A stretch of 64,000 nucleotides of DNA. Source: Gammaproteobacteria bacterium (GTDB taxonomy: Bacteria; Pseudomonadota; Gammaproteobacteria; Steroidobacterales; Woeseiaceae). The stretch covers positions 1 to 64,000 of the forward strand of contig JAOTZC010000001.1 in NCBI GenBank assembly GCA_029861535.1, in the 5' to 3' direction. The position numbers and the translations under genes were made by a program. Positions 1 to 64,000 of the stretch are shown piece after piece; the first letter of the stretch is position 1, and each line of letters opens with the position of its first letter. The notes beneath the pieces are model-generated. The model made no database searches and was not told the DNA's origin. It saw nothing but the letters and a program-made list of their open reading frames with translations.

Positions 1-108
1 GTCCGCCACTCGACGCCTGGAAGCAAGCTTCCATCGTTTCCGTTCGACTTGCATGTGTTAGGCATGCCGCCAGCGTTCAATCTGAGCCAGGATCAAACTC
101 TTCAGTTC
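1..108 (-). rRNA. rrs: 16S ribosomal RNA, 5' end only (runs off the window)
   Basis: Read on the minus strand, the sequence contains the universal 27F site AGAGTTTGATCCTGGCTCAG, followed by the conserved ATTGAACGCTGGCGGC and AACACATGCAAGTCGAACGG. These belong to the first 60 bases of bacterial 16S rRNA. Aligning with the E. coli 5' terminus puts base 1 at about position 108. Only the first ~108 bases are present. The gene is read leftward out of the window, so the rest of the rRNA operon lies outside. The body is gammaproteobacterial in style. Confidence 0.97.
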
Positions 109-227
109 ATAGCTTTGAGCTTGAATTGAGAATAATCCCCAAATTACTAAGATTTCACTTGGTTCTTACACTCGATTTTGCCTTCGCAAAATCCAGCGCA
201 AGCACCCACACAAATTATCTGATTGAA

Positions 228-240
228 TTGTTAAAGAACG
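228..240 (-). promoter_or_regulatory. rRNA leader boxA antitermination site
   Basis: On the minus strand the motif CGTTCTTTAACAA lies about 120 bases upstream of the 16S 5' end and is followed by TTCAATCAGATAATTTGTGTGGG. This closely resembles the E. coli rrn leader (boxA TGCTCTTTAACAA followed by a boxC-like tract). BoxA loads the Nus antitermination complex so that rRNA transcription resists Rho. Confidence 0.88.
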
Positions 241-242
241 AT

Positions 243-326
243 TGAAAATGGGGACATTCTTAATTTGGCGTTCGAGCCGCATGGTCCGTCAGCAACTGAA
301 CCAAATTAAGAATGTCCCCAATTTCA
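243..326. repeat. REPIN-like palindrome, family A, in the rRNA leader
   Basis: Two 26-base arms (243-268 and 301-326) are inverted copies matching at 25 of 26 positions, with core TGGGGACATTCTTAATTTGG. They flank a 32-base loop. A head of GGGGAC followed by an AT-rich tail is typical of the REP-type palindromes mobilised by REP-associated tyrosine (Y1) transposases in gammaproteobacteria. No such transposase is in the window. The element sits between the predicted rrn promoters and boxA, so it is transcribed at the start of every pre-rRNA and could form a very stable hairpin. Confidence 0.85.
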
Positions 327-337
327 GTAGACCCACA

Positions 338-366
338 ATTATACAAGCCGAGCGGGACTGTTGACC
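338..366 (-). promoter_or_regulatory. possible second rRNA promoter (P2)
   Basis: On the minus strand a perfect -10 hexamer TATAAT (338-343) is preceded by CTTG. The -35 region 17 bases further upstream is poor (GGTCAA). The position just downstream of the better promoter at 437-464 recalls the tandem P1-P2 layout of rrn operons, but the weak -35 leaves it doubtful. Confidence 0.4.
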
Positions 367-436
367 AGCCCTACGGCCACTGCTGTATTTGAATTGGAGG
401 TCCGCTGCAGGACACCGTACCTGCAACGAGCGGGGC

Positions 437-464
437 ATTATAGCGACGAATCTAGTGGGGTCAA
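437..464 (-). promoter_or_regulatory. rRNA operon promoter (P1-like)
   Basis: On the minus strand a -35 TTGACC (459-464) and a -10 TATAAT (437-442) are separated by 16 bases. They are followed by a GC-rich discriminator (GCCCCGCTCG), the hallmark of stringently controlled rRNA promoters. The DNA just upstream of the -35 (465-485) is A-rich like an UP element. Transcription would start near 430, giving a leader of about 320 bases before the 16S gene, of which 84 bases are the inverted repeat at 243-326. Confidence 0.8.
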
Positions 465-518
465 CAGTTTATTTGCCGTTTTGTGACCCTTCGTCCAAGT
501 TGTTGATTCCCTGAGATT

Positions 519-992
519 TCAGGGCCGCTGATACACCATATATACGTCGGCGCGCTGGTACTCCGAAGGTGCCGGACGCGGGGCGTGCTCAAAGCCCGCG
601 GACTCGTACAGCGTCAGCGCTGGCGTCAGGCTCGAGTGCGACTCGAGAAACAGCGCTGTACCACTGATTTCCTCATACTTCTCGATACAGGCCCGCATCA
701 AATGGCGACCAATTCCGGCGCCCCGGAAGCGCTCGGTCACCGCCATCTTGGTCAGTTCATAGACGCCGTCCCCGTGATGTTTTAGAGCCACAGTGCCGAC
801 GATCTCGCCGCTGCATTTGGCGAACAAGATGACTCCGCCGTGTTGAATAATCTGTTCTTCAGGTCGGGAGAGCATTTCGTGGTCGATGGTTTCGACACGA
901 AAGTACTTTTCAAGCCATTCGACGTTGAGGTCGTGGAACGCCCTCGCCAGATCAGGCGAGAACTCAACAATCTCTACGTCCGTGCGTGACAT
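519..992 (-). CDS. GNAT family N-acetyltransferase
   Basis: A 157-residue protein with the GNAT fold. The central strand carries a VGTVALKHH segment. It is followed by the acetyl-CoA pyrophosphate-binding loop RFRGAGIGRHLM (about residues 88-99) and a late ALTLYESAGF motif where Tyr often acts as general acid. The family transfers acetyl groups from acetyl-CoA to amines, and the substrate cannot be told from sequence. The ATG lies six bases after the stop of the upstream exported protein (999-2234) with AGG in front, so the two are co-transcribed and probably read from tyrS. It is the last gene before the rRNA promoter, which fires in the same direction. Confidence 0.88.
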   Translation of the reverse strand: MSRTDVEIVEFSPDLARAFHDLNVEWLEKYFRVETIDHEMLSRPEEQIIQHGGVILFAKCSGEIVGTVALKHHGDGVYELTKMAVTERFRGAGIGRHLMRACIEKYEEISGTALFLESHSSLTPALTLYESAGFEHAPRPAPSEYQRADVYMVYQRP

Positions 993-998
993 CGCGCC

Positions 999-2234
999 TT
1001 ACTCGGCGTCACCTTCGACTTCCTCCGCTTCTTGCTCGACGTTGTTGGCCGCAAACCAGGTCATGTATTCCTCAGAGTGCGAAAACTGCTCAAGCGACGG
1101 ATCTTTTGCGAGCGCCTCTGGGTCCAGAGAATGCCCGAATTGCGTTTGCAGTTGCTCAAGCGCAGCAATTGCGTCGACGTAAATTTCAGCTGCGGCCCGC
1201 GCTCGCAACGCCGCCCACCAGCCCAGCTCGAGATCTGGCTCCTGCTCAGTCGCCTTGTCGGCCAACGCGATCGCATCTTCGAGCTGACCCATCACCAACA
1301 TCGTCGACGACAAGCGTGCATTCGTCACGGCGTCGTCTATACGTAGAGTTTTCTTCACGCGCATCAGAGCATCGTGCGCTTTTTCGAACTGCTTATCCGG
1401 AAAGTAGTAATCGAGCAGTGACAGCGAAAACAACGGATCGTTTGGGTAGAATTTGGCGACCGCCATCAAAATTTTTCGCTGGCTGCGACGTTTGCGCGCG
1501 ATTCGGGCTGCGTCCAACCCGGCAACCAGTACATCACGTTGACGCTGAAGGCTAACGTCGAGGCTATCGTAAATCTGAAAAAACCGGTCGAAATCATAGT
1601 CACGAGCGGCCTTTAACACCTCTATTACTTGAAACACTTGTTGCTCCCGAACATTGGGAAAGTCGATCAGTTTGCGCACAGCGTTTTTATTCGGTTGCCC
1701 CTGCACCAGCGACAGTCCGACACGATCGGAAAATTGATGCCCCCAAAGATAGTCTTTCCAGTCGACGACGTTGAGTTTGTTCCACGAGCCAATACGTAAC
1801 TCGTACTCAACGTAATTAAACTGAAAGTGCGCCATATCGAATCTGACAACAGCTCGACCTCGCTCGCCACGAGATTCTACAAGTAGGAGGTGGGCGCGTA
1901 TTCCATCCTTGGCTTCCTCCTTGTACGCAGTCTCAATAAATTTCGGAAAATTGTCTCTCTCCTTCATGTCTTCGCGAAAATCACGCTTGACGCGTTGGTC
2001 GATCAGGCGCAGCCCGAAGATTCGATCGAGCATGTCATTCTCATTGATCGAATAAGCGAGTCGGTCGAATGAGCCCCTGTTGAGGTCGTCTACGATAGCG
2101 CCCATGTCATCTCGAAACTTCTGTTGAAGACGCGCCTCCTCCAACTCACGTTCATCAATTTCGTCCTCTGAATACGCAGGCATGCCGCATAGCAACAGAT
2201 TACAGAGCAACAGAAATTTAATGACTTTGTGCAC
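999..2234 (-). CDS. exported protein with TPR-like repeats, unknown function
   Basis: About 411 residues. I start it at the GTG at 2234, because CGGAG lies six bases upstream and the product then opens with a clean signal peptide (HKVIKFLLLCNLLLCGMPAYS). Longer reading frames would begin inside the adjacent palindrome (2247-2327), which is unlikely. The mature part begins with an acidic, charged helical stretch. The middle (residues ~100-200) has strands with RGRAVVRFD and YEYELR. The C-terminal half looks like tetratricopeptide helices (PDKQFEKAHDALMRVKK, MGQLEDAIALADKATEQEPD), followed by an acidic tail. It is likely periplasmic and scaffold-like. I do not recognise a named family. It shares a transcript with the GNAT gene downstream. 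Confidence 0.75.
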   Translation of the reverse strand: MHKVIKFLLLCNLLLCGMPAYSEDEIDERELEEARLQQKFRDDMGAIVDDLNRGSFDRLAYSINENDMLDRIFGLRLIDQRVKRDFREDMKERDNFPKFIETAYKEEAKDGIRAHLLLVESRGERGRAVVRFDMAHFQFNYVEYELRIGSWNKLNVVDWKDYLWGHQFSDRVGLSLVQGQPNKNAVRKLIDFPNVREQQVFQVIEVLKAARDYDFDRFFQIYDSLDVSLQRQRDVLVAGLDAARIARKRRSQRKILMAVAKFYPNDPLFSLSLLDYYFPDKQFEKAHDALMRVKKTLRIDDAVTNARLSSTMLVMGQLEDAIALADKATEQEPDLELGWWAALRARAAAEIYVDAIAALEQLQTQFGHSLDPEALAKDPSLEQFSHSEEYMTWFAANNVEQEAEEVEGDAE

Positions 2235-2246
2235 GACCATCTCCGG

Positions 2247-2327
2247 AAATGGGGTCGGATCCAATTTTACTGCAATGCAATACGCGCACCGGGCGCCAGG
2301 CCCGGAAAATTGGATCCGACCCCTTTT
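2247..2327. repeat. REPIN-like palindrome, family B, abutting the tyrS stop
   Basis: Arms at 2247-2268 and 2306-2327 are inverted copies matching at 21 of 22 positions, with core GGGGTCGGATCCAATTTT. The 37-base interior ends in its own small hairpin (CCGGGC/GCCCGG, 2289-2305). The head GGGGTC resembles the family A and C elements, but tail and loop differ. Its right end overlaps the tyrS TAA by two bases. In the tyrS-to-999 transcript it would form a long hairpin that could attenuate or stabilise the mRNA. Confidence 0.85.
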
Positions 2328-3525
2328 AGGTCAAACTGACACGTGCGAATCGCCGACGGCCAACCTGGTAGACGTTCGTCGAGCCGGCCCCCACGCTGAG
2401 CGATCGATCCTCCACGCGCTCGCCGTCGATACGCACCGCACCCTGTTTAATCATCCTGAACGCTTCGGATGTGCTGTCGACGAGACCAGCGCCTTTTAAC
2501 AAGTGCGCGATTCCGAGTTGTCCACCATTCGTCGACAATGTCATTTCAGGCATGTCAGAGGGTACGGCCCCCTGCTGAAATCGCGCGATAAATTCAGCCT
2601 TCGCGCTTTCGGCGGCCGTTGCATCATGAAAACGCGTGACGATCTCGATTGCGAGCTCAAATTTCGCATCGCGGGGATTCATACCTTCATCTACTTTTTT
2701 CCGCCGCGCGATGATGTCGTCCAGCGGACGAAAACTCAAGACCTCGAAATAACGCCACATCAGCTCATCGGATATCGACATGAGTTTGCCGAACATCTCG
2801 CCGGGCGCCTCAGTAATGCCGACATAGTTGTCCAGTGACTTCGACATCTTTTGCACACCGTCGAGTCCTTCGAGTAACGGTGTCGTCATGACGATCTGCG
2901 GCTCCTGACCGTAGTCTTGCTGCAGCTGACGCCCAACCAGCAAATTGAATTTCTGATCGGTGCCGCCAAGTTCAACGTCGGCTTTTAGCGCAACGGAATC
3001 GTAGCCTTGCACAATTGGGTATAGAAACTCGTGAATGGAAATCGGCTGGCCGCCCGTGTAGCGCTTGTTAAAGTCGTCGCGTTCCAGCATTCGGGCGACT
3101 GTATGGTGTGACGCGAGTTTTATCAGACCTGCCGCGTCCATATCCCCCATCCAATTCGAGTTAAACTCGATGCGTGTTTTTTTCTCGTCGAGGATCTTAA
3201 ATATTTGAGCTTCGTAAGTTTCGGCGTTCGCTTTGATGTCGTCGGGAGACAGTGGCGGCCGGGTCGAGTTTTTTCCCGACGGATCGCCGATCATGCCGGT
3301 GAAATCGCCAATCAAAAAGACGACCTCGTGACCGTATTCCTGGAACTGACGCATCTTGTTCACAAGTACCGTGTGGCCGATGTGCAGATCCGGTGCGGTC
3401 GGGTCAAAACCAGCTTTGACAATCAGTGGTCGGCCCTTCTTGAGCTTCGCCTCGAGACCGGATTCCGGCAACACCTCGTCGGTGCCGCGGTACAGTTCGG
3501 CCAGCTGTGTCTTGATGTCGGTCAT
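2326..3525 (-). CDS. tyrS: tyrosyl-tRNA synthetase
   Basis: 399 residues, the length of the Pseudomonas-type (TyrZ-like) enzyme. It charges tRNA-Tyr with tyrosine in the cytoplasm. The class I signatures are clear: HIGH in DLHIGHTVL (about residue 48) and KMSKS in [12 protein letters not shown] (about 230). A C-terminal S4 RNA-binding domain ([19 protein letters not shown]) follows. The start is placed at the ATG giving [11 protein letters not shown], which matches the family. The longer frame adds 21 residues of low-quality sequence. It is divergent from mepM across about 157 bases, the arrangement known in Pseudomonas. Confidence 0.97.
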
Positions 3526-3682
3526 CGTCTGCGTCGCGCGTATCTTGGATCGCCGTGTCGGGGGCGAACTGTAGCATTCTCGCAGCAATGTACAAACCGA
3601 AGTTAACGCGCTGACTTATAACAGTTTCTTTGACCTCTTCGGGAGGCCGGGTTAGAGTAGCGACTTCCTGAACCGAAGGGAT

Positions 3683-5080
3683 ATGGACGTGCATCAGAGG
3701 CCCAGTCCACTGCTTCACGATTACAAGCCGTCTGGCACTCGCCACACTAAAAAACCCAAAGCCCTGCAATGGTTTGCCGTCGGTCTCGGTATTCCGCTCG
3801 CCGGGCTAGCCATGATTTCGATGCTGGTTGGCGAGCAGCCCGCCGCGCCAACCGTCGAGCAAGCTGCCCTGTTGCCCGCGGGCGAGATTCAGATCGATGA
3901 CGTCACCAATTTGCCGCGCGAAGAAGTAGTCCAGGCGCTGATCGAGCCCGTGCTCGATCCGGTGCCACAATTCGATTCGCTGAATCTCACTATTGGACGG
4001 GGTGACACACTCGACAAGCTTTTTCGACAACACAATCTGAATCTCGGACATCTCGCCGCCGTAGCCGCGCTCGAAGAGCCAAGGAAAATATTTCGGCGGC
4101 TCAAGCCGGGTGACGAGTTCGACATTCTTCATGACAACGGCAGTATCGTCAGCATGTACTCGGTACTCGACTTGACTAGTGCGCTTAAGATCGAGCGTGG
4201 CGAAGAAGGCTTTAGCACCGAGATCGTGGAACGTCCGATTGAGGTTCGCAAGCGCATCGCCTACGGCGTTATCGAAACATCCTTATTCGAAAGCGGCGCT
4301 GATGCCAGCCTGTCGGACAAAGTCATCATGAACGTTGCAGGAATATTCGCTTGGGATATCGATTTTGTGCTCGATATTCGACAGGGCGATAATTTCTACG
4401 TGCAGTACGAAGAAATCTGGCAAAACGACGAGTTCGTCACCGATGGCGAGATAATCGTCGCCGAATTCAATAACAATCGTCGCACGCACCGTGCAATACG
4501 ATTCATCGATGCGGACGGCTATTCTGATTATTTCACCCCCGAGGGCGATAGCGTGCGCAAGGCATTTATTCGCGCGCCAGTCGATTTCACTCGCGTAAGC
4601 TCAAACTTTAATCCACGACGGCGACATCCGATTCTGAACAAGATTCGTGCGCACCGTGGTGTCGACTACGCGGCGCCTCGCGGCACCCCGATTAAGGCCG
4701 CTGGCAACGGCAAGGTGATATTTCGTGGTGTCAAAAACGGTTACGGCAATGCGATCATTTTGCAACATGGCGGCAACATCACGACGCTCTACGCGCACAT
4801 GTCGGGGTTTGCCGCGTCGGCGCGAATAGGTAGGCGGATGCGCCAGGGCCAGACCATTGGCTATGTTGGCGCGACAGGCCTCGCAACGGCCAACCATCTG
4901 CACTACGAATATCGTCTAAATGGCGTACACCGGAACCCACGCACCGTCGCATTGCCAAAGGCTGAACCGATCGACGCGAAATATCGTGACGAATTTCTCG
5001 CCTCGGTCGAACCGATCCTCGAGGAACTCGAGCACTTCAAGCGGACGCAAGTAGCCGCGGTCGGCTACGCCGGCCAATAA
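3683..5080 (+). CDS. mepM: murein DD-endopeptidase, M23 family (MepM/YebA-like)
   Basis: 465 residues. A short cytoplasmic tail and one membrane anchor (ALQWFAVGLGIPLAGLAMIS, ~residues 27-46) put the rest in the periplasm. A LysM/OapA-like segment (GRGDTLDKLFRQHNLNLG, ~105-122) precedes a regulatory region. The C-terminal M23 lytic domain has the zinc-binding sites HRGVDYAAPRGTPI and HLHYEYRLNG plus the YAHMS loop. These enzymes cut cross-links in peptidoglycan to allow cell growth. A good ribosome site (GAAGGG) precedes the ATG. anmK follows 18 bases later, so a muropeptide release and recycling operon is likely. Confidence 0.93.
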   Translation: MDVHQRPSPLLHDYKPSGTRHTKKPKALQWFAVGLGIPLAGLAMISMLVGEQPAAPTVEQAALLPAGEIQIDDVTNLPREEVVQALIEPVLDPVPQFDSLNLTIGRGDTLDKLFRQHNLNLGHLAAVAALEEPRKIFRRLKPGDEFDILHDNGSIVSMYSVLDLTSALKIERGEEGFSTEIVERPIEVRKRIAYGVIETSLFESGADASLSDKVIMNVAGIFAWDIDFVLDIRQGDNFYVQYEEIWQNDEFVTDGEIIVAEFNNNRRTHRAIRFIDADGYSDYFTPEGDSVRKAFIRAPVDFTRVSSNFNPRRRHPILNKIRAHRGVDYAAPRGTPIKAAGNGKVIFRGVKNGYGNAIILQHGGNITTLYAHMSGFAASARIGRRMRQGQTIGYVGATGLATANHLHYEYRLNGVHRNPRTVALPKAEPIDAKYRDEFLASVEPILEELEHFKRTQVAAVGYAGQ

Positions 5081-5098
5081 TCTCTGTTCGAAAAGTCA

Positions 5099-6232
5099 AT
5101 GAACAACTTGTATTTGGGTCTGATGTCGGGCACGAGCATGGATGGCATCGATGCCGTGCTGGTGCAATTTGACACGAACTCATTGACCCTCGTCGGCACC
5201 CATCGGCAACACTACCCGACGAAACTCCAGACGCAATTACGCACGGCCATCTTGACACCCGAGGCCTGTGGTCTCGACGAGCTCGGTGAGCTCGACACCT
5301 GGGTTGGTGAATGCTTTCGTGACACTGCGCTTGCGTTAATCGAATCCTCCAATAGCAGAACGGCCGACATACGAGCGATTGGCAGTCACGGCCAGACCGT
5401 ACGACATCGACCCGACGCCACTCATTGTTTCACGTCGCAAATCGGCAACCCCGCGGTGATTGCCGGTGGTACCGGTATAGATACCATTGCAGACTTCAGG
5501 CGTGCCGACGTCGCGCTTGGGGGCCAGGGAGCGCCGCTCGTACCGTTGTTTCACGACTGGCTGTTCCGTGCGACCGACGAACATCGTGTTGTACTGAATA
5601 TCGGTGGCATCGCCAATGTCACCGTGCTGCCCGCTGGATCAGGTTTGGTCACCGGCTTCGACACCGGCCCCGGCAATACGCTGCTCGATGGCTGGATCAG
5701 AGATCAGAAATTCCAAGACTTTGACGTCGACGGTCAATGGGCCCACAGCGGCAACATAGACTCGGAATTGCTGCAGCGCCTGCTGGCAGATGCGTGGCTC
5801 GTTGCCGAGCCGCCGAAAAGCACCGGTGTCGAATATTTCAATCTTGCGTGGTTGCGACGTCACGATATCGACACGATTTCGAGCGTCGATGTGCAAGCTA
5901 CGCTGTCTGAATTTACGGCGGCGAGCATTGCCAGGGCGATCGAAACTTGGGCACCGTCCACATCGCAGATATTTGTTTGCGGCGGTGGCGCACACAACCG
6001 CGACCTGCTCAGACGTCTTAGCCAACGGCTTACAAGTCGCACACTTGATACAACGACTGCCGTGGGCCTCAAGCCGGATTGGGTGGAGGCTGTCGCTTTC
6101 GCCTGGCTGGCCAAGCGCCATGTCGAGGGCCGACCCGGAAATCTTCCCAGCGTAACCGGGGCGAGCCGGGAGACCGTGCTCGGCGCCCATTACCCGGGCG
6201 ACTCAAGCGGCGATGGCCGAGATCGGAACTAG
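5099..6232 (+). CDS. anmK: anhydro-N-acetylmuramic acid kinase
   Basis: 377 residues, normal for AnmK. The N-terminal GLMSGTSMDGIDAVLVQFD is the family fingerprint (ATP and sugar site). IGSHGQTVRHRP, LNIGGIANVTVLP and GFDTGPGNTLLDGWI are further conserved blocks, and VCGGGAHNRDLLRRL closes the ASKHA fold. The enzyme phosphorylates and opens 1,6-anhydroMurNAc released from the wall, giving MurNAc-6-phosphate for recycling. It lies 18 bases after mepM and belongs with ampD (33307-33867), which releases the same sugar in the cytoplasm. Confidence 0.96.
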   Translation: MNNLYLGLMSGTSMDGIDAVLVQFDTNSLTLVGTHRQHYPTKLQTQLRTAILTPEACGLDELGELDTWVGECFRDTALALIESSNSRTADIRAIGSHGQTVRHRPDATHCFTSQIGNPAVIAGGTGIDTIADFRRADVALGGQGAPLVPLFHDWLFRATDEHRVVLNIGGIANVTVLPAGSGLVTGFDTGPGNTLLDGWIRDQKFQDFDVDGQWAHSGNIDSELLQRLLADAWLVAEPPKSTGVEYFNLAWLRRHDIDTISSVDVQATLSEFTAASIARAIETWAPSTSQIFVCGGGAHNRDLLRRLSQRLTSRTLDTTTAVGLKPDWVEAVAFAWLAKRHVEGRPGNLPSVTGASRETVLGAHYPGDSSGDGRDRN

Positions 6233-6280
6233 TTAAAGTTTCCGTAAACGAAGCGCTGATATACTGGTCGGCCGAGACTT

Positions 6281-8371
6281 TTGTCTGAGACGCCCGTGGA
6301 CGTACCGTCGCTGCCACCTGCTGACCTTTACATTAACCGTGAACTCAGCATGCTCGAGTTCAACAAGCGGGTATTGGCGCTGGCCCAGGATCCGAACGTA
6401 CCGTTGCTGGAGCGCTTGCGCTTTCTTTGTATTACCTGCACCAACCTCGACGAGTTTTTCGAGATTCGTGTCGCCGCTCTGAAACAGCGCATGGAAATCG
6501 GCGCATTGACGCAAGGCCCGGAAAATCTTCCTGCTCAACAAGTTTTCGACGTGCTGCGGACAAGAATGCTGGCAATTGTCGAACAACAATACCGGCTACT
6601 CAACGATGTGATGTTTCCACAACTGGCGGTGGCCGGCGTACGGTTTCTGCGCAGCGAAGACTGGTCATCAGAACAAACCGAATGGCTGAGCGATTACTTT
6701 CGTGACCAGGTGGTACCGGTGCTTACGCCACTGACGTTTGACCCGTCACGACCGTTCCCACGCATACTTAACAAGAGTCTGAATTTCATCGTGCCACTGC
6801 GTGGCCGGGATGCCTATGGCCGTCGCCGCCATCGCGGCATGGTTCAGGCGCCACGCTCTTTGCCCCGAATTATTCAATTGCCCGAACACCTGAGCAAGCC
6901 GGGTTGCCATGACATTGTTTTCCTATCTTCAGTCATTCGCGTCCACGTCGATCAGTTGTTCCCAGGCCTAAAGGTCGACGGCTGCTATCAGTTCCGCGTT
7001 ACGCGAAATAGCAATCTTTACGTTGATGAAGAAGAGGTCAATGACCTAGTACATGCGCTCGAAGGCGAGCTTGAGGCGAGTCGATATGGTGCCGCGGTTC
7101 GCCTCGAGGTCGGCCGCGATTGTCCTGAAGACCTGCAGGAATTTCTGCTCGATCATTTCGGGCTGGATGAGCAGGATCGATATCTGGTCGAGGGACCGGT
7201 CAATTTGAATCGGCTCGCGACGGTCTGCGCCATCGACGATTATCCCGAGTTGTTGTATCCGCCGTTTACTCAAGGCCTGCCAGACAAATTGCTGAGCGAA
7301 CAAAACATATTCACACTTCTCGAAAAAAAGAATGTATTGCTATTTCATCCTTATCACTCGTTCTCCCCGGTTATCGACTTCGTGAAGCTCGCCGCATCCG
7401 ACGAAAATGTATTAGCGATCAAGATTACGCTTTATCGCACCGGCGCGGACTCACCGATTATCGATTTCCTGGTCAACGCTGCACATGCTGGCAAGGAAGT
7501 CACCGTCGTCATTGAGCTTATGGCTCGCTTCGACGAGGCGGCTAACATTTCACTTGCTAACCGGCTGCAGGAAGCCGGCGCGCATGTTGTCTATGGGCTC
7601 GTGGGCTACAAGACGCACGCGAAAATGACGCTTGTAGTTCGACGTGAACAAGGCACACTTGTTCGTTACGTACACCTTGGCACCGGTAATTACCATCACA
7701 ATACGTCACGTATTTACACAGATTATGGCTACTTCAGCAGTGACAAGGATTTGGGTGAAGACGTCCACAAAATTTTTATGCAACTAACAAGCTTGACCGA
7801 AGCGCGTGACCTGAAATTGATGCTGACGTCACCATTCAACTTGTTCGACGCAATCATGGACAAAATTCAGCGCGAAGTCGAGCACGTGCGAGCCGGCCGA
7901 AAGGCGCGCATCATTGTCAAAGTAAATTCGCTCAGCGACCCGAATGTCGTTGATGCGCTTTACGAAGCGTCGCAAGCCGGCGTAAGAATCGACCTAATCG
8001 TTCGCGGAATCTGCTCGTTGCGGCCCGGTGTGCCTGGTCTCTCAGACAACATCAGCGTCCGCTCGATTCTCGGTCGATTCCTCGAGCATTCGCGCGTCTA
8101 CTATTTCTTGAACGACGGTGACGAGGAGTTTTACTGCGCAAGCGCAGACTGGATGCAACGTAATCTACAGAAGCGCAACGAGTCATGTTTTCCTGTCATG
8201 CAGAAATCCCTAAAGAAACAACTCAAGCGCGACCTGGAACTGTACCTTGCGGACAACTGCCAGGCCTGGATTCTGCATGGCGACGGCAGCTACGAACGGC
8301 TATCGCCAGGCACGGCCGAGCCGATATCTGCACAGACGAGGTTCCTCGAACTGATGGCCTCGCCAAACTAG
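6281..8371 (+). CDS. ppk1: polyphosphate kinase 1
   Basis: 696 residues, typical for PPK1, which builds polyphosphate from ATP at the inner membrane. The N-terminal domain (LYINRELSMLEFNKRVL), the middle domain (NSLNFIVPLRG region), and the two phospholipase-D-like C-terminal domains are all present. KTHAKMTLVVRRE carries the histidine expected to be autophosphorylated, and FLEHSRVYYF and YVHLGTGNYH are conserved. There is no ATG near the start. The TTG at 6281 or the GTG at 6296 are the only options, so the exact start is uncertain. A -10-like TATACT at 6260-6265 would leave a very short leader. The gene converges with ppx, 16 bases apart. Confidence 0.96.
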   Translation: MSETPVDVPSLPPADLYINRELSMLEFNKRVLALAQDPNVPLLERLRFLCITCTNLDEFFEIRVAALKQRMEIGALTQGPENLPAQQVFDVLRTRMLAIVEQQYRLLNDVMFPQLAVAGVRFLRSEDWSSEQTEWLSDYFRDQVVPVLTPLTFDPSRPFPRILNKSLNFIVPLRGRDAYGRRRHRGMVQAPRSLPRIIQLPEHLSKPGCHDIVFLSSVIRVHVDQLFPGLKVDGCYQFRVTRNSNLYVDEEEVNDLVHALEGELEASRYGAAVRLEVGRDCPEDLQEFLLDHFGLDEQDRYLVEGPVNLNRLATVCAIDDYPELLYPPFTQGLPDKLLSEQNIFTLLEKKNVLLFHPYHSFSPVIDFVKLAASDENVLAIKITLYRTGADSPIIDFLVNAAHAGKEVTVVIELMARFDEAANISLANRLQEAGAHVVYGLVGYKTHAKMTLVVRREQGTLVRYVHLGTGNYHHNTSRIYTDYGYFSSDKDLGEDVHKIFMQLTSLTEARDLKLMLTSPFNLFDAIMDKIQREVEHVRAGRKARIIVKVNSLSDPNVVDALYEASQAGVRIDLIVRGICSLRPGVPGLSDNISVRSILGRFLEHSRVYYFLNDGDEEFYCASADWMQRNLQKRNESCFPVMQKSLKKQLKRDLELYLADNCQAWILHGDGSYERLSPGTAEPISAQTRFLELMASPN

Positions 8372-8387
8372 GCTAATTCTGGATTTG

Positions 8388-9932
8388 CTAGCCGAATGTC
8401 AGTTCGTAGCCGACGGCCCTTAGGTAGCTTTGTTCGCGGGTAAGGTCCGCGGCCGTCAACGCGTTTTCTTCAAGCCACGTCGGATCGAAACGCAGATCCA
8501 GGCTTTCGTCCGTGACTTTTAGTTCGATATTCACAATGTCGGCATCATGACGGCTGCGATTGAGCAAAACGGCAAGGCGCAACAACAGCGTGAGGCGTAG
8601 CGCAGTATTCCGCCATACGCGCGGAAGTTTTTTCAGAAAGCGGCTATCGACTTGATGGCGCTGACTACCGACCAGTGCCGCAAGAAATCGTTGCTCAGCA
8701 CGCGGAAAGCCAGGCATGTCAGCATGCTCCGCAACGTAGGCGCCATGTCGATGAAAATCGTCATGAGAAATATCGAGACCGATTTCATGAAGGTGGGCTG
8801 CCCAGTCAAGCATAACGGTAGCCAACTTCGACTCTAAGCTCCACGCTTCAGCGCATTGACGAAACAACATGTCTGCCGTTGCCGCAACGCGCATTGCCTG
8901 TGACGTATCGACAGAATACCGGGATGCCATCGCTCGTACGGTGCGCTCGCGAGCGTCTTCATCCTGCAACCGGCCCAGTAAGTCATACAACAGGCCTTCT
9001 CGCAGCGCTCCGTCGGACACACGCAATGACTTAATCCGCAACACGCCGATCAACTCCGCCAAAATCGCAAGCCCGCCCGGCCAGACCTGTGCACGCCTCT
9101 GTGTTAGTTCGCGGAGCGTTAAGTCTTCAATCGTTTCAAATCCAGCAACAAGTTCGATCAGTGCTTCAATCGTGCCAAGTGTTAATTCACCTGACTCCTG
9201 TATGCCTATCGATTGCGCGACGCGTTCAGTCGAGATAATCGTACCGGAGGTGCCAATAGCTTCGATATCGCCGGCATCACGAAAGAAGGCTTTCACCGGG
9301 CGCAGCTCGAGGCGTGCGGCGATTCTGGCTTTCTCAAGACGCTCTCGTGTTATGCGGCCGTCGGCAAAATACCGTTCAGTCATTGACACACAGCCCATGT
9401 GCAGGCTCTCGAGCGCCCGCGGAATTGAACCTTGCCCGAGAATGATTTCGGTGCTGCCACCCCCGATGTCGACGACCAGTCGCAAGCCGTCGTTCTTAGG
9501 CAGACTGTGAGTCACGCCGTTGTATATAAGTCGTGCCTCCTCGATGCCAGAAATAATATCGATGCGGTGGCCGAGCGCTGCCTCAGCTTCGGACAAAAAC
9601 ATGGTGTCCTCACGAGCGCGTCGGATGGTACTAGTACCGGCGGCGCGCACGCTAGCTGCTTGCATTGCCTGCAACCGCTCGCCGAATTGCGACAAACAAC
9701 TCAGCGCCCGCTCGCGCGCATCGTCGGAAATTTCACCGTCGTCGGAGAGACCTTCGGCCAGGCGCACGGTTTCGCGGAGGCGGTCGATGATAACGAGCTG
9801 GCCGTGGCGCAGCTCACCCACGATCATATGAAAGCTATTGGATCCAAGGTCAACGGCAGCGATAACCTCGGGCTGATTATGCCGGGGATCAGGCGGTGAA
9901 GGATTGTCCGCAGCCACAGGTCGTGGTCGCAT
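8388..9932 (-). CDS. ppx: exopolyphosphatase, Ppx/GppA family
   Basis: 514 residues, close to E. coli Ppx. The N-terminal ASKHA phosphatase fold shows [16 protein letters not shown] (phosphate loop, about residue 26) and [14 protein letters not shown] (about 150). The C-terminal half is helical and HD-like ([24 protein letters not shown]). It removes terminal phosphates from polyphosphate and may also act on pppGpp. The only ATG that keeps the first strand lies inside the end of erpA (44-base overlap). No start codon occurs between it and the conserved core, so the overlap is probably real. It converges on ppk1, so both sides of polyphosphate turnover are adjacent. Confidence 0.94.
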
Positions 9933-10245
9933 TGGGATTTCGTATCACGAATTGCGCTCCTTGCAAATCTTCCGTGTAATCTATCTCAGCACCCATCAGA
10001 TACTGCACACTCATCGGATCGACAATGAGCGTCACGCCTCGATTTTCAACTTGACTGTCACCGTCTTCGATGTTCTCGTCAAACGTAAAACCGTATTGAA
10101 AGCCCGAACACCCGCCACCTGAAATAAATACGCGCAGCTTAAGGTTGGGATTTTCTTCGTCCCTGATCAATTCGCTTACTTTCTCAGCCGCCGCATCGGT
10201 GAAGATCAGAGGCGGTGGCGCGTTTCCTATGTTTTGCGTTTGCAT
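9889..10245 (-). CDS. erpA: iron-sulfur cluster insertion protein ErpA
   Basis: 118 residues of the A-type carrier family. The three cluster-binding cysteines are in [11 protein letters not shown] and CGCGQSF near the C-terminus. It hands 2Fe-2S or 4Fe-4S clusters to apo-enzymes in the cytoplasm. It is followed closely by ppx on the same strand (overlapping) and preceded by the bactofilin gene 20 bases upstream. These genes therefore probably form one transcript with the coiled-coil membrane protein at 10721-11440. Confidence 0.95.
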
Positions 10246-10265
10246 GCTTGATTCTCTATTACGAC

Positions 10266-10691
10266 CTAGGCTTCGCTCGGCACCGCAGCAGATTCGTCGA
10301 TCTTTGCGGTTTGCTCGAGGAGCGGTACTTGCCCTTCGGGTTGATGAACGAGCTTGCCGTTGATTTCGGCGCCGATCGCCATTTCTATTAGATTGTAATA
10401 CACATTACCAATGATCCGAGCGCTGGATCCCAGAATTACGCGTTTGTTGGCAAACACGTCACCTTTGACCATGCCCTCGAGTAATACGTACGGAACCGTC
10501 ACACCGCCGTCCACCGTTGCGCCATCGGCAAGGCTCAGCGATGACTCGGAGTCCGGATCTGCTGACACGTTTCCGTGCACTATCCCATCGACATGCAGGC
10601 CACCAGTGAAATGCATATCACCGTTTACCCGGGTGTCGATTCCGACAATCGTATTTGCCGAGTTGTGCCTGTTTTTTCTGCGACCGAACAT
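10266..10691 (-). CDS. bactofilin (polymer-forming cytoskeletal protein)
   Basis: 141 residues. The short basic N-terminus (MFGRRKNR) is followed by the right-handed beta-helix typical of bactofilins. Glycine-spaced turns recur, as in [30 protein letters not shown] and [15 protein letters not shown]. Bactofilins self-assemble into filaments at the membrane and position wall-modifying enzymes. The gene lies between erpA and the coiled-coil membrane protein on the same strand, a neighbourhood I have seen in related gammaproteobacteria (from memory, not checked). Confidence 0.93.
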
Positions 10692-10720
10692 TTATTTCTC
10701 CACTGCTGTCATTCAACGAC

Positions 10721-11440
10721 TCAGCTTTGACTCGACAACCAAGTGTAGCTTTCCTCGATGCTGGCAATCGAGCGAGTCTTCGACTCTACCTGAACAATAA
10801 TTCGTTCCGGCGTAAAACCGTCCGGCAATACGACCTGGCGATCAAAATCCTGAAAGTAGCGAAATGAGAAAGCCCACTTTTGCTCGCCCTCTTTCGGTAA
10901 CAGCTCGCTGTAGTTGTATGATTTCTCCACGCCGTTTTCAACGCCGGCTATACTCAATTTTACATTGCCGGACACTTTGCGATCGTGCTTCATGGCCTGT
11001 ACGAGTACCAGTCGAATCTTGTATTCACGTTCCGCGTTTCCACGTGACAGTCGAAAATCCTGTACGCGCAAGCCCGACTTGCCATCGGCCGGCGAGACGA
11101 TGCCTCGATAAAACGCGATAGCATCCTGCTGCTCCTGAATCTTTGCCTGCAGCTCCGTCAAGCTCACCTCTACCTGCGTGTAGGCCTCACGATCAATATT
11201 GCGGTGCGTCTCCAAAAGCGCAATTTGCTCATTGAGCGCAATGATCTCATTTTCAAGCACGTCAATGCGATTCTCAAAGGCCTGTCGCTCTTCGGCGACA
11301 GCGATTACGTCGTAACCAGCCTGAATGCGGCCGAACTCAAATACCAGATAGCTGGCGCCCAGTATCAGCGCAACTATGACAGCGCGAACGGCGATTATGC
11401 GTGGCGCAGTACGACTGGTTTTCGATGCGAGTTTTGCCAC
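10721..11440 (-). CDS. membrane-anchored coiled-coil protein (DUF6776-like)
   Basis: 239 residues. One transmembrane helix (VRAVIVALILGASYLVFEFG, ~18-37) is followed by a long coiled coil (about 50-105, rich in E, Q and L heptads). A C-terminal beta-rich domain contains GLRVQDFRLSRGN and VQAMKHDRKVSGNVKLSI. It resembles the DUF6776 family, which has no known function. The family and its position next to a bactofilin suggest a role at the cell envelope, which is inference. RBS and start appear standard (MAKLASKTSR). Confidence 0.8.
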   Translation of the reverse strand: MAKLASKTSRTAPRIIAVRAVIVALILGASYLVFEFGRIQAGYDVIAVAEERQAFENRIDVLENEIIALNEQIALLETHRNIDREAYTQVEVSLTELQAKIQEQQDAIAFYRGIVSPADGKSGLRVQDFRLSRGNAEREYKIRLVLVQAMKHDRKVSGNVKLSIAGVENGVEKSYNYSELLPKEGEQKWAFSFRYFQDFDRQVVLPDGFTPERIIVQVESKTRSIASIEESYTWLSSQS

Positions 11441-11567
11441 TTTTCTCTGAGAGCGCCTGGAAAAGACGTTATGTTACGCGTAGGCCGGCGCAAACAGAAG
11501 TGCGCCACGTCACGTTTGCGGCAGTTGATTCGCGTCAATCGGCAGCCATCGTTTATGCTCTCGCCAC

Positions 11568-12005
11568 ATGAATGCGCTTGCGCCTTATTACCTGATATTC
11601 AAAGCCCTGCATGTAGCCTTCATGGTCACCTGGTTTGCCGGGCTTTTTTATCTGCCGCGTCTGTTTATTTATCATACCGAGGCATCCGACGCTGTTGGCC
11701 GACAACGATTTATGGTCATGGAGAATCGATTGTTCGGCATCATGACGATCGGCGCGGTGCTGACGGCCGTCTTTGGAGTCGTTCTACTCGGTATCAATCA
11801 CGCGCTCATTGTCACAGCTTGGTTTCAGGTCAAACTCGCGCTAATTGTCGGGCTGATCGTCTACCATTATCGCTGCTATGGCTGGATTGTGCGGCTACGT
11901 GAGACCGATGCAAAAGCAGATAGCCGGTGGTTACGTTGGTTCAATGAAATTCCGGTCATATTCTTGCTCAGCATTATTATTCTTGCAGTAACCAAAGCGT
12001 TTTAG
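11568..12005 (+). CDS. hemJ: HemJ-type protoporphyrinogen IX oxidase (CopD-like)
   Basis: 145 residues, four membrane helices. Conserved family blocks are visible: FKALHVAFMVTWFAGLFYLP (with the heme-binding His), YLPRLFIYH, and WLRWFNEIPVIFLLSIIILA near the end. HemJ oxidises protoporphyrinogen IX in the penultimate step of heme synthesis in many bacteria that lack HemG or HemY. It stands alone, converging on rppH with adjacent stop codons (12005/12006). Confidence 0.9.
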   Translation: MNALAPYYLIFKALHVAFMVTWFAGLFYLPRLFIYHTEASDAVGRQRFMVMENRLFGIMTIGAVLTAVFGVVLLGINHALIVTAWFQVKLALIVGLIVYHYRCYGWIVRLRETDAKADSRWLRWFNEIPVIFLLSIIILAVTKAF

Positions 12006-12590
12006 CTAGGGCATCTCGTCGCGCGCGCGAATTGTTTTTTCGATGTCCTTATCGAAGACAGCGCGCCAACGTCGGGGCCACCAGCGCGGTCGAGGCGGCA
12101 GACCTTCCGGAAACACCGTTGATCCGAGTTCATGAAGCGCACTCGCATAAACCCGACGTTTGAAATAGATCACTTCATTGACCGGTCGCCAGAAATCGAC
12201 CCATCGGACACGATCAAACTCCGGTTGATCACATCGATCAAAGCGCACCTTGTCCGCAGACGAAATTAGTTTCAACATGAACCAGCGCTGCTTCTGGCCA
12301 ATGCAGAGCGGTTTAGAGTGTCGGCGAACGAACTTGTCGGGAAGTCGGTAGCGCAACCAATCGCGTGTAACACCCAGTATTTCTACATGCTGTGACTCGA
12401 GCCCGACCTCTTCTTCGAGCTCGCGATACATAGCGGCCTGGGGATCTTCGCCGCGCAACATGCCTCCCTGCGGAAACTGCCAGCCCTTTGCGCCGACGCG
12501 TCCGCCCAAGAGCAGCCGGCCATCTGTATTGGAGAGGATGATACCGACGTTCGCGCGGAACCCCTCATCGTCGATCCAATCGTTGCTCAT
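12006..12590 (-). CDS. rppH: RNA pyrophosphohydrolase (Nudix)
   Basis: 194 residues. The Nudix box is complete (GGMLRGEDPQAAMYRELEEE, then VGL, ~residues 42-64). Family-specific blocks are RANVGIILSN, KGWQFPQGG, TRDWLRYRLP and CIGQKQRWFMLKL. RppH removes pyrophosphate from mRNA 5' ends and so triggers RNase E decay. The C-terminus is about 20 residues longer and more basic than in E. coli, ending in an arginine- and tryptophan-rich tail. It diverges from the B12 permease gene with only 72 bases between, so both promoters must share that space. Confidence 0.95.
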   Translation of the reverse strand: MSNDWIDDEGFRANVGIILSNTDGRLLLGGRVGAKGWQFPQGGMLRGEDPQAAMYRELEEEVGLESQHVEILGVTRDWLRYRLPDKFVRRHSKPLCIGQKQRWFMLKLISSADKVRFDRCDQPEFDRVRWVDFWRPVNEVIYFKRRVYASALHELGSTVFPEGLPPRPRWWPRRWRAVFDKDIEKTIRARDEMP

Positions 12591-12662
12591 AGCAACCGAG
12601 AAAAAAAACTATAACTGCGGTTTACTTTACACTAATACAGATTCGGATTGGCGGAGAATGCT

Positions 12663-13646
12663 TTGCTACGGTTACGACAGTCGACCATTTTTGTGGCGTT
12701 AGTGGCCATTGTCATCGCGGCACTACTAATTGCGCTCGCCACAGGCAGCGCCAACGTCGGATTTGAGGATGCTATTAGCGCACTCAGTGGCAAGGCGAGC
12801 GTTGAGATTCAAGCATTGGTTATTGAGCTGCGGCTGCCTCGAGCGTTGACGGCATTCGCCGTCGGCGGCCTGCTGGCTGTCGCCGGTGTGTTGATGCAGG
12901 TGTTACTTAGAAACCCACTCGCCGATCCGTACATTCTTGGCACCTCCGGCGGCGCAGCCGTCGCCGCCCTGACTGCCATGCTGCTCGGCTTTTCGGGTTT
13001 GATAATTGACGTTGCCGCTTTTAGCGGCGCGCTGGCTGCGACTGTGCTGGTGTTTTCGATTGCGCGCGGCACAGGTAGCTGGACGCCGACACGATTGCTG
13101 CTCACCGGTGTCGTACTGGCTGCGGGCTTTAGCGCAGCAACGACGATGTTGCTTGCGCTTAGCCCGGAGCATCAGCTGCGTGGCATGCTGTTTTGGTTGA
13201 TGGGCGATTTGAGTTTCGCGTTCCATCCAGCACGAACGCTTTGGCTGTTGGCCGCGTTGACCTTGGCTGCAACGCTCGCCGCGCGGCACCTGAATGTACT
13301 TGCGCGTGGCGAGCTGCAAGCCGCAATCGTCGGCCTGCCCGTCACCGGCTTTCGTTATTTGGTATTCGTCGCCTCATCGCTGGCAACGGCGCTGGCGGTC
13401 ACGACAGTCGGCGTCATCGGTTTTGTGGGTCTCGTTGTACCGCATTTGATCCGCATGCTCATCGGCAGCGACCATCGTATTGTCGTTCCCGCCTCCGCTC
13501 TGGCTGGCGGTGCGTTGTTAGTGATCGCTGACACGCTGTCCCGAACGATGATGGCGCCACGGCAGCTACCAGTCGGCGCGCTCACCGCGGCAATCGGCGT
13601 GCCGTTATTTCTGATCCTAATGAGTCGCAGCCAAAACTATCGCTGA
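12663..13646 (+). CDS. btuC: FecCD/BtuC-family ABC transporter permease, probably vitamin B12
   Basis: About 327 residues with the 9-10 hydrophobic helices of the FecCD family. Conserved blocks are LRLPRALTAFAVGGLLAVAG, VLMQVLLRNPLADPYILGTSGG, GFVGLVVPHLIRMLIG and RQLPVGALTAAIGVPLFLILM. I place the start at TTG 12663, because GGAG lies six bases upstream. A TTG at 12648 is the alternative and lacks a ribosome site. The partners are not adjacent: a matching ATPase lies at 26613 and a B12-binding lipoprotein at 31518. The next-door binding protein (13685) belongs to a different transporter class, so B12 is the best guess for the substrate. Confidence 0.85.
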   Translation: MLRLRQSTIFVALVAIVIAALLIALATGSANVGFEDAISALSGKASVEIQALVIELRLPRALTAFAVGGLLAVAGVLMQVLLRNPLADPYILGTSGGAAVAALTAMLLGFSGLIIDVAAFSGALAATVLVFSIARGTGSWTPTRLLLTGVVLAAGFSAATTMLLALSPEHQLRGMLFWLMGDLSFAFHPARTLWLLAALTLAATLAARHLNVLARGELQAAIVGLPVTGFRYLVFVASSLATALAVTTVGVIGFVGLVVPHLIRMLIGSDHRIVVPASALAGGALLVIADTLSRTMMAPRQLPVGALTAAIGVPLFLILMSRSQNYR

Positions 13647-13684
13647 GCGCGGGCGACTGAAGCTCGGCACTTTGGGCTTGGCAA

Positions 13685-14662
13685 TTACCGGTAGCCGGCA
13701 CGTTCGGCTAGCTTGATCGCATCCTCAGCACGCCATGCCGCCACGGCAACGTTGCGGGTCGACAGCTTGTCGCCCATGAAATCTCCCGCGTGCGAACTCA
13801 AGAACCATTCGATGAGCCGCTGTGCCGACTCGGGTTCGCGCGCGTGGCGCGCGACACCGAATCCTTCGATGTCAGTAAAAGCAGGCTGTGGAACAAAAAA
13901 CCGAATGCTCTTGTTGTCGCCAGCATTTACGCCTGCGTATTTCTCCGGCAATGCGACAATTCCTAGCGCACAAGTTCCGGCGTCAATAGCGGCGAGTAAA
14001 TCGGCGTCGGATTCGAAAGTGGGCAATGCGAGATTTCTCACCCATCCTCTTACGAGAATCTCGGCAGGACGCACGCCGAGTTCATCGATCAGCATAGCGA
14101 TCAGCGATCGATTGACCGCCAGCGACGACGAAGACAGGCATACACTGCCATACTGACTCTCATCGGCGAGACTCTCATAGCCGGCGAGAACCGATGCATC
14201 TACGACGTGGGAATCGTACGCAATAGCCGCAGCGCGAGCGCTAACGGCCACCCAGGTACCATCCGGGTCGCGCAGATGCGCGGGCACCTGTGCATCGATG
14301 GTACGGATAAGGGACTCGCTTGTGAGCGGTCGCAATGCGCCTTCTTCGGCCGCCTTCCAAATACTGAGAACATCCGGCGATAACAACACATCTGCGGGCG
14401 GCGAACCACGATCATTGATCACATCGTCTACAGATGTCTTGGCATCTGCATGTCGCACCGTGACTCGAATACCGGTCTCGCGAGTAAAGTCCGCGAACAG
14501 AGACGGCAGGTAAGCTTCATCGTCGTGCGTCGCGTAGACAACGACAGGTTCGAGGCGAAAGGAATCGGACTGCTCTGACGCCGAACCTGGCGCCGTTGAC
14601 TCGTTGCCGCAAGCGACTATGAAAAACATAAGGATCGGCAATCCAAACAGGCGAGGTCTCAC
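13685..14662 (-). CDS. solute-binding lipoprotein, Fe(3+)-binding (FbpA/FutA) type fold
   Basis: About 325 residues. The start is placed at GTG 14662, which overlaps the TGA of the upstream diguanylate cyclase (GTGA). This gives a lipoprotein signal (GLPILMFFIVAC) directly. The mature part has the type-2 periplasmic binding fold: VVVYATHDDEAYLPSLFADF, TGIRVTVRHADAK, ADVLLSPDVLSIWKAAEEG. In true ferric-binding proteins a Tyr-Tyr pair follows the GIALGN-like strand. Here that spot reads GIVALPEKYAG, so iron may not be the ligand. No permease or ATPase lies nearby, so it is an orphan. Confidence 0.75.
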   Translation of the reverse strand: MRPRLFGLPILMFFIVACGNESTAPGSASEQSDSFRLEPVVVYATHDDEAYLPSLFADFTRETGIRVTVRHADAKTSVDDVINDRGSPPADVLLSPDVLSIWKAAEEGALRPLTSESLIRTIDAQVPAHLRDPDGTWVAVSARAAAIAYDSHVVDASVLAGYESLADESQYGSVCLSSSSLAVNRSLIAMLIDELGVRPAEILVRGWVRNLALPTFESDADLLAAIDAGTCALGIVALPEKYAGVNAGDNKSIRFFVPQPAFTDIEGFGVARHAREPESAQRLIEWFLSSHAGDFMGDKLSTRNVAVAAWRAEDAIKLAERAGYR

Positions 14663-15762
14663 ACGGCACCATCGACCACAATGCAATCGCGCCCATCTGC
14701 CTTGGCTTTGTACAACGCAACGTCTGCGCGGGCGACAAGCGAATCGCCGATTGTTTTTAGGTCAGTTGCTTGCGACGGCGGCGAAACTCCGGCAATGCCA
14801 ATCGATGCGGTGATCGTCGTTTCCTCATCGTTTGGCAACGCAAACGGTGTTGCTGAGATTGCCGTTCGTATTCGGTCGGCAAGACATTCGCCATCGTCGG
14901 TCCCCGTATCCGGCAACAGCACAACAAATTCTTCGCCGCCGTAGCGCGCCGCAATGTCGCTTACGCGGACCTGCGTCTCGATACGGTGTGCGAGTTCTCG
15001 AAGCACGGCATCGCCGGCAGCGTGACCCCAGGTATCGTTGACGCGTTTGAAATGATCGACATCGAGCATCAGGCAAACGAGGTTGTCGCCATTACGACTT
15101 GCGCGTGCCAGCTCTTCTTTCATGCGCAGCTGCAGGTAACGGCGATTGTGCCAGCCAGTTAATACATCGGTGAAACCGCTGCGCAACAGTCGCGCGCGAT
15201 TGACGACATTTTCAATACTGTAGCTGGCGATAACGCCGAGGTGAGCTAGAAAGTCGCTCGCAAGGTGCCGCGTGAATCGCTGCGGGTCGCTACTACCGAG
15301 GTTGATGCTACCGATCAGTCTGCCACGATGAATTAGTGGGATCATCGCGACACTGGCAAGGTCGCAGGCTGTCGGGAATATCAGCTGATGGTCACAAGCC
15401 GCATATGGGCCCAGCCATGGTTGCCGTAGTGCAATGTACTGCGGCGCGAGCCCAGTCAAAGACTCGACGATAATCAGGTTGTCAATATCTTCTGTCGGCG
15501 TCCCGGCGGCCAGCAGAAGATGACGAAGGTCATGATCGGGATCACAAATGACGAGGCTGACGTATTGCAAGTTATAACTCGAACGCAATCCGTCGATTAG
15601 CTCGCCAAATAACGTGGTCAGATCATCCGCCTGCAACAAGCGTAGCTCGCGCTGTTGCGACCGGCGCATTTTATCTTCGTTGTGGGCAGCTGCAGCCGTT
15701 ATTTCATCGAGTTGCTGCTGCGTTGCTTCAAGCCGCGCCCCCAGATCTTCGGCAGTGCTCAT
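14659..15762 (-). CDS. diguanylate cyclase, GAF-like sensor plus GGDEF
   Basis: 367 residues. A short N-terminal coiled coil (to ~50) leads into a GAF/DUF484-like domain (~55-190: VSLVICDPDHDLRHL, MIPLIHRGRLIGSINLGS). The GGDEF domain (~200-365) has the active motif ARYGGEEF and an intact product-inhibition site RVSD five residues before GGEEF. It should make c-di-GMP and be product-inhibited. There is no membrane helix, so it is cytoplasmic. It lies between tyrA (90 bases upstream) and the binding lipoprotein, whose start overlaps its stop, implying translational coupling. Confidence 0.93.
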   Translation of the reverse strand: MSTAEDLGARLEATQQQLDEITAAAAHNEDKMRRSQQRELRLLQADDLTTLFGELIDGLRSSYNLQYVSLVICDPDHDLRHLLLAAGTPTEDIDNLIIVESLTGLAPQYIALRQPWLGPYAACDHQLIFPTACDLASVAMIPLIHRGRLIGSINLGSSDPQRFTRHLASDFLAHLGVIASYSIENVVNRARLLRSGFTDVLTGWHNRRYLQLRMKEELARASRNGDNLVCLMLDVDHFKRVNDTWGHAAGDAVLRELAHRIETQVRVSDIAARYGGEEFVVLLPDTGTDDGECLADRIRTAISATPFALPNDEETTITASIGIAGVSPPSQATDLKTIGDSLVARADVALYKAKADGRDCIVVDGAV

Positions 15763-15852
15763 GCGCCAGACTCCTCTCCCCGAACGCCGCTTCTTTTACC
15801 AGAATCAACCGGCCACGTCGCGCGGGCTGTCGGCATTTTGGAAAATATGAGA

Positions 15853-16938
15853 TCAGCCGCGCATCGCAAAATACTCGCGCCCATTCTCCATCAACTCGAC
15901 AAAACCATCCTCATCGCCATCAGCAACAAGTTCGCGAATTCGCGTGGTGGCATCGGCAAGTGCATCCAAAGCTCTAAGCCCAAACTTGTTAAGGTGCTGA
16001 ATCTCGAAGTAAAGATGCGGGTTATCCTGCGCCACGGCCTCGGACACGAGCAGCTGTGAATCGAATGTCGTCGACGACAGTCGCGCGAGTTTCGGCGCTG
16101 CCTCGCCGCTCTCGGCCAACGCGGTGAAGAACGCGATATTGAGTGCGTGCGACAGGCCAAGAACGTAGGCGATCAGCCGATCGTGATCATCGAGGCCCAT
16201 GTCGAGCTGCTCAACCATAGTCGCACCGAAAAGGTCTTTGATTTGAGCCGTCGCCGTGTCGCAGCCAACGTCGCAGACAATCAAATGGCGGCCAGACAAT
16301 AGGCGTGTGTCGGGACCGTACATCGGGTGCAGGGAGGCTACCTGGCAGCCCGCATTCTTCAGCTCCCGCAGCCCGTCGACTAACGGCGATTTTAGCGAGC
16401 CGATATCGAAGATCAGCCCCGCAGGTTTCAGCACCGCCAACTGAGCGAGAATCCGACCGGAAACGGCAAGCGGCGCGGCAACGACGATCACGTCATAGTC
16501 AACGCCGGCGTCGGTCCAGGTGTTAAATTGCCCCGGCCCGTCGTCGACATTCGGATCGGCAAGCGTCGTGCTAAAGCCCTGTGATGCGAAGAAATCGGCA
16601 AACCAACCGCCCATCTTGCCGGCACCGCCAATTATGAGGGCCCGACGTCCGTCTCCCTTGCCCTCCGCGATAACGCGGTCTCGCTCCTGGCTTTCGAGCG
16701 ACGACCGAATCAACTGCCGCAATATATTCTCGGCAAGGTCCGGATCGACATCCAGTGCATCCGCCAATGTTCGTCCCCGGTCGAGCACATCCTTCTCACG
16801 GGCATAGTCGCGTGTCGCTGTTCCAACGCTACGTTTGTTGCGACCGATGTCGCCGACGATCCGCTGACGCTCGGCAATCAATTCGACGATCTGACGATCG
16901 ACGGCCGAAAGCTTACTTCGCAGGTCTTCGAGGCTCAT
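15853..16938 (-). CDS. tyrA: bifunctional chorismate mutase / prephenate dehydrogenase (T-protein)
   Basis: 361 residues. Residues ~1-90 form an AroQ chorismate mutase: LRSKLSAVDRQIVELIAERQ with the catalytic Arg and Lys in RNKRS, and AREKDVLDRG. The dehydrogenase begins at the Rossmann motif ALIIGGAGKMGGWFADFF (~100) and continues with GSLKSPLVDGL and SLHPMYGPDTRLLSGRHLIV. It converts chorismate via prephenate to 4-hydroxyphenylpyruvate for tyrosine synthesis and is probably inhibited by tyrosine. The size matches the E. coli T-protein. It is transcribed leftward ahead of the diguanylate cyclase and diverges from frmA. Confidence 0.95.
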   Translation of the reverse strand: MSLEDLRSKLSAVDRQIVELIAERQRIVGDIGRNKRSVGTATRDYAREKDVLDRGRTLADALDVDPDLAENILRQLIRSSLESQERDRVIAEGKGDGRRALIIGGAGKMGGWFADFFASQGFSTTLADPNVDDGPGQFNTWTDAGVDYDVIVVAAPLAVSGRILAQLAVLKPAGLIFDIGSLKSPLVDGLRELKNAGCQVASLHPMYGPDTRLLSGRHLIVCDVGCDTATAQIKDLFGATMVEQLDMGLDDHDRLIAYVLGLSHALNIAFFTALAESGEAAPKLARLSSTTFDSQLLVSEAVAQDNPHLYFEIQHLNKFGLRALDALADATTRIRELVADGDEDGFVELMENGREYFAMRG

Positions 16939-17105
16939 GTCCGTGTATCTCGTGGAGGTTTATGACACTGGCCGTTTTACAGGAGATTTGTCGACAGGGG
17001 CAAGCAACCAGACGTTTTCCTGATGCGGCGATCTGTTGCGCGAGGCCCAATCGTGCGAATATTCTGAGTCCGGCAACTCATGAATACGCACGCCATCCAA
17101 GGTGA

Positions 17106-18230
<1,125 letters not shown>

Positions 18231-18263
18231 TCGCGGGGCTCACTCGGTTGCTGCGGTGATGCG

Positions 18264-19784
18264 ATGACGGGTATCTCGGTCGCAACGACATCGGCCCTGG
18301 CAGCAGATGCTGCGCGTGAAACGGCGTCCAATGGCGGTAACGCGGTCGACTGTGCTCTCGCCGCATCGCTGCTAACGATGAACGCCGAACCAAGCGTCTG
18401 CGCGCTGGCCGGCGGTTCCTATATCTCAATCTGGAAACCCGGCAGCGAACCTGTAACGATCGATGGCAACGTCGCCGTGCCCGGGTACGGGCCCGCCGCT
18501 GACGACCACGGCGGCGTCGAATCGGTGACGATGGCGTACGGGGGTGGCATTACAACGCTTGTCGGCGCTGGAACGGTTGGTGTGCCCGGCTCGCTGGCCG
18601 CCGTTGAGGCCGCTTGGAAGCAATATGGCGATGCGCGCTGGCAGGACATACTTGCGCCGTCCATTCGCGCCACGCGTGACGGTTTCCCACTATCGTCAGC
18701 CTGTCACTATTATCTGGGCTATTCTGGAAAAGTGATATATGGCCGCACCGAGGACGGCTATCGGGCGCTGTACGACGGCGACAAGCTGCGCGAGCCGGGT
18801 AGCACTATCGTTATCCCGCATTTGTCGGACAGCTTGTCGTTGATCGCGGCCGAAGGTGCACGAGCATTTTATGAAGGCGATCTCGCCACTGCGATCGTTC
18901 GTCACTGCCACGACAACGGCGGCAGGCTCGTTGCAGATGACTTGAAGCGTTACCGCGCGATTGAACGTCCGGCGCTGCAGACCGACATTGATGAATGGCG
19001 TATCGCCACTAACCCACCGCCGGCCGTCGGCGGTGTTGTTCTAAGCGCAATGCTCAGCGCATTCGCACAGCAAACCATCACTGCTTGGGATGTCGCGGCC
19101 GTCGCCCGCCTCGTTGATGTGCAGCGGGCGTGTCTGGGATTCAGAAAGCGTCATCTGGACCTTGCCGACGATGTCGGCGCTCATGGCGCCCGCATGCTTG
19201 CCGAAGCGAAAAATGGGCGACTGCTGAGCCGATGGACATCGTCATCGACTGTGCACACGTCGGCCGTCGACGATACCGGTCTCGCGTGTGCGATAACCGC
19301 CTCGTCGGGTTACGGCTCCGGTGAAATGCCATCCGGCACGGGGCTGTGGCTTAACAACTGTCTTGGGGAACTCGAACTGAATCGTCGCGGCCTCGATGCC
19401 GGCCCGATTGGCAGCCGACTGCCGTCAAATATGGCGCCCAGTGTGGCGCGGCAGGGCGGGCGCGTCATCGCCGTGGGATCACCGGGCGCCGACCGCATCA
19501 CGACGGCGCTGCACCAGTTTTTAGTCAACCTGCTGCAGTTGGATATGCCGCTCGCTGACGCCGTAGCGCACCCGCGCGTGCACGTCGACACCAGCGGCGA
19601 AGAAGATCGACTGATGGCCGAGTCGGGATTGCCGCTACCCGACGGCGAATTGCCAGTATCGACGTTTCCGGACATCGGCATGTACTTCGGCGGAGTTGGT
19701 GTTGCAAGCTTCGATGAGTCGTCAGGTTTCGAAGTCGCAGCCGATCCGCGTCGTGAGGGCGGCACCGTAATTGTCGAAGCCTAA
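18264..19784 (+). CDS. gamma-glutamyltransferase-family Ntn hydrolase
   Basis: 506 residues of the GGT fold without a signal peptide. The N-terminal block reads ARETASNGGNAVDCALAASL and GGSYISIWKP. The autoprocessing and nucleophile threonine falls in SSTVHTSAVDDTG (~residue 330), followed by the oxyanion region SGYGSGEMPSGTGLWLNN. RLPSNMAPSVA and GSPGADRITTALHQFLVN are conserved. Active GGTs split before that Thr into two subunits and transfer or hydrolyse gamma-glutamyl groups. Lacking a signal peptide, it would work in the cytoplasm, unlike periplasmic E. coli GGT. Its place after frmA suggests a glutathione-linked role, which is inference. Confidence 0.85.
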   Translation: MTGISVATTSALAADAARETASNGGNAVDCALAASLLTMNAEPSVCALAGGSYISIWKPGSEPVTIDGNVAVPGYGPAADDHGGVESVTMAYGGGITTLVGAGTVGVPGSLAAVEAAWKQYGDARWQDILAPSIRATRDGFPLSSACHYYLGYSGKVIYGRTEDGYRALYDGDKLREPGSTIVIPHLSDSLSLIAAEGARAFYEGDLATAIVRHCHDNGGRLVADDLKRYRAIERPALQTDIDEWRIATNPPPAVGGVVLSAMLSAFAQQTITAWDVAAVARLVDVQRACLGFRKRHLDLADDVGAHGARMLAEAKNGRLLSRWTSSSTVHTSAVDDTGLACAITASSGYGSGEMPSGTGLWLNNCLGELELNRRGLDAGPIGSRLPSNMAPSVARQGGRVIAVGSPGADRITTALHQFLVNLLQLDMPLADAVAHPRVHVDTSGEEDRLMAESGLPLPDGELPVSTFPDIGMYFGGVGVASFDESSGFEVAADPRREGGTVIVEA

Positions 19785-19852
19785 CGAACGCTTTGGTACG
19801 CTCCGCGTCATGGGATCTGACCGATATATCTAACGATAGTCTGGAGATTATT

Positions 19853-20551
19853 TTGGCCAATCCGTTTATGGCGCCGACGCTGCCGGTCGAGCTGCCCGAT
19901 GACCCGATGACATGGGCAGAGGCCTGGCTCAACGAGGCGATCCGTCGATCCGTGCAGCGCAACCCGAACACGATGACCTTGGCAACTGTTGCAGAGGACG
20001 GTCAGGCATCGGCGCGCGTCGTGCTGTGCAAAGCGTTCGTCAAAGATCCTGGCTACGTTGTCTTTTACACAAACTATCGATCGCGCAAAATTGTCGAGCT
20101 GCGATCCAACCCGAAGGTCGCCGCAATGTTTCACTGGGATGCTCTCGGTCGCCAGATTCGCCTCGAAGGCACCGCCGTTTTTTCGCCATCCGATGAGAGC
20201 GACACCTATTTTGCGTCGCGTGACTGGGGCAGCCAGATCGGCGCATGGGGCAGCGATCAAAGCTACACGCTGACATCGCGACAGGCATTAAAAGACCAGG
20301 TGCTTGAACGCGCGCACGAATTGGGCGTAGATGTCTCCGACGATTTGCAGTCGCTCACGAGCGACGACAGGCCCAATCTTTCTCGGCCTGCTCATTGGGG
20401 TGGCATACGCTTGTGGCCGCACACCATTGAACTTTGGATCGAAGGTACCGATCGAATTCACGACCGCGCTAGTTGGAGGCGTAGCATGAGCGCTGCAGGT
20501 GACCATGATTTTGTGACGGGCGCATGGACCGGCACGCGGCTGCAGCCGTGA
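19853..20551 (+). CDS. pdxH: pyridoxamine 5'-phosphate oxidase
   Basis: 232 residues with start at TTG 19853, where GGAG sits six bases upstream. An earlier TTG in the same frame adds 20 poor residues. Family blocks are MTLATVAEDGQASARVVLCK (FMN site), FYTNYRSRKIVEL, RQIRLEGTA, WGSQIGAWGSDQS and the C-terminal LWPHTIELWIEG, RIHDRASWRR and WTGTRLQP. It oxidises pyridoxine- or pyridoxamine-phosphate to pyridoxal phosphate. It follows the GGT-like gene by about 70 bases and precedes the Cys-rich mini-protein. Confidence 0.95.
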   Translation: MANPFMAPTLPVELPDDPMTWAEAWLNEAIRRSVQRNPNTMTLATVAEDGQASARVVLCKAFVKDPGYVVFYTNYRSRKIVELRSNPKVAAMFHWDALGRQIRLEGTAVFSPSDESDTYFASRDWGSQIGAWGSDQSYTLTSRQALKDQVLERAHELGVDVSDDLQSLTSDDRPNLSRPAHWGGIRLWPHTIELWIEGTDRIHDRASWRRSMSAAGDHDFVTGAWTGTRLQP

Positions 20552-20597
20552 AGAAGCTGTCGTGGGCGAGTTGTCTTAGGGCAACGACGAGCGAGCA

Positions 20598-20789
20598 ATG
20601 AATCGCTGGCTTACAGAGCATGAAATCAGTTGTCCGTTTTGTGCGGAAACAATTACGATTCTGGTTGATGCGTCGGCTGGCTCACAGGACTATATCGAAG
20701 ACTGTCAGGTTTGTTGTCGGCCGATACAAATGACGATCGGGGTTGACGGCGACGACATCCGAAGTGTGCAGGTTGACTGTGCGAGCTAG
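20598..20789 (+). CDS. CPXCG-type cysteine-rich small protein
   Basis: 63 residues. Two cysteine pairs, CPFC near the N-terminus and DCQVCCRPI in the middle, make a small zinc-ribbon-like fold. The family (CPXCG motif-containing cysteine-rich protein) is widespread in gammaproteobacteria and has no assigned function. Here the first motif reads CPFCA, without the usual glycine. It starts 46 bases after pdxH, and the next gene's GTG overlaps its end by 11 bases, so all three are likely co-transcribed. Confidence 0.85.
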   Translation: MNRWLTEHEISCPFCAETITILVDASAGSQDYIEDCQVCCRPIQMTIGVDGDDIRSVQVDCAS

Positions 20790-22752
20790 GCATTGTCTAT
20801 CCGTCGCAATACTATCGCTGTTCGCGGCGATCGTTAGGGCAGATGTGTTTGTCACCGAAGGCACCAACATCAGCGTTGACGCTGCCAATGACGGCCGATT
20901 CGTAACAGATTTGCTCGGCAGTATCTGGATCATCCCAAAAGATGGGGGTGACGCAACGGCAATTGCGAGCGGCTTCCGCCCGGCAAGCCGTCCACGCTGG
21001 TCGCCGGACGATACGGCGCTCGCTTTTCAAGTCAACACCGCCGAACGCAATGAGGTGTGGCTGCATCGAATCGAAAATTCCGACAATGAGGCTCTGAGTG
21101 TCAGTCAATATTCGGATCAGCAACCGGAGTGGCATCCAGGTGGAGAGCGAATCGCGTTCTCGTCCGCCCGCCGTGACAGCGGCTTCGACATCTGGGAAAT
21201 CGATCTGGAAACTCGTCTGTCATGGCGCCTGACGAATCAGGCGGGCGACGAGACCGAACCGGCCTGGTCGAACGACGGCCGAAACCTCGCCTACATCCAT
21301 GCCCATGCCGGTCAGTGGTCGCTAATGTTACGTCGTCACGGCGAACCGGATGAGGTTCTGCTCACTGCCGCCACACCGCTTGCCGCGCCAGCTTGGCGTC
21401 CGGACGGCAGTCTCCTCAGCTACCTGAAACAAGGCGCTGACGGTTGGTCCGTGTGGATGGCAATACTGTCGCAGCCGCGATTGCATCGACCGATGATCGA
21501 ACGCGAAGATTTTTTCGTCGCGCCCATCGCGTGGCTCGATCGGCAACTGATGGTGTATACCGCCAGCGGTCACATTCAATCACGGCGCTTTGGCTCATGG
21601 ACATCGACAAAGGTGCCTTTTCGTGCGCGCGTCGGTAAGACGAGCGAGCCTGGCTCGGCAGAGCATGCAAGCCGCGAATTGCCGGTGATCGATGAACCGT
21701 CGAGTCGGACGGTCATTCGTGCCGCCCGAATGTTCGATGGTATTGGCGAGGGCTACCGCGAGAGCGCCGACATCATTATCGACGGTGGCCATATCATCGC
21801 AGTCGATGGACAAGCCGACCGACCCGATGCGATCGTAATCGATCTTGGCAATGTCACAGTTCTGCCCGGTTATATCGATGCGTATGCGGCGTTGTCTGAG
21901 ACCGCGGACGAGTCTCTCGGTCCGCTGCTCCTCGGTCTCGGTGTCACGACGATGGTCGCCGATCACCCGCGAGCGGTCGAACTCAATACGATCTGGTCCG
22001 GCAAACAAATTCCCGGGCCACGCTTGCTGCCTGCCAGGACGATGGGCCAGCTGCAGGCCGATGACGAGCCGCCGTGGCTCATTACCGTCAGCGGCGATAT
22101 GACGGCAGGTGTTGTCCAGCGCGCGGACGTCAAACGCTGGCAGGAACAGGGCGTTGCGGTACTCGCCGACAGCTGGCAAGTCGGACTCGGCTCGGGCGCG
22201 ACACTGTTGCTCGGCTCGGATACGCGGCCAACATCGCCGAGCGGCCGGCGCTACGAGGATGTGCAACTCGCCAGCGGGTCTGGCGAGATTACCTTTGTGT
22301 CCGGCCTTGCAGACTCAATTACTCCAGGTATTCGAGCCGTCTGGCGATCCCGAGTAGCGGCGCTGATAACACCACAAGTAAGCCCGTCGCGGCGCTTCAC
22401 TGAAGCACCGAATTTGTCAGCCGCTGCGAGCACCCTCGTCCTCGGCAGCCGACCGAATGGCATGCCGGCGGGAATAGCACTTCACGCCGAACTGCGGGCA
22501 TTGATCGCGGCCGGGCTGACGGAAGAACAAGCGCTCAAGGCAGCCGGCGTCAACGCGGCGGCGGCGCTCGGTTTCGGGCTCAAGATTGGCCGCATTGCCA
22601 TAGGCGCGGCGGCAGACCTGGTCATCGTCGACGGCGATCCACTGGCGAAAATCGGCGACACATTGAAAATCGTTGGCGTCGTCCGGAACGGCCGCTTCTA
22701 CAGCGTTTCCGGGCTCATCGAGCGCGCGCAAGCGGTCAAAATCGTCGAATAA
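20779..22752 (+). CDS. TolB-like propeller / amidohydrolase-fold fusion, probably inactive, exported
   Basis: About 657 residues. The start is GTG 20779 (AGG six bases upstream), which gives a signal peptide (RHCLSVAILSLFAAIVRA). Residues ~25-270 form a WD40/TolB beta-propeller with repeated PRWSPDDTALAF, PEWHPGGERIAFSS, PAWSNDGRNLAY and PAWRPDGSLLSY blades. From ~310 an imidazolonepropionase-type amidohydrolase follows (TVIRAARMFDGIGEG, GHIIAVDG, VTVLPGYIDAYAAL, ADLVIVDGDPL). The metal-binding HxH that should follow PGxID is replaced by YAA, and the late GSD is GSR, so the binuclear metal site is lost. It is probably a periplasmic binding or scaffolding protein. Confidence 0.85.
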   Translation: MRARHCLSVAILSLFAAIVRADVFVTEGTNISVDAANDGRFVTDLLGSIWIIPKDGGDATAIASGFRPASRPRWSPDDTALAFQVNTAERNEVWLHRIENSDNEALSVSQYSDQQPEWHPGGERIAFSSARRDSGFDIWEIDLETRLSWRLTNQAGDETEPAWSNDGRNLAYIHAHAGQWSLMLRRHGEPDEVLLTAATPLAAPAWRPDGSLLSYLKQGADGWSVWMAILSQPRLHRPMIEREDFFVAPIAWLDRQLMVYTASGHIQSRRFGSWTSTKVPFRARVGKTSEPGSAEHASRELPVIDEPSSRTVIRAARMFDGIGEGYRESADIIIDGGHIIAVDGQADRPDAIVIDLGNVTVLPGYIDAYAALSETADESLGPLLLGLGVTTMVADHPRAVELNTIWSGKQIPGPRLLPARTMGQLQADDEPPWLITVSGDMTAGVVQRADVKRWQEQGVAVLADSWQVGLGSGATLLLGSDTRPTSPSGRRYEDVQLASGSGEITFVSGLADSITPGIRAVWRSRVAALITPQVSPSRRFTEAPNLSAAASTLVLGSRPNGMPAGIALHAELRALIAAGLTEEQALKAAGVNAAAALGFGLKIGRIAIGAAADLVIVDGDPLAKIGDTLKIVGVVRNGRFYSVSGLIERAQAVKIVE

Positions 22753-22951
22753 TTTGACAGTTTATGTTGAATTGGCTGCCCTGTATGGGCGGAAACGCAC
22801 AAGCGGTCGAGACCGCGCAGGATGACCACGCGCGAGTTCCACAAGATGTGCTGCTGCGCTTAGTCAACCTTAGCTTTTTCAGTGCTTTAAGCTTTGCTCT
22901 TTGCTTGTTGCTTTATATGCAGCGCAACAAATCGTCGGTTTTGTTTACAAA

Positions 22952-22971
22952 TGGGCGCAAAATTTCGCCCA
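22952..22971. promoter_or_regulatory. dyad, candidate activator site for the sigma-54 promoter
   Basis: TGGGCG (22952-22957) and CGCCCA (22966-22971) form a perfect inverted repeat around an AT-rich 8-base spacer. The centre lies roughly 90 bases upstream of the predicted sigma-54 start, near the usual reach of enhancer-binding proteins. No activator can be named from this. A 76-codon open frame that crosses the site has no ribosome site and is probably not a gene. Confidence 0.35.
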
Positions 22972-23024
22972 GTTGGTCCGTACTTTTGCGCTAAATGCTT
23001 GAAAAGCCGCCCGTTACAGCAAGG

Positions 23025-23041
23025 TTGGCACAGGATTTGCT
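23025..23041 (+). promoter_or_regulatory. sigma-54 (RpoN) promoter
   Basis: TTGGCACAGGATTTGCT matches the sigma-54 consensus TGGCACG-N4-TTGCW at every position but one (A for the last G of the first block). The GG (-24) and GC (-12) dinucleotides have exactly ten bases between them. Transcription would start near 23051. No protein-coding frame follows before the terminator at 23225-23257. Confidence 0.85.
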
Positions 23042-23050
23042 TTTAATACT

Positions 23051-23257
23051 CTGCCCAAGCGAAGTGTAACTGCAGTTAGTAGTAAAAACGGAACAGTTGA
23101 GGATTTAGACGCCAGAAGAACAATAACTACAAAAACAACAAGATCCAGATCCAATAATAATAATTTCTCTGTATCCGGCTACTGAATTCGCAGTTACCTC
23201 TTTTGATAAAAAGAAAGAGAAGTTAGCCCCGCCGCTCAACCGGCGGGGCTTTTTATT
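23051..23257 (+). ncRNA. putative sigma-54-dependent small RNA, A-rich, about 205 nt
   Basis: The stretch between the sigma-54 promoter and a strong intrinsic terminator contains no ATG and no usable GTG or TTG frame. Three features suggest a functional RNA. First, GTAACTGC at 23066-23073 is complementary to GCAGTTAC at 23190-23197, which would close a ~116-nt loop. Second, the loop is purine- and A-rich with AACAATAAC (23120), AAAAACAACAAG (23132) and AATAATAATAAT (23154), resembling the AAnAAnAA sites bound by Hfq/Crc. Third, a GC-rich hairpin with a U tract closes it. Size, sigma factor and motifs recall Pseudomonas CrcZ/CrcY, but cbrAB is not adjacent and I see no sequence identity. Start and family are inference. 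Confidence 0.6.
23225..23257 (+). terminator. intrinsic terminator of the small RNA
   Basis: AGCCCCGCCG (23225-23234) pairs perfectly with CGGCGGGGCT (23241-23250) around a six-base loop, followed by TTTTATT. This is a textbook Rho-independent terminator on the plus strand. There is no coding gene immediately upstream for it to serve: the amidohydrolase fusion ended 470 bases earlier. Confidence 0.92.
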
Positions 23258-23350
23258 GGGGCGTCAAGAACCGCTTCGGCGTTTGCGCTGGGCGGCACTT
23301 TGCACCAATGATGGAGTCACAAGAACTATCTCTATTCCAGGGTATCCATC

Positions 23351-24166
23351 ATGAAAAGTGTAATTACTCTAGCGCTCATCGCGATGTCGGTGATCGCGTG
23401 CAACAGACAGGCGCCACCCGCGGTTGAGGGGACGACGGACGACGACGCCGAAACACCTGCTATCGCCTCACCTGAAACCTCGATCTATGCGGACGCAGTG
23501 GCCAATACGTCGCGCCTGGAGGGCGACTACGCCCGAGATGCCAGCCGCAAACCCGTTGAGGTTCTCGAGTTCATTGGCATCGCCCCGGGCCAGACCGTGC
23601 TCGATTTGTTCTCAGGCGGAGGCTACTACAGCGAGCTGCTGTCACGTGTCGTCGGCAGCGATGGCCAAGTGTATGCCCACTCCAATGAGGCTTATCTGAG
23701 CTTTGCCGGTGACGAATTTATCGATCGCCACGCGAATGGTCGACTACCGAATGTAAAAGTGCTCATGGCCGAAAATAACGAGCTTGAGCTCGACGAGGGC
23801 TCTCTGGACGCGATCATGATGGTGCTCGCTTATCACGATGTCTATTACGCCGAGCCACAGAATGGCTGGCCGAAGATCGATGTTGACCATCTGCTCGCCG
23901 AGCTCTACCAGGGTCTAAAGCCGGACGGCATTGTTGGCATTGTCGATCACTATGCCGAGGCCGGTGCGCCGAGAGAGACCGGTGGCACATTGCATCGCAT
24001 CGATCGTAACATCGTCATTGCAGACTTCGAATCAGCCGGTTTTGAGCTAGCGGCAAAGAGTGATGTACTGAGAAACATGAACGACGACTACTCGAAGAAC
24101 GTGTTTGAGCCGGACCTGCGCGGCAAGACCGATCGCTTCGTACTCAAATTCAGGAAACCGAAGTAG
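23351..24166 (+). CDS. methyltransferase-fold lipoprotein (COG4798-like)
   Basis: 271 residues. A lipoprotein signal (VITLALIAMSVIAC) leads to an Asp/Thr-rich linker and then a class I SAM methyltransferase fold. Motif I is VLDLFSGGGYYSELLSRVVG (~80-99), and later blocks are LDAIMMVLAYHDVYY and LKPDGIVGIVDHYAE. The glycine loop is intact, so SAM binding is plausible, yet the protein should sit outside the cytoplasm where SAM is not known to be available. The family (predicted methyltransferase COG4798) has no proven substrate. It starts about 95 bases after the small-RNA terminator and is followed without a gap by the amidase. Confidence 0.88.
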   Translation: MKSVITLALIAMSVIACNRQAPPAVEGTTDDDAETPAIASPETSIYADAVANTSRLEGDYARDASRKPVEVLEFIGIAPGQTVLDLFSGGGYYSELLSRVVGSDGQVYAHSNEAYLSFAGDEFIDRHANGRLPNVKVLMAENNELELDEGSLDAIMMVLAYHDVYYAEPQNGWPKIDVDHLLAELYQGLKPDGIVGIVDHYAEAGAPRETGGTLHRIDRNIVIADFESAGFELAAKSDVLRNMNDDYSKNVFEPDLRGKTDRFVLKFRKPK

Positions 24167-25729
24167 GTGCATCGCGCCCTCGCCGCTGCAACTGCGATAC
24201 TGATTAGTGTCGCCTCCTGCGGCGGCGAGCCGGAAAATTTCACCGAGGCAAGTGTTGCCGACCTGCATGACAGAATGCAGCGCCGTGAGTTGCGCTCGGA
24301 ACTTCTGGTGCATTGGTACCTCGACCGTATCGAGGCAATCGACCAGAACGGTCTGGAATTGAATTCAGTCATCGAACTGAATCCGGACGCACTGATGATT
24401 GCGCGCGCGTTAGACGAAGAGTGGCGTGAATCCGGTCCACGCGGGCCATTACACGGTATTCCGGTACTTCTAAAAGCGAATATCGATACAGCCGACAAAA
24501 TGCGTACGAGTGCCGGTTCACTGCTGCTCGCCGAACACACACCGCCTCAAGACGCGTTTGTCGTCAGTCAGTTGCGGGATGCAGGCGCGATCATTCTCGG
24601 CAAGACGAACCTGAGCGAGTGGGCGAATTTCCGCTCGAGTCGCTCATCCAGCGGTTGGAGCAGTATTGGTGGCCAAACGCGAAACGCCTACAACCCGTTG
24701 CGCAATCCCTGCGGTTCGTCGAGTGGGTCCGCCGTTGCGGTGGCCGCGAGTCTGGCGGCTGTAGCCATCGGCACCGAAACCAACGGCTCCATCGTGTGTC
24801 CAGCCGGACACAACGGCATTGTCGGCATAAAGCCGACGGTAGGCCTAGTCAGTCGCTCCGGCATCATTCCTATTGCCCATAGCCAGGACACAGCGGGGCC
24901 GATGGCTCGCACGGTGCGCGATGCAGCGATTCTGTTGTCGGCAATGACCGGCATCGATCCGGACGATCCGGCATCGACGGATGCGCCCGTCGCCAGCACG
25001 AACTACGCGGCAAACCTCGCGGCCGACGCGTTAAATGGCAAGCGCATTGGCGTTATCCGTTCGCACTACGGCGCGGGCAGCAACCCGGGTGTCGAAGCCG
25101 TCATGTCTGCCGGCATTGAAGCGATGCGCAAACAGAATGCTGAAGTCATCGACAATATTGAGATCGACATGAAAGGCGTTTCTGACGCCGAGTACGAGGT
25201 CTTGCTGTACGAATTCAAGGCCGACCTCCCCGCTTATTTCGCGCGTTCTAAAGCGCCGGTATCGACACTCGGCGAAGTGATCGCATTTAACGAAGCGAAT
25301 AAAGAAACGGTAATGCCGTTTTTTGGCCAGGACGTCTTACTTGCAGCAGAGGCCAAAGGCGACCTGAGCACGGACGCATATGCCGAGGCCGTGAAGATGA
25401 GTCAACGTGTGGTCCGCACGAGGCTGCAAAAGGCGCTCGACGAACATCGCCTCGATGCCCTGCTCGCGATCACCAATGGGCCTGCCTGGATGACCGATCA
25501 CGCCAACGGCGACAGTTTCCATATCGGCAGTTCCTCCTATGCCGCTGTTTCTGGCTACCCGAACATCACGGTGCCCGCCGGATTTGTGTCTGGCCTGCCG
25601 ATCGGCCTATCTTTCATCGGCCGACCGTTTTCGGAGCAACGGCTGATCGGGATTGCCTACGCATTTGAGCAGGCCACAGCAGCCCGAAGGCCGCCGGGCT
25701 GGCTGAACGCCGTCACAGATTCAGACTGA
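24167..25729 (+). CDS. amidase signature family enzyme, lipoprotein
   Basis: 520 residues starting at a GTG directly after the methyltransferase stop. A signal peptide with lipobox (ILISVASC) targets it to the envelope. The Ser-cisSer-Lys triad is visible: Lys in VLLKANIDTADKM (~105), the first Ser in GSSSGSAVAVAASLAAVA (~185), and the nucleophile Ser in GTETNGSIVCPAGHNGIVGI (~210). The C-terminal YPNITVPAGFVSGLPIGLSF is conserved. It hydrolyses an amide bond; the substrate is unknown. It is close in design to exported amidases of other proteobacteria and probably co-expressed with the methyltransferase-fold lipoprotein. Confidence 0.92.
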   Translation: MHRALAAATAILISVASCGGEPENFTEASVADLHDRMQRRELRSELLVHWYLDRIEAIDQNGLELNSVIELNPDALMIARALDEEWRESGPRGPLHGIPVLLKANIDTADKMRTSAGSLLLAEHTPPQDAFVVSQLRDAGAIILGKTNLSEWANFRSSRSSSGWSSIGGQTRNAYNPLRNPCGSSSGSAVAVAASLAAVAIGTETNGSIVCPAGHNGIVGIKPTVGLVSRSGIIPIAHSQDTAGPMARTVRDAAILLSAMTGIDPDDPASTDAPVASTNYAANLAADALNGKRIGVIRSHYGAGSNPGVEAVMSAGIEAMRKQNAEVIDNIEIDMKGVSDAEYEVLLYEFKADLPAYFARSKAPVSTLGEVIAFNEANKETVMPFFGQDVLLAAEAKGDLSTDAYAEAVKMSQRVVRTRLQKALDEHRLDALLAITNGPAWMTDHANGDSFHIGSSSYAAVSGYPNITVPAGFVSGLPIGLSFIGRPFSEQRLIGIAYAFEQATAARRPPGWLNAVTDSD

Positions 25730-25799
25730 AAAGCTGCTTTTTTGAAGATATTTGACCTGTGTCTCTGCAGCGGCCCCTTATCTCTGGCTCAATCTAGGC

Positions 25800-26570
25800 A
25801 TGTTTAAGGCAATCCGAATCGGCGTTTTGCTGCTGATCCTGTTCTTTGTCGCGACCAATGCGTGGCTCACCAAGGCGCGCAGCACGGACTGGGATAACAG
25901 CCTATGGGTGAAAATCTACCCGATCAACGTTGATGGCAGCGACGCGACCTCGCGCTATATCGAAAGACTCGAGCTGCGCAATTTCGAAGAGATTGAGGAA
26001 TTCGTCGCTCGCGAAGCTAAGCGCTATGGCAAAGAGATCGCGCGTCCCGTTCGCATTGAGCTTGGCCACACCATCAACGAACAACCGCCACAGCTTGGAG
26101 AGCAGCCGAGCATGATTAGCGTAATGCTTTGGTCGATGAAAATGCGCTGGTGGGTCGGCAGTGTCACGGACGAGCAGGACAATATCGAACCGGACGTGAG
26201 TATATTCGTCCGTTATCACCGGGCCGATGATATGCCGACGCTTGAGAATTCGGTCGGTGTACAAAAAGGCATGTTTGGCATCGTCAACGCCTACACCGGT
26301 CGTCGTTACAGCGGTCGCAACAATGTCATTATTGCGCACGAGTTTTTTCACACGATTGGTGCGACCGACAAATACGAAATTGGCACAGGTCAACCACTCG
26401 CACCGTACGGACTGGCAGAACCGGGTCGCAAGCCCTTGTATCCGCAACGCTACGCCGAAATTATGGGCGGTCGGGTTGCGCTGGCGCCTGACGACGCGGT
26501 AATTCCGAAAAATTTGACTTTCGCCGTCATCGGGCCGCTTACTGCCAACGAAATTAATCTGACCGACTGA
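25800..26570 (+). CDS. membrane-anchored metzincin-like zinc protease candidate
   Basis: About 256 residues, starting at ATG 25800 (an upstream TTG at 25752 would add 16 residues). One N-terminal membrane helix (IRIGVLLLILFFVATNAWL) anchors it with the rest outside. Near residue ~185 the segment HEFFHTIGATD fits HExxHxxGxxD, the zinc site of metzincins with Asp as third ligand, as in snapalysin. IMGG about 35 residues later could be the Met-turn. The rest (YPINVDGSDATSRYIERLEL, PSMISVMLWSMKMRWWVGSV) matches nothing I know. Protease activity is inferred from the motif only. It lies 70 bases after the amidase and may end that operon. Confidence 0.75.
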   Translation: MFKAIRIGVLLLILFFVATNAWLTKARSTDWDNSLWVKIYPINVDGSDATSRYIERLELRNFEEIEEFVAREAKRYGKEIARPVRIELGHTINEQPPQLGEQPSMISVMLWSMKMRWWVGSVTDEQDNIEPDVSIFVRYHRADDMPTLENSVGVQKGMFGIVNAYTGRRYSGRNNVIIAHEFFHTIGATDKYEIGTGQPLAPYGLAEPGRKPLYPQRYAEIMGGRVALAPDDAVIPKNLTFAVIGPLTANEINLTD

Positions 26571-26612
26571 ACGCGGCTTCCGCTTGCATCGTGGCTGGAG
26601 TACGCTCCGCCG

Positions 26613-27401
26613 ATGGCAGGTATCGACGACAAGCTCCTATCCGCTAAGAAGCTCGGCATCAACGTACCTGGCCGCAACCTGGTCGAGGCGCTCGATGTCG
26701 ATTTTCTCCGCGGAGAATTCGTCGCCGTGCTGGGGCGAAATGGCGTTGGCAAAACACTCTCCATACTAACCATGGCCGGGCTTCGCCAAGCGCAAGGCGG
26801 CGACGTGATACTGGGTGACGATAATATTTTTTCGATGCCACGTTCGGCTGTTGCGACGAAGCTCGCACTACTGCCGCAATCGGTCGACGATATTTTTCCG
26901 GCCACCGTTCTCGACACGGTGTTGATCGGCCGCCACCCGCATATACCTCGATTCCAGTGGGAAACTGACGTTGATCGGGATATTGCATTCTGCGCTTTGC
27001 GGCAAATGGATATTGCCGATCTCGCCGGACGTGATGTGCTGACGCTTTCGGGCGGGGAGCGTCGCCGGCTTGCCGCAGCGCAGATTCTTGCGCAGTCCCC
27101 CGCCGTCTATCTTCTCGATGAGCCCACCAACCATCTCGATCCGCAGCATCAGCTCGATGTCCTGACCGTGTTTCGCAAGGCGGCGAATGACGGCGCATGT
27201 GTGATCGCCAGCCTGCACGACGTAAATCTGGCAGCGCGGTTTGCGGATCGCTGTTTGCTGCTGTTTGGAGACGGTCGCTGGGAACTCGGTACTGTCGACG
27301 AAATCCTGACTGAGCCCAGCTTGGAAGCCCTATACGGTACCCCGATTGAGACAATTCAATGGCGTTCACAACGCCTGTTCGTCGTTGCAGGCAACGCCTA
27401 G
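26613..27401 (+). CDS. btuD: ABC transporter ATPase, FecE/BtuD type, probably vitamin B12
   Basis: 262 residues. Walker A GRNGVGKT (~45), Q-loop LLPQSVDDIFPAT, signature LSGGERRRLAAAQ, Walker B VYLLDEPTNHLD and switch histidine ASLHDVNLA are all intact. The sequence style is that of iron-siderophore/B12 importers. The matching permease lies 13 kb away at 12663-13646 and the binding protein at 31518. The gene overlaps the stop of the HisN-like phosphatase by four bases in a convergent arrangement. Confidence 0.88.
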   Translation: MAGIDDKLLSAKKLGINVPGRNLVEALDVDFLRGEFVAVLGRNGVGKTLSILTMAGLRQAQGGDVILGDDNIFSMPRSAVATKLALLPQSVDDIFPATVLDTVLIGRHPHIPRFQWETDVDRDIAFCALRQMDIADLAGRDVLTLSGGERRRLAAAQILAQSPAVYLLDEPTNHLDPQHQLDVLTVFRKAANDGACVIASLHDVNLAARFADRCLLLFGDGRWELGTVDEILTEPSLEALYGTPIETIQWRSQRLFVVAGNA

Positions 27402-28198
27402 GCGACAAATCCCCGTAACAACTCGAGATACGATGCATGTAACGTCGCGTTCGCGGCCAGAACTGAGCGCGTATCAAGGCTTGGTTTTTTTCCGTTTAGA
27501 TCGGTAAATACACCGCCGGCTTCGACAACGATGACGGACAGCGCAGCAATGTCCAGAATATTCACGTCGGATTCAATTACTGCCTCGATCTTTCCAGACG
27601 CCAGCAGATGGTAATGATAGAAGTCGCCGTAGCCTCGAATCCTGTCGGCGCGGGCGACGATACTACCAAGGCGCTGCCAGCCGTCTGTTCGGGCCAGCGA
27701 CCTCAAGTTACCCGTCGACACCGCCGCCCGATCCGGATCTGCAAGACTGCTGACGGCCAAACGTTTGTTATTTAGCCACGCACCCTTGCCTTTCTCAGCC
27801 CATGCGAGTTCGTCCATCATCGTGCCACTCGATACACCGAGTACGATTTCACCATCGTGCATTAGCGCAATTTGCGTGGAGAAAAAAGGGTACTGGCGGA
27901 CGAATCCTTTGGTACCGTCAATCGGATCGACAAGCCACAGATATTCGGCATCGGCGTGCGACTTGCCTGTTTCCTCACCGTAAAATCCATGCGCTGGAAA
28001 CCGCTCGAGAATCGTGTCGCGGATCGCGTGCTCGCATTCGACGTCGGCCTGCGTAACAGGCGTCATGTCAGCCTTCGTCGTCACGGTGAAGTTTCCGGCG
28101 TAGTACCGACGACTGATATCTGCCGCACGGCGCGCGGCTTCAAGAGCAACACTTAGAAATAGCGAAGGCTCCGTTGGATCAAATGATTCCACGATCAT
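27398..28198 (-). CDS. hisN: inositol-monophosphatase family phosphatase, HisN-like
   Basis: About 266 residues with start at ATG 28198; the frame extends further without support. Metal-binding motifs are GFYGEETG (~65) and LWLVDPIDGTKGFVRQYPFF (~83-102), then GYGDFYHYHLLASGKIEAVIE and VNILDIAALSVIVVEAGG. Histidinol-phosphatases of this family carry the DPIDGTKxF variant followed by a large aromatic segment, so histidine synthesis is the most likely role. Other sugar or nucleotide phosphates remain possible because no his genes are nearby. Confidence 0.82.
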   Translation of the reverse strand: MIVESFDPTEPSLFLSVALEAARRAADISRRYYAGNFTVTTKADMTPVTQADVECEHAIRDTILERFPAHGFYGEETGKSHADAEYLWLVDPIDGTKGFVRQYPFFSTQIALMHDGEIVLGVSSGTMMDELAWAEKGKGAWLNNKRLAVSSLADPDRAAVSTGNLRSLARTDGWQRLGSIVARADRIRGYGDFYHYHLLASGKIEAVIESDVNILDIAALSVIVVEAGGVFTDLNGKKPSLDTRSVLAANATLHASYLELLRGFVA

Positions 28199-28313
28199 TT
28201 CCGTTGTCTCAGCGGGCGTGACCGCTGAACTATGGCGGTAGAGGGCGTCAGACACAAGACAGGCAATCATCGTCATCCGCTGCCTTGACAGCCAACGATA
28301 CGCTGCCTAATGT

Positions 28314-28560
28314 GTGCCGCTCATCAGGTGAACCCGGATTGGCAAATCCGAGTGAACGGGAAGCCGGCGACACATCGGCGATAGATTTTCGCATATGTCA
28401 TTCCGGCGCTGCCCCCGCAACGGTGATCGAGTAAAGTCCTGGCCCCCGCGCAAAACATCGCCCGGAGCCACTGCGAACCATCAGGTTCGCGGGAAGGCGC
28501 CAGGATAGGCTTAGCCGCTCGTAAGCCCGGAGACCGGCCCGATGTGCACGCGAGCGGCGC
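28314..28560 (+). promoter_or_regulatory. cobalamin (AdoCbl) riboswitch upstream of btuB
   Basis: All hallmark blocks are present in order: AACGGGAAGCCGG (28355), GCTGCCCCCGCAACGG (28408), GAGCCACTGCGAA (28465, the B12 box), CGGGAAGGCGCCAGG (28489) and AGCCCGGAGACCGGCC (28524). The outer P1 stem pairs GTGCCGCTC (28314-28322) with GAGCGGCGC (28552-28560). Downstream, the hairpin GCGTGC-GGGTG-GCACGC (28638-28654) sits right before the btuB ribosome site and may be part of the output switch. Binding of adenosylcobalamin would shut off btuB, and probably the following adenosyltransferase. Confidence 0.94.
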
Positions 28561-28666
28561 GGCGGGCGCAAGCTTGGGCGATCTTCAAGCGATCTCCCCA
28601 GCCATCCCTGCACCGTTCATTGACAAAGAATATTTAGGCGTGCGGGTGGCACGCAACGGGAAGATT

Positions 28667-30457
28667 ATGAATACACAGACCTCATTTGGCGCTGACCGAT
28701 TGGCGCTGTTGCTGATATCGCTGGCCGCACTGCCGCTACAAGCTGCCGATATATCCGCGACCGATACAATTATCGTCACCGCAACGCGCAACGAAATTTC
28801 CATCGATGACGCCATCGTCCCTGTACGGGTCATTACACGCGAGGATATCGAGCTATCACTTGCGACGGATCTTTCCGAACTTTTACGATTCGAAGCTGGA
28901 ATCGACATCGGCCGCAACGGCGGCGCCGGACAAGCCACTTCGGTGTTTATGCACGGCACTGAGAGTAATCACACGCTGGTACTTATCGACGGCGTGCGTA
29001 TTAATCCAGGCACCATAGGCGGAGCGGCGTTTCAGCACATCGCACCCGAAATTGTCGAACGCGTTGAGATTGTCAAAGGCGCACGATCATCGCTATTTGG
29101 TACCGACGCAATCGGTGGCGTCATCAACATTATTACTCGTGACGCGGACAGTCCGTATCTCGAAGCTGGAATTGGCGGCGGCAGTTTCGCCACGCAGGCT
29201 GGCCATGTGTCTGGTGGCAGCAACGGCGAAATGGGCGAATTCGGCGCGACTCTGAACTGGCAACGGACCGATGGCTTCGCACCACGGGTCGAGTCCGATA
29301 TCGAACGCGGCTACGATAATCTTTCCGCTAACGTTTTCGGCTCGACGATGCTTGGTGGAAGCGAAGTGAGCCTGCGCCACTGGCGTGCCGAAGGTAACGT
29401 CGAGTACCTGGACTTTTTTCTGAGTCCGGTCGATCAGGATTACGAGAACTCAGCGACTGCGTTGCAGATTGACACCGTGTTTTCAGAACACGGCAACAGT
29501 AAACTCATTATCTCGCACATTGTCGATCAGATTCAGCAGGTTCAATCACCTGACTTCGTTGAGTCGGATCGCATTACGCTCGACTGGCAATACTCACATG
29601 CACTTGACAAGCACACGCTAAGCGGCGGTCTGTACTATGTTGACGAAAATGCGCAGTCGCAGTCGTTCGGTTCCGGATTTGATGAGAATACCGAAGTTCG
29701 CGCGTTGTTCCTGCAGGACCAAGTCAGCTTTGACCGTCACCGTGCATTCGTTGCGGTGCGCTTGACGGATCACGAGACTTTTGGCGACGAAACGACTTGG
29801 AACGCCGAGTACGCCATTGACCTGAATGCGGACTGGACCCTGAGCGCTGGCCTCGGTCGGGCATTTCGCGCACCGGATGCGTCTGACCGCTATGGCTTCG
29901 GCGGCAACCCGGAGCTGCAACCCGAAATCTCAGACAATGCGCAAATCGGCCTGCGCTACTCTGCCGGCAATCGCCATCGCTTCGATGTCGAAATCTACGC
30001 CAATGACCTGGAGGATCTGATCGACTTCGATCTGACGACATTTTCGCTGGTCAATGTCGATGAAGCTGAGATTCGTGGCGCACAAATCGGCTACGAGTAT
30101 GGCGGTGATTCATACACCGTTCGCACCGAAATTCTCTTGCAGCAGGCTGATAACACAACTACCGGGGCGCGACTATTGCGTCGAGCAGAGCGAAGCGCGA
30201 ACCTGGCATTTACGAAAAATATTGGCGACCACAGAATCGGCGTCTCAGTTCACGCCAGCGGTGACCGCGAGGATTTCGGGGCGACGATACTTGACAGTTA
30301 TGTCGTTGCAAACCTGACCGGACAGATTCAGCTGGGACGTGACTGGCAGCTCAATGCGCGCATCGAAAACTTGTTTGACGAAAACTATGAAACCGCCGCG
30401 AACTTTCGAATGCAAGAACTCAGCGGCTTTGTCGAGCTAAAATACCGCTGGAAATAA
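28667..30457 (+). CDS. btuB: TonB-dependent vitamin B12 outer-membrane receptor
   Basis: 596 residues with start at ATG 28667 (GGGAAG upstream). After a signal peptide (LALLLISLAALPLQAADI) comes a TonB box DTIIVTATRNE, then the plug (EDIELSLATDLSELLRFEAG, VLIDGVRINPGTIGG, VERVEIVKGARSSLFGTDAI) and a 22-strand-type barrel ending in aromatic YRWK. The length equals E. coli BtuB (~614 precursor). Energy would come from a TonB such as the one at 45419. It is directly controlled by the riboswitch at 28314-28560, and the PduO gene follows within 25 bases. Confidence 0.95.
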   Translation: MNTQTSFGADRLALLLISLAALPLQAADISATDTIIVTATRNEISIDDAIVPVRVITREDIELSLATDLSELLRFEAGIDIGRNGGAGQATSVFMHGTESNHTLVLIDGVRINPGTIGGAAFQHIAPEIVERVEIVKGARSSLFGTDAIGGVINIITRDADSPYLEAGIGGGSFATQAGHVSGGSNGEMGEFGATLNWQRTDGFAPRVESDIERGYDNLSANVFGSTMLGGSEVSLRHWRAEGNVEYLDFFLSPVDQDYENSATALQIDTVFSEHGNSKLIISHIVDQIQQVQSPDFVESDRITLDWQYSHALDKHTLSGGLYYVDENAQSQSFGSGFDENTEVRALFLQDQVSFDRHRAFVAVRLTDHETFGDETTWNAEYAIDLNADWTLSAGLGRAFRAPDASDRYGFGGNPELQPEISDNAQIGLRYSAGNRHRFDVEIYANDLEDLIDFDLTTFSLVNVDEAEIRGAQIGYEYGGDSYTVRTEILLQQADNTTTGARLLRRAERSANLAFTKNIGDHRIGVSVHASGDREDFGATILDSYVVANLTGQIQLGRDWQLNARIENLFDENYETAANFRMQELSGFVELKYRWK

Positions 30458-30482
30458 ATGGGCGTTGGTGGACCGAATACAA

Positions 30483-31031
30483 ATGGGCAATCGACTTAGC
30501 AAAATATACACGCGCACCGGCGACGACGGCACGACCGGTCTCGGCGACGGCAGCCGTGTCGCGAAAGAAAGTGCACGCGTCGAAGCCTATGGCACCGTAG
30601 ACGAAGCGAACAGCGCGCTTGGCGTCGTTCTTGCCGTCGCTTCAGTCCCTGAGGACATACGCCGCTGCCTTGTCGAAGTGCAGCACGACCTGTTCGAACT
30701 CGGCGGCGAGCTGTGCATTCCCGGCCACAGTGCAATCACTATGGAGTTTATTGACCGCCTCGAGGAAGTTCTTGATGGCTTCAACGCGGATCTGCCACCA
30801 CTTAAGGAATTTGTTTTGCCGGGCGGCGGGGAGGCGGCGGCGGCATGTCATCTCGCGCGGACCATTGTCAGGCGAGCTGAACGACGCGTCACGGCGCTAG
30901 CCGCGAATGAAACGACCCGCCCGGAAGTGATTCGCTATTTGAATCGTTTGTCAGACTTGTTGTTTGTTATCGCGCGGGTACTCGCGCGAGCGGAATCCGG
31001 TGAAGAAGTTCTTTGGAAACGTGACCGTTAG
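30483..31031 (+). CDS. cob(I)alamin adenosyltransferase, PduO type
   Basis: About 182 residues, start at ATG 30483 (TTG 30465 and GTG 30468 are alternatives). The ATP-binding N-terminus IYTRTGDDGTTGLGDG, then RVEAYGTVDEANSALG, VLPGGGEAAAACHLARTIVRRAERR and RYLNRLSDLLFVIAR are family signatures, including the Arg/Asn/Asp active-site set near the C-terminus. It converts cob(I)alamin plus ATP to adenosylcobalamin, which is the riboswitch ligand, so the product feeds back on its own operon. Its end overlaps the ArsN2-like gene by four bases, convergently. Confidence 0.94.
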   Translation: MGNRLSKIYTRTGDDGTTGLGDGSRVAKESARVEAYGTVDEANSALGVVLAVASVPEDIRRCLVEVQHDLFELGGELCIPGHSAITMEFIDRLEEVLDGFNADLPPLKEFVLPGGGEAAAACHLARTIVRRAERRVTALAANETTRPEVIRYLNRLSDLLFVIARVLARAESGEEVLWKRDR

Positions 31032-31471
31032 GACGCTACGGACTTGCTCATTAGCACCGCGTCGTCCGGGCAGAGGCTCGAGAATTCCTCACTCGCAGCG
31101 ATTGCGCCAGGCGCTGCAGAGCGCGCTTGCCGGAAAAACCCAAGTCGTTCGAAATAGCGGTCAGCATCGATCGTCAACAACCACAGCTCGCGAATGCCAC
31201 TGGTCGTGGCAAGACGCTCCAATGAGTCAACGAGTTGTTGCCCTATGCCGTAGCCTTGGTTGCCGGCATCGACGACCAAGGACCGCAAAAGCCCGAGCGC
31301 CCCATACTGTTCCAGGCCGATTAGCCCGACCAGTTGCCCATTCAATTCAGCCACCAGTGCAAGTCGCTCAACGGACACGTCGGCCGTCGGCAAGCCTGCG
31401 TCGGACAATAGTGTGATGCCAGCCTTCAAATCATTGGGCTGGACGGGCCGGATTTTCAGATCGCGAGTCAC
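31028..31471 (-). CDS. GNAT acetyltransferase, ArsN2-like
   Basis: 147 residues. The acetyl-CoA loop is NQGYGIGQQLV (~residues 71-81). ArsN2-like blocks are LIGLEQYGALGLLRSLVV, LWLLTIDADRYFERLGF and the C-terminal APGAIAASEEFSSLCPDDAV. ArsN2 proteins were named from arsenic-resistance operons, but no ars genes are near, so the role here is open. It is transcribed toward the PduO gene and starts about 45 bases from the end of btuF on the same strand. Confidence 0.85.
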   Translation of the reverse strand: MTRDLKIRPVQPNDLKAGITLLSDAGLPTADVSVERLALVAELNGQLVGLIGLEQYGALGLLRSLVVDAGNQGYGIGQQLVDSLERLATTSGIRELWLLTIDADRYFERLGFFRQARSAAPGAIAASEEFSSLCPDDAVLMSKSVAS

Positions 31472-31517
31472 GATAAGAAACTAGATGACAGAGGCCTTGT
31501 TTCGTCAGCCGATAATA

Positions 31518-32393
31518 CTACTCGGTTGTTGTGTGCCGATTCTGGCGGGCGGTTTCCAGATGCCCGCAAATGCTCGTTGCGGCCGAAATCAGCCGTGTCG
31601 ACGGGCGACCAATCTCGTCTGAGTTGACCGTAAAATGATTGCCAAATTGATTGGCTTTTAGGTGCGGCCAACGCTGCCACTCGGAAAACGCGCTCGCACC
31701 ATCGGCGCTACCGGCAAACAAGGCTTCTGGATTGCGGTCAACGACCGCCTCAACGGTCACGCTTGGCGCAAGTTCGTTCATATCGGCAAAAATGTTATGG
31801 CCACCGCATAGCTCAAGAATCTCACCAATATAATGCTCGCCGTTGATTGTATACAGCGGCTTTAATGAGATTTGATAGAAGACGCTGATCGACGGCTGCT
31901 CCGCGTACTCATCGCGTAATTCGACAATGCCTTTTTCGAAATCTTCTGCAACCTGCGCCGCCTGCTGACGGTGACCCGTTAACTCACCAATTCGTCTGAT
32001 GGAGATCGAAATATCATCTATGTCCCGCGTACGAATAGACTCAACGCGATAGCCGCCGTTTCGTAGCTCGTCGATAACATGCGCCGGCGTGCCACTTTGC
32101 CATGCGAGCACGATATCGGGTGACAGCAACACAAGCTGCTCCTGATCGACGGTGAATGCATCACTAACTACGGCGATAGACGTTGCCTCAGGCGGATAGT
32201 CGGAATACGCGCTAACTCCGACAAGCGTGTCACCAGCGCCAGCCGCAAATACTAGCTCTGTCAGGTGCGGCGCTAGCGTTACAACGCGTCGCACTGTTTC
32301 GGTTTCCGGCGCGGTCTGGTTCGCCTGATCACAAGCGGTCACGAGTGCAAAAGGAATAGCGAGCGTCGCGACCAGCGCGACGAATCGGGTCAC
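31518..32393 (-). CDS. btuF: cobalamin-binding lipoprotein of the B12 ABC importer
   Basis: About 291 residues. I start it at GTG 32393, which overlaps the TGA of ampE (GTGA) and gives a lipoprotein signal (IPFALVTAC). The class III binding fold shows RVVTLAPHLTELVFAAGAGD, VGVSAYSDYPPEA, LVLLSPDIVLAWQSGTP, then the long central helix and VFYQISLKPLYTINGEHYIG, GHNIFADMNELAPSVTVE. It hands B12 to BtuC-BtuD. Translational coupling to ampE is unusual: the two functions are unrelated. Confidence 0.92.
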   Translation of the reverse strand: MTRFVALVATLAIPFALVTACDQANQTAPETETVRRVVTLAPHLTELVFAAGAGDTLVGVSAYSDYPPEATSIAVVSDAFTVDQEQLVLLSPDIVLAWQSGTPAHVIDELRNGGYRVESIRTRDIDDISISIRRIGELTGHRQQAAQVAEDFEKGIVELRDEYAEQPSISVFYQISLKPLYTINGEHYIGEILELCGGHNIFADMNELAPSVTVEAVVDRNPEALFAGSADGASAFSEWQRWPHLKANQFGNHFTVNSDEIGRPSTRLISAATSICGHLETARQNRHTTTE

Positions 32394-33310
32394 ACGGTCC
32401 AGCCGTACAATGTCATTGCGGCGATTATCACTGCCCATATCAGCAGTAGCCGAAAGACAAGTCCGTTGGCGGCACTTCCGCCGCGCAAACCACGTTCGTG
32501 GATGCTCTCATCTTCCTCGTCGTGCAAGGCCAGCGCACCGGCGCCGACTCGTGCAAGAAGCATCTCACTGGCTTGCGATGGCGTGCTCGCGACATGGTCT
32601 CGCGGCGCGCGCCAGGCCGCGAGCGCGCCATCGAAATGGCCGGCGATCGCGTAGCCGAATGCCGTAAGCCGTGCAGGAATCCAAACCAGCCACCCATGCA
32701 ACATTGTTGCGGCATCTCGGAAACGTGCGGCCGTGCCAGCTTCGTTATCTTCGCGCGATGCGTTGAACACGGCGCGGCGTCGAATCAAATCAGTGACGCG
32801 ATAGGCCCAGGCGCCGAGCGGCCCTAGCGGTCCAAATGCCACGAACCAGAATATGACGGCAAACAGACGATTGTTCGCCTGCACGAATACCGCCGACTCC
32901 ACCTGCTGAATTTGTTCGCGGGGGTCTGATTTAACTTCCGCTTCGACAAGCGCCTTAGCGGTCTGTTGTATACGCTCTTCGTCGTCCTCACGTAGCGCTT
33001 TGCAGTACTCGTCTACATCCTCGCCGATGTCCTTTGGCCCCAGCGAGAAAAACAGGACAACGATGGCAAGGAACAGGTATGGAAAACCTAACAGCGCGTC
33101 GCCAAGCGCGAAGATTACGACGAACACCGGTAGCGCCAACAGCAATGCAAGCAGAATGACCGGTATTAGGGCCGGCCAGGTCGCCATTCGAGCAGCGTAG
33201 TGAAAACCGGCATCGATAATGCGATCCATCCACCGCATTCGCCGCCAGTGAAAAATTTGCGTTGCGAGCCGCTCAATGATCAGCCCGATAAGTAAAGCGA
33301 TAAGATTCAT
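32390..33310 (-). CDS. ampE: AmpE-like inner-membrane protein
   Basis: 306 residues with four membrane segments: NLIALLIGLIIERLA at the start, a double hydrophobic stretch at ~45-90, ~145-165, and the C-terminus (LVFRLLLIWAVIIAAMTLYG). Conserved features are FHWRRMRWMDR, the cytoplasmic VDEYCKALREDDEE helix and LFAVIFWFVAFGPLGPLGAWAYR. AmpE is a membrane partner of AmpD in beta-lactamase regulation, with no proven activity. Its ATG overlaps the ampD stop (ATGA). Confidence 0.93.
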   Translation of the reverse strand: MNLIALLIGLIIERLATQIFHWRRMRWMDRIIDAGFHYAARMATWPALIPVILLALLLALPVFVVIFALGDALLGFPYLFLAIVVLFFSLGPKDIGEDVDEYCKALREDDEERIQQTAKALVEAEVKSDPREQIQQVESAVFVQANNRLFAVIFWFVAFGPLGPLGAWAYRVTDLIRRRAVFNASREDNEAGTAARFRDAATMLHGWLVWIPARLTAFGYAIAGHFDGALAAWRAPRDHVASTPSQASEMLLARVGAGALALHDEEDESIHERGLRGGSAANGLVFRLLLIWAVIIAAMTLYGWTV

Positions 33311-33867
33311 GCTAATGCATCATACAGTCGCAGCCAGTCGAAAGCAGGGCCGGGGTCGGTTTTTCGGCCGGATGATATGTCACAGTGGCCCGCGAGTTCA
33401 CGAGTCGAAATCGCCGGGTAGGCCCGCTGAATCGCGCCGATGACGGGCGCCAGCACCTCGTATTGACGATCGTCGTAGGGCGAATGATCTTCCCCCTCGA
33501 GTTCGATGCCGATCGAAAAATCATTACAGCGATCACGGCCGCGAAAGCAGGACTCGCCGGCATGCCAGGCGCGCTCGCTAAATGGCACAAACTGCACAAC
33601 TTCGCCATTGCGGCGAATCAACAAATGGGCAGACACTTCGAAGCCACGAATTTCCTCGAAATAAGGATGCGCGCTCCAGTCGAGACGATTGGTAAATAGT
33701 GCTTCGATCTCGGTTCCACCGAACTTACCAGGCGGCAAACTAATGCCGTGCAGAACGATCATCTGCGGTGCCGCACCGCTCGGGCGCGCATCTCGATTGT
33801 CGCTCACAACCAGGCGCGCCGGGCTAATCAACCCATCGCTTACATCGACGTCGAATTCGCTACGCAC
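33307..33867 (-). CDS. ampD: 1,6-anhydro-N-acetylmuramyl-L-alanine amidase
   Basis: 186 residues, the usual AmpD size and without a signal peptide, so cytoplasmic. Zinc ligands are in IVLHGISLPPGKFGG and LAGHCDISSGRKTDPGPAFDW (His and Asp). FVPFSERAWHAGES and CNDFSIGIELEGED are conserved. It frees the peptide from anhydroMurNAc-peptides imported during wall recycling, and the sugar then goes to AnmK (5099-6232). It heads the ampD-ampE-btuF transcript and diverges from rsmE 32 bases away. Confidence 0.96.
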   Translation of the reverse strand: MRSEFDVDVSDGLISPARLVVSDNRDARPSGAAPQMIVLHGISLPPGKFGGTEIEALFTNRLDWSAHPYFEEIRGFEVSAHLLIRRNGEVVQFVPFSERAWHAGESCFRGRDRCNDFSIGIELEGEDHSPYDDRQYEVLAPVIGAIQRAYPAISTRELAGHCDISSGRKTDPGPAFDWLRLYDALA

Positions 33868-33899
33868 TTTGCTATCAGATCAGGCATGATTTCACAGTC

Positions 33900-34631
33900 A
33901 TGAGTACGAGGCTATTTGTTTCCCGCGCGTTGAGCAACGGTGCGGTGCTTGAATTGCAAGGCGAACAGGCACGCTACCTCGCTCGCGTGCTACGTGCGCG
34001 GACTGGCGAAACCATCTGCGTCTTCAACGCAGAAGACGGCGAATGGACCGCAACGATACAGAGCATCGACAAAAGCGGCGTGGAGTTGCGCATCGAATCT
34101 CGCAACGAGACCGCCACAGAATCCCCGTTAAGAATCCATCTTGTCCAGGGTATTTCGCGCGGCGAACGAATGGATTTTGTGGTGCAAAAGGCGACTGAAC
34201 TTGGCGTAAAGCGAATCTCACCGGTGTTTACAGAGTACGGCGTCGTAAAACTCGACGACAAGCGGGCCGCCAAACGCCGGGGTCACTGGCAGCACGTTTC
34301 TGAAAGCGCCTGCGAGCAATGCGGGCGCACGCGGCCACCGCTGATCGATGCGCCACTGCCTTTGAACCACTGGTTCGGCGCCCGTGATGCTGCCGGCAGC
34401 ACGCAACTCGTATTGCAGCCAGGCGCCAAAACCGCATTGGTTGCCGTCGATGCACCACGGACAAAACTTTGTCTGTTGATTGGGCCGGAGGGTGGTTTCA
34501 GCGACAAGGAGTTTGGCGACGCGCGCGCGGCCGGCTTCCAGGCAGTCTCCCTCGGCCCCAGGACACTACGGACGGAAACCGCCGCACTCGCAGCTCTGGC
34601 CGTTGCCCAGAGTGTTTGGGGGGACATTTAG
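33900..34631 (+). CDS. rsmE: 16S rRNA m3U1498 methyltransferase
   Basis: 243 residues. N-terminal PUA-like domain (RLFVSRALSNGAVLELQGEQ) and C-terminal SPOUT domain with the knot signatures LLIGPEGGFSDKEFGDA and SLGPRTLRTETAALAALAV. VQGISRGERMDFVVQKATEL is the linker typical of RsmE. It methylates N3 of U1498 in the ribosomal decoding region. The gene diverges from ampD. Downstream lies a decayed palindrome of family C. Confidence 0.95.
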   Translation: MSTRLFVSRALSNGAVLELQGEQARYLARVLRARTGETICVFNAEDGEWTATIQSIDKSGVELRIESRNETATESPLRIHLVQGISRGERMDFVVQKATELGVKRISPVFTEYGVVKLDDKRAAKRRGHWQHVSESACEQCGRTRPPLIDAPLPLNHWFGARDAAGSTQLVLQPGAKTALVAVDAPRTKLCLLIGPEGGFSDKEFGDARAAGFQAVSLGPRTLRTETAALAALAVAQSVWGDI

Positions 34632-34687
34632 GTGTGATTGTTGAAAGGGGACGGATGCTTAAGAGCGTCTGCGTATGAATCGTTTTT

Positions 34688-34727
34688 CATCCGAAGTAAA
34701 GCGCAACACAGCGAGCCATGAGGATGA
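34688..34727. repeat. decayed REPIN-like element, family C core
   Basis: The 40 bases match the reverse complement of the core of the element at 47456-47524 at 35 positions, including the long shared block GAAGTAAAGCGCA and AGCGAGCCATGA. Short flanking arms (CATCC/GGATG, and an outer GGATGCTT against AAGCATTCC) survive, but the GGGTCGGACC ends are lost. It lies in the 124-base gap between rsmE and the CheW gene, which converge on it. Confidence 0.7.
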
Positions 34728-34755
34728 GAAGCATTCCATCCAACGGCGAAACAGA

Positions 34756-35226
34756 TTAGGCCTGGATCGACTCCCGCGCCAGCATTAGCTCGAGCTTTTC
34801 AAGATCGGGAATGAGCGGGAATTCGTTAATCATCTTTACTCGACACAGCACCGGCGCGTCATCGGGCCAACCATCCGTCGCCTCGAGTTTCAATACGTCA
34901 CGATTGACCCGCACGAGCTGTGGAAATCCCTGCGTCAAAACACCGAAATATCCGGATTTGAGTTGCTCGGTGCTGGCAAGGAATACGACGATTCGAGTGC
35001 GGCCAGTAATTGCCGGAATATCTCTGCCCAGCGCACCCTCGAAGGATACGACCGGCAATTCACGACCATTCCAGTTGATCGTGCCGAGCATCCAGTTGTG
35101 TGCGCCGTCTTCGTGTTTCGGCTCGGTAAAACGAGCAACCTCCGCGACACAGGCGCGAGGTACGATCAGCCGATCGTCGTTGAGCGGCACTAGCAGGCTG
35201 TAAAGTTCTTCGGCTTCGGTGCTCAC
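34756..35226 (-). CDS. CheW-domain protein of the Chp/Pil system (ChpC-like)
   Basis: 156 residues, one CheW domain: LLVPLNDDRLIVPRACVAEV at the start, MLGTINWNGRELPVVSFEGALG in the middle. Its GTG overlaps the chpA TGA (GTGA), so the two are co-translated. In Pseudomonas the corresponding position near chpA is held by ChpC, a second adaptor that couples receptors to ChpA. It is the last gene of the operon. Confidence 0.86.
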   Translation of the reverse strand: MSTEAEELYSLLVPLNDDRLIVPRACVAEVARFTEPKHEDGAHNWMLGTINWNGRELPVVSFEGALGRDIPAITGRTRIVVFLASTEQLKSGYFGVLTQGFPQLVRVNRDVLKLEATDGWPDDAPVLCRVKMINEFPLIPDLEKLELMLARESIQA

Positions 35227-38200
35227 GGCAACACGATTCCTTTACTTTCAAGCTGACGCTGAATTGCCTCGACCAACTGTGCATCCTGGTAGGGCTTACC
35301 GAGGTAATCGTTTACTCCGAGCTCGATGGCGCGAGCGCGATGTTTGTCACCGACACGTGATGTGATCATGATGATTGGTACATCGGCGACACGTTCATCA
35401 TTTCGCACATGTGACGCGAACTCATAGCCGTCCATACGCGGCATTTCAATGTCGAGCAAGATAACGTCGGGCTTATTGTCTTGCATGACGCTAATCGCAT
35501 CGAGACCGTCTTTTGCAGTCAGCACACGCATGCCGTGACGCTGCAAGGTGCGCTCGGTAACGCGCCGCACTGTAATCGAATCATCGACAACGAGCGCGAG
35601 TGGTCTGTCGTCGGTCGGCGTCGGGGCCGCTTTCTTGAGCTCGACCACAGGCGCGCCTGTTCGTACCAAAGCATTGATATCGAGAATCAGCACAATACGG
35701 CCGTCGCCAAGAATCGTTGCCCCCGCTATACCGCGAATACCGGCAAGTTGTGGACCCACCGTCTTAACGACAATTTCGCGGCTCGCGAGCATTTCGTCGG
35801 TCAGCAGCGCCGCCGAGTATTCGCCGGCACGCACGAGGATCACCGGCACAAACATCTCGTCTTCGGGCAAGCTCGCTGCCTGGCCGCCGAGATACATGCC
35901 AAGGTGGCGAAATTTGTAAGACTGATCACCGTATTGGTAGCTTGGCTCGCTTTGACTCAGGAGGTTCTCAAGTTCGCCACGCGGTATTCGTGCGACGCCC
36001 TCAACAGATGGCAGCGGCAGTGCATAAACCTCTTCACCGGTTCGTACGATTAGCGCCTGTGTGATAGCCAATGTAAATGGCAACCGAACCGTAAAGTTCG
36101 CGCCCTGCCCGGTGACAGATGAAATACTCAGCGAGCCACCGAGCTTCTTGATTTCATTCGCAACGACGTCCATGCCGACACCGCGACCTGCAGATTGCGT
36201 AACGGCCCCTGCGGTCGAAAACCCGGGCGTCAGAATCAAGTCCATGATTTCTTCGTCGGTAACCTGGGTATCCGGCTTCAGCATGTCAAGCTCGTAAGCT
36301 TTGCGCCGGATGGCATCGACATCGAGCCCGCATCCGTCGTCAGAAACGTCGATGACCATTTCCGAACCTTCCCGATGCAAACGGATCGTTATCCGACCCG
36401 TCGCCGGTTTGCCATTGGACTGCCGTTCCTTGGGCTTTTCGAGCCCGTGCACCACCGCGTTTCTCAGCATGTGTTCAAACGGCGGCATCATTTTGTCCAG
36501 TACCTGTCTGTCGAGCTCACCAGAGGCGCCTTCGACCGCGAGCTCGGCGCGCTTGCCGGCCTCCTTCGCTGCTTGTCGGACAAGTCGCGTCAACCGCGGC
36601 ACATGGCGCTCGAATGGCACCATGCGCGTTCGCATCAAACCATCCTGTAACTCGGCCGTCACACGAGACTGCTGGAGTAACAGACTCTCAGCCTCCGTTG
36701 TCAGGTTTTCGAGCAGGTCTTTGAGGCTGCCCAGGTCGTTGGCGGATTCGGCCAGTGCCCGCGACAGCTGCTGAATATTCGAATACCGATCGAGCTCGAG
36801 AGGATCGAAGTCTTTCGCAACCAGCGTGTCCTGGTGGCTGTGCATAATCTGCGCTTCGGTTTCAATTTCAAGTTTGCGTAGCTGCTCGCGCAAACGCGCA
36901 ACCGTTTGGTCCAATTCTTCGACGTGAAACTCAAACGAGCTAACTTGTTGGCTAAGACGCGAGTGATAGATGCTGATTTCGCCGGCGGCATTGAGCAGGT
37001 CCTCGAGTAGATCCGCATCAATGCGCGCGAATTCCTGCCGCTCGCTGGCCGCCCTTAGCGGGCGCAATGCAGACGCCGGCTCTGGCTTGGCCGTTGCTGC
37101 AGGTTTGGCCCTCTTCTTCGGTTTGGCCTTTGGCTTGGATTTTGGTTCAGGTGCGGGCTCAGGCTCCGGTTCAGGCTCCGGTTCCGGCTCCGGTTCCGGC
37201 TCCGGTTCGGGGGCAGGTTCCGGCGGCGCTTCTTTCGTCGCAGGGGCTTCTGACACCTGCAGGTCGTCGACCAACGGTGTATCGACGATAACCATACTGA
37301 CCGCATCTTCCGGCTCGATGGTAAACGCACTCGTTTCCGCGCTTTCGACTTCTTTTTCGTCCGGCGCCATCTCGACGTCAGCATCGTCGGCAACTTCAAA
37401 ACCAGCGTTCGCCTGCTTAATGCGCTGCTCGAGTCCGATGGCCGCTTTAACCGGTTTGCTCGCAATAACGGCATCGCGCATGCGATGCAGTTCATCGATG
37501 CTGTGCTGCAGTAGCTCTTCAATCGCCGAGGTTACCTTGACCCGATCATTGTCGATCGACATCAGTAGCGCCTCAATTTCATGGCTCAGGTTGCCCATCG
37601 CCATAATACCGGCCATGCGCGCGCCACCTTTGAGTGTATGCAGATGGCGCTTGAGTTCCTCAACTAATGGCTTCGAACTCGTGTTTTTCGACCATTCGCC
37701 GAAAGCCTTGTCGACCGCCTCGAGAAGCTCAGCCGACTCTTCAGTAAAGATCGCAGCAATCTCGGCGTCGTATTCCGCTTCAACCGGCATTTCGTCAACG
37801 ACCGGCACGGCCTCAGGCTTCGGTTTCTTGACATCGACAGCCTCCGTAATGCCGACCAAGGTCGTGTCGGGCCGCTCAACGTTGTCCGTCAAGTGCGTGA
37901 TGTGTTCAATCAACGCGGTGTAGTCTGCGCGATTACGCTCCGGTTTGTTGATGTCACCGACAATCGCCGAAATCGCCTTCGCCGCAGCACGCACAGCATC
38001 GAGTCCGGATTGTTCGAAGCCGACCTTGAAATCGTAGACGCGTCGCACAAAGCGATTGAGCGCGCCGGCAACCGCAACGCCGCGTTCGACGTTGGCCATG
38101 TTCGCGCTGCCGTGCAAGGTATGGCACGCACGGTGCAATTTATCCGTCACGTCGAAAGGGGGTACGTATCCGTCACAAGCAGCGAGATATTCGCCGATCA

Positions 38201-40613
38201 CGCTCAGGTGGCCGGCCGTTTCTTTCGAGAAAATATCGAGCAGTACTGGATCCATTTCGAGTGCCGCCTGATCTGCCTCGACTGCCATCTCCGGCATGTC
38301 GACCGTCAACACGGCGGCATTAGGATCGCCATCGGCAAACGCATATGCGCGCGCCATTAGCAAACTGATATTAGTCGTTGGCTCGGCACCTACTTCTAGT
38401 TGCTCGACCAACTCCGGCACGGCCTGGGCGGCGTCGAGAATAAAATCGACCATCGGTGGCGTTCGTACGAGCGTTCGATTGATCAGCCGATTGAGCAGAT
38501 TTTCGATACTCCAACAGTACTCACCGATGCGCTCCGCACCGACCATGCGGCCGCTGCCTTTTAGCGTATGAAACGATCGCCGCACCGTTATCAGGGTCTC
38601 CATATCATCGGGCGACTCGGCCCAGACCGGCAGCTTGCGTTTGATCGACGCAATTTCCTCTTTGGCCTCTTCAATGAAGAGCTCGAGCAATTCCGGATCC
38701 AGATGTTCGGCATCCGCCGCAACGACAGGCAATGGCATGACGTCGGTCGCTTGCATCGAAGGCGGCTGAGCGGATTGCTCGATGGCCGCCGCGGCTGCGG
38801 CCTCGATGTCGAGTCGCGGAATCTTTACCGTAGCAGGGACCGGCGCCTCGGATTGCTGCCGCTCGAGCCGTTGCTCGACATCTCGTAGAACGGCAAGGCA
38901 GGCCTCCGCATTGTCGAGCATGTACCATGGCTCGCTGCGACCCGCCTTCACTGTCTCCATATAGTATTCAATACTGACAATGGCATCCGCGAGGCGGTCA
39001 GTCTCTTTTTGCGTCAGTTGTGCCGGTCCGCCGGATTGCAATGTCACTGTTATGAGCTTGCCGATGCGGTCGACCACTTCCATTGCGCGCGTCTTGCCCA
39101 ACATCAACAGGCCCGCTTTGATGCCGCGCACCAGCGACGGAATACTGTCAAGCCCTTGCGACGGCGCATTTGCTGTCATGCATTGGCTAATCGTCTCTTT
39201 GATGCGCGCGAGATTTATGATGCATTCCCGCATTACCGATTCGGCAACCTGTTGATAGTCGGCCGCTTCGGCGGCTGGCAATTCCTGTCCGGGCGCTGGC
39301 GCAGGAGCTTGTTGCGGTACGGTAAGTCGGATTAGCTGTTGGTCCAGTCGGTCTTCGACGCGCAACAGCGTCGATGCAATGTCGAGAATGATCTGATCGT
39401 TGGCGACACCACCACGCTCGACGACGCCTTTCAGCCGGTCGATTTCACCTTCGATATCTGAGCGTAGCTCGCCGAGCCCGAGCACGCCCAGTGTGTCCGA
39501 AATCTTCTTCAACAGTTCCAGTTGTGGCACGAGTTCGGCGGATTTATTCATGCCGGTGCGCACGAAGATGTCGAGTACATCTTTTACTCGGCCAAGATCT
39601 TCCTTGATGGCCGCAGCGACCGTTTTCATCAGCTTGACGCTTGGCGCTGACAGGGCCTCGCGCGCCTGTTCTACCTGCTCGTCACCCGGCAGCAATTCGG
39701 CAAGGTTGAACGCCGCACGGATCTCGCCTATGCGTTCGCCTGCGTTGCTGGAGCGCGCGACGTAATACAACAAATTGTTCAGTAGATCGTCGATCGGATG
39801 ACTGTCGAAAGCCTCAATGCCTTCATCGATCAGGAATTTTATCTGGCGATCCGTTTGGCCAAGCAAACGCTTGAGTGCCACCGACGTTTCTAGGCCGCCG
39901 TTCTGCAAAGCCTCGAGTACACCGCCAGCAACCCACCAGAGTTGATACATGTCATCGCGAGTGGACGCATTTTCAAGCGCCGCTGCGACCTTTGACAGCG
40001 TTCCTAGGTGCTGAGTTGAGTCGCCGCCTTTAATCCACCCAAGTAGCGCGAGCTGATATTTGGGACGCAGCCGAGTTGCGACTCGCACCGGTTCTTCGCC
40101 ACTGCCGTCGCGCTGCAATGACATTTTTTCGCTGCGCTGTGGCGAAAGATTCAGTAGCAGCAGAGTGCCTTCGGACAACAAGGGTTCGCCGCGTGCCGCG
40201 CGAAGATCATTTAGCATCGGTAACAAAACCAACGCTATATCGCGACCGCCGCCAAGCAGTCTTTCGATGTAAATTGGAAGCTGCACCATTGACCGGGTTA
40301 GAGCATCAAGGCCATCGGTGCGGCCTTTGCCAGCAATGAGCGACGCCAGGTATTTGCAGCCGAGCTCCATTTCTTCGGCCAGCAATGCGGCACCGTAGGT
40401 CTCGGTCATCTGCAGCGCTCCGCGGACCTGATGCAACAGCTCACCGGCGCGAAGCAGCGCCGCGGAACCGCCGCGACCGTCGACACAATCCTCAAGCGCC
40501 AGATGGGCGTTGCGAATCGTTTCGTTCAGCTCATCGCTAACGATAGCCAATGCGCGGACGGGGCTTTCGATGCCGTCGGTGCGCGCTTGCTTTATGCCGG
40601 TGTCGCCCGTCAT
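35223..40613 (-). CDS. chpA: ChpA/PilL hybrid CheA-type histidine kinase, 1796 residues
   Basis: The N-terminal ~600 residues are helical and Hpt/FimL-like without clear phospho-His. Three canonical Hpt domains follow: HTLKGSGRM (~680), HTLHGSANM (~829) and HTLKGGARM (~991). A Pro-Glu repeat and Lys/Pro-rich linker (~1130-1170) joins them to the CheA dimerisation region, HATPase (HMLRNAVVHGLEKPKERQ, ~1380; DDGCGLDVDAIRR), a CheW-like domain (~1520) and a C-terminal receiver with LDIEMPRMDGY (~1719). It controls type IV pilus twitching and cAMP in Pseudomonas. The protein is shorter than the ~2470-residue P. aeruginosa ChpA, with fewer Hpt domains. Confidence 0.95.
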   Translation of the reverse strand: MTGDTGIKQARTDGIESPVRALAIVSDELNETIRNAHLALEDCVDGRGGSAALLRAGELLHQVRGALQMTETYGAALLAEEMELGCKYLASLIAGKGRTDGLDALTRSMVQLPIYIERLLGGGRDIALVLLPMLNDLRAARGEPLLSEGTLLLLNLSPQRSEKMSLQRDGSGEEPVRVATRLRPKYQLALLGWIKGGDSTQHLGTLSKVAAALENASTRDDMYQLWWVAGGVLEALQNGGLETSVALKRLLGQTDRQIKFLIDEGIEAFDSHPIDDLLNNLLYYVARSSNAGERIGEIRAAFNLAELLPGDEQVEQAREALSAPSVKLMKTVAAAIKEDLGRVKDVLDIFVRTGMNKSAELVPQLELLKKISDTLGVLGLGELRSDIEGEIDRLKGVVERGGVANDQIILDIASTLLRVEDRLDQQLIRLTVPQQAPAPAPGQELPAAEAADYQQVAESVMRECIINLARIKETISQCMTANAPSQGLDSIPSLVRGIKAGLLMLGKTRAMEVVDRIGKLITVTLQSGGPAQLTQKETDRLADAIVSIEYYMETVKAGRSEPWYMLDNAEACLAVLRDVEQRLERQQSEAPVPATVKIPRLDIEAAAAAAIEQSAQPPSMQATDVMPLPVVAADAEHLDPELLELFIEEAKEEIASIKRKLPVWAESPDDMETLITVRRSFHTLKGSGRMVGAERIGEYCWSIENLLNRLINRTLVRTPPMVDFILDAAQAVPELVEQLEVGAEPTTNISLLMARAYAFADGDPNAAVLTVDMPEMAVEADQAALEMDPVLLDIFSKETAGHLSVIGEYLAACDGYVPPFDVTDKLHRACHTLHGSANMANVERGVAVAGALNRFVRRVYDFKVGFEQSGLDAVRAAAKAISAIVGDINKPERNRADYTALIEHITHLTDNVERPDTTLVGITEAVDVKKPKPEAVPVVDEMPVEAEYDAEIAAIFTEESAELLEAVDKAFGEWSKNTSSKPLVEELKRHLHTLKGGARMAGIMAMGNLSHEIEALLMSIDNDRVKVTSAIEELLQHSIDELHRMRDAVIASKPVKAAIGLEQRIKQANAGFEVADDADVEMAPDEKEVESAETSAFTIEPEDAVSMVIVDTPLVDDLQVSEAPATKEAPPEPAPEPEPEPEPEPEPEPEPEPAPEPKSKPKAKPKKRAKPAATAKPEPASALRPLRAASERQEFARIDADLLEDLLNAAGEISIYHSRLSQQVSSFEFHVEELDQTVARLREQLRKLEIETEAQIMHSHQDTLVAKDFDPLELDRYSNIQQLSRALAESANDLGSLKDLLENLTTEAESLLLQQSRVTAELQDGLMRTRMVPFERHVPRLTRLVRQAAKEAGKRAELAVEGASGELDRQVLDKMMPPFEHMLRNAVVHGLEKPKERQSNGKPATGRITIRLHREGSEMVIDVSDDGCGLDVDAIRRKAYELDMLKPDTQVTDEEIMDLILTPGFSTAGAVTQSAGRGVGMDVVANEIKKLGGSLSISSVTGQGANFTVRLPFTLAITQALIVRTGEEVYALPLPSVEGVARIPRGELENLLSQSEPSYQYGDQSYKFRHLGMYLGGQAASLPEDEMFVPVILVRAGEYSAALLTDEMLASREIVVKTVGPQLAGIRGIAGATILGDGRIVLILDINALVRTGAPVVELKKAAPTPTDDRPLALVVDDSITVRRVTERTLQRHGMRVLTAKDGLDAISVMQDNKPDVILLDIEMPRMDGYEFASHVRNDERVADVPIIMITSRVGDKHRARAIELGVNDYLGKPYQDAQLVEAIQRQLESKGIVLP
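37145..37224. repeat. 12-bp tandem repeat encoding Pro-Glu in chpA
   Basis: Copies of a GGCTCCGGTTCC-like unit, read on the plus strand, are repeated with small changes. On the coding strand they give alternating Pro-Glu residues in the ChpA linker. Slippage in such repeats changes the linker length in steps of four residues without breaking the frame. Confidence 0.85.
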
Positions 40614-40653
40614 CTGCGAGATCTTTAGTTCTTCCCTTTAAACTATCGACAAG

Positions 40654-42663
40654 TCAGCCCGTCCCGGTCTGCCTTTGTCCCTTCGCGGCGGTCGTGTTTG
40701 TTGAGGTCGTATGCAACGTTGTTGCCGCAATTGTTTCTTTGGGCAACGTGAATCCAGCGACAGTTTTTCTGAGTTGCGACGCGAACTCCGACAGCTTCGA
40801 AATAGCGGCGGCTGTCGCTGTCGTTGCCTTACCTGTTTGCCCACTAATTTCGCCGAGACGTTTCGTTCGTCGGGTCACATCTGCCGCAGAACCCGCCTGT
40901 TGTCGTGCCGAGCCCGAGATGTTCTGTACCAAACTCGCGATTTGGTTTGATACTTGTTCGATTTCGTCAAGTGCAGCGCCGGCATTCTCGGCAAGTAATG
41001 CCCCACCGACAACGTCGGTCGTGCTGCGCTCCATTGACACAACGGCCTCATTGGTATCGGCCTGAATTGTGCTAACGAGCACCTCTATCTGTTTTGTCGC
41101 GTTTGTTGACCGCTCGGCCAAACGCTGTACTTCGTCGGCAACAACCGCGAACCCCCGACCCGCCTCACCGGCCATTGAGGCCTGAATTGATGCGTTAAGG
41201 GCGAGGATGTTAGTTTGTTCGGCGATGTCGTTGATCAATTCGACGATGTTGCCGATTTCCTGGGAGCTTTCGCCGAGGCGCTTGATTCGCTTGGACGTTT
41301 CCTGAATCGTTTCGCGAATCGTATTCATTCCATCGATGGTTCGACGCACTGCTTCGCCGCCTTTATGCGCGACCTCGACAGAATGCCGGGCTACATCTGA
41401 TGAGCGTTCGGCGTTGCCGGACACTTCTTCGATCGATGCAGCCATCGAGACGATAGACTCCGTTGCGGCATTGATTTCTCGTGTTTGGTTTTCAGCGGCG
41501 CGTGCCATGTGTGAAGCTGTACTCTCGGTTTGCTTTGCAGCTGAGTCCACCATGATTGCCGTTTCGTTGACGGTAGTGACCAGTTTGCGAAGTTCTTCGA
41601 TGGCGTAATTAAAGGAGTCGGCAATTGTGCCGGTGATGTCTTCCGTAACCGTCGCCTCAACCGTCAAATCGCCATCGGCCAGCGATCCCATTTCGTCAAG
41701 CAGGCGCAAAATCGCCTGTTGATTGCGTTCGTTTTGTGACGTCTGTTCTTTCGCCATGCGTTCGAAAATGGCGCCGCGCGAATTGACTAATACGAGCCCG
41801 AGAACTAGCAGCAGCGCGAGCGCAATCAACCCGATCGGTATCCACGGCACGCTCAACGCGCCGGGCAAACCTAGCGCGCCCAATGACGCCGAGCCGCTGA
41901 ATGCTGAACCCATTAGTGTGTTTGACGCCTGCGTCACGTCGGCATGTGCCTGGCTCAAGCCTCCGATCGAACCGACGTTCGCCGTAATCGTCTCAACCAG
42001 CGGCCCGAGCTCGGTCAAATGACCCGTCAGGGGCACAAGCACCGCCTGCCGACCAGCAGCGTTAAGCGGCCGCATGTCCAAATTGGATGCTCCGCCAGCG
42101 AGCGCGTTGGCGACATTCTGCAGAAATGCGGCATCATCGGCGATAGCGTCCGCGGCCGTGGACGCATCGTCATTCATTGCGAGATTTCGAGCGGTCATTG
42201 CCATGCGATCGGCACGCTGTTGGAACTCCTGCACAATCGCCGTCGAACTACTGCGATTCAGCAAATCATTGGACAATGCGAGAATTGCGGCGGCGTTAGT
42301 TGTTATTCCGGCGCTGGCGGAATTCAGCGACTCGACCTCTGCACGCTTTTCGACGATCGCTGCGGTGCGGGACTCAAGCTGGCGCCAGTCATCGGAGGCG
42401 CCGGGCGCAATACCGCCTGCGTTTCGCCGCAGTTCTGCGAGGCGCGTAAGATTCGCATCGAGCGCATTAAAACCACCACCACGTCCCACCAGCGCATCTT
42501 CTGCATGCTGGGGAATTGCCTGAGATAGCGCGGCCAGTTCCGCCGCTGCGGCGGAGCCGCCCGCTGACTGCAAATAAACTAGCGCGCCGGCGGCGACCAA
42601 CGCCAAGGCAGTGATTAGCCCGACGATTCGAAAAACGGAAGTTGTATCAGTTGTGTTGGCCAT
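40654..42663 (-). CDS. pilJ: PilJ methyl-accepting chemoreceptor
   Basis: 669 residues. A first membrane helix (VGLITALALVAAGALVYL) precedes a long helical periplasmic PilJ-type sensor (~35-270), a second membrane helix (VPWIPIGLIALALLLVLGLV), HAMP-like coil, and the signalling tip EQTNILALNASIQASMAGEA then GRGFAVVADEVQRLAERS. It senses pilus-related surface signals for ChpA in Pseudomonas. It has 37-40 base gaps to its neighbours in the operon. Confidence 0.94.
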   Translation of the reverse strand: MANTTDTTSVFRIVGLITALALVAAGALVYLQSAGGSAAAAELAALSQAIPQHAEDALVGRGGGFNALDANLTRLAELRRNAGGIAPGASDDWRQLESRTAAIVEKRAEVESLNSASAGITTNAAAILALSNDLLNRSSSTAIVQEFQQRADRMAMTARNLAMNDDASTAADAIADDAAFLQNVANALAGGASNLDMRPLNAAGRQAVLVPLTGHLTELGPLVETITANVGSIGGLSQAHADVTQASNTLMGSAFSGSASLGALGLPGALSVPWIPIGLIALALLLVLGLVLVNSRGAIFERMAKEQTSQNERNQQAILRLLDEMGSLADGDLTVEATVTEDITGTIADSFNYAIEELRKLVTTVNETAIMVDSAAKQTESTASHMARAAENQTREINAATESIVSMAASIEEVSGNAERSSDVARHSVEVAHKGGEAVRRTIDGMNTIRETIQETSKRIKRLGESSQEIGNIVELINDIAEQTNILALNASIQASMAGEAGRGFAVVADEVQRLAERSTNATKQIEVLVSTIQADTNEAVVSMERSTTDVVGGALLAENAGAALDEIEQVSNQIASLVQNISGSARQQAGSAADVTRRTKRLGEISGQTGKATTATAAAISKLSEFASQLRKTVAGFTLPKETIAATTLHTTSTNTTAAKGQRQTGTG

Positions 42664-42699
42664 GGCGTGTGACTCGATTGTGTGCGGTCAGTCGCTTGA

Positions 42700-43263
42700 T
42701 CATTCCGCGGCTGCCTGCAGAAACATGTTGCTCTCCAAGAGGTCAAATAGATTGAAGATCGGCCAGCTTTCTTCGTTACGCTGAAAGCTGCCCGCGACAA
42801 ATCGGTCGCAGCGAACAACCATATCTGGCGTAGTCTCAGCCTGCTCGTGCTCCAAGAATCGACGAAATCCGAGCACTTCGTCGACGACGAGTCCGGCAGG
42901 GATCTCACGATGATTAACCGAAATGACGCGAGTGGTCCGTCGCAGTGTCGTCCGTCCACTGCCGAGCATCAATTTGACATCGATTAATGGCAGCAAATGA
43001 CCGCGCAGATTCGCGATGCCTAGAAGCCAACGTTTGGCACCGGGTACGCGGGACATTGATTCAGGCAACATCAGAACCTCCCGCACATGCTCGCGATCGG
43101 CGACAAACTGCTCGTCGCCGATACGGAAGCCGACACCGACAAACTCGGAGGAACCTGGTGCGCCGGCCACACCCGATTGTGCACTGGCGCTGCGGCGCTC
43201 GATCTCACGCAGCAGCTCGAACGGTTGCTTGACGAGGGACCCGAGCTCGACTGCCTTGCTCAT
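42700..43263 (-). CDS. pilI: PilI, CheW-like adaptor
   Basis: 187 residues from ATG 43263. A longer frame running back into pilH has no support. A leader helix (VKQPFELLREIERR) precedes the CheW domain: VGVGFRIGDEQFVADREHV, LLGIANLRGHLLPLIDVKLM, VVDEVLGFRRF. It bridges PilJ and ChpA. The distance to pilH is only 14 bases. Confidence 0.93.
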   Translation of the reverse strand: MSKAVELGSLVKQPFELLREIERRSASAQSGVAGAPGSSEFVGVGFRIGDEQFVADREHVREVLMLPESMSRVPGAKRWLLGIANLRGHLLPLIDVKLMLGSGRTTLRRTTRVISVNHREIPAGLVVDEVLGFRRFLEHEQAETTPDMVVRCDRFVAGSFQRNEESWPIFNLFDLLESNMFLQAAAE

Positions 43264-43277
43264 CAGACGATGCCCAT

Positions 43278-43643
43278 TCAGGCTGCCGTCACCGCGTTGA
43301 TCATGCTGACAAGTTGCTTTTCCGCGATTGGCTTGACGAGATATTCGACCGCACCCTGGCGCATACCCCAAATCTTGTCCGTCTCCTGATCCTTGGTCGT
43401 AATAATAATGATCGGGATGTCGGAAGTCTTCGGGTCCTGGTTTAGCTTGCGAGTCGCCTGAAAGCCATTCATGCCCGGCATAACGACATCCATAAGTATG
43501 CAATCCGGCCGCGAGGAGATAGCTTGCTTGAGGCCATCCGCACCGCTGTCGGAAACGAGAGTGTCAAACCCGTTTTTCTCGAGCATATTTTGAAACAAAT
43601 GCAACTCAGTCGGGGAGTCGTCGATGATAAGCACCGTTGACAT
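43278..43643 (-). CDS. pilH: PilH single-domain response regulator
   Basis: 121 residues, CheY fold. Phospho-acceptor Asp in CILMDVVMPGMNGFQATRKL (~residue 52), acidic pair in IIDDSPTE, and Lys in YLVKPIAEKQ. It opposes PilG in control of the pilus motors in Pseudomonas. A ribosome site (CCGGAG) precedes the ATG. Confidence 0.95.
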   Translation of the reverse strand: MSTVLIIDDSPTELHLFQNMLEKNGFDTLVSDSGADGLKQAISSRPDCILMDVVMPGMNGFQATRKLNQDPKTSDIPIIIITTKDQETDKIWGMRQGAVEYLVKPIAEKQLVSMINAVTAA

Positions 43644-43657
43644 TTTCTGTTCTCCGG

Positions 43658-44050
43658 TTAGTTGATCTGGTTCGAAATCGCACCAAGCAATTCGTCTTTC
43701 GTGAACGGCTTGGTCAGATATTGTTCAGAACCTACGATTCGGCCACGAGCACGGTCGAATAAGCCGTCTTTGCTCGACAACATAATGACCGGTGTTTCGC
43801 GGAACATCTTATTGTGTTTGATCAGCGAACAGGTTTCATACCCATCAAGTCGCGGCATCATAATGTCCACAAATATCAAGTCAGGCTGGTGATCGGCGAT
43901 TTTCGACAACGCGTCAAAACCGTCTATGGCCGTAAAGACCTGGCAGCCTTCCTTAGTTAACAGCGTTTCGGCTGTGCGGCGTATTGTTTTGCTGTCATCA
44001 ATGACGAGAATCTTGAGGCCATTTAGACTTCGAGACTGGGTGCTTGACAC
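43658..44050 (-). CDS. pilG: PilG single-domain response regulator
   Basis: 130 residues, CheY fold, starting at GTG 44050 with a strong GGAGG seven bases upstream. VIDDSKTIRRTAETLL, LIFVDIMMPRLDGYETC (phospho-Asp) and YLTKPFTKDELL are present. PilG is the output regulator that promotes pilus extension in Pseudomonas. It heads the six-gene chemosensory operon and diverges from gshB, the gene order known in Pseudomonas. Confidence 0.95.
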   Translation of the reverse strand: MSSTQSRSLNGLKILVIDDSKTIRRTAETLLTKEGCQVFTAIDGFDALSKIADHQPDLIFVDIMMPRLDGYETCSLIKHNKMFRETPVIMLSSKDGLFDRARGRIVGSEQYLTKPFTKDELLGAISNQIN

Positions 44051-44190
44051 CGGTTTTCCTCCAAACCCTAAATCCTAATTTACGAGCGCCCGTACCCGTA
44101 AAACACTCAGGAAAACGGACTTGTACCACATTGACATAAGTCCTGCTACGACCGCTGCCGCAGACGCCAAAAATCTCGTGAAAACCGATG

Positions 44191-44219
44191 CTTGCCGTGG
44201 CTTTTCGCCGATGTATAGT
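44191..44219 (+). promoter_or_regulatory. possible sigma-70 promoter of gshB
   Basis: TTGCCG (44192-44197) and TATAGT (44214-44219) are spaced by 16 bases, about 35 bases upstream of the gshB ATG. The match is moderate and no other evidence supports it. Confidence 0.45.
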
Positions 44220-44254
44220 GGTCCGCTGATAACCACTGCCGGGTATCGCTGGAA

Positions 44255-45211
44255 ATGCCAAACGCTGTGCTCAAAATCGGCGTCGTGATGGACCCCATCG
44301 ACAGGATCACGCCGAAAAAAGACAGCTCGCTCGCGATGTTGCTCGAAGCGACGCGTAGAGACGCCGAGATTCACTATTTTGAGCAATCAGATCTTAGAAT
44401 TCTGCAGGGCAATGCTCTCGGTCGTTCGAGGCGGCTTGAGGTCCGTGACACGAATGAGGCCTGGTGGACTTTCGGCGAGGCCCGCGACACGCCGCTTGGC
44501 GAGCTTGACGTGATATTGATGCGCAAAGATCCGCCGTTCGATATGGAATATGTTTACAGCACCTATATTCTCGACCGCGCGCGCGAGGCGGGTGCGCTGA
44601 TCGTCAATCACCCGCAAGCCCTCCGCGATATGAACGAAAAGGCTTACACCGCCTGGTTCCCGGAATGCACGCCTTTGACACTTATAACCCGCTCGATGGA
44701 CGACATGCGCGCGTTTCTTGCCGAGCATGGCCAAATTGTGGTCAAGCCTCTGGACGGCATGGGCGGCGCGTCGATCTTCGTGGTCAAAAAAGGCGATAAC
44801 AACGCGAATGTGATTTTCGAAACGCTGACGGAGCGCGGCTCTCGTTTTGCGATGGCGCAGCTATATATTCCGGAGATCAAACTGGGCGACAAACGTATTC
44901 TGTTGATTGACGGTGAGCCTGTGCCCTATGCGCTTGCCCGAATCCCGTCGGGCGACGATAATCGCGGCAATCTGGTGATGGGCGCGACGGGCAAAGGCCA
45001 GGATCTTTCCGCGAAGGACCGCGATATATGCGAACGTGTCGGGCCGGTACTCAAAGACCGCGGCGTCTTATTTGCCGGCATTGACGTTATCGGCGACTAC
45101 CTCACCGAGGTCAACGTGACTAGCCCGACCGGCATCCGCGAACTTGATCACCGATTTGATTTGAATATCGCCGGTCTGATGTTCGATGCGATCGAGAGCA
45201 CGCTAGCATAA
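44255..45211 (+). CDS. gshB: glutathione synthetase
   Basis: 318 residues, ATP-grasp. KIGVVMDPIDRITPKKDSSL opens the protein. IVVKPLDGMGGASIFVV, LGDKRILLIDGEPVPYALAR and TEVNVTSPTGIRELD are the signature blocks (ATP, glycine loop, metal). It joins gamma-glutamylcysteine and glycine. It supplies the cofactor for FrmA (17121-18230). The start context (TGGAA before ATG) is acceptable. The pilG-side promoter is divergent. Confidence 0.96.
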   Translation: MPNAVLKIGVVMDPIDRITPKKDSSLAMLLEATRRDAEIHYFEQSDLRILQGNALGRSRRLEVRDTNEAWWTFGEARDTPLGELDVILMRKDPPFDMEYVYSTYILDRAREAGALIVNHPQALRDMNEKAYTAWFPECTPLTLITRSMDDMRAFLAEHGQIVVKPLDGMGGASIFVVKKGDNNANVIFETLTERGSRFAMAQLYIPEIKLGDKRILLIDGEPVPYALARIPSGDDNRGNLVMGATGKGQDLSAKDRDICERVGPVLKDRGVLFAGIDVIGDYLTEVNVTSPTGIRELDHRFDLNIAGLMFDAIESTLA

Positions 45212-45418
45212 CGCGCATTCCGCTCTCATGACGGCGTTTGGGTTCGATTTGACACTTAAAATCGTTGCAAGCGGTGACACAGGTCTCACTACTGCCATGC
45301 GCGAACGGTTACACTGTTAAGAACGCTAGTAGAGCCAATAAGCGCTTGTTTACAGAACAGAATTGGCGGATGATTTGCGCGTGTTTTGGCGTCCGCGCGA
45401 GCATTCGGTAGCCCCGAT

Positions 45419-46336
45419 ATGGCAAACATCGCAAAGAATTTGGACCCGCTCGACGAACTTAGGTTGGTGGCCAGGCCGGCACCGGACCGACTGCCGGCGA
45501 TGTTGTTTCTCGCTGCATTGATTCACGGCGTCCTGATTATCGGTATCGCATTTAATCCCGCGTTAATAGACGAATTTGCCGAAGCCATTTCATTAGAAGT
45601 GACGATCGTCGCCGATGCCGATCAGCACATTGATCGACCCGACCGTGCCGAGTATCTGGCGCAGGCCAGCCAGGAAGGCGGCGGCAATACGACCGAACAA
45701 GTGCGGCCCTCTTCGGTGCAAGACAGTGCGGCGCCGATCGACAACTTGGGTACTGAGAACGGTAACAGCTTTACCGATTCCACCACTCATGAACGTGCTG
45801 CCGACGAATTATTGTCATCGCAGCGTCAGCAGGATTTCGAAGTTCAGGACGACCCGCGCAGCGAACCGCAACCTGACGAACGCATTGCGCTTGCGCTCGA
45901 AAAAGGCAGCGACACGAGCCTGCCGCTTCCTCAAGAAGAGCGCGCCACACTCCTAATACACGACGACGATCCGCGCCAGCTTGTTATCAGTGCCGATACC
46001 GAGGAGTCAAACGTCGCCTTATATCTCGACAACTGGAAGCGACGCATCGAGGCTGTCGGTGATGATTATTTCCCTGAGCTCGGCAGTCTCGACGGCCTAA
46101 CTGGCAGCCCGACGCTGGAGGTCAGTATCAATTCCTCCGGCGAACTCGCCGAGGTCATTATTCGAAAATCATCGGGCTCAGCCGTATTAGATCAGGCCGC
46201 ACTCGACATTTTGCGCCGAGCCTCTCCGTTCGATCCGTTTCCGGTCGAAATTCGCGGCGATTACGATTCACTGCGATTTGCCTACAAGTGGTTGTTTGTC
46301 GAAGACGTTGTAACCAAGACGGCCAGCGTCAACTAG
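45419..46336 (+). CDS. tonB: TonB-family energy transducer
   Basis: About 305 residues from ATG 45419. A cytoplasmic N-terminus (~36 residues), one membrane helix (LPAMLFLAALIHGVLIIGIA), a long acidic and polar periplasmic linker without the usual Pro-Lys repeats, and a C-terminal TonB domain (YLDNWKRRIEAVGDDYFPEL, SGELAEVIIRKSSGSAVLDQ, FRFAYKW-like end). It transmits the proton-motive force to outer-membrane receptors such as BtuB, or, given its pil neighbourhood (as tonB3 in Pseudomonas), may serve pilus function. Confidence 0.88.
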   Translation: MANIAKNLDPLDELRLVARPAPDRLPAMLFLAALIHGVLIIGIAFNPALIDEFAEAISLEVTIVADADQHIDRPDRAEYLAQASQEGGGNTTEQVRPSSVQDSAAPIDNLGTENGNSFTDSTTHERAADELLSSQRQQDFEVQDDPRSEPQPDERIALALEKGSDTSLPLPQEERATLLIHDDDPRQLVISADTEESNVALYLDNWKRRIEAVGDDYFPELGSLDGLTGSPTLEVSINSSGELAEVIIRKSSGSAVLDQAALDILRRASPFDPFPVEIRGDYDSLRFAYKWLFVEDVVTKTASVN

Positions 46337-46392
46337 TTCGATACCTGAGTTTCACGGTTGTACCGGTCTGGCCGAGGGCGGATACTGTGCGT

Positions 46393-46956
46393 ATGGAAGC
46401 TACCAAAACGCTGGCCAATCAACTGCTGATCGCAATGCCGGGCATGGAAGACCCAAACTTCAACAGCACGGTGACGCTGATCTGCGAACACAACGACGAC
46501 GGCGCCCTCGGAATCGTCATCAACCGCCCTTTGACGCTGAAGCTTGGCGGTCTTTTCGAGCAGCTCGACCTCGATGGTGCCGATCCGTTGACTTCCGAAA
46601 ACCCGGTGTTGATGGGTGGGCCCGTTGGGCCGGAGCGTGGCTTCGTGCTGCACGATTCGACGCATTCATATGAACACTCCCTTGCCGTGTCGGGGGAGAT
46701 AAATCTGACTTTGTCGCGCGATGTCATCGATGCAATGGCAAAAGGCGGCGGCCCGGCCAAGTCATTGGTCGCTTTGGGCTATGCGGGCTGGGAACCCGGC
46801 CAGCTCGAGGAAGAAATGCTGGCGAATTCCTGGCTCAACGTTCCGACCTCGGCCGACATCGTATTCGACCACCCGTTCGCCGATCGCTGGTCGGCGGCGG
46901 CGCAGTTGATGGGAGTGGATATCAGCCGCATGTCTCCTGATGCAGGACATGCCTAA
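46393..46956 (+). CDS. yqgE: YqgE/AlgH family protein
   Basis: 187 residues from ATG 46393 (GTG 46387 has an equally good GGCGG site). Family blocks are LANQLLIAMPGMEDPNFNST, LICEHNDDGALGIVINRPL, VLMGGPVGPERGFVLHD and LGYAGWEPGQLEEEML. The family has no settled biochemical role; in P. aeruginosa it is called AlgH. ruvX overlaps its end by 17 bases, a very conserved pair. Confidence 0.93.
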   Translation: MEATKTLANQLLIAMPGMEDPNFNSTVTLICEHNDDGALGIVINRPLTLKLGGLFEQLDLDGADPLTSENPVLMGGPVGPERGFVLHDSTHSYEHSLAVSGEINLTLSRDVIDAMAKGGGPAKSLVALGYAGWEPGQLEEEMLANSWLNVPTSADIVFDHPFADRWSAAAQLMGVDISRMSPDAGHA

Positions 46957-47434
46957 GCCCAAGACGGCCGAAACACCGGTAGCGACCATCATCGCATTCG
47001 ATTTCGGCCTACGACGTATCGGCGTTGCGGTCGGCCAAACCGTTACTGGCTCCGCCAGCCCGCTGGGCGTCGTTAGCAATGGCTCCTCAGGTCCCGATCA
47101 TGATCGTATCGCCGCGCTGTTAAAGGAGTGGCGACCGGACAAGCTCGTCGTCGGTATGCCATTCCACGTTGACGGCAGACCGGGTGACATGGAAAAGCCG
47201 ATCCATGCATTTATCGACGAGCTCAGACGTTACAAAATTGCCGTCACCACTGTTGACGAACGCTACACGTCGCTGGAAGCCGAAGAGGCACTGAGACTTG
47301 CCCGTCAAAGCGGCAGCCGCGGCCGAATCCGAAAAGAAGATATCGACGTGGCGGCCGCAGTATTGATTGCAGAACGGTATCTCGCAAGACACCGGTCGGA
47401 GCCCGTCGTGCGGGAGATTCACCCATCTGAATAG
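46940..47434 (+). CDS. ruvX: RuvX/YqgF pre-16S rRNA nuclease
   Basis: 164 residues, RNase H-like fold. AFDFGLRRIGVAVGQ carries the first catalytic Asp, KLVVGMPFHVDGRPG the second block, VTTVDERYTSLEAEE the third acidic, and KEDIDVAAAVLIAERYL the last. It trims the 5' end of 16S precursor rRNA and is also linked to Holliday-junction handling. It overlaps yqgE by 17 bases. Confidence 0.95.
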   Translation: MQDMPKPKTAETPVATIIAFDFGLRRIGVAVGQTVTGSASPLGVVSNGSSGPDHDRIAALLKEWRPDKLVVGMPFHVDGRPGDMEKPIHAFIDELRRYKIAVTTVDERYTSLEAEEALRLARQSGSRGRIRKEDIDVAAAVLIAERYLARHRSEPVVREIHPSE

Positions 47435-47455
47435 AAGGCGGCGCGGGTAGGCGGC

Positions 47456-47524
47456 GGATCGGACCCTCTTCATCGTCATGGCTCGCTACGCTGCGCTTTA
47501 CTTCCGATGAAGAGGGTCCGACCC
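47456..47524. repeat. REPIN-like palindrome, family C
   Basis: Arms at 47456-47475 and 47505-47524 are inverted copies matching at 19 of 20 positions, with core GGTCGGACCCTCTTCATCG. The loop on the minus strand reads GAAGTAAAGCGCAGCG and AGCGAGCCATGA, shared with the decayed copy at 34688-34727. It lies in the 150-base gap between ruvX and pyrB and would form a strong hairpin at the end of the yqgE-ruvX transcript. Confidence 0.85.
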
Positions 47525-47584
47525 GTCGCCGTGCAATACTATTCGCTGGCCCGCGTCCATCGTTCTCCGTAGAATTGCGCAGCC

Positions 47585-48577
47585 ATGCAATCCAGCGATA
47601 GCCAATCAAACGACGAAGCGAACCTGCAGCTAAATCCGGACGGTTCGCTCAGACACCTGTTGACACTCAAGGGTCTCGACAAAAGCCTGCTGCTCGAATT
47701 GCTGGACGATGCCGAGCAGTATCTGAGTCCGGAGGGCATGCTCCCAGTACGCAGTAATGCGCTCGCCGGCCGCACAGTGGCCAATCTGTTTTTCGAGCCA
47801 AGCACCCGAACCCGCGCATCGTTCGATCTTGCCGGCAAGCGCCTCGGAGCAGACGTTTTAAATCTTGATGTCAACACCTTGTCGCGCAAGAAGGGCGAGA
47901 GCATTCTCGACACGATTTATACGCTCGAGGCGATGGCAGTTGACATCATGGTGGTACGCGACGCCAGCACCGGCGTACCCGCCTACATTGCGAGAAACGT
48001 GAAAGATTTTGTCAGCATTCTAAACGCCGGCGAGTCGGACGCTTCGCATCCAACCCAAGGACTACTGGATCTGCTAACCATCCGTCAACGAAAAGGCGGT
48101 TTTGAAAACCTTACCGTCGCCATTGTTGGCGACATTCAGCATTCGCGTGTCGCGCGTTCAGCGGCGTACGGGCTGCGCACGCTTGGGGTTGGCGAATTGC
48201 GGCTGGTATCGCCGCCGGCTATGGCTCCGGACGATCCAGAGCTTTCCTTCGCGACCATTGTCGACAACCTTGATGAGGGTATTCGTGATGCCGATGTGGT
48301 GATGGCGCTTAGGATTCAGCGCGAGCGCATTGGCAACCTCGACGGCATTCCGAATATCGATGAATACTTTGCCAGCTTTGGAATCAGCAACGAACGTATG
48401 CGGCTTGCGAAACCAGATGCAATCGTTATGCACCCAGGTCCAATGAACCGAGGCATTGAGATCGAGAGCGCGCTCGCGGATGGTGCACAATCCGTCATTA
48501 CGCAACAAGTTACGAACGGCGTCGCAGTGCGTATGGCCATACTAGTGCGCGTCGCCGCGTCAATGGACGCTCGTTGA
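47585..48577 (+). CDS. pyrB: aspartate carbamoyltransferase, catalytic chain
   Basis: 330 residues. The carbamoyl-phosphate site FFEPSTRTRASFDLAGKRLG (~76-95), the ESxxDT-like GESILDTIYTLEAMAVD, and IVMHPGPMNRGIEI are conserved. It has a ~25-residue N-terminal extension as in Pseudomonas PyrB. In Pseudomonas this enzyme needs an inactive dihydroorotase PyrC' encoded next. Here the next gene is instead a PyrK-like reductase whose TTG overlaps the pyrB TGA. pyrR is not present upstream. Confidence 0.96.
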   Translation: MQSSDSQSNDEANLQLNPDGSLRHLLTLKGLDKSLLLELLDDAEQYLSPEGMLPVRSNALAGRTVANLFFEPSTRTRASFDLAGKRLGADVLNLDVNTLSRKKGESILDTIYTLEAMAVDIMVVRDASTGVPAYIARNVKDFVSILNAGESDASHPTQGLLDLLTIRQRKGGFENLTVAIVGDIQHSRVARSAAYGLRTLGVGELRLVSPPAMAPDDPELSFATIVDNLDEGIRDADVVMALRIQRERIGNLDGIPNIDEYFASFGISNERMRLAKPDAIVMHPGPMNRGIEIESALADGAQSVITQQVTNGVAVRMAILVRVAASMDAR

Positions 48578-49461
48578 TTAGCGCCGCCCAGGAATCCGCC
48601 CAAAAGAACCGCGGCACGATCTTTGTCGAAGACGGCGAGATCATCCGTCACGAGGCATTTGCCGGCGAGCAGTTTATTCAACGCATTCGCGCGCCGCGCT
48701 GTGCCGCGGCGGCCAGCGCTGGCAGTTTTGCGCACATAACTTGCGACGAGTCTCTGCCGATGAGGCGGCCGCTGTCGATCATGCGCGCACAAGATGACTG
48801 GTTCGAAATTCTCTATAAGACTGTTGGCGACGGATTACGCCTGTTGTCGCAAAAAAAAACCGGCGACCGGGTCAGCGTGCTCGGCCCCATCGGCATACCG
48901 TTTCAGCCGGATACTGAGCGACCCAATGCGTTGTTAATCGGCGGCGGCGTCGGAATTCCACCGATCGTGTTTCTCGCCGACGCGCTACGACGCAACGATC
49001 ACTTTCGACCGCTTGCTATGCTTGGATCAGAGATTCCATTCCCGTTTGATCTCATCACATCAAGACTCGAGATCGACGGCGTCAGTGATGCAATTTCCAG
49101 CACAATGCCGCTCTTGGAAAGCTGGGGAATTCCGACGCGGCTTACCAGTTTAGAGGGGTATTCTGGTTGTTTCGATGGCTACGTCACCGACCTCGCCGAC
49201 AAATTCTTGAGCGCACAAAACACGGCATCCCTTGAAAAGACGAAGGTCTTCGCGTGCGGGCCGACACCGATGCTAAAAGCAATCGCCGCACTCGCCAGCC
49301 AATACAACATCCCATGCGAAGTCTCACTAGAGGAGTTTATGGCTTGCGCGGTCGGCGGCTGCGCCGGCTGCACGGTGCTGATCGAAACGCCTGAAGGCCC
49401 GGCCATGAAACGCGTCTGCGTCGACGGACCGGTTTTTGATGCAGCAACAGTCGTCTGGTGA
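48574..49461 (+). CDS. pyrK: PyrK-like dihydroorotate dehydrogenase electron-transfer subunit
   Basis: 295 residues starting with TTG that overlaps the pyrB stop (TTGA). FAD-binding RPLSIM (~68), NAD-binding ALLIGGGVGIPPIVFLADAL (~119), and a C-terminal 2Fe-2S site with four cysteines (EEFMACAVGGCAGCTVL then MKRVCVDGPVF). PyrK passes electrons from class 1B PyrD to NAD. No pyrD is in the window, and most gammaproteobacteria use a class 2 PyrD that does not need PyrK. The partner is therefore unknown. Confidence 0.85.
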   Translation: MISAAQESAQKNRGTIFVEDGEIIRHEAFAGEQFIQRIRAPRCAAAASAGSFAHITCDESLPMRRPLSIMRAQDDWFEILYKTVGDGLRLLSQKKTGDRVSVLGPIGIPFQPDTERPNALLIGGGVGIPPIVFLADALRRNDHFRPLAMLGSEIPFPFDLITSRLEIDGVSDAISSTMPLLESWGIPTRLTSLEGYSGCFDGYVTDLADKFLSAQNTASLEKTKVFACGPTPMLKAIAALASQYNIPCEVSLEEFMACAVGGCAGCTVLIETPEGPAMKRVCVDGPVFDAATVVW

Positions 49462-49568
49462 TGGTCGGCAAATGCGCAACGACAACATCGTCGCTGTTGG
49501 CGACTAGACAAATGCGCGTTGAACTGCAAGACTGAAAACGTAAATCAGATTCGATTTGGAGACTATTA

Positions 49569-50429
49569 ATGCGCGCACTAATTGCCGTTTCGCTAATCTT
49601 GATGTTTGCTTCCGCGAACGCCGAAAATCCCATCGACACGCTGAAACGCGTCGCAGAGACTGGAGAGTTTCGAATTGGCTATGTCCCTGATGCGCCACCG
49701 TTATCGTTTCACGACAGCAAAGGCAACGTCGTCGGTTATTCCATCGATCTTTGTCGACATATAGCGTCGACAATCCGCGACGATTTGGGTCTCGAATCTA
49801 TCGATATTACATTTACGCCATTGATTGCCATGGAAGATCGCCTTAGTGCGGTTGAAAATGGTGATATTGACATCGAGTGCGGTGCAACGACGGTAACTCT
49901 GTCACGCCGGCAGCGTGTTGATTTCACCTTGATGACGTTTATCACCGGCAGCGCCGTGTTATCACGCAAGTCGAGCCCGATCGACAATGTTGACGATCTT
50001 GCTGGCGCGAAAATTGCCGTCGTACCGGGTACGACGACCGAAGACGTGATGCGGCGTGTAATTGAAGTCAATGAGTTCGATGTCGATTTGCAGTTAGTTG
50101 AATCGCATGACGAAGGCATGGAAGTGCTGAATTCCCGTAAGGTCACTGGTTTTGCCACGGACCGCGCGATGCTGATCGGGCACGTATTCAGAAACGAAAA
50201 CGCGAAGAACCAGTATGCCCTGACTCGTAGCGCGTTATCGTTCGAACCATATGCGATGATGATTCCACGTGGCGACACCAAATTCCGTCTGATCGCCGAT
50301 AAGGCGCTTGCGTCACTTTATCGTAGCGCGAGAATCCGGCGCGTCTATCACAATTGGTTCGGCCGCTATGGCGAACCATTATCACCCATCGTCGAGGCGA
50401 TGTATCAGTTTCAGGCGGTAGGCGAATAA
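49569..50429 (+). CDS. periplasmic amino-acid-type solute-binding protein (SBP family 3)
   Basis: 286 residues. Signal peptide (LIAVSLILMFASANA) and two-lobed family 3 fold: FRIGYVPDAPPLSFHDSKGN, YSIDLCRHIAS, IECGATTVTLSRRQRVDFT (the ligand-binding Arg region) and GAKIAVVPGTTTEDVM. GGAG sits upstream of the ATG. No permease or ATPase is next to it, so it may feed a transporter elsewhere. The substrate is probably an amino acid or related compound. Confidence 0.87.
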   Translation: MRALIAVSLILMFASANAENPIDTLKRVAETGEFRIGYVPDAPPLSFHDSKGNVVGYSIDLCRHIASTIRDDLGLESIDITFTPLIAMEDRLSAVENGDIDIECGATTVTLSRRQRVDFTLMTFITGSAVLSRKSSPIDNVDDLAGAKIAVVPGTTTEDVMRRVIEVNEFDVDLQLVESHDEGMEVLNSRKVTGFATDRAMLIGHVFRNENAKNQYALTRSALSFEPYAMMIPRGDTKFRLIADKALASLYRSARIRRVYHNWFGRYGEPLSPIVEAMYQFQAVGE

Positions 50430-50451
50430 GTATTTTGCTACTCTGTGATTC

Positions 50452-51510
50452 CTATCCGCCGAAGTTGATCTTCGCCTCAAGGTTCGAGCGGGAATCCGCA
50501 TGTGACATCGCCTCATCGAGCGTTATCGTGCCAGCCTTGTAGAGATTCAACAGCGCATCATCGTAGTTCTGCATGCCCTGCTCGCCCGACTCCTTGTGCG
50601 CTTCCTTCACCGCCGAAATATCGCCTTTAATCATCAAGTCCTTGATATGCGGCGTATTGAGCATCAGCTCGACAGCAGCGACACGCTTCCCGTTTCGACT
50701 CCTGACTAGCCGCTGGGACAAAATCGCACGCAGATAATGTCCAAGATCCATAAACACTTGCGCATGCTGATCCTGCGGGAACAGATTGATGATGCGATCG
50801 AGGGTTTCCGGCGCGTTATTGGAGTGCAAGGTCGCAAGAACCAGGTGGCCCGTACCAGCCATATCGAGCGCCGATTGCATCGATTCGCGGTCACGAATCT
50901 CACCAATCTGAATAACGTCAGGAGCGGCTCGCATCGCGCTCTTTAATGCACGGGCGTAGGATTTCGTGTCGAGGCCGACTTCTCGCTGATTAACGATCGA
51001 TTGCTTATTCGGGTGCAGAAACTCGATCGGATCTTCGATTGTAATAATGTGCGACGACGTTTTCTCATTGCGATAATTAATCATCGCCGCAAGTGTCGTT
51101 GACTTGCCGGCACCCGTTGCACCCACCATGAGGATTAGGCCGCGGCGCAGCATTGTGAGGTCTTTAATCTGCTCGGGCATGCCCAGCTCAGCAAGTGTCG
51201 GCAGGTCGCTGGTGATATAGCGCAAGACCATGCCGACATTGCCACGTTGATGAAAAACATTGACACGAAAGCGGCCAAGGCCTGCTTCGGTGATCGCGAA
51301 GTCGATTTCGAGCTCTCGATGAAAGGCCTCGAGCTGCTCTTCGGTCATCAATTCGATTGCCGCCTGCTTGACCATTTTCGGCGTCATTTCGAGCTTGTTG
51401 ACCGGCATGATTTTGCCTTCTATCTTGATCTTAGCCGGCGCATAGGGTGCGAAAAAAAGGTCGGAAGCCTTTTTTTCGACCATCAATTTGAACAGCGGCT
51501 TGACGTTCAT
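50452..51510 (-). CDS. PilT/PilU-family ATPase, third paralog
   Basis: 352 residues. Walker A GATGAGKSTT (~130), Asp box ITIEDPIEFLHPNK, Walker B-like IGEIRDRESM, and His box TLHSNNAPETLDR are intact, so it should hydrolyse ATP. The N-terminus lacks the DLHLSGG block of PilT and reads MVEKKASDLFFAPYAP, like PilU. It is the last of three tandem retraction-type ATPase genes on the minus strand. Its exact role is unknown; the C-terminus is short, without the PilU tail. Confidence 0.9.
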   Translation of the reverse strand: MNVKPLFKLMVEKKASDLFFAPYAPAKIKIEGKIMPVNKLEMTPKMVKQAAIELMTEEQLEAFHRELEIDFAITEAGLGRFRVNVFHQRGNVGMVLRYITSDLPTLAELGMPEQIKDLTMLRRGLILMVGATGAGKSTTLAAMINYRNEKTSSHIITIEDPIEFLHPNKQSIVNQREVGLDTKSYARALKSAMRAAPDVIQIGEIRDRESMQSALDMAGTGHLVLATLHSNNAPETLDRIINLFPQDQHAQVFMDLGHYLRAILSQRLVRSRNGKRVAAVELMLNTPHIKDLMIKGDISAVKEAHKESGEQGMQNYDDALLNLYKAGTITLDEAMSHADSRSNLEAKINFGG

Positions 51511-51542
51511 CGATCCAGTGCTTCCCTTGCTCTGTCAGCGGC

Positions 51543-52700
51543 TCAGAACGTCTGAGCCGATTCCTCTTCCATAATGTGAAGGCTTTCGGCGTGCTGGTCT
51601 GCGATCGACGAATCGCGCTTACTCTCAAGTTTGACGCGCAGTCGTAGCTCGTTTTTCGAATCGGCATTGCGCATCGCTTCTTCGTAGGAAATAGTGGCCG
51701 ACTCGTAAAGATCGAACAATGCCTGATCGAAGGTCTGCATACCAAGGCGCGTCGATTTCGACATGATCTCCTTAATCTGTCCAACCTCGCCTTTAAAAAT
51801 AAGATCTTGAATGAGCGGCGTATTGAGCATAATTTCCATTGCCGCTATTCGGCCGATGCCACCTTCGCGAGGCACGAGACGCTGCGAAACGAAGGCCTTG
51901 GTATTTAGCGACAAATCCATCAGCAGCTGCTGGCGGCGTTCTTCCGGGAAAAAGTTAATGATTCGATCGAGTGCCTGGTTGGCGCTGTTCGCGTGCAGCG
52001 TCGCGAGGCAAAGATGGCCCGTTTCTGCAAACTGAATTCCGTATCCCATCGTTTCCTTGTCGCGAATCTCACCAATAAGGATTACATCTGGCGCTTGTCG
52101 AAGCGTGTTCTTTAGGGCCGCATGCCAGGAATCTGTATCGATACCGACCTCTCGTTGCGTAATGACGCAGCCTAAGTGAGGGTGAACGTATTCGATAGGA
52201 TCTTCAATCGAAATAATGTGGCCGCGTGAATTTTCATTGCGATGACCGATCATCGCCGCGAGCGTCGTTGACTTACCGGAACCTGTACCTCCAACTACGA
52301 TGACGAGGCCACGCTTATTCATGACGACGTCTTTCAAAATTGGTGGCAATTCCAGTTCTTCGAGGGTTGGAATCTCCGTCGTAATCGTGCGCAGTACGGC
52401 GCCGACGTTGCCCTGCTGGATGAAGGCGCTAACGCGAAAACGGCCGATGCCCTGTGGCGCGATTGCGAAGTTACATTCCTTGGTCGCATCGAACTCTTTG
52501 ATCTGCTTGTCATTCATGATGGCGCGCACCATGATCGTCGCCTGTTCATTTGACAGCGGCGTCTCTGTTGCTTTGTGAATTGTTCCGTCGACTTTGATCG
52601 CCGGTGGAAATCCACAAGTAATGAACAGGTCCGAACCGTTTCGTTCGACCATCTTCTTGAGCAGGTTTTGCGTCAGTCGTACCGCTTGCTCGCGTTCCAT
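51543..52700 (-). CDS. pilU: PilU twitching motility ATPase
   Basis: 385 residues. The order and wording match P. aeruginosa PilU: GSDLFITCGFPPAIKVDG, FRVSAFIQQGNVGAVLR, Walker A GGTGSGKST, GHIISIEDPIEYVHPHLGC, IGEIRDKETM, TLHANSANQALDRIINFFP and the extended tail with LRLRVKLESKRDS. PilU assists PilT in retracting type IV pili. ATG start; 39 bases after pilT. Confidence 0.95.
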   Translation of the reverse strand: MEREQAVRLTQNLLKKMVERNGSDLFITCGFPPAIKVDGTIHKATETPLSNEQATIMVRAIMNDKQIKEFDATKECNFAIAPQGIGRFRVSAFIQQGNVGAVLRTITTEIPTLEELELPPILKDVVMNKRGLVIVVGGTGSGKSTTLAAMIGHRNENSRGHIISIEDPIEYVHPHLGCVITQREVGIDTDSWHAALKNTLRQAPDVILIGEIRDKETMGYGIQFAETGHLCLATLHANSANQALDRIINFFPEERRQQLLMDLSLNTKAFVSQRLVPREGGIGRIAAMEIMLNTPLIQDLIFKGEVGQIKEIMSKSTRLGMQTFDQALFDLYESATISYEEAMRNADSKNELRLRVKLESKRDSSIADQHAESLHIMEEESAQTF

Positions 52701-52739
52701 GTTTCCTGTCTCCTATTCCGGAACGGCCTCAGCCCGTCC

Positions 52740-53780
52740 CTAGAAATTTTCCTTGTTGGCCGCCCTAAAGCGCGCTTCTTCCTTGTTAATCAGGCCCTTT
52801 GACATCAATTCGGCCAGATTCTGATCGAGCGTGTGCATTCCGGATCCCTGTCCCGTCTGAATCGCCGAGTACATTTGTGCAATCTTGCCTTCGCGAATCA
52901 AGTTTCGAATCGCCGGGGTACCGATCATAATCTCATGAGCGGCAATTCGACCACCGCCAACTTTCTTCAGCAGCGTTTGCGAAATGACGGCGCGTAGCGA
53001 CTCCGACAACATCGCCCGGACCATCTCTTTTTCTGCGGCTGGAAATACGTCGACGACGCGGTCGATCGTTTTTGCGGCCGAGCTCGTATGCAGCGTACCG
53101 AATACAAGATGACCTGTCTCCGCGGCGGTTAGCGCCAGCCGAATGGTTTCGAGGTCACGCAACTCACCAACCAGGATTACATCCGGATCTTCACGCAGCG
53201 CCGAACGCAGCGCTTCGTTAAAGCCGAGTGTGTCGCGATGTACCTCGCGCTGATTGATCAGAGACTTCTTCGATTCGTGAACGAATTCGATCGGATCCTC
53301 GATGGTCAAAATGTGGTCCGGCTTATTTTCGTTGATGTAGTCAACCATCGCCGCGAGGGTCGTGGATTTACCGGATCCTGTTGGTCCCGTTACGAGCACT
53401 ATCCCCCTTGGGTGCATCGACACATCCTTGAAAATCGGTGGCGCACCTAGATCTTCTAGCGTCAGAATTTCAGAGGGAATCGTACGAAACACCGCAGCCG
53501 AGCCGCGATTCTGGTTAAAGGCATTGACTCGAAAGCGAGCTAGCTTCGGAATCTCGAATGAAAAGTCAGTCTCCAGGAACTCCTCATAATCCTTGCGCTG
53601 CTTGTCATTCATGATGTCGTACACCATGCTATTGACGTCCTTGTGGGTCAGCGACGGCATGTTGACGCGCTTGATGTCACCATCAACACGAATCATCGGC
53701 GGCACCCCACCGGACAGGTGCAGGTCGGAGGCGTTGTTTTTTACCGTGAACGACAATAGCTGAGCAACGTCGACGGCCAT
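52740..53780 (-). CDS. pilT: PilT pilus retraction ATPase
   Basis: 346 residues, the size of P. aeruginosa PilT. SDLHLSGGVPPMIRVDGDI, Walker A GPTGSGKSTT, DHILTIEDPIEFVHES, VGELRDLETIRLAL, GTLHTSSAAKTIDR and the C-terminal AIRNLIREGKIAQMYSAIQT (AIRNLI motif) are all present. It depolymerises type IV pili at the inner membrane. It heads the three-gene operon and diverges from yggS, as in Pseudomonas. Confidence 0.97.
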   Translation of the reverse strand: MAVDVAQLLSFTVKNNASDLHLSGGVPPMIRVDGDIKRVNMPSLTHKDVNSMVYDIMNDKQRKDYEEFLETDFSFEIPKLARFRVNAFNQNRGSAAVFRTIPSEILTLEDLGAPPIFKDVSMHPRGIVLVTGPTGSGKSTTLAAMVDYINENKPDHILTIEDPIEFVHESKKSLINQREVHRDTLGFNEALRSALREDPDVILVGELRDLETIRLALTAAETGHLVFGTLHTSSAAKTIDRVVDVFPAAEKEMVRAMLSESLRAVISQTLLKKVGGGRIAAHEIMIGTPAIRNLIREGKIAQMYSAIQTGQGSGMHTLDQNLAELMSKGLINKEEARFRAANKENF

Positions 53781-53875
53781 ATTTCTCCCTCTTTCTGGCT
53801 CGAAAATAGCGTCCCGGACTTACCATAACCCGGACCAATTCGAAGCCTAGTATAGCGAAGCACCCGGAGTAAAAC

Positions 53876-54559
53876 GTGATTAGAGTCACGGAAAACTTGC
53901 GAAAAATCCGAGATTTGCTGGCCAATTCAGCCATTCAGGCTGAACGTGACCCGGCGTCCGTCAAATTGCTCGCTGTCAGTAAAAAACAGCCGCTCGAAAA
54001 GGTCTTGGCGGCGGCCAGTTGTGGTCAGCGCGATTTTGGCGAAAACCAGGTGCAGGAAGGCCTCACGAAGATCAACAAGACGCTTACCGAGGACCTTACC
54101 TGGCACTTCATTGGCCATCTGCAGACCAATAAAACACGTGCCGTCGCCGAGCACTTTGACTGGGTTCACAGTATCGACCGACTGAAGATTGCGGAGCGGC
54201 TGAGCCGCCAGCGACCGGCCGAGCATTCGCCCCTCAATGTCTGCCTAGAGGTCAATATTGATGCCGAGGAAGCCAAGTCCGGCGTCAGCCCGAACGCACT
54301 ACCTGAGCTTGCCGCCGCTGTTAGCGAATTACCCAACCTGTCACTACGCGGCTTGATGTGCCTGCCGGCAATTCGGAGTTCTTTCGAAGAACAACGAAAA
54401 CCGTTCGCAAAGCTCTACAAACTGGCAGAATCCCTGTCAAGCAGCGGTATCGAGCTCGATACGCTCTCTATGGGGATGAGCGCTGACTTTCGCGCCGCTA
54501 TTTTTGAAGGTGCAACGATCGTGCGCATTGGCACTGCAGTGTTCGGCGCTAGAATCTGA
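53876..54559 (+). CDS. yggS: YggS-type PLP homeostasis protein
   Basis: 227 residues starting at GTG. LLAVSKKQPLEKVL carries the PLP lysine; DFGENQVQEGLTKI, LTWHFIGHLQTNK, SLRGLMCLPAI and LSMGMSADFRAAIFEGATIV are conserved, the last for phosphate binding. It binds pyridoxal phosphate and buffers its level rather than catalysing a reaction. proC follows within about 50 bases, the usual pairing. Confidence 0.95.
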   Translation: MIRVTENLRKIRDLLANSAIQAERDPASVKLLAVSKKQPLEKVLAAASCGQRDFGENQVQEGLTKINKTLTEDLTWHFIGHLQTNKTRAVAEHFDWVHSIDRLKIAERLSRQRPAEHSPLNVCLEVNIDAEEAKSGVSPNALPELAAAVSELPNLSLRGLMCLPAIRSSFEEQRKPFAKLYKLAESLSSSGIELDTLSMGMSADFRAAIFEGATIVRIGTAVFGARI

Positions 54560-54610
54560 GCCTTGGAATTCAAGCCCGGAAACATCAATCCTTTACGTGA
54601 GCTTGCAAAT

Positions 54611-55447
54611 ATGACGAATCGGAAAATCGCATTCATTGGCGGCGGCAATATGACCCGTGCAATTGCCGGCGGCATGGTCGAGGGCGGCTTCGAAGCCGCT
54701 GAGCTGCTGATCTCCGAGCCAAACGCCGATGCGAGAAAAACGCTAACGTCGTCACTACCTGGCGCAACGATCAGTGCGAGCAACAAACATATTGCAACCG
54801 GCGCCGACTGTATTGTATTGGCCGTAAAACCGCAGGTTCTGGCGGAAGTTTGCCGCGACTTGTCAGAGACGATTCAGTTGTCAAAGCCTTTGATAATCTC
54901 GATCGCAGCGGGTGTACGCAGTAGAGACATAGACAACTGGCTTGGCGGCGGACTGTCTGTCGTACGAATAATGCCGAACCAACCGGCGTTGCTGCGGCTT
55001 GGTGTATCGGGCCTGTACGCCAACGACCGTACCAGCAAAATGGAACGCGAACGCGCGGCAGATATTATTTCTGCGGTTGGCGCAGTTGTTGATGTCAACA
55101 GCGAAGCTGACATTGACGCAGTGACGGCCGTGTCCGGCAGCGGTCCGGCATACTTCTTTTTGCTGATCGATGTGCTCGCAAAAACTGCCGTTGAATTCGG
55201 CATTGATGCTGTCGCCGCACGCACGTTGGCCATTGAAACTGCCACGGGCGCGGCGGCGCTGGCCGCACATGGCGACGCCGCCATTGACGATCTGATAGCG
55301 CGGGTACGCTCGCCCGGAGGCACGACCGCCGCCGCACTCGACAGTCTCGAAGCTGCAAACGTTCGTGCTATCTTTGCAGAGGCGATATTCGCGGCGAGGG
55401 ACCGGGCCGTCGTACTCGCCGACGCCGCACACAATAATCAGACATAG
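54611..55447 (+). CDS. proC: pyrroline-5-carboxylate reductase
   Basis: 278 residues from ATG 54611; a longer frame adds 16 residues without support. NAD(P) site KIAFIGGGNMTRAIAGGM, then VLAVKPQVLAEV, VVRIMPNQPALLRLGVSGLY, the substrate helix TAVSGSGPAYFFLLIDVLAK and SPGGTTAAALDSLE. It makes proline from P5C. It stands between yggS and yggT (14 bases on). Confidence 0.96.
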   Translation: MTNRKIAFIGGGNMTRAIAGGMVEGGFEAAELLISEPNADARKTLTSSLPGATISASNKHIATGADCIVLAVKPQVLAEVCRDLSETIQLSKPLIISIAAGVRSRDIDNWLGGGLSVVRIMPNQPALLRLGVSGLYANDRTSKMERERAADIISAVGAVVDVNSEADIDAVTAVSGSGPAYFFLLIDVLAKTAVEFGIDAVAARTLAIETATGAAALAAHGDAAIDDLIARVRSPGGTTAAALDSLEAANVRAIFAEAIFAARDRAVVLADAAHNNQT

Positions 55448-55460
55448 TCGAGATCGGGAA

Positions 55461-56024
55461 ATGGGGACCAGCGCAACCAGCGCGATCGTATTTGTCATTA
55501 ACTCGGTCGCACAGCTTTACTTGCTTGTTTTGCTGCTGCGCCTGCTGCTGCCATGGATGGGCATCAACTTCAACAACCCAGTGTCACAGGCGATCCTGCG
55601 CCTGACGTCGCCACTGGTGATTCCGGTACGTCGAATTTTGCCACCTATCGGCAAAATAGACACGGCCACCGTGGTCGTTGCTTATGGGATCCAGTACCTG
55701 ACTATCCTGATCATCGTGCTTATCTGGCGACAGCCACCGTCGATACTGCCGATCGCGATTACGGCTGCGGTTAGCCTGGTCATTCTGACGCTGCGCCTGT
55801 TCGTATTTGCGATCATCATTCGGATCATATTGAGTTGGCTCGGCGGTGCAGGCAGCTATAACCCGGCGATCGCGATTATCAATGCAATCACTGAGCCGGT
55901 GCTGCGCCCATTTCGGCGTGTCATTCCGCCGATTGGCGGACTCGATATCTCACCCGTGTTCGCGATTATTCTGCTATCGGCCGCTGCAATCTTAATGAGC
56001 GGACTCAAACAGTTACCGCTTTGA
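55461..56024 (+). CDS. yggT: YggT family membrane protein
   Basis: 187 residues from ATG 55461 (GGGAA upstream). Two YGGT repeats with four to six membrane helices: VFVINSVAQLYLLVLLLRLLL and NPVSQAILRLTSPLVIPVRRI in the first, NPAIAIINAITEPVLRPFRR and VIPPIGGLDISPVFAIILL in the second. Function unsettled; linked to osmotic stress and cell shape in other bacteria. Confidence 0.94.
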   Translation: MGTSATSAIVFVINSVAQLYLLVLLLRLLLPWMGINFNNPVSQAILRLTSPLVIPVRRILPPIGKIDTATVVVAYGIQYLTILIIVLIWRQPPSILPIAITAAVSLVILTLRLFVFAIIIRIILSWLGGAGSYNPAIAIINAITEPVLRPFRRVIPPIGGLDISPVFAIILLSAAAILMSGLKQLPL

Positions 56025-56112
56025 GTGCTATAGTAAATAGAGGCGGCAATGCAAATAGGCGCAGGCATTTTGCGGCGTACCGGGACGGCGCTCAGATCGG
56101 AGAACGAAATCT

Positions 56113-56595
56113 ATGATCATTAAGAAAACACTGATCACATTATCAATACTTGGACTGGCTTCCGCATGCGGCGGCCCCGGAAACAATGCCGTCGTGCCCG
56201 AAGCGCAACCGGCGGGCTCGACTTCTGCCGACATTGGTGATCACGTCGTGCATTTCAGCGCACAAACCACCGATCACCTGCCGCCGGAAGTTGCTACTGC
56301 CTATAATTTTGTTCGCAGCAAAAACCGCGCAATGCTAACTGTCTCAATTATTCGTAAGTCAGACAACGTGTCGATTCCTGGCGACGTCACCGTGAAGACG
56401 GTCAATCTGACCGGGCAGTTGAAAAACGTCTCGCTTCGGCGTATCGACGAACCCGGTGACCCGGCCGCGATTTATTACATTGGGGTGACGGCTGTCGTCA
56501 ATCGCGAGATGCTGAGCTTCGATATTTCGGTGAAGCCCGAAGGCGTCGATCAGCCGTCGCAGGTTCGTTTCCGGCGTGAATTTTACTCCGACTAG
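56113..56595 (+). CDS. DUF4426 lipoprotein
   Basis: 160 residues. Lipoprotein signal (ITLSILGLASAC), then a compact beta-rich domain (HVVHFSAQTTDHLPPEVATAYN, AMLTVSIIRKSD, SLRRIDEPGDPAAIYYIGVT). It fits DUF4426, which lies near yggT in Pseudomonas too. Function unknown; likely envelope-associated. GGAG precedes the ATG. Confidence 0.88.
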   Translation: MIIKKTLITLSILGLASACGGPGNNAVVPEAQPAGSTSADIGDHVVHFSAQTTDHLPPEVATAYNFVRSKNRAMLTVSIIRKSDNVSIPGDVTVKTVNLTGQLKNVSLRRIDEPGDPAAIYYIGVTAVVNREMLSFDISVKPEGVDQPSQVRFRREFYSD

Positions 56596-56742
56596 CGCCA
56601 AATTCGAAAAAAACCCTGTATTTAAGCTGTTTTCCGGTTTTTCCGCCGGGAGAGTTGTGCTATCGTCGCGCTGCTTTTGACGCGGGCTCAAAACCCCCTT
56701 TTTCGTATCTACTTGTTTGTTATTAATTGGAGACAGTTTTTC

Positions 56743-57063
56743 ATGGCAGCAAATACCAACAAGCCACCGACCAAATCGGAAATCTATGCAAAGATCGTCG
56801 ATGACACGGGCTTGACCCGCAAAGACGTCGCGGCCGTTTTTGAATCACTCAATGGTCAGATCAAAAAGAGCCTTGGCGGTCGCAATGCGGTCGGCATGTT
56901 CTCAATTCCCGGCCTCCTTAAATTGCGTGTCGTGAAAAAACCCGCAAGGAAAGCTCGCATGGGCGTCAATCCATTTACCGGCGAAGAGATGATGTTCAAG
57001 GCCAAGCCGGCGACAAAGGTTGTTAAGGTAGCGGCCCTTAAGGGCCTCAAAGACATGGTCTAA
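56743..57063 (+). CDS. HU-like DNA-binding protein
   Basis: 106 residues from ATG 56743 (GGAG upstream). The helical half is KSEIYAKIVDDTGLTRKDVA and the DNA-binding arm is INPFTGEE-like (MGVNPFTGEEMMFKAKPATK), preceded by a basic stretch VVKKPARKARMG. It is longer than classic HU and belongs to the histone-like group with a C-terminal extension (VKVAALKGLKDMV). It probably shapes the nucleoid. A 147-base leader without a gene precedes it, and a strong terminator follows. Confidence 0.88.
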   Translation: MAANTNKPPTKSEIYAKIVDDTGLTRKDVAAVFESLNGQIKKSLGGRNAVGMFSIPGLLKLRVVKKPARKARMGVNPFTGEEMMFKAKPATKVVKVAALKGLKDMV

Positions 57064-57084
57064 TCCTGAATAGGATAAAAACCT

Positions 57085-57112
57085 AAAAGCCGGGGCTCGC
57101 CCCGGCTTTTTT
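57085..57112. terminator. intrinsic terminator after the HU-like gene
   Basis: AAGCCGGGG (57087-57095) pairs with CCCCGGCTT (57100-57108) around CTCG and is followed by a T run. An A run on the left side makes it likely to work in both directions, also ending the hydrolase gene that converges from the right. Confidence 0.9.
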
Positions 57113-57749
57113 ATGTGTGACGAGATACGAATTCACTCACAGCTTCGCGCAGATCGAGTAGTCTGCCGTGAAAAAAATGTTCGGCGCCAGACACCACGCG
57201 CAGCTCTGGACCGGGCTCAAGGCCATTGACCCACGCTACAGTCTGGTCAACATCGATAAGTTCATCTTCGTCGCCCTGCAGGACCAGCCACGGACACTCC
57301 GGTTGCGTCTTGAGCCCCGTTGCAAATCGATAGATGGCTGGGGCAACACTGACGAGGCCGTCAACATCAGTCTCGACGGCAGCACGCACAGCGATCGCTG
57401 CACCGAAGGAAAATCCGGCAAGCCAAAATGGTGCGGTGGGATATCTATCGCGCATCCATGCAATCGCCGCTAGTGCATCGTCCAACTCACCGTTGCCGTC
57501 ATCGTATTCACCCTGACTGGCTTCTGTGCCGCGAAAGTTGAAGCGCAGCGTCGCGAACCCCAAGCGCACAAAGGTACGAGCGAGCGTGTGTGCGACCTTG
57601 TTGTGCATCGTACCGCCATGCTGCGGGTGCGGATGCAGCACAACCGCCGCGCCGGTCGGGGCCGAGTCTGCCATACTTTGAAGAACGGCCTCCAGCTTGC
57701 CGGCAGGGCCGTTGAGGAACAGTTTTTCAGCGCTCGGCGGTTTCGGCAT
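57111..57749 (-). CDS. alpha/beta hydrolase, COG2945 type
   Basis: 212 residues. HPHPQHGGTMHNKVAHTLAR is the family fingerprint, FNFRGTEASQGEYDDG follows, the nucleophile is in LAGFSFGAAIAVRAA (Ser ~120), the Asp in LQGDEDELIDV, and the His in GAEHFFHGRLLDL. It should be a small cytoplasmic esterase or serine hydrolase of unknown substrate. It ends in the shared terminator with the HU-like gene. Confidence 0.9.
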   Translation of the reverse strand: MPKPPSAEKLFLNGPAGKLEAVLQSMADSAPTGAAVVLHPHPQHGGTMHNKVAHTLARTFVRLGFATLRFNFRGTEASQGEYDDGNGELDDALAAIAWMRDRYPTAPFWLAGFSFGAAIAVRAAVETDVDGLVSVAPAIYRFATGLKTQPECPWLVLQGDEDELIDVDQTVAWVNGLEPGPELRVVSGAEHFFHGRLLDLREAVSEFVSRHT

Positions 57750-57858
57750 GATCTTTCGCGCGGCTGGCCCGCACGCCGTTAATTGCTGTAAAATTTTGAT
57801 CTTATAGAGCTTTTGATGTGCGCGGCAAGGCCAGCGACCGTCGCGCCAGGTAATTACG

Positions 57859-59076
57859 ATGAGCAGCCGAATTGAACTGGAAGCGCGTTTCTGCGCACAA
57901 AACTATCACCCGCTGCCGGTGGTCCTGACTCGTGGCGAAGGCGTCTTCGTCTGGGATGAAAACGGCAAGAAATACCTCGACATGATGAGCGCGTACTCCG
58001 CGGTAAGCCACGGCCATGCGCTACCGCGACTCGTTGCCTTGGTCCAGCGGCAAGTCGCCGAACTCAGTATCGTTTCGCGCGCTTTTCACACTGACAAGCT
58101 CGGACCGTTCCTCGAGCGTGCCTGTGAGCTGACCGGCCAGGATATGGCCTTGCCGATGAACACCGGCGCCGAAGCCGTCGAGACCGCGATTAAAGCCGCC
58201 CGCAAGTGGGCATACACGGTGAAGGGCGTCGATAAGGACCAGGCCGAGATTATCGCCTGCACGGGCAACTTTCACGGTCGCACGATTGCCATTGTCGCGA
58301 TGTCTGATGAGCCGCAGTACCAGTCGGGATTCGGTCCGTTTCCGCCCGGTTTCAAGCTCGTTGAATATGGCAATATCGACGCACTCGACGCGGCCATCAA
58401 CGACAATACGGCCGCGTTCTTTGTCGAACCAATCCAGGGTGAGGCTGGCATCGTCATGCCGCCTGATGGATACCTGAAAGCCGCGGCAACGCTTTGTCGC
58501 AAACACAATGTTCTGCTCATCGCGGACGAGATTCAGACTGGCCTCGGCCGCACCGGCAAATTCCTTGCCTGCGAGCATGAGCAGGTCGTCCCTGATGGTT
58601 TGATTCTTGGCAAGGCCCTTGGCGGCGGTATTCTGCCTGTGTCGATGTTTCTTTCGCGTCGTGACGTAATGGACGTATTCACGCCCGGCGATCACGGCAG
58701 CACATTTGGCGGCAATCCTTTAGCCGCCGCGGTTGGCCTAGAGGCGCTGAATATTCTTATCGATGATGGCCTCGTCGAGGCCAGTGCATCAATGGGTGAC
58801 TATCTACTTGCGCAAATCGGCAAAATCACCAGCCCACTAATTAAAGAAGTTCGCGGTCGCGGTCTGTTTATTGGTATTGAAATTGATCGAGCGCTGGGCA
58901 GTGCCCGCGCGGTCTGCGAGGCACTGATGGATCGAGGCTTATTGAGCAAAGAGACCCATCAGACGGTCGTACGGCTAGCTCCGCCACTTGTTATCAGTAA
59001 GGCTGAGGTCGATTGGGCCGTGCAACAGATCCGCGAAGTCATCAGCGAGATGGATAAATTGAGACTCGCTTCCTGA
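57859..59076 (+). CDS. rocD: ornithine aminotransferase
   Basis: 405 residues, fold type I PLP enzyme. YHPLPVVLTRGEGVFVWDEN, YSAVSHGHALPRLV, NTGAEAVETAIKAARKW, CTGNFHGRTIAIVAMS, LLIADEIQTGLGRTGK, GLILGKALGGGILPVSMFLS (PLP Lys) and GSTFGGNPLAAAVG are the RocD signatures. It converts ornithine and 2-oxoglutarate to glutamate semialdehyde (P5C), which ProC (54611) can turn into proline. Single gene with its own start. Confidence 0.94.
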   Translation: MSSRIELEARFCAQNYHPLPVVLTRGEGVFVWDENGKKYLDMMSAYSAVSHGHALPRLVALVQRQVAELSIVSRAFHTDKLGPFLERACELTGQDMALPMNTGAEAVETAIKAARKWAYTVKGVDKDQAEIIACTGNFHGRTIAIVAMSDEPQYQSGFGPFPPGFKLVEYGNIDALDAAINDNTAAFFVEPIQGEAGIVMPPDGYLKAAATLCRKHNVLLIADEIQTGLGRTGKFLACEHEQVVPDGLILGKALGGGILPVSMFLSRRDVMDVFTPGDHGSTFGGNPLAAAVGLEALNILIDDGLVEASASMGDYLLAQIGKITSPLIKEVRGRGLFIGIEIDRALGSARAVCEALMDRGLLSKETHQTVVRLAPPLVISKAEVDWAVQQIREVISEMDKLRLAS

Positions 59077-59099
59077 TCAGTCGTGAAATGAGCTAGCGC

Positions 59100-60017
59100 A
59101 TGCCGGAAATGACAGCCATCCAAGTTGGAATCATTGCATTAACAGCGTTCGTTGCCGCGGTAGCCGGCTGGATGATTCGTAGTAACCGCAGCGCGAAGGA
59201 AAAAACTGTCGTACACGCGGGATGGCAAGAGCAAATCGAAGCCCAACGAATCGAACACAGACGGCTCGTCGACCAAAACAAAGGCCTGATGGAACAGGTC
59301 AGTCAGTTCACAGCGTCGAGTAAAGATGCAACCAATCGGAGTCGAGAATTGTCGACGGCGCTAAAGGAAGCGCTCGAGCGACGCGATGAGCTGCAACGTG
59401 AGTTGAAAGCCGTCAATATTAGACTTCAAACCGTCGTTACGGAACGCGAGCAACTCGAAATCGATATGCGGAGCATGTCGTCGAATCGTGATTCGGTGAA
59501 TGCCGCCCTCGCCAAGAAAGACGACAAAATTTTCAAGCTCAGCCGTGAACTGGAGAGTTGGCACCAGCGCTTACCGCCTCTGATCGAGCGCTTTCGTGAG
59601 CGTAATTCCGATGTCGACCAACTGAAACAGGACTTGGCCGCTGCACGCGAGCAAATTAGCTCCCTCGAGTCAGTACTTGGTTCGGACCAAACGCGCGTTG
59701 AGTCTGTCGACTCGCAGTCGTTATCCGATAACTTGGACGCATCTAACGACACTCTCAGCAGGGAGGCCCATATCAATGACGCTCCGGTCGACCGTTTGCG
59801 TGACGACCTTAAGGTCATCAAGGGCATTGGACCCGCGATAGAAAAGACCCTGAACGAACTCGGTATCTTCCACTTGAATCAGATTGCAGAGATGAGCGAA
59901 TACGACATCGACAGGGTCGCGAGTCGACTTAAAGGCTTTCGCTCTCGCATTTATCGTGAAGACTGGATCGGGCAGGCACGGGAGCTCCGCGACCAGATGG
60001 CTAGCGATTATTCCTGA
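59100..60017 (+). CDS. membrane-anchored coiled-coil protein with a helix-hairpin-helix end
   Basis: 305 residues. N-terminal membrane helix (VGIIALTAFVAAVAGWMI), then a long coiled coil (about 40-200, heptads rich in E, Q, R, L), and a C-terminal domain DLKVIKGIGPAIEKTLNELG then IFHLNQIAEMSEYDIDRVAS (~240-280), the helix-hairpin-helix seen in DNA-end and flap-nuclease-like proteins. Such a layout could tether DNA at the membrane; that is inference. Close neighbour of the OmpA-like gene (15 bases). Confidence 0.82.
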   Translation: MPEMTAIQVGIIALTAFVAAVAGWMIRSNRSAKEKTVVHAGWQEQIEAQRIEHRRLVDQNKGLMEQVSQFTASSKDATNRSRELSTALKEALERRDELQRELKAVNIRLQTVVTEREQLEIDMRSMSSNRDSVNAALAKKDDKIFKLSRELESWHQRLPPLIERFRERNSDVDQLKQDLAAAREQISSLESVLGSDQTRVESVDSQSLSDNLDASNDTLSREAHINDAPVDRLRDDLKVIKGIGPAIEKTLNELGIFHLNQIAEMSEYDIDRVASRLKGFRSRIYREDWIGQARELRDQMASDYS

Positions 60018-60032
60018 CTGCGGACAACTCCA

Positions 60033-60785
60033 ATGCTTCACTGGCTCAAGGTCTTTTGCGTATTCCTGCTCGTTGCCGTAGGTTTTCTGTTCGCGACTCC
60101 GATCCGCAATACGCCGCCCGTATCTGCGACGTCGAACTCGTTTAGCACACTCGGGCCGGCCTTTTCTGTCTCGCTGCGGGGAGGATTGATTAGCGTCGAT
60201 GGTGACACACCTGCCTCACTGCATAACGACATCGTATCTTTGGTCAAGACAATGCGGTCGGGAATCGCAACGCTAACGGCTTCGTCTATCGATGTGCGGG
60301 GGGTCGCTACGGTTCATGGCGACTGGCCAGCCGCGCTAAGCAAGTTTCGTAAGCATCTGCCGGCGAATGTTGAACTCGTTGTTGACGTATTCGTTATCGA
60401 CGAATCGCTGAGCGTAGATGCACTGTGTCACAAGATATTCACCGCTATTAGCGATGATCAAATTCAATTCCAACTGTCCGGCAGCGAGCTGAAAACATCT
60501 TCATACGCTGCGCTGGATCGCATGATCAACTTTGCGCGGGACTGCGGTAATCGTGCCATTCACATCAGCGGCCATAGCGATACGTCGGGAAATGTCGATT
60601 CTAATAGAGCGCTTAGCCTGCAGCGAGCGCAGGCCGTCGCCGACTATCTACAGCAGGGCGGCATCACGCTGGACCGATTGCAGGTCGAAGGAAGAGGTTC
60701 GGCGGAGCCTATCGCCGATAACAGCACAGCGCACGGGCGTGCGCGCAATCGGCGGATCGAATTTGCGTTACACGCGCGACCGTAA
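60033..60785 (+). CDS. OmpA-family protein with a BON-like N-terminal part
   Basis: 250 residues. N-terminal anchor or signal (VFCVFLLVAVGFLFATPI), a BON-like domain (SLRGGLISVDGDTPASLHND, VRGVATVHGDW), and a C-terminal OmpA domain (AIHISGHSDTSGNVDSNRAL, AVADYLQQGGITLDRLQVEG and RARNRRIEFALH). The OmpA part binds peptidoglycan, so it likely sits in the periplasm. Its closeness to the coiled-coil/helix-hairpin-helix gene suggests they act together. Confidence 0.85.
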   Translation: MLHWLKVFCVFLLVAVGFLFATPIRNTPPVSATSNSFSTLGPAFSVSLRGGLISVDGDTPASLHNDIVSLVKTMRSGIATLTASSIDVRGVATVHGDWPAALSKFRKHLPANVELVVDVFVIDESLSVDALCHKIFTAISDDQIQFQLSGSELKTSSYAALDRMINFARDCGNRAIHISGHSDTSGNVDSNRALSLQRAQAVADYLQQGGITLDRLQVEGRGSAEPIADNSTAHGRARNRRIEFALHARP

Positions 60786-60796
60786 GTAATTCGGCG

Positions 60797-61258
60797 TTAT
60801 TCGGCACCCTCAGGCGCATCAGCCGCAAACAATTCTACTTCGAACACCAGTGTTGAACCGGCTGGAATGGCGCCGATGTTTCTATCGCCGTACGCCAATT
60901 CGGCCGGAATCGTCAGCTCGCGAGTCTCTCCTATCAGCATGCCGGCAACGCCTTCATCCCAACCGCGGATGACGCGACCAGCTCCGAGCGGAAACTGAAA
61001 CTTTTCCCCGCGGTCAACCGAGCTATCGAATTTTTGACCGCGTTTGTCTGGCGCGGTTTCGTCAAACAGCCAACCAGTGTAGTGGACCGTCACATAGTCG
61101 CCGGCCTCGGCGGGTTTTCCGTAGCCATTTTTGAGTTTCTTGATCTGCAAACCGGATTCCTCCATGACCATCGGGTCATTTGATTGTTCTGCTTCCTGAG
61201 TGCAGCCGGAAACCAGCGCAAATACGAAAGAAACCATCACCAGCGTACGAATGCCCAT
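60797..61258 (-). CDS. FKBP-type peptidyl-prolyl isomerase lipoprotein
   Basis: 153 residues from ATG 61258; a longer frame would run into msrB. Lipoprotein signal (VSFVFALVSGC), then an FKBP domain: VTVHYTGWLFDE, FDSSVDRGEKFQFPLG, VIRGWDEGVAGMLIGE and TIPAELAYGDRNIGAIPAGS. It speeds proline isomerisation in the envelope. It is 43 bases from the end of msrB on the same strand. Confidence 0.93.
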   Translation of the reverse strand: MGIRTLVMVSFVFALVSGCTQEAEQSNDPMVMEESGLQIKKLKNGYGKPAEAGDYVTVHYTGWLFDETAPDKRGQKFDSSVDRGEKFQFPLGAGRVIRGWDEGVAGMLIGETRELTIPAELAYGDRNIGAIPAGSTLVFEVELFAADAPEGAE

Positions 61259-61301
61259 AGCAGAAGCCTTTGTCGTTTGATTGAAAAAATTGAGAATATT
61301 G

Positions 61302-61697
61302 TTAGTCGGCGTCATCAAAGCCCAGCGACGCCGAATTGATGCAATAGCGAAGTCCCGTCGGCTGCGGCCCGTCTTCGAACACATGGCCCAAATGGGCGCC
61401 ACAATTGCTGCACAGGACTTCCTGGCGAATCATGCCATGAGTGGTGTCGGATACAGTAGTCACCGAATCGCCGGCGAGTGGCAACCAGAAGCTCGGCCAA
61501 CCCGAGCCAGAATCATATTTTTGAACCGACGAGAATAGCGGCGCGTTGCAACAGACACATTGGTACGTGCCGTCGGCCTTATGATCGACGTACTGACCGG
61601 TGAACGCAGGCTCCGTGCCCTTTTTCTGCGTTACCTGATATTGCTCGTCACTGAGCTTGTCGCGCAGCTCCTGATCGCTCGGTTTATGTTCGGACAT
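61302..61697 (-). CDS. msrB: peptide methionine-(R)-S-oxide reductase
   Basis: 131 residues from ATG 61697; the longer frame has no support. The zinc cysteine pairs CVCC and CSNC, the fold block [31 protein letters not shown], and the catalytic [11 protein letters not shown] are all present. It repairs R-methionine sulfoxide in oxidised proteins. It follows htpG by about 20 bases, so it is probably co-transcribed with it. Confidence 0.96.
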
Positions 61698-61716
61698 CGT
61701 ATTCTCCCATCGCCAC

Positions 61717-63600
61717 TCAGGCGGCTGACTGTGCGGAGCCCATTTCAAGCAGCAGATGATTCATCCGGCGCACGTATTCGGCCGGATTATCGAGCTGCGA
61801 GCCTTCTGCGAGCAACGCATGATCCAATACGATGTTCGCAAGTTCATTGAAACGCCCGTCGTCCGTTTCAGCTGAAAGTCGTGTCACAAGCGGATGATCG
61901 ACATTAATTTCGAGTATCGGCTTCGTTTCCGGGACCGCCTGGCCACTTGCCTCCAGCATACGTCTGAGTTGTGGACTCAATTCGTCCTCGGCCGACACCA
62001 CGCAGGCCGGTGAGTCGACCAATCTCTGACTGACATTGACTGATTCGACCCGGCCTTTCAGGACTGTTCGCACTTTCTTCAGTAACGGCTTGTGCTCATC
62101 GTTAATCGCATCCTGCGTAATCTTGCCGTCACTGTCGGGCAGTTGAAGCTGTTCTCGCGCGACATCGACAAGCTGCTTACCGTCATATTCGGCGAGACGA
62201 TCGACCACCCATGGATCGATTGGATCTGTCAACAGCAGCACTTCGATATTCTTATCGCGCAGCTGTTCGAGATGCGGACTCGCGGCGGCCGTTACCGTAT
62301 TGTCCGCAAGCAAGTAATAGATTTTATCTTGGCCATCCTTTGCGCGCCCAATGTAATCATCCAGCGATTGATTTTGCGCACCGCCTGCGTCGTGCGTCGT
62401 CGAGAAGCGCAGCAACTTATGAAGCTTGTCCTTATTCGCGTGATCCTCAACCAGGCCTTCCTTCATGACATTACCGAAGCTCATCCAAAACTTTTCGTAA
62501 TCTTCGGGCTGATTACTCGCAATTTTTTGCAGCATATCGAGCACGCGGCGTGTCAGCGCGCTTCGCATTGCCTGCAGATCCTGATTCTGCTGCAGCAGCT
62601 CTCGAGATATATTTAGCGGTAGATCGGATGAGTCGACAACGCCTTTAACGAATCGCAGGTATAGCGGCAGGAATTGTTCCGCATCATCCATAATAAATAC
62701 GCGCTGAACATAGAGCTTTAACCCCCGTGGCGCCTCGCGGTTCCATAGGTCGAAAGCCGGATTCGTTGGAATGTACAGCAGACTCGTGTATTCGCGTTTG
62801 CCCTCGACGCGATTGTGGCTCCAGCACAATGGGTCTGTGAAGTCGTGCGATAGGTGCTTGTAAAATTCCTTGTATTCGTCGTCCGATAATTCCGAACGCG
62901 GGCGAGTCCATAGGGCCGTCGCAGAATTGACGACTTTCGACTCATCGTCATCGGCGCCCTGCAGCGTGACCGGGAAGCCAATGTGATCAGAATACTTACG
63001 AATTAACGTCTCGACGCGGAAGGCATCCGCAAATTCCGATTCTTCGCTTTTCAAGTGCAATGTTACCCGCGTGCCGCGTTCGCTCTGTTCGATCTTCTCG
63101 ATAGTAAATTCGCCTTGCCCATCCGACTCCCAACGCACACCGTCCGTGTCTTTGACGCCCGCACGACGCGTTTCGACAGTGACTTTATCGGCAACGATAA
63201 AGGCGGAATAAAATCCAACGCCAAATTGGCCGATCAGGCGGGCGTCTTTCTGATCGTCGCCCGTCATTGTCTGCAGGAACTCCGCTGTTCCCGATTTGGC
63301 TATCGTGCCAAGGTTGTCGATCAGCTCGTCACGTGACATGCCAACGCCGTTGTCGATGACGGCAATCGAATTAGCCTCTTTATTGATCTCGATGCGAATG
63401 CCGAGCTCGGGATCGTCGCCAAGCAAATCGGGCTTAGCAAGCGCCTCGAATCGGAGTTTGTCGGCCGCGTCGGAAGCATTCGAGATTAGCTCGCGCAGAA
63501 AAATCTCTTTATTGCTGTAGAGCGAATGAATCATCAGCTGCAAGAGCTGACGTACCTCGGTCTGGAATCCGTGCGTTTCCGCAGCGCTGGTGTCAGTCAC
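61717..63600 (-). CDS. htpG: Hsp90-family chaperone HtpG
   Basis: 627 residues starting at GTG 63600, which has AGGAG upstream; a GTG at 63624 is the alternative. [51 protein letters not shown] and [11 protein letters not shown] are the ATP-binding motifs, and the middle and C-terminal domains are complete ([20 protein letters not shown]). It is a stress chaperone and heads the htpG-msrB-FKBP run. Confidence 0.97.
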
Positions 63601-63715
63601 GCGGTGTTCTCCTGTGATTCTCACGATGCCGAATATAGCGTGAACAAGACACGATAGTGTCTCGGGCGCCTATTTCAAGGCCCCACCATCATTGAAATCA
63701 GGGGTGCGCGTGCCG

Positions 63716-63964
63716 TCAGGCGGCGGCGTGCCGCGACGGTGTCTCTGTAACAGTGCGATACGTGAGTTGGATGGCCAAAATCGTGGCTACAGCGAGCGCT
63801 AGCGGTGGGTCTATCAGAGCGACCAGGATGACACCGAGGACAAAGGCCAGGAATAGCAAGATAGCAACGACAAACAATGCCATTCTACGAATACGCTCAG
63901 TACATAGACCGACCATGCCGATCAGGTCGTCGAAATCATCCCAGTATTGCGCGAAGCGTTCCAT
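63716..63964 (-). CDS. small two-helix membrane protein, unknown
   Basis: About 82 residues from ATG 63964 (a TTG at 63973 is the alternative). Polar N-terminal MERFAQYWDDFDDLIGMV and two membrane helices (ALFVVAILLFLAFVLGVILV and LALAVATILAIQLTYR). I recognise no family. It lies about 115 bases upstream of htpG on the same strand. Its promoter would be outside the window. Confidence 0.7.
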   Translation of the reverse strand: MERFAQYWDDFDDLIGMVGLCTERIRRMALFVVAILLFLAFVLGVILVALIDPPLALAVATILAIQLTYRTVTETPSRHAAA

Positions 63965-64000
63965 TTCGGTCAATCGGCCCGTCTATCGCACAATCGATAG

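Follow-up and report, generated by a model that had tools for sequence, protein, structure and literature searches.

The window, a stretch of 64,000 nucleotides from a gammaproteobacterium of the Woeseiaceae, contains a sigma-54-type promoter for which a sequence-only reading had proposed, as its product, a free-standing small RNA of the CrcZ/CrcY kind. We were interested whether such an RNA exists, what controls it and how it might act. The proposed -24/-12 site, TTGGCACAGGATTTGCT, was confirmed by sequence check at 23025-23041 on the plus strand, and the pattern TGGYAYN5TTGC is conserved in 83/83 relatives. With a start inferred from the -12 element, the RNA would comprise ~205 nt (23051-23257, plus strand). 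It ends in an intrinsic terminator (23225-23255, plus strand), whose stem at 23225-23250 is followed by a run of T's and shows double changes in 6/10 pairs, as fits the strong terminator that had been proposed. A DNA search of 40 relatives led to strong matches in 18 of the 24 other genomes of the genus (E 2.4e-72 to 7.6e-42), which begin shortly ahead of the promoter and extend to the terminator; the flanks were poorly alignable, with the exception of one box and an IHF-like element. A covariance model (R1) built from the window and the 18 genus matches (19 sequences, alignment A2) detected the RNA in 85/107 genomes of the family, and in 38/45 good genomes (completeness of 90% or more, contamination of 5% or less) and 9/12 genera. 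There is one copy per genome, except for one extra short partial match in G105, and G062, counted among the genomes without the RNA, has the first half of it where a contig ends (L309). When 84,980 species genomes were searched with a 20-nt core, the named matches amounted to 72 stretches, all from Woeseiaceae or loosely named MAGs (recorded as Woeseiaceae, Woeseia, Gammaproteobacteria, Proteobacteria or Chromatiales). We therefore regard the regulatory RNA at 23051-23257 as almost certainly real.

Folding of the transcript (~23051-23257) gave -59.2 kcal/mol compared to a shuffle mean of -38.4 kcal/mol (z = -5.4, 200 shuffles). Changes on both sides were detected in 13/39 pairs of the 19 sequences, and 0/500 shuffles reached the observed values. 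A larger alignment (A3; 84 rows, 83 distinct) showed double changes in 25/39 pairs (181 cells), with the paired segments kept among the relatives. Because this alignment follows the model and is not corrected for kinship, the slide control matters here: 92.2% of cells pair as modelled, but 27.5-47.0% when slid. The covariation thus supports the proposed fold, all elements of which lie on the plus strand. Stem P1 joins GTAACTGC (23066-23073) to GCAGTTAC (23190-23197), with 97.4% of cells paired and double changes in 4/8 pairs; this is the pairing that had been read from the sequence, which is present and covaries, although the pairing region proved longer than an 8-bp stem. Covariation also supports P2 (23076-23083 with 23178-23185; 82.9% of cells paired, double changes in 8/8 pairs) and P2b (23089-23096 with 23169-23177; 82.6%, 6/7 pairs), both broken in ~17% of cells, as well as P4 (23101-23106 with 23147-23152; 98.6%), where two of six pairs are invariant, three change on one side and one shows a double change. 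Hairpin P3 (CTCTTT...AAAGAG, 23198-23219) was traced by arm search and has an arm of 5-7 bp in 77/83 relatives, including CTCTCT/AGAGAG exchanges, and is unpaired in six.

The A-rich tracts expected inside the RNA were found where they had been placed. The main one forms the loop at 23116-23142 (plus strand), with the triplets AAG AAC AAT AAC TAC AAA AAC AAC AAG (eight AAN and one TAN). In the 65 of 83 sequences whose loop measures 28 nt, A occupies the first, second and third triplet positions in 91.5%, 97.9% and 22.1%, respectively, and all four bases are used at the third. Hfq is described as reading an A-R-N pattern at its distal face, with six triplets per hexamer (PMC6422490). The AAN phase is as expected for this face, and from the phase pattern in relatives the loop is a predicted Hfq binding site. 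A second A-rich tract, AATAATAATAAT, follows at 23153-23164 (plus strand), with a similar tract in most of the 19 A2 rows. Distant members L083, L091 and L093 have no clean AAN loop, and it is partly or wholly lost in L019, L099 and L094; the last (G118) is a 122-nt copy that lacks the loop and the P2 3' arms, by natural deletion or assembly error. Hfq itself is encoded in the window's genome (G000:C11:26620-26799, over cut-off) and was found in 88/107 family genomes, 87 of them over cut-off; it was not found in 9/85 RNA-bearing genomes. An unpaired ARN repeat, a terminator with a U tail and hfq in the genome are features of class II Hfq sRNAs that were found here, and the RNA resembles MgrR of this class in the unpaired motif, the U tail and the free-standing gene; the same likeness holds for ChiX, another class II sRNA. 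While MgrR is reported to have an imperfect (ARN)5 (PMC6239178), here nine triplets are presented in a hairpin loop, and the promoter type differs.

Probably, then, this is an Hfq-using sRNA of the PEP-CTERM/exopolysaccharide regulon, controlled by PrsR and sigma-54, that pairs with mRNAs. Its long hairpin would hold out the AAN triplets for Hfq to bind by its distal face, the U-tailed terminator could take the proximal face, an arrangement known from MgrR and other class II sRNAs, and the 5' end, exposed and nearly invariant, would pair with mRNAs, leading to repression or activation during the matrix programme. This unpaired end (23051-23065, plus strand) contains GCCCAAGCGAAG, a candidate seed on grounds of conservation: GCCCAAGCGAA is invariant across the 19 A2 sequences, and TGCCCAAGCGAAG is exact in 74 and GATTTAGACGCCAGAA in 73 of the 84 A3 rows. 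The RNA of G040 (L190), missed by the model, retains the box, the promoter, TGCCCAAGCGA and the terminator but little other RNA sequence. Pairing through the 5' end is favoured because few parts are as well conserved as this end, which the otherwise diverged G040 RNA keeps as well. PEP-CTERM leaders were considered as its direct targets and rejected, as the seed showed no special complementarity to 13 of them (p 0.1-0.97). Neither was any special complementarity seen to two prsR leaders, and the hfq leader, cut at an assumed position, gave p 0.04 among 16 tests.

The main rival is pure Hfq titration, in which the RNA would act as a CrcZ-like decoy that mainly draws Hfq, with or without a Crc-like partner, off A-rich leaders, with pairing being secondary. 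We consider this rather unlikely, though it has points in its favour: what the RNAs behind this promoter in other families have in common is A-rich triplet tracts more than sequence, and no pairing target was found for the 5' end in the 16 leaders tested. CrcZ, CrcY and CrcX of the Pseudomonadaceae are likewise noncoding RNAs with a sigma-54 promoter and A-rich motifs of the ARN type that the distal face of Hfq binds, and to this extent the CrcZ/CrcY-like kind of the sequence-only reading holds. The closer link to CrcZ and CbrB is not supported: the RNA is not beside cbrAB, has another activator box and a covarying hairpin, and with ~205 nt it is half as long as CrcZ, for which 426 nt are given (PMC6422490). 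The nine-triplet loop and the short second tract would serve one to two hexamers, compared to multiple sites in CrcZ, and the 5' end, which is not of AAN type, ranks with the best conserved parts and is retained in G040. Rfam gave no family at gathering at the RNA locus, and neither CrcZ nor GlmY/GlmZ was among the 12 matches with E up to 5, the CrcZ family being, we assume, represented in Rfam. The best weak E value belonged to anti-hemB (2.7e-4; 27.6 bits, gathering 49.5), over the two 3' hairpins.

The sequence-only reading had suggested a dyad at 22952-22971 as activator site; its TGGGCG/CGCCCA halves are present, but any 6-bp dyad occurs there in 3/79 relatives (shuffled expectation 1.15), and it was rejected as not conserved. 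Conserved instead is a PrsR-type enhancer box (PEP-CTERM 'motif 1'), CGTCGGTTTTGTTTACA, at 22933-22949 on the plus strand, assigned from conservation and the published motif text. Its pattern YGTCGNNNTNNTTTACA has one match in the genome and two in the reversed control; a single genome thus gives the box by itself no excess over chance, and conservation serves as the evidence. The strict form [CT]GTC[GA]N6TTTAC[AG] was found in 75/83 relatives, with near-variants in the other eight, and the distance to the promoter is 73-75 nt in 73/75 strict cases (75 in the window), the others being 86 and 87. The promoter pattern, at one mismatch or fewer, has two matches in the 2.57-Mb genome and one in the reversed control, and the second match precedes a pilin-type gene (read by eye). 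A 76-aa ORF (22764-22994) that crosses the box has no Pfam match. As described by Haft and colleagues, a 17-nt motif ending TTTACA precedes PEP-CTERM genes of Proteobacteria, a sigma-54 site follows after 62.8 +/- 10.6 nt (32-92), and PrsR is inferred as the binder (PMC1569441). Compared with this description in words rather than with the motif logo, the box matches the 17-nt motif and its spacer lies within 32-92 nt. Later work showed one PEP-CTERM gene to depend on RpoN (PMC9850573). The conserved box thus points to PrsR, the PEP-CTERM response regulator, and not to the dyad or CbrB: phosphorylated PrsR at 22933-22949 would switch the RNA on, and sigma-54 RNA polymerase would transcribe it as a free-standing unit. 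Between box and promoter lies TAAATGCTTGAA (22992-23003, plus strand), the reverse complement of WWTCAAN4TTR. The latter is presumably the IHF consensus, hence the label IHF-like, and IHF would probably bend the DNA here. The element [CT]AAN4TTGA[AT] occurs in 55/83 box-promoter spacers (shuffled expectation 0.65) and in 5/13 spacers of PEP-CTERM genes (expectation 0.1).

The same box is shared with PEP-CTERM genes of the family. Box and promoter were detected in 81/107 family genomes, against two matches in the reversed control, both in G120. Besides the RNA, 27 sites were listed and 20 examined: 14 precede PEP-CTERM-like tails (by eye), four have ORFs running off the stretch and two lack a tail. 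All four scanned tails were over the TIGR02595 cut-off, and 3/3 passed PF07589. Box, spacer range and -24/-12 promoter are thus alike in the RNA and the PrsK/PrsR/sigma-54 PEP-CTERM genes; different are the product, here an RNA, and the spacer, which is 60-62 nt at 11/13 PEP-CTERM sites of the family (74 at the other two) as against 73-75 nt. No second box-promoter site was found in the window's genome, which is 76% complete, and two PrsR proteins are encoded there, over the TIGR02915 cut-off. Across 107 genomes, 70 have both PrsR and the RNA, 15 only the RNA, three only PrsR and 19 neither (Fisher p 3e-9); for the 45 good genomes the counts are 32, 6, 2 and 5 (p 0.006), both p values being uncorrected for kinship. 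At E <= 1e-150, 15/85 RNA-bearing genomes gave no PrsR; six of these belong to the 45 good genomes, among them G022 with 100% completeness. PrsR occurs without an RNA model match in G005 (98%), G008 (64%) and G040 (98%), the last retaining its diverged RNA nevertheless. All nine small genomes of genus g25 lack the RNA, PrsR and Hfq, which may reflect merely genome reduction. The 16.5 kb around one prsR of the window's genome hold 11 ORFs with a length of 200 aa or more, and PrsK and PrsT were not among the eight of these that were scanned.

An sRNA driven by sigma-54 and an NtrC-type activator, as predicted here, has parallels in GlmY/GlmZ and Qrr, and GlmY/GlmZ are activated by GlrR in enterobacteria. 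The RNA differs from GlmY/GlmZ and Qrr by the lack of such an Rfam match and by its activator box, and we know of no AAN loop in them. The same sRNA could be activated by a GlrR-like regulator encoded beside prsR, which we judge improbable. A GlrR-like response-regulator gene does adjoin prsR in the window's genome and in G120 (GlrR as best model, 634.5 and 633.2 bits, below the cut-off of 763), and some RNA-bearing genomes have no detected PrsR; against this, the box fits the published PEP-CTERM motif, precedes PEP-CTERM genes in the family and does not match TGTC-N10-GACA, the form of GlrR sites. In L034, L035, L332 and L334, prsR stands beside the GlrR-like gene on the opposite strand, followed in L332 and L334 by a kinase gene, and the prsR and GlrR-like systems may be functionally linked.

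Independence of the RNA from its neighbours had also been proposed, including the absence of an adjacent cbrAB, and both points agree with the gene order. The locus is syntenic in the rows listed: an amidohydrolase gene lies upstream wherever the contig reaches, and downstream, depending on the genome, a methyltransferase/amidase/ABC set. The nearest downstream gene varies among relatives (methyltransferase, amidase, p25752 homologue or ABC gene), as expected for an independent unit, and what is conserved runs from promoter to terminator. That the RNA instead serves the downstream gene as a 5' leader or attenuator is very improbable: the gene at 23351 is on the same strand and a phenylalanine-leader model matches the RNA weakly (28.8 bits, gathering 55), but the terminator is strong, ~95 nt separate it from the next gene start, and the nearest gene is not constant. 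Elsewhere in the window, a cobalamin riboswitch (28309-28556; 85.4 bits, gathering 31.5) was found just beyond an ABC-transporter/cysQ-like gene pair, and at positions 1-108 the window edge truncates a minus-strand 16S rRNA gene, of which the end is present.

Least probable of all is a messenger for a small basic protein, read in an NTG CCC AAG CGA... frame or in the AAN frame. The AAN loop resembles wobble variation, (L/M)PKRSV is one reading of the 5' block, and in 43/82 relatives this frame runs on for 30 or more codons without a stop; however, its first codon is CTG in 51/82, the AAN frame is without an ATG, GTG or TTG start in 57/81, the AAN third positions mix purines and pyrimidines, and the distance from the 5' block to the GGATT block is 0, 1 or 2 modulo 3 in 29, 30 and 23 of 82 relatives. 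As this spacing is random, the small protein was rejected and the RNA is noncoding. The earlier statement that it has no start codon or usable frame stands as far as the transcript of the window lacks ATG and no frame is conserved, but GTG and TTG triplets do occur; an ATG is found somewhere in the RNA in 31/84 relatives.

Beyond the family, box and promoter at the RNA-type spacing were found in 114/396 genomes of the order, with no control match among those listed. The 39 sites outside the family, classed by eye, comprise 15 terminator-ended A-rich RNAs (12 in f15, two of them nearly identical, one in f8 and two in f6), four noncoding stretches with a terminator and little AAN (f5, f10), 12 PEP-CTERM-like sites and eight unclear ones. 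The f5 and f10 stretches (L288, L289, L306, L307) have the same promoter and no long AAN runs; the terminator of L288 was seen by eye and missed by the script. The f15 RNAs share GCCAGAAG and the AAN-rich layout with the family RNA, and the model reaches 7/11 of those tested (E 5.6e-6 to 3.7) and misses four, as it does the G040 RNA. Since A-rich composition may inflate model scores, homology to the family RNA is likely for some f15 RNAs and possible for the rest. At class level the site occurs in 22/369 genomes, with two control matches; the 19 sites outside the order are six PEP-CTERM-like, two possible RNAs and 11 others. These two (L315, L316) may be short terminator-ended RNAs behind box and promoter in genomes of other orders. 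Weak model matches at class level, L074 and L075, were rejected, as box and promoter are absent in the stretch examined and the match is mainly at the terminator.

PEP-CTERM/exosortase systems occur in many environmental bacteria, and to our knowledge little is known of PrsK/PrsR control beyond surface proteins. The open-licence literature matches listed, searched by titles and abstract starts, included no paper on an sRNA assigned to the PEP-CTERM/PrsR regulon or described from Woeseiaceae. The control site common to the RNA and the PEP-CTERM genes hints at a coupling, in these bacteria, between matrix building and gene control by RNA. A wider picture, which we put forward tentatively, is that PrsR and sigma-54 drive fast-evolving AAN-rich RNAs across the gammaproteobacterial order (f1, f15, f8, f6), and that these engage Hfq and re-set global post-transcriptional control on entry into the matrix (PEP-CTERM/exosortase) state; this would be a counterpart of CbrB-CrcZ that arose independently. 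With the covariance model the RNA can be searched for, and the proposal can be tested in a cultured relative. If it is true, the PEP-CTERM regulon would gain a post-transcriptional arm, and there would be a second, independent lineage with sigma-54 control of an Hfq-type A-rich RNA.
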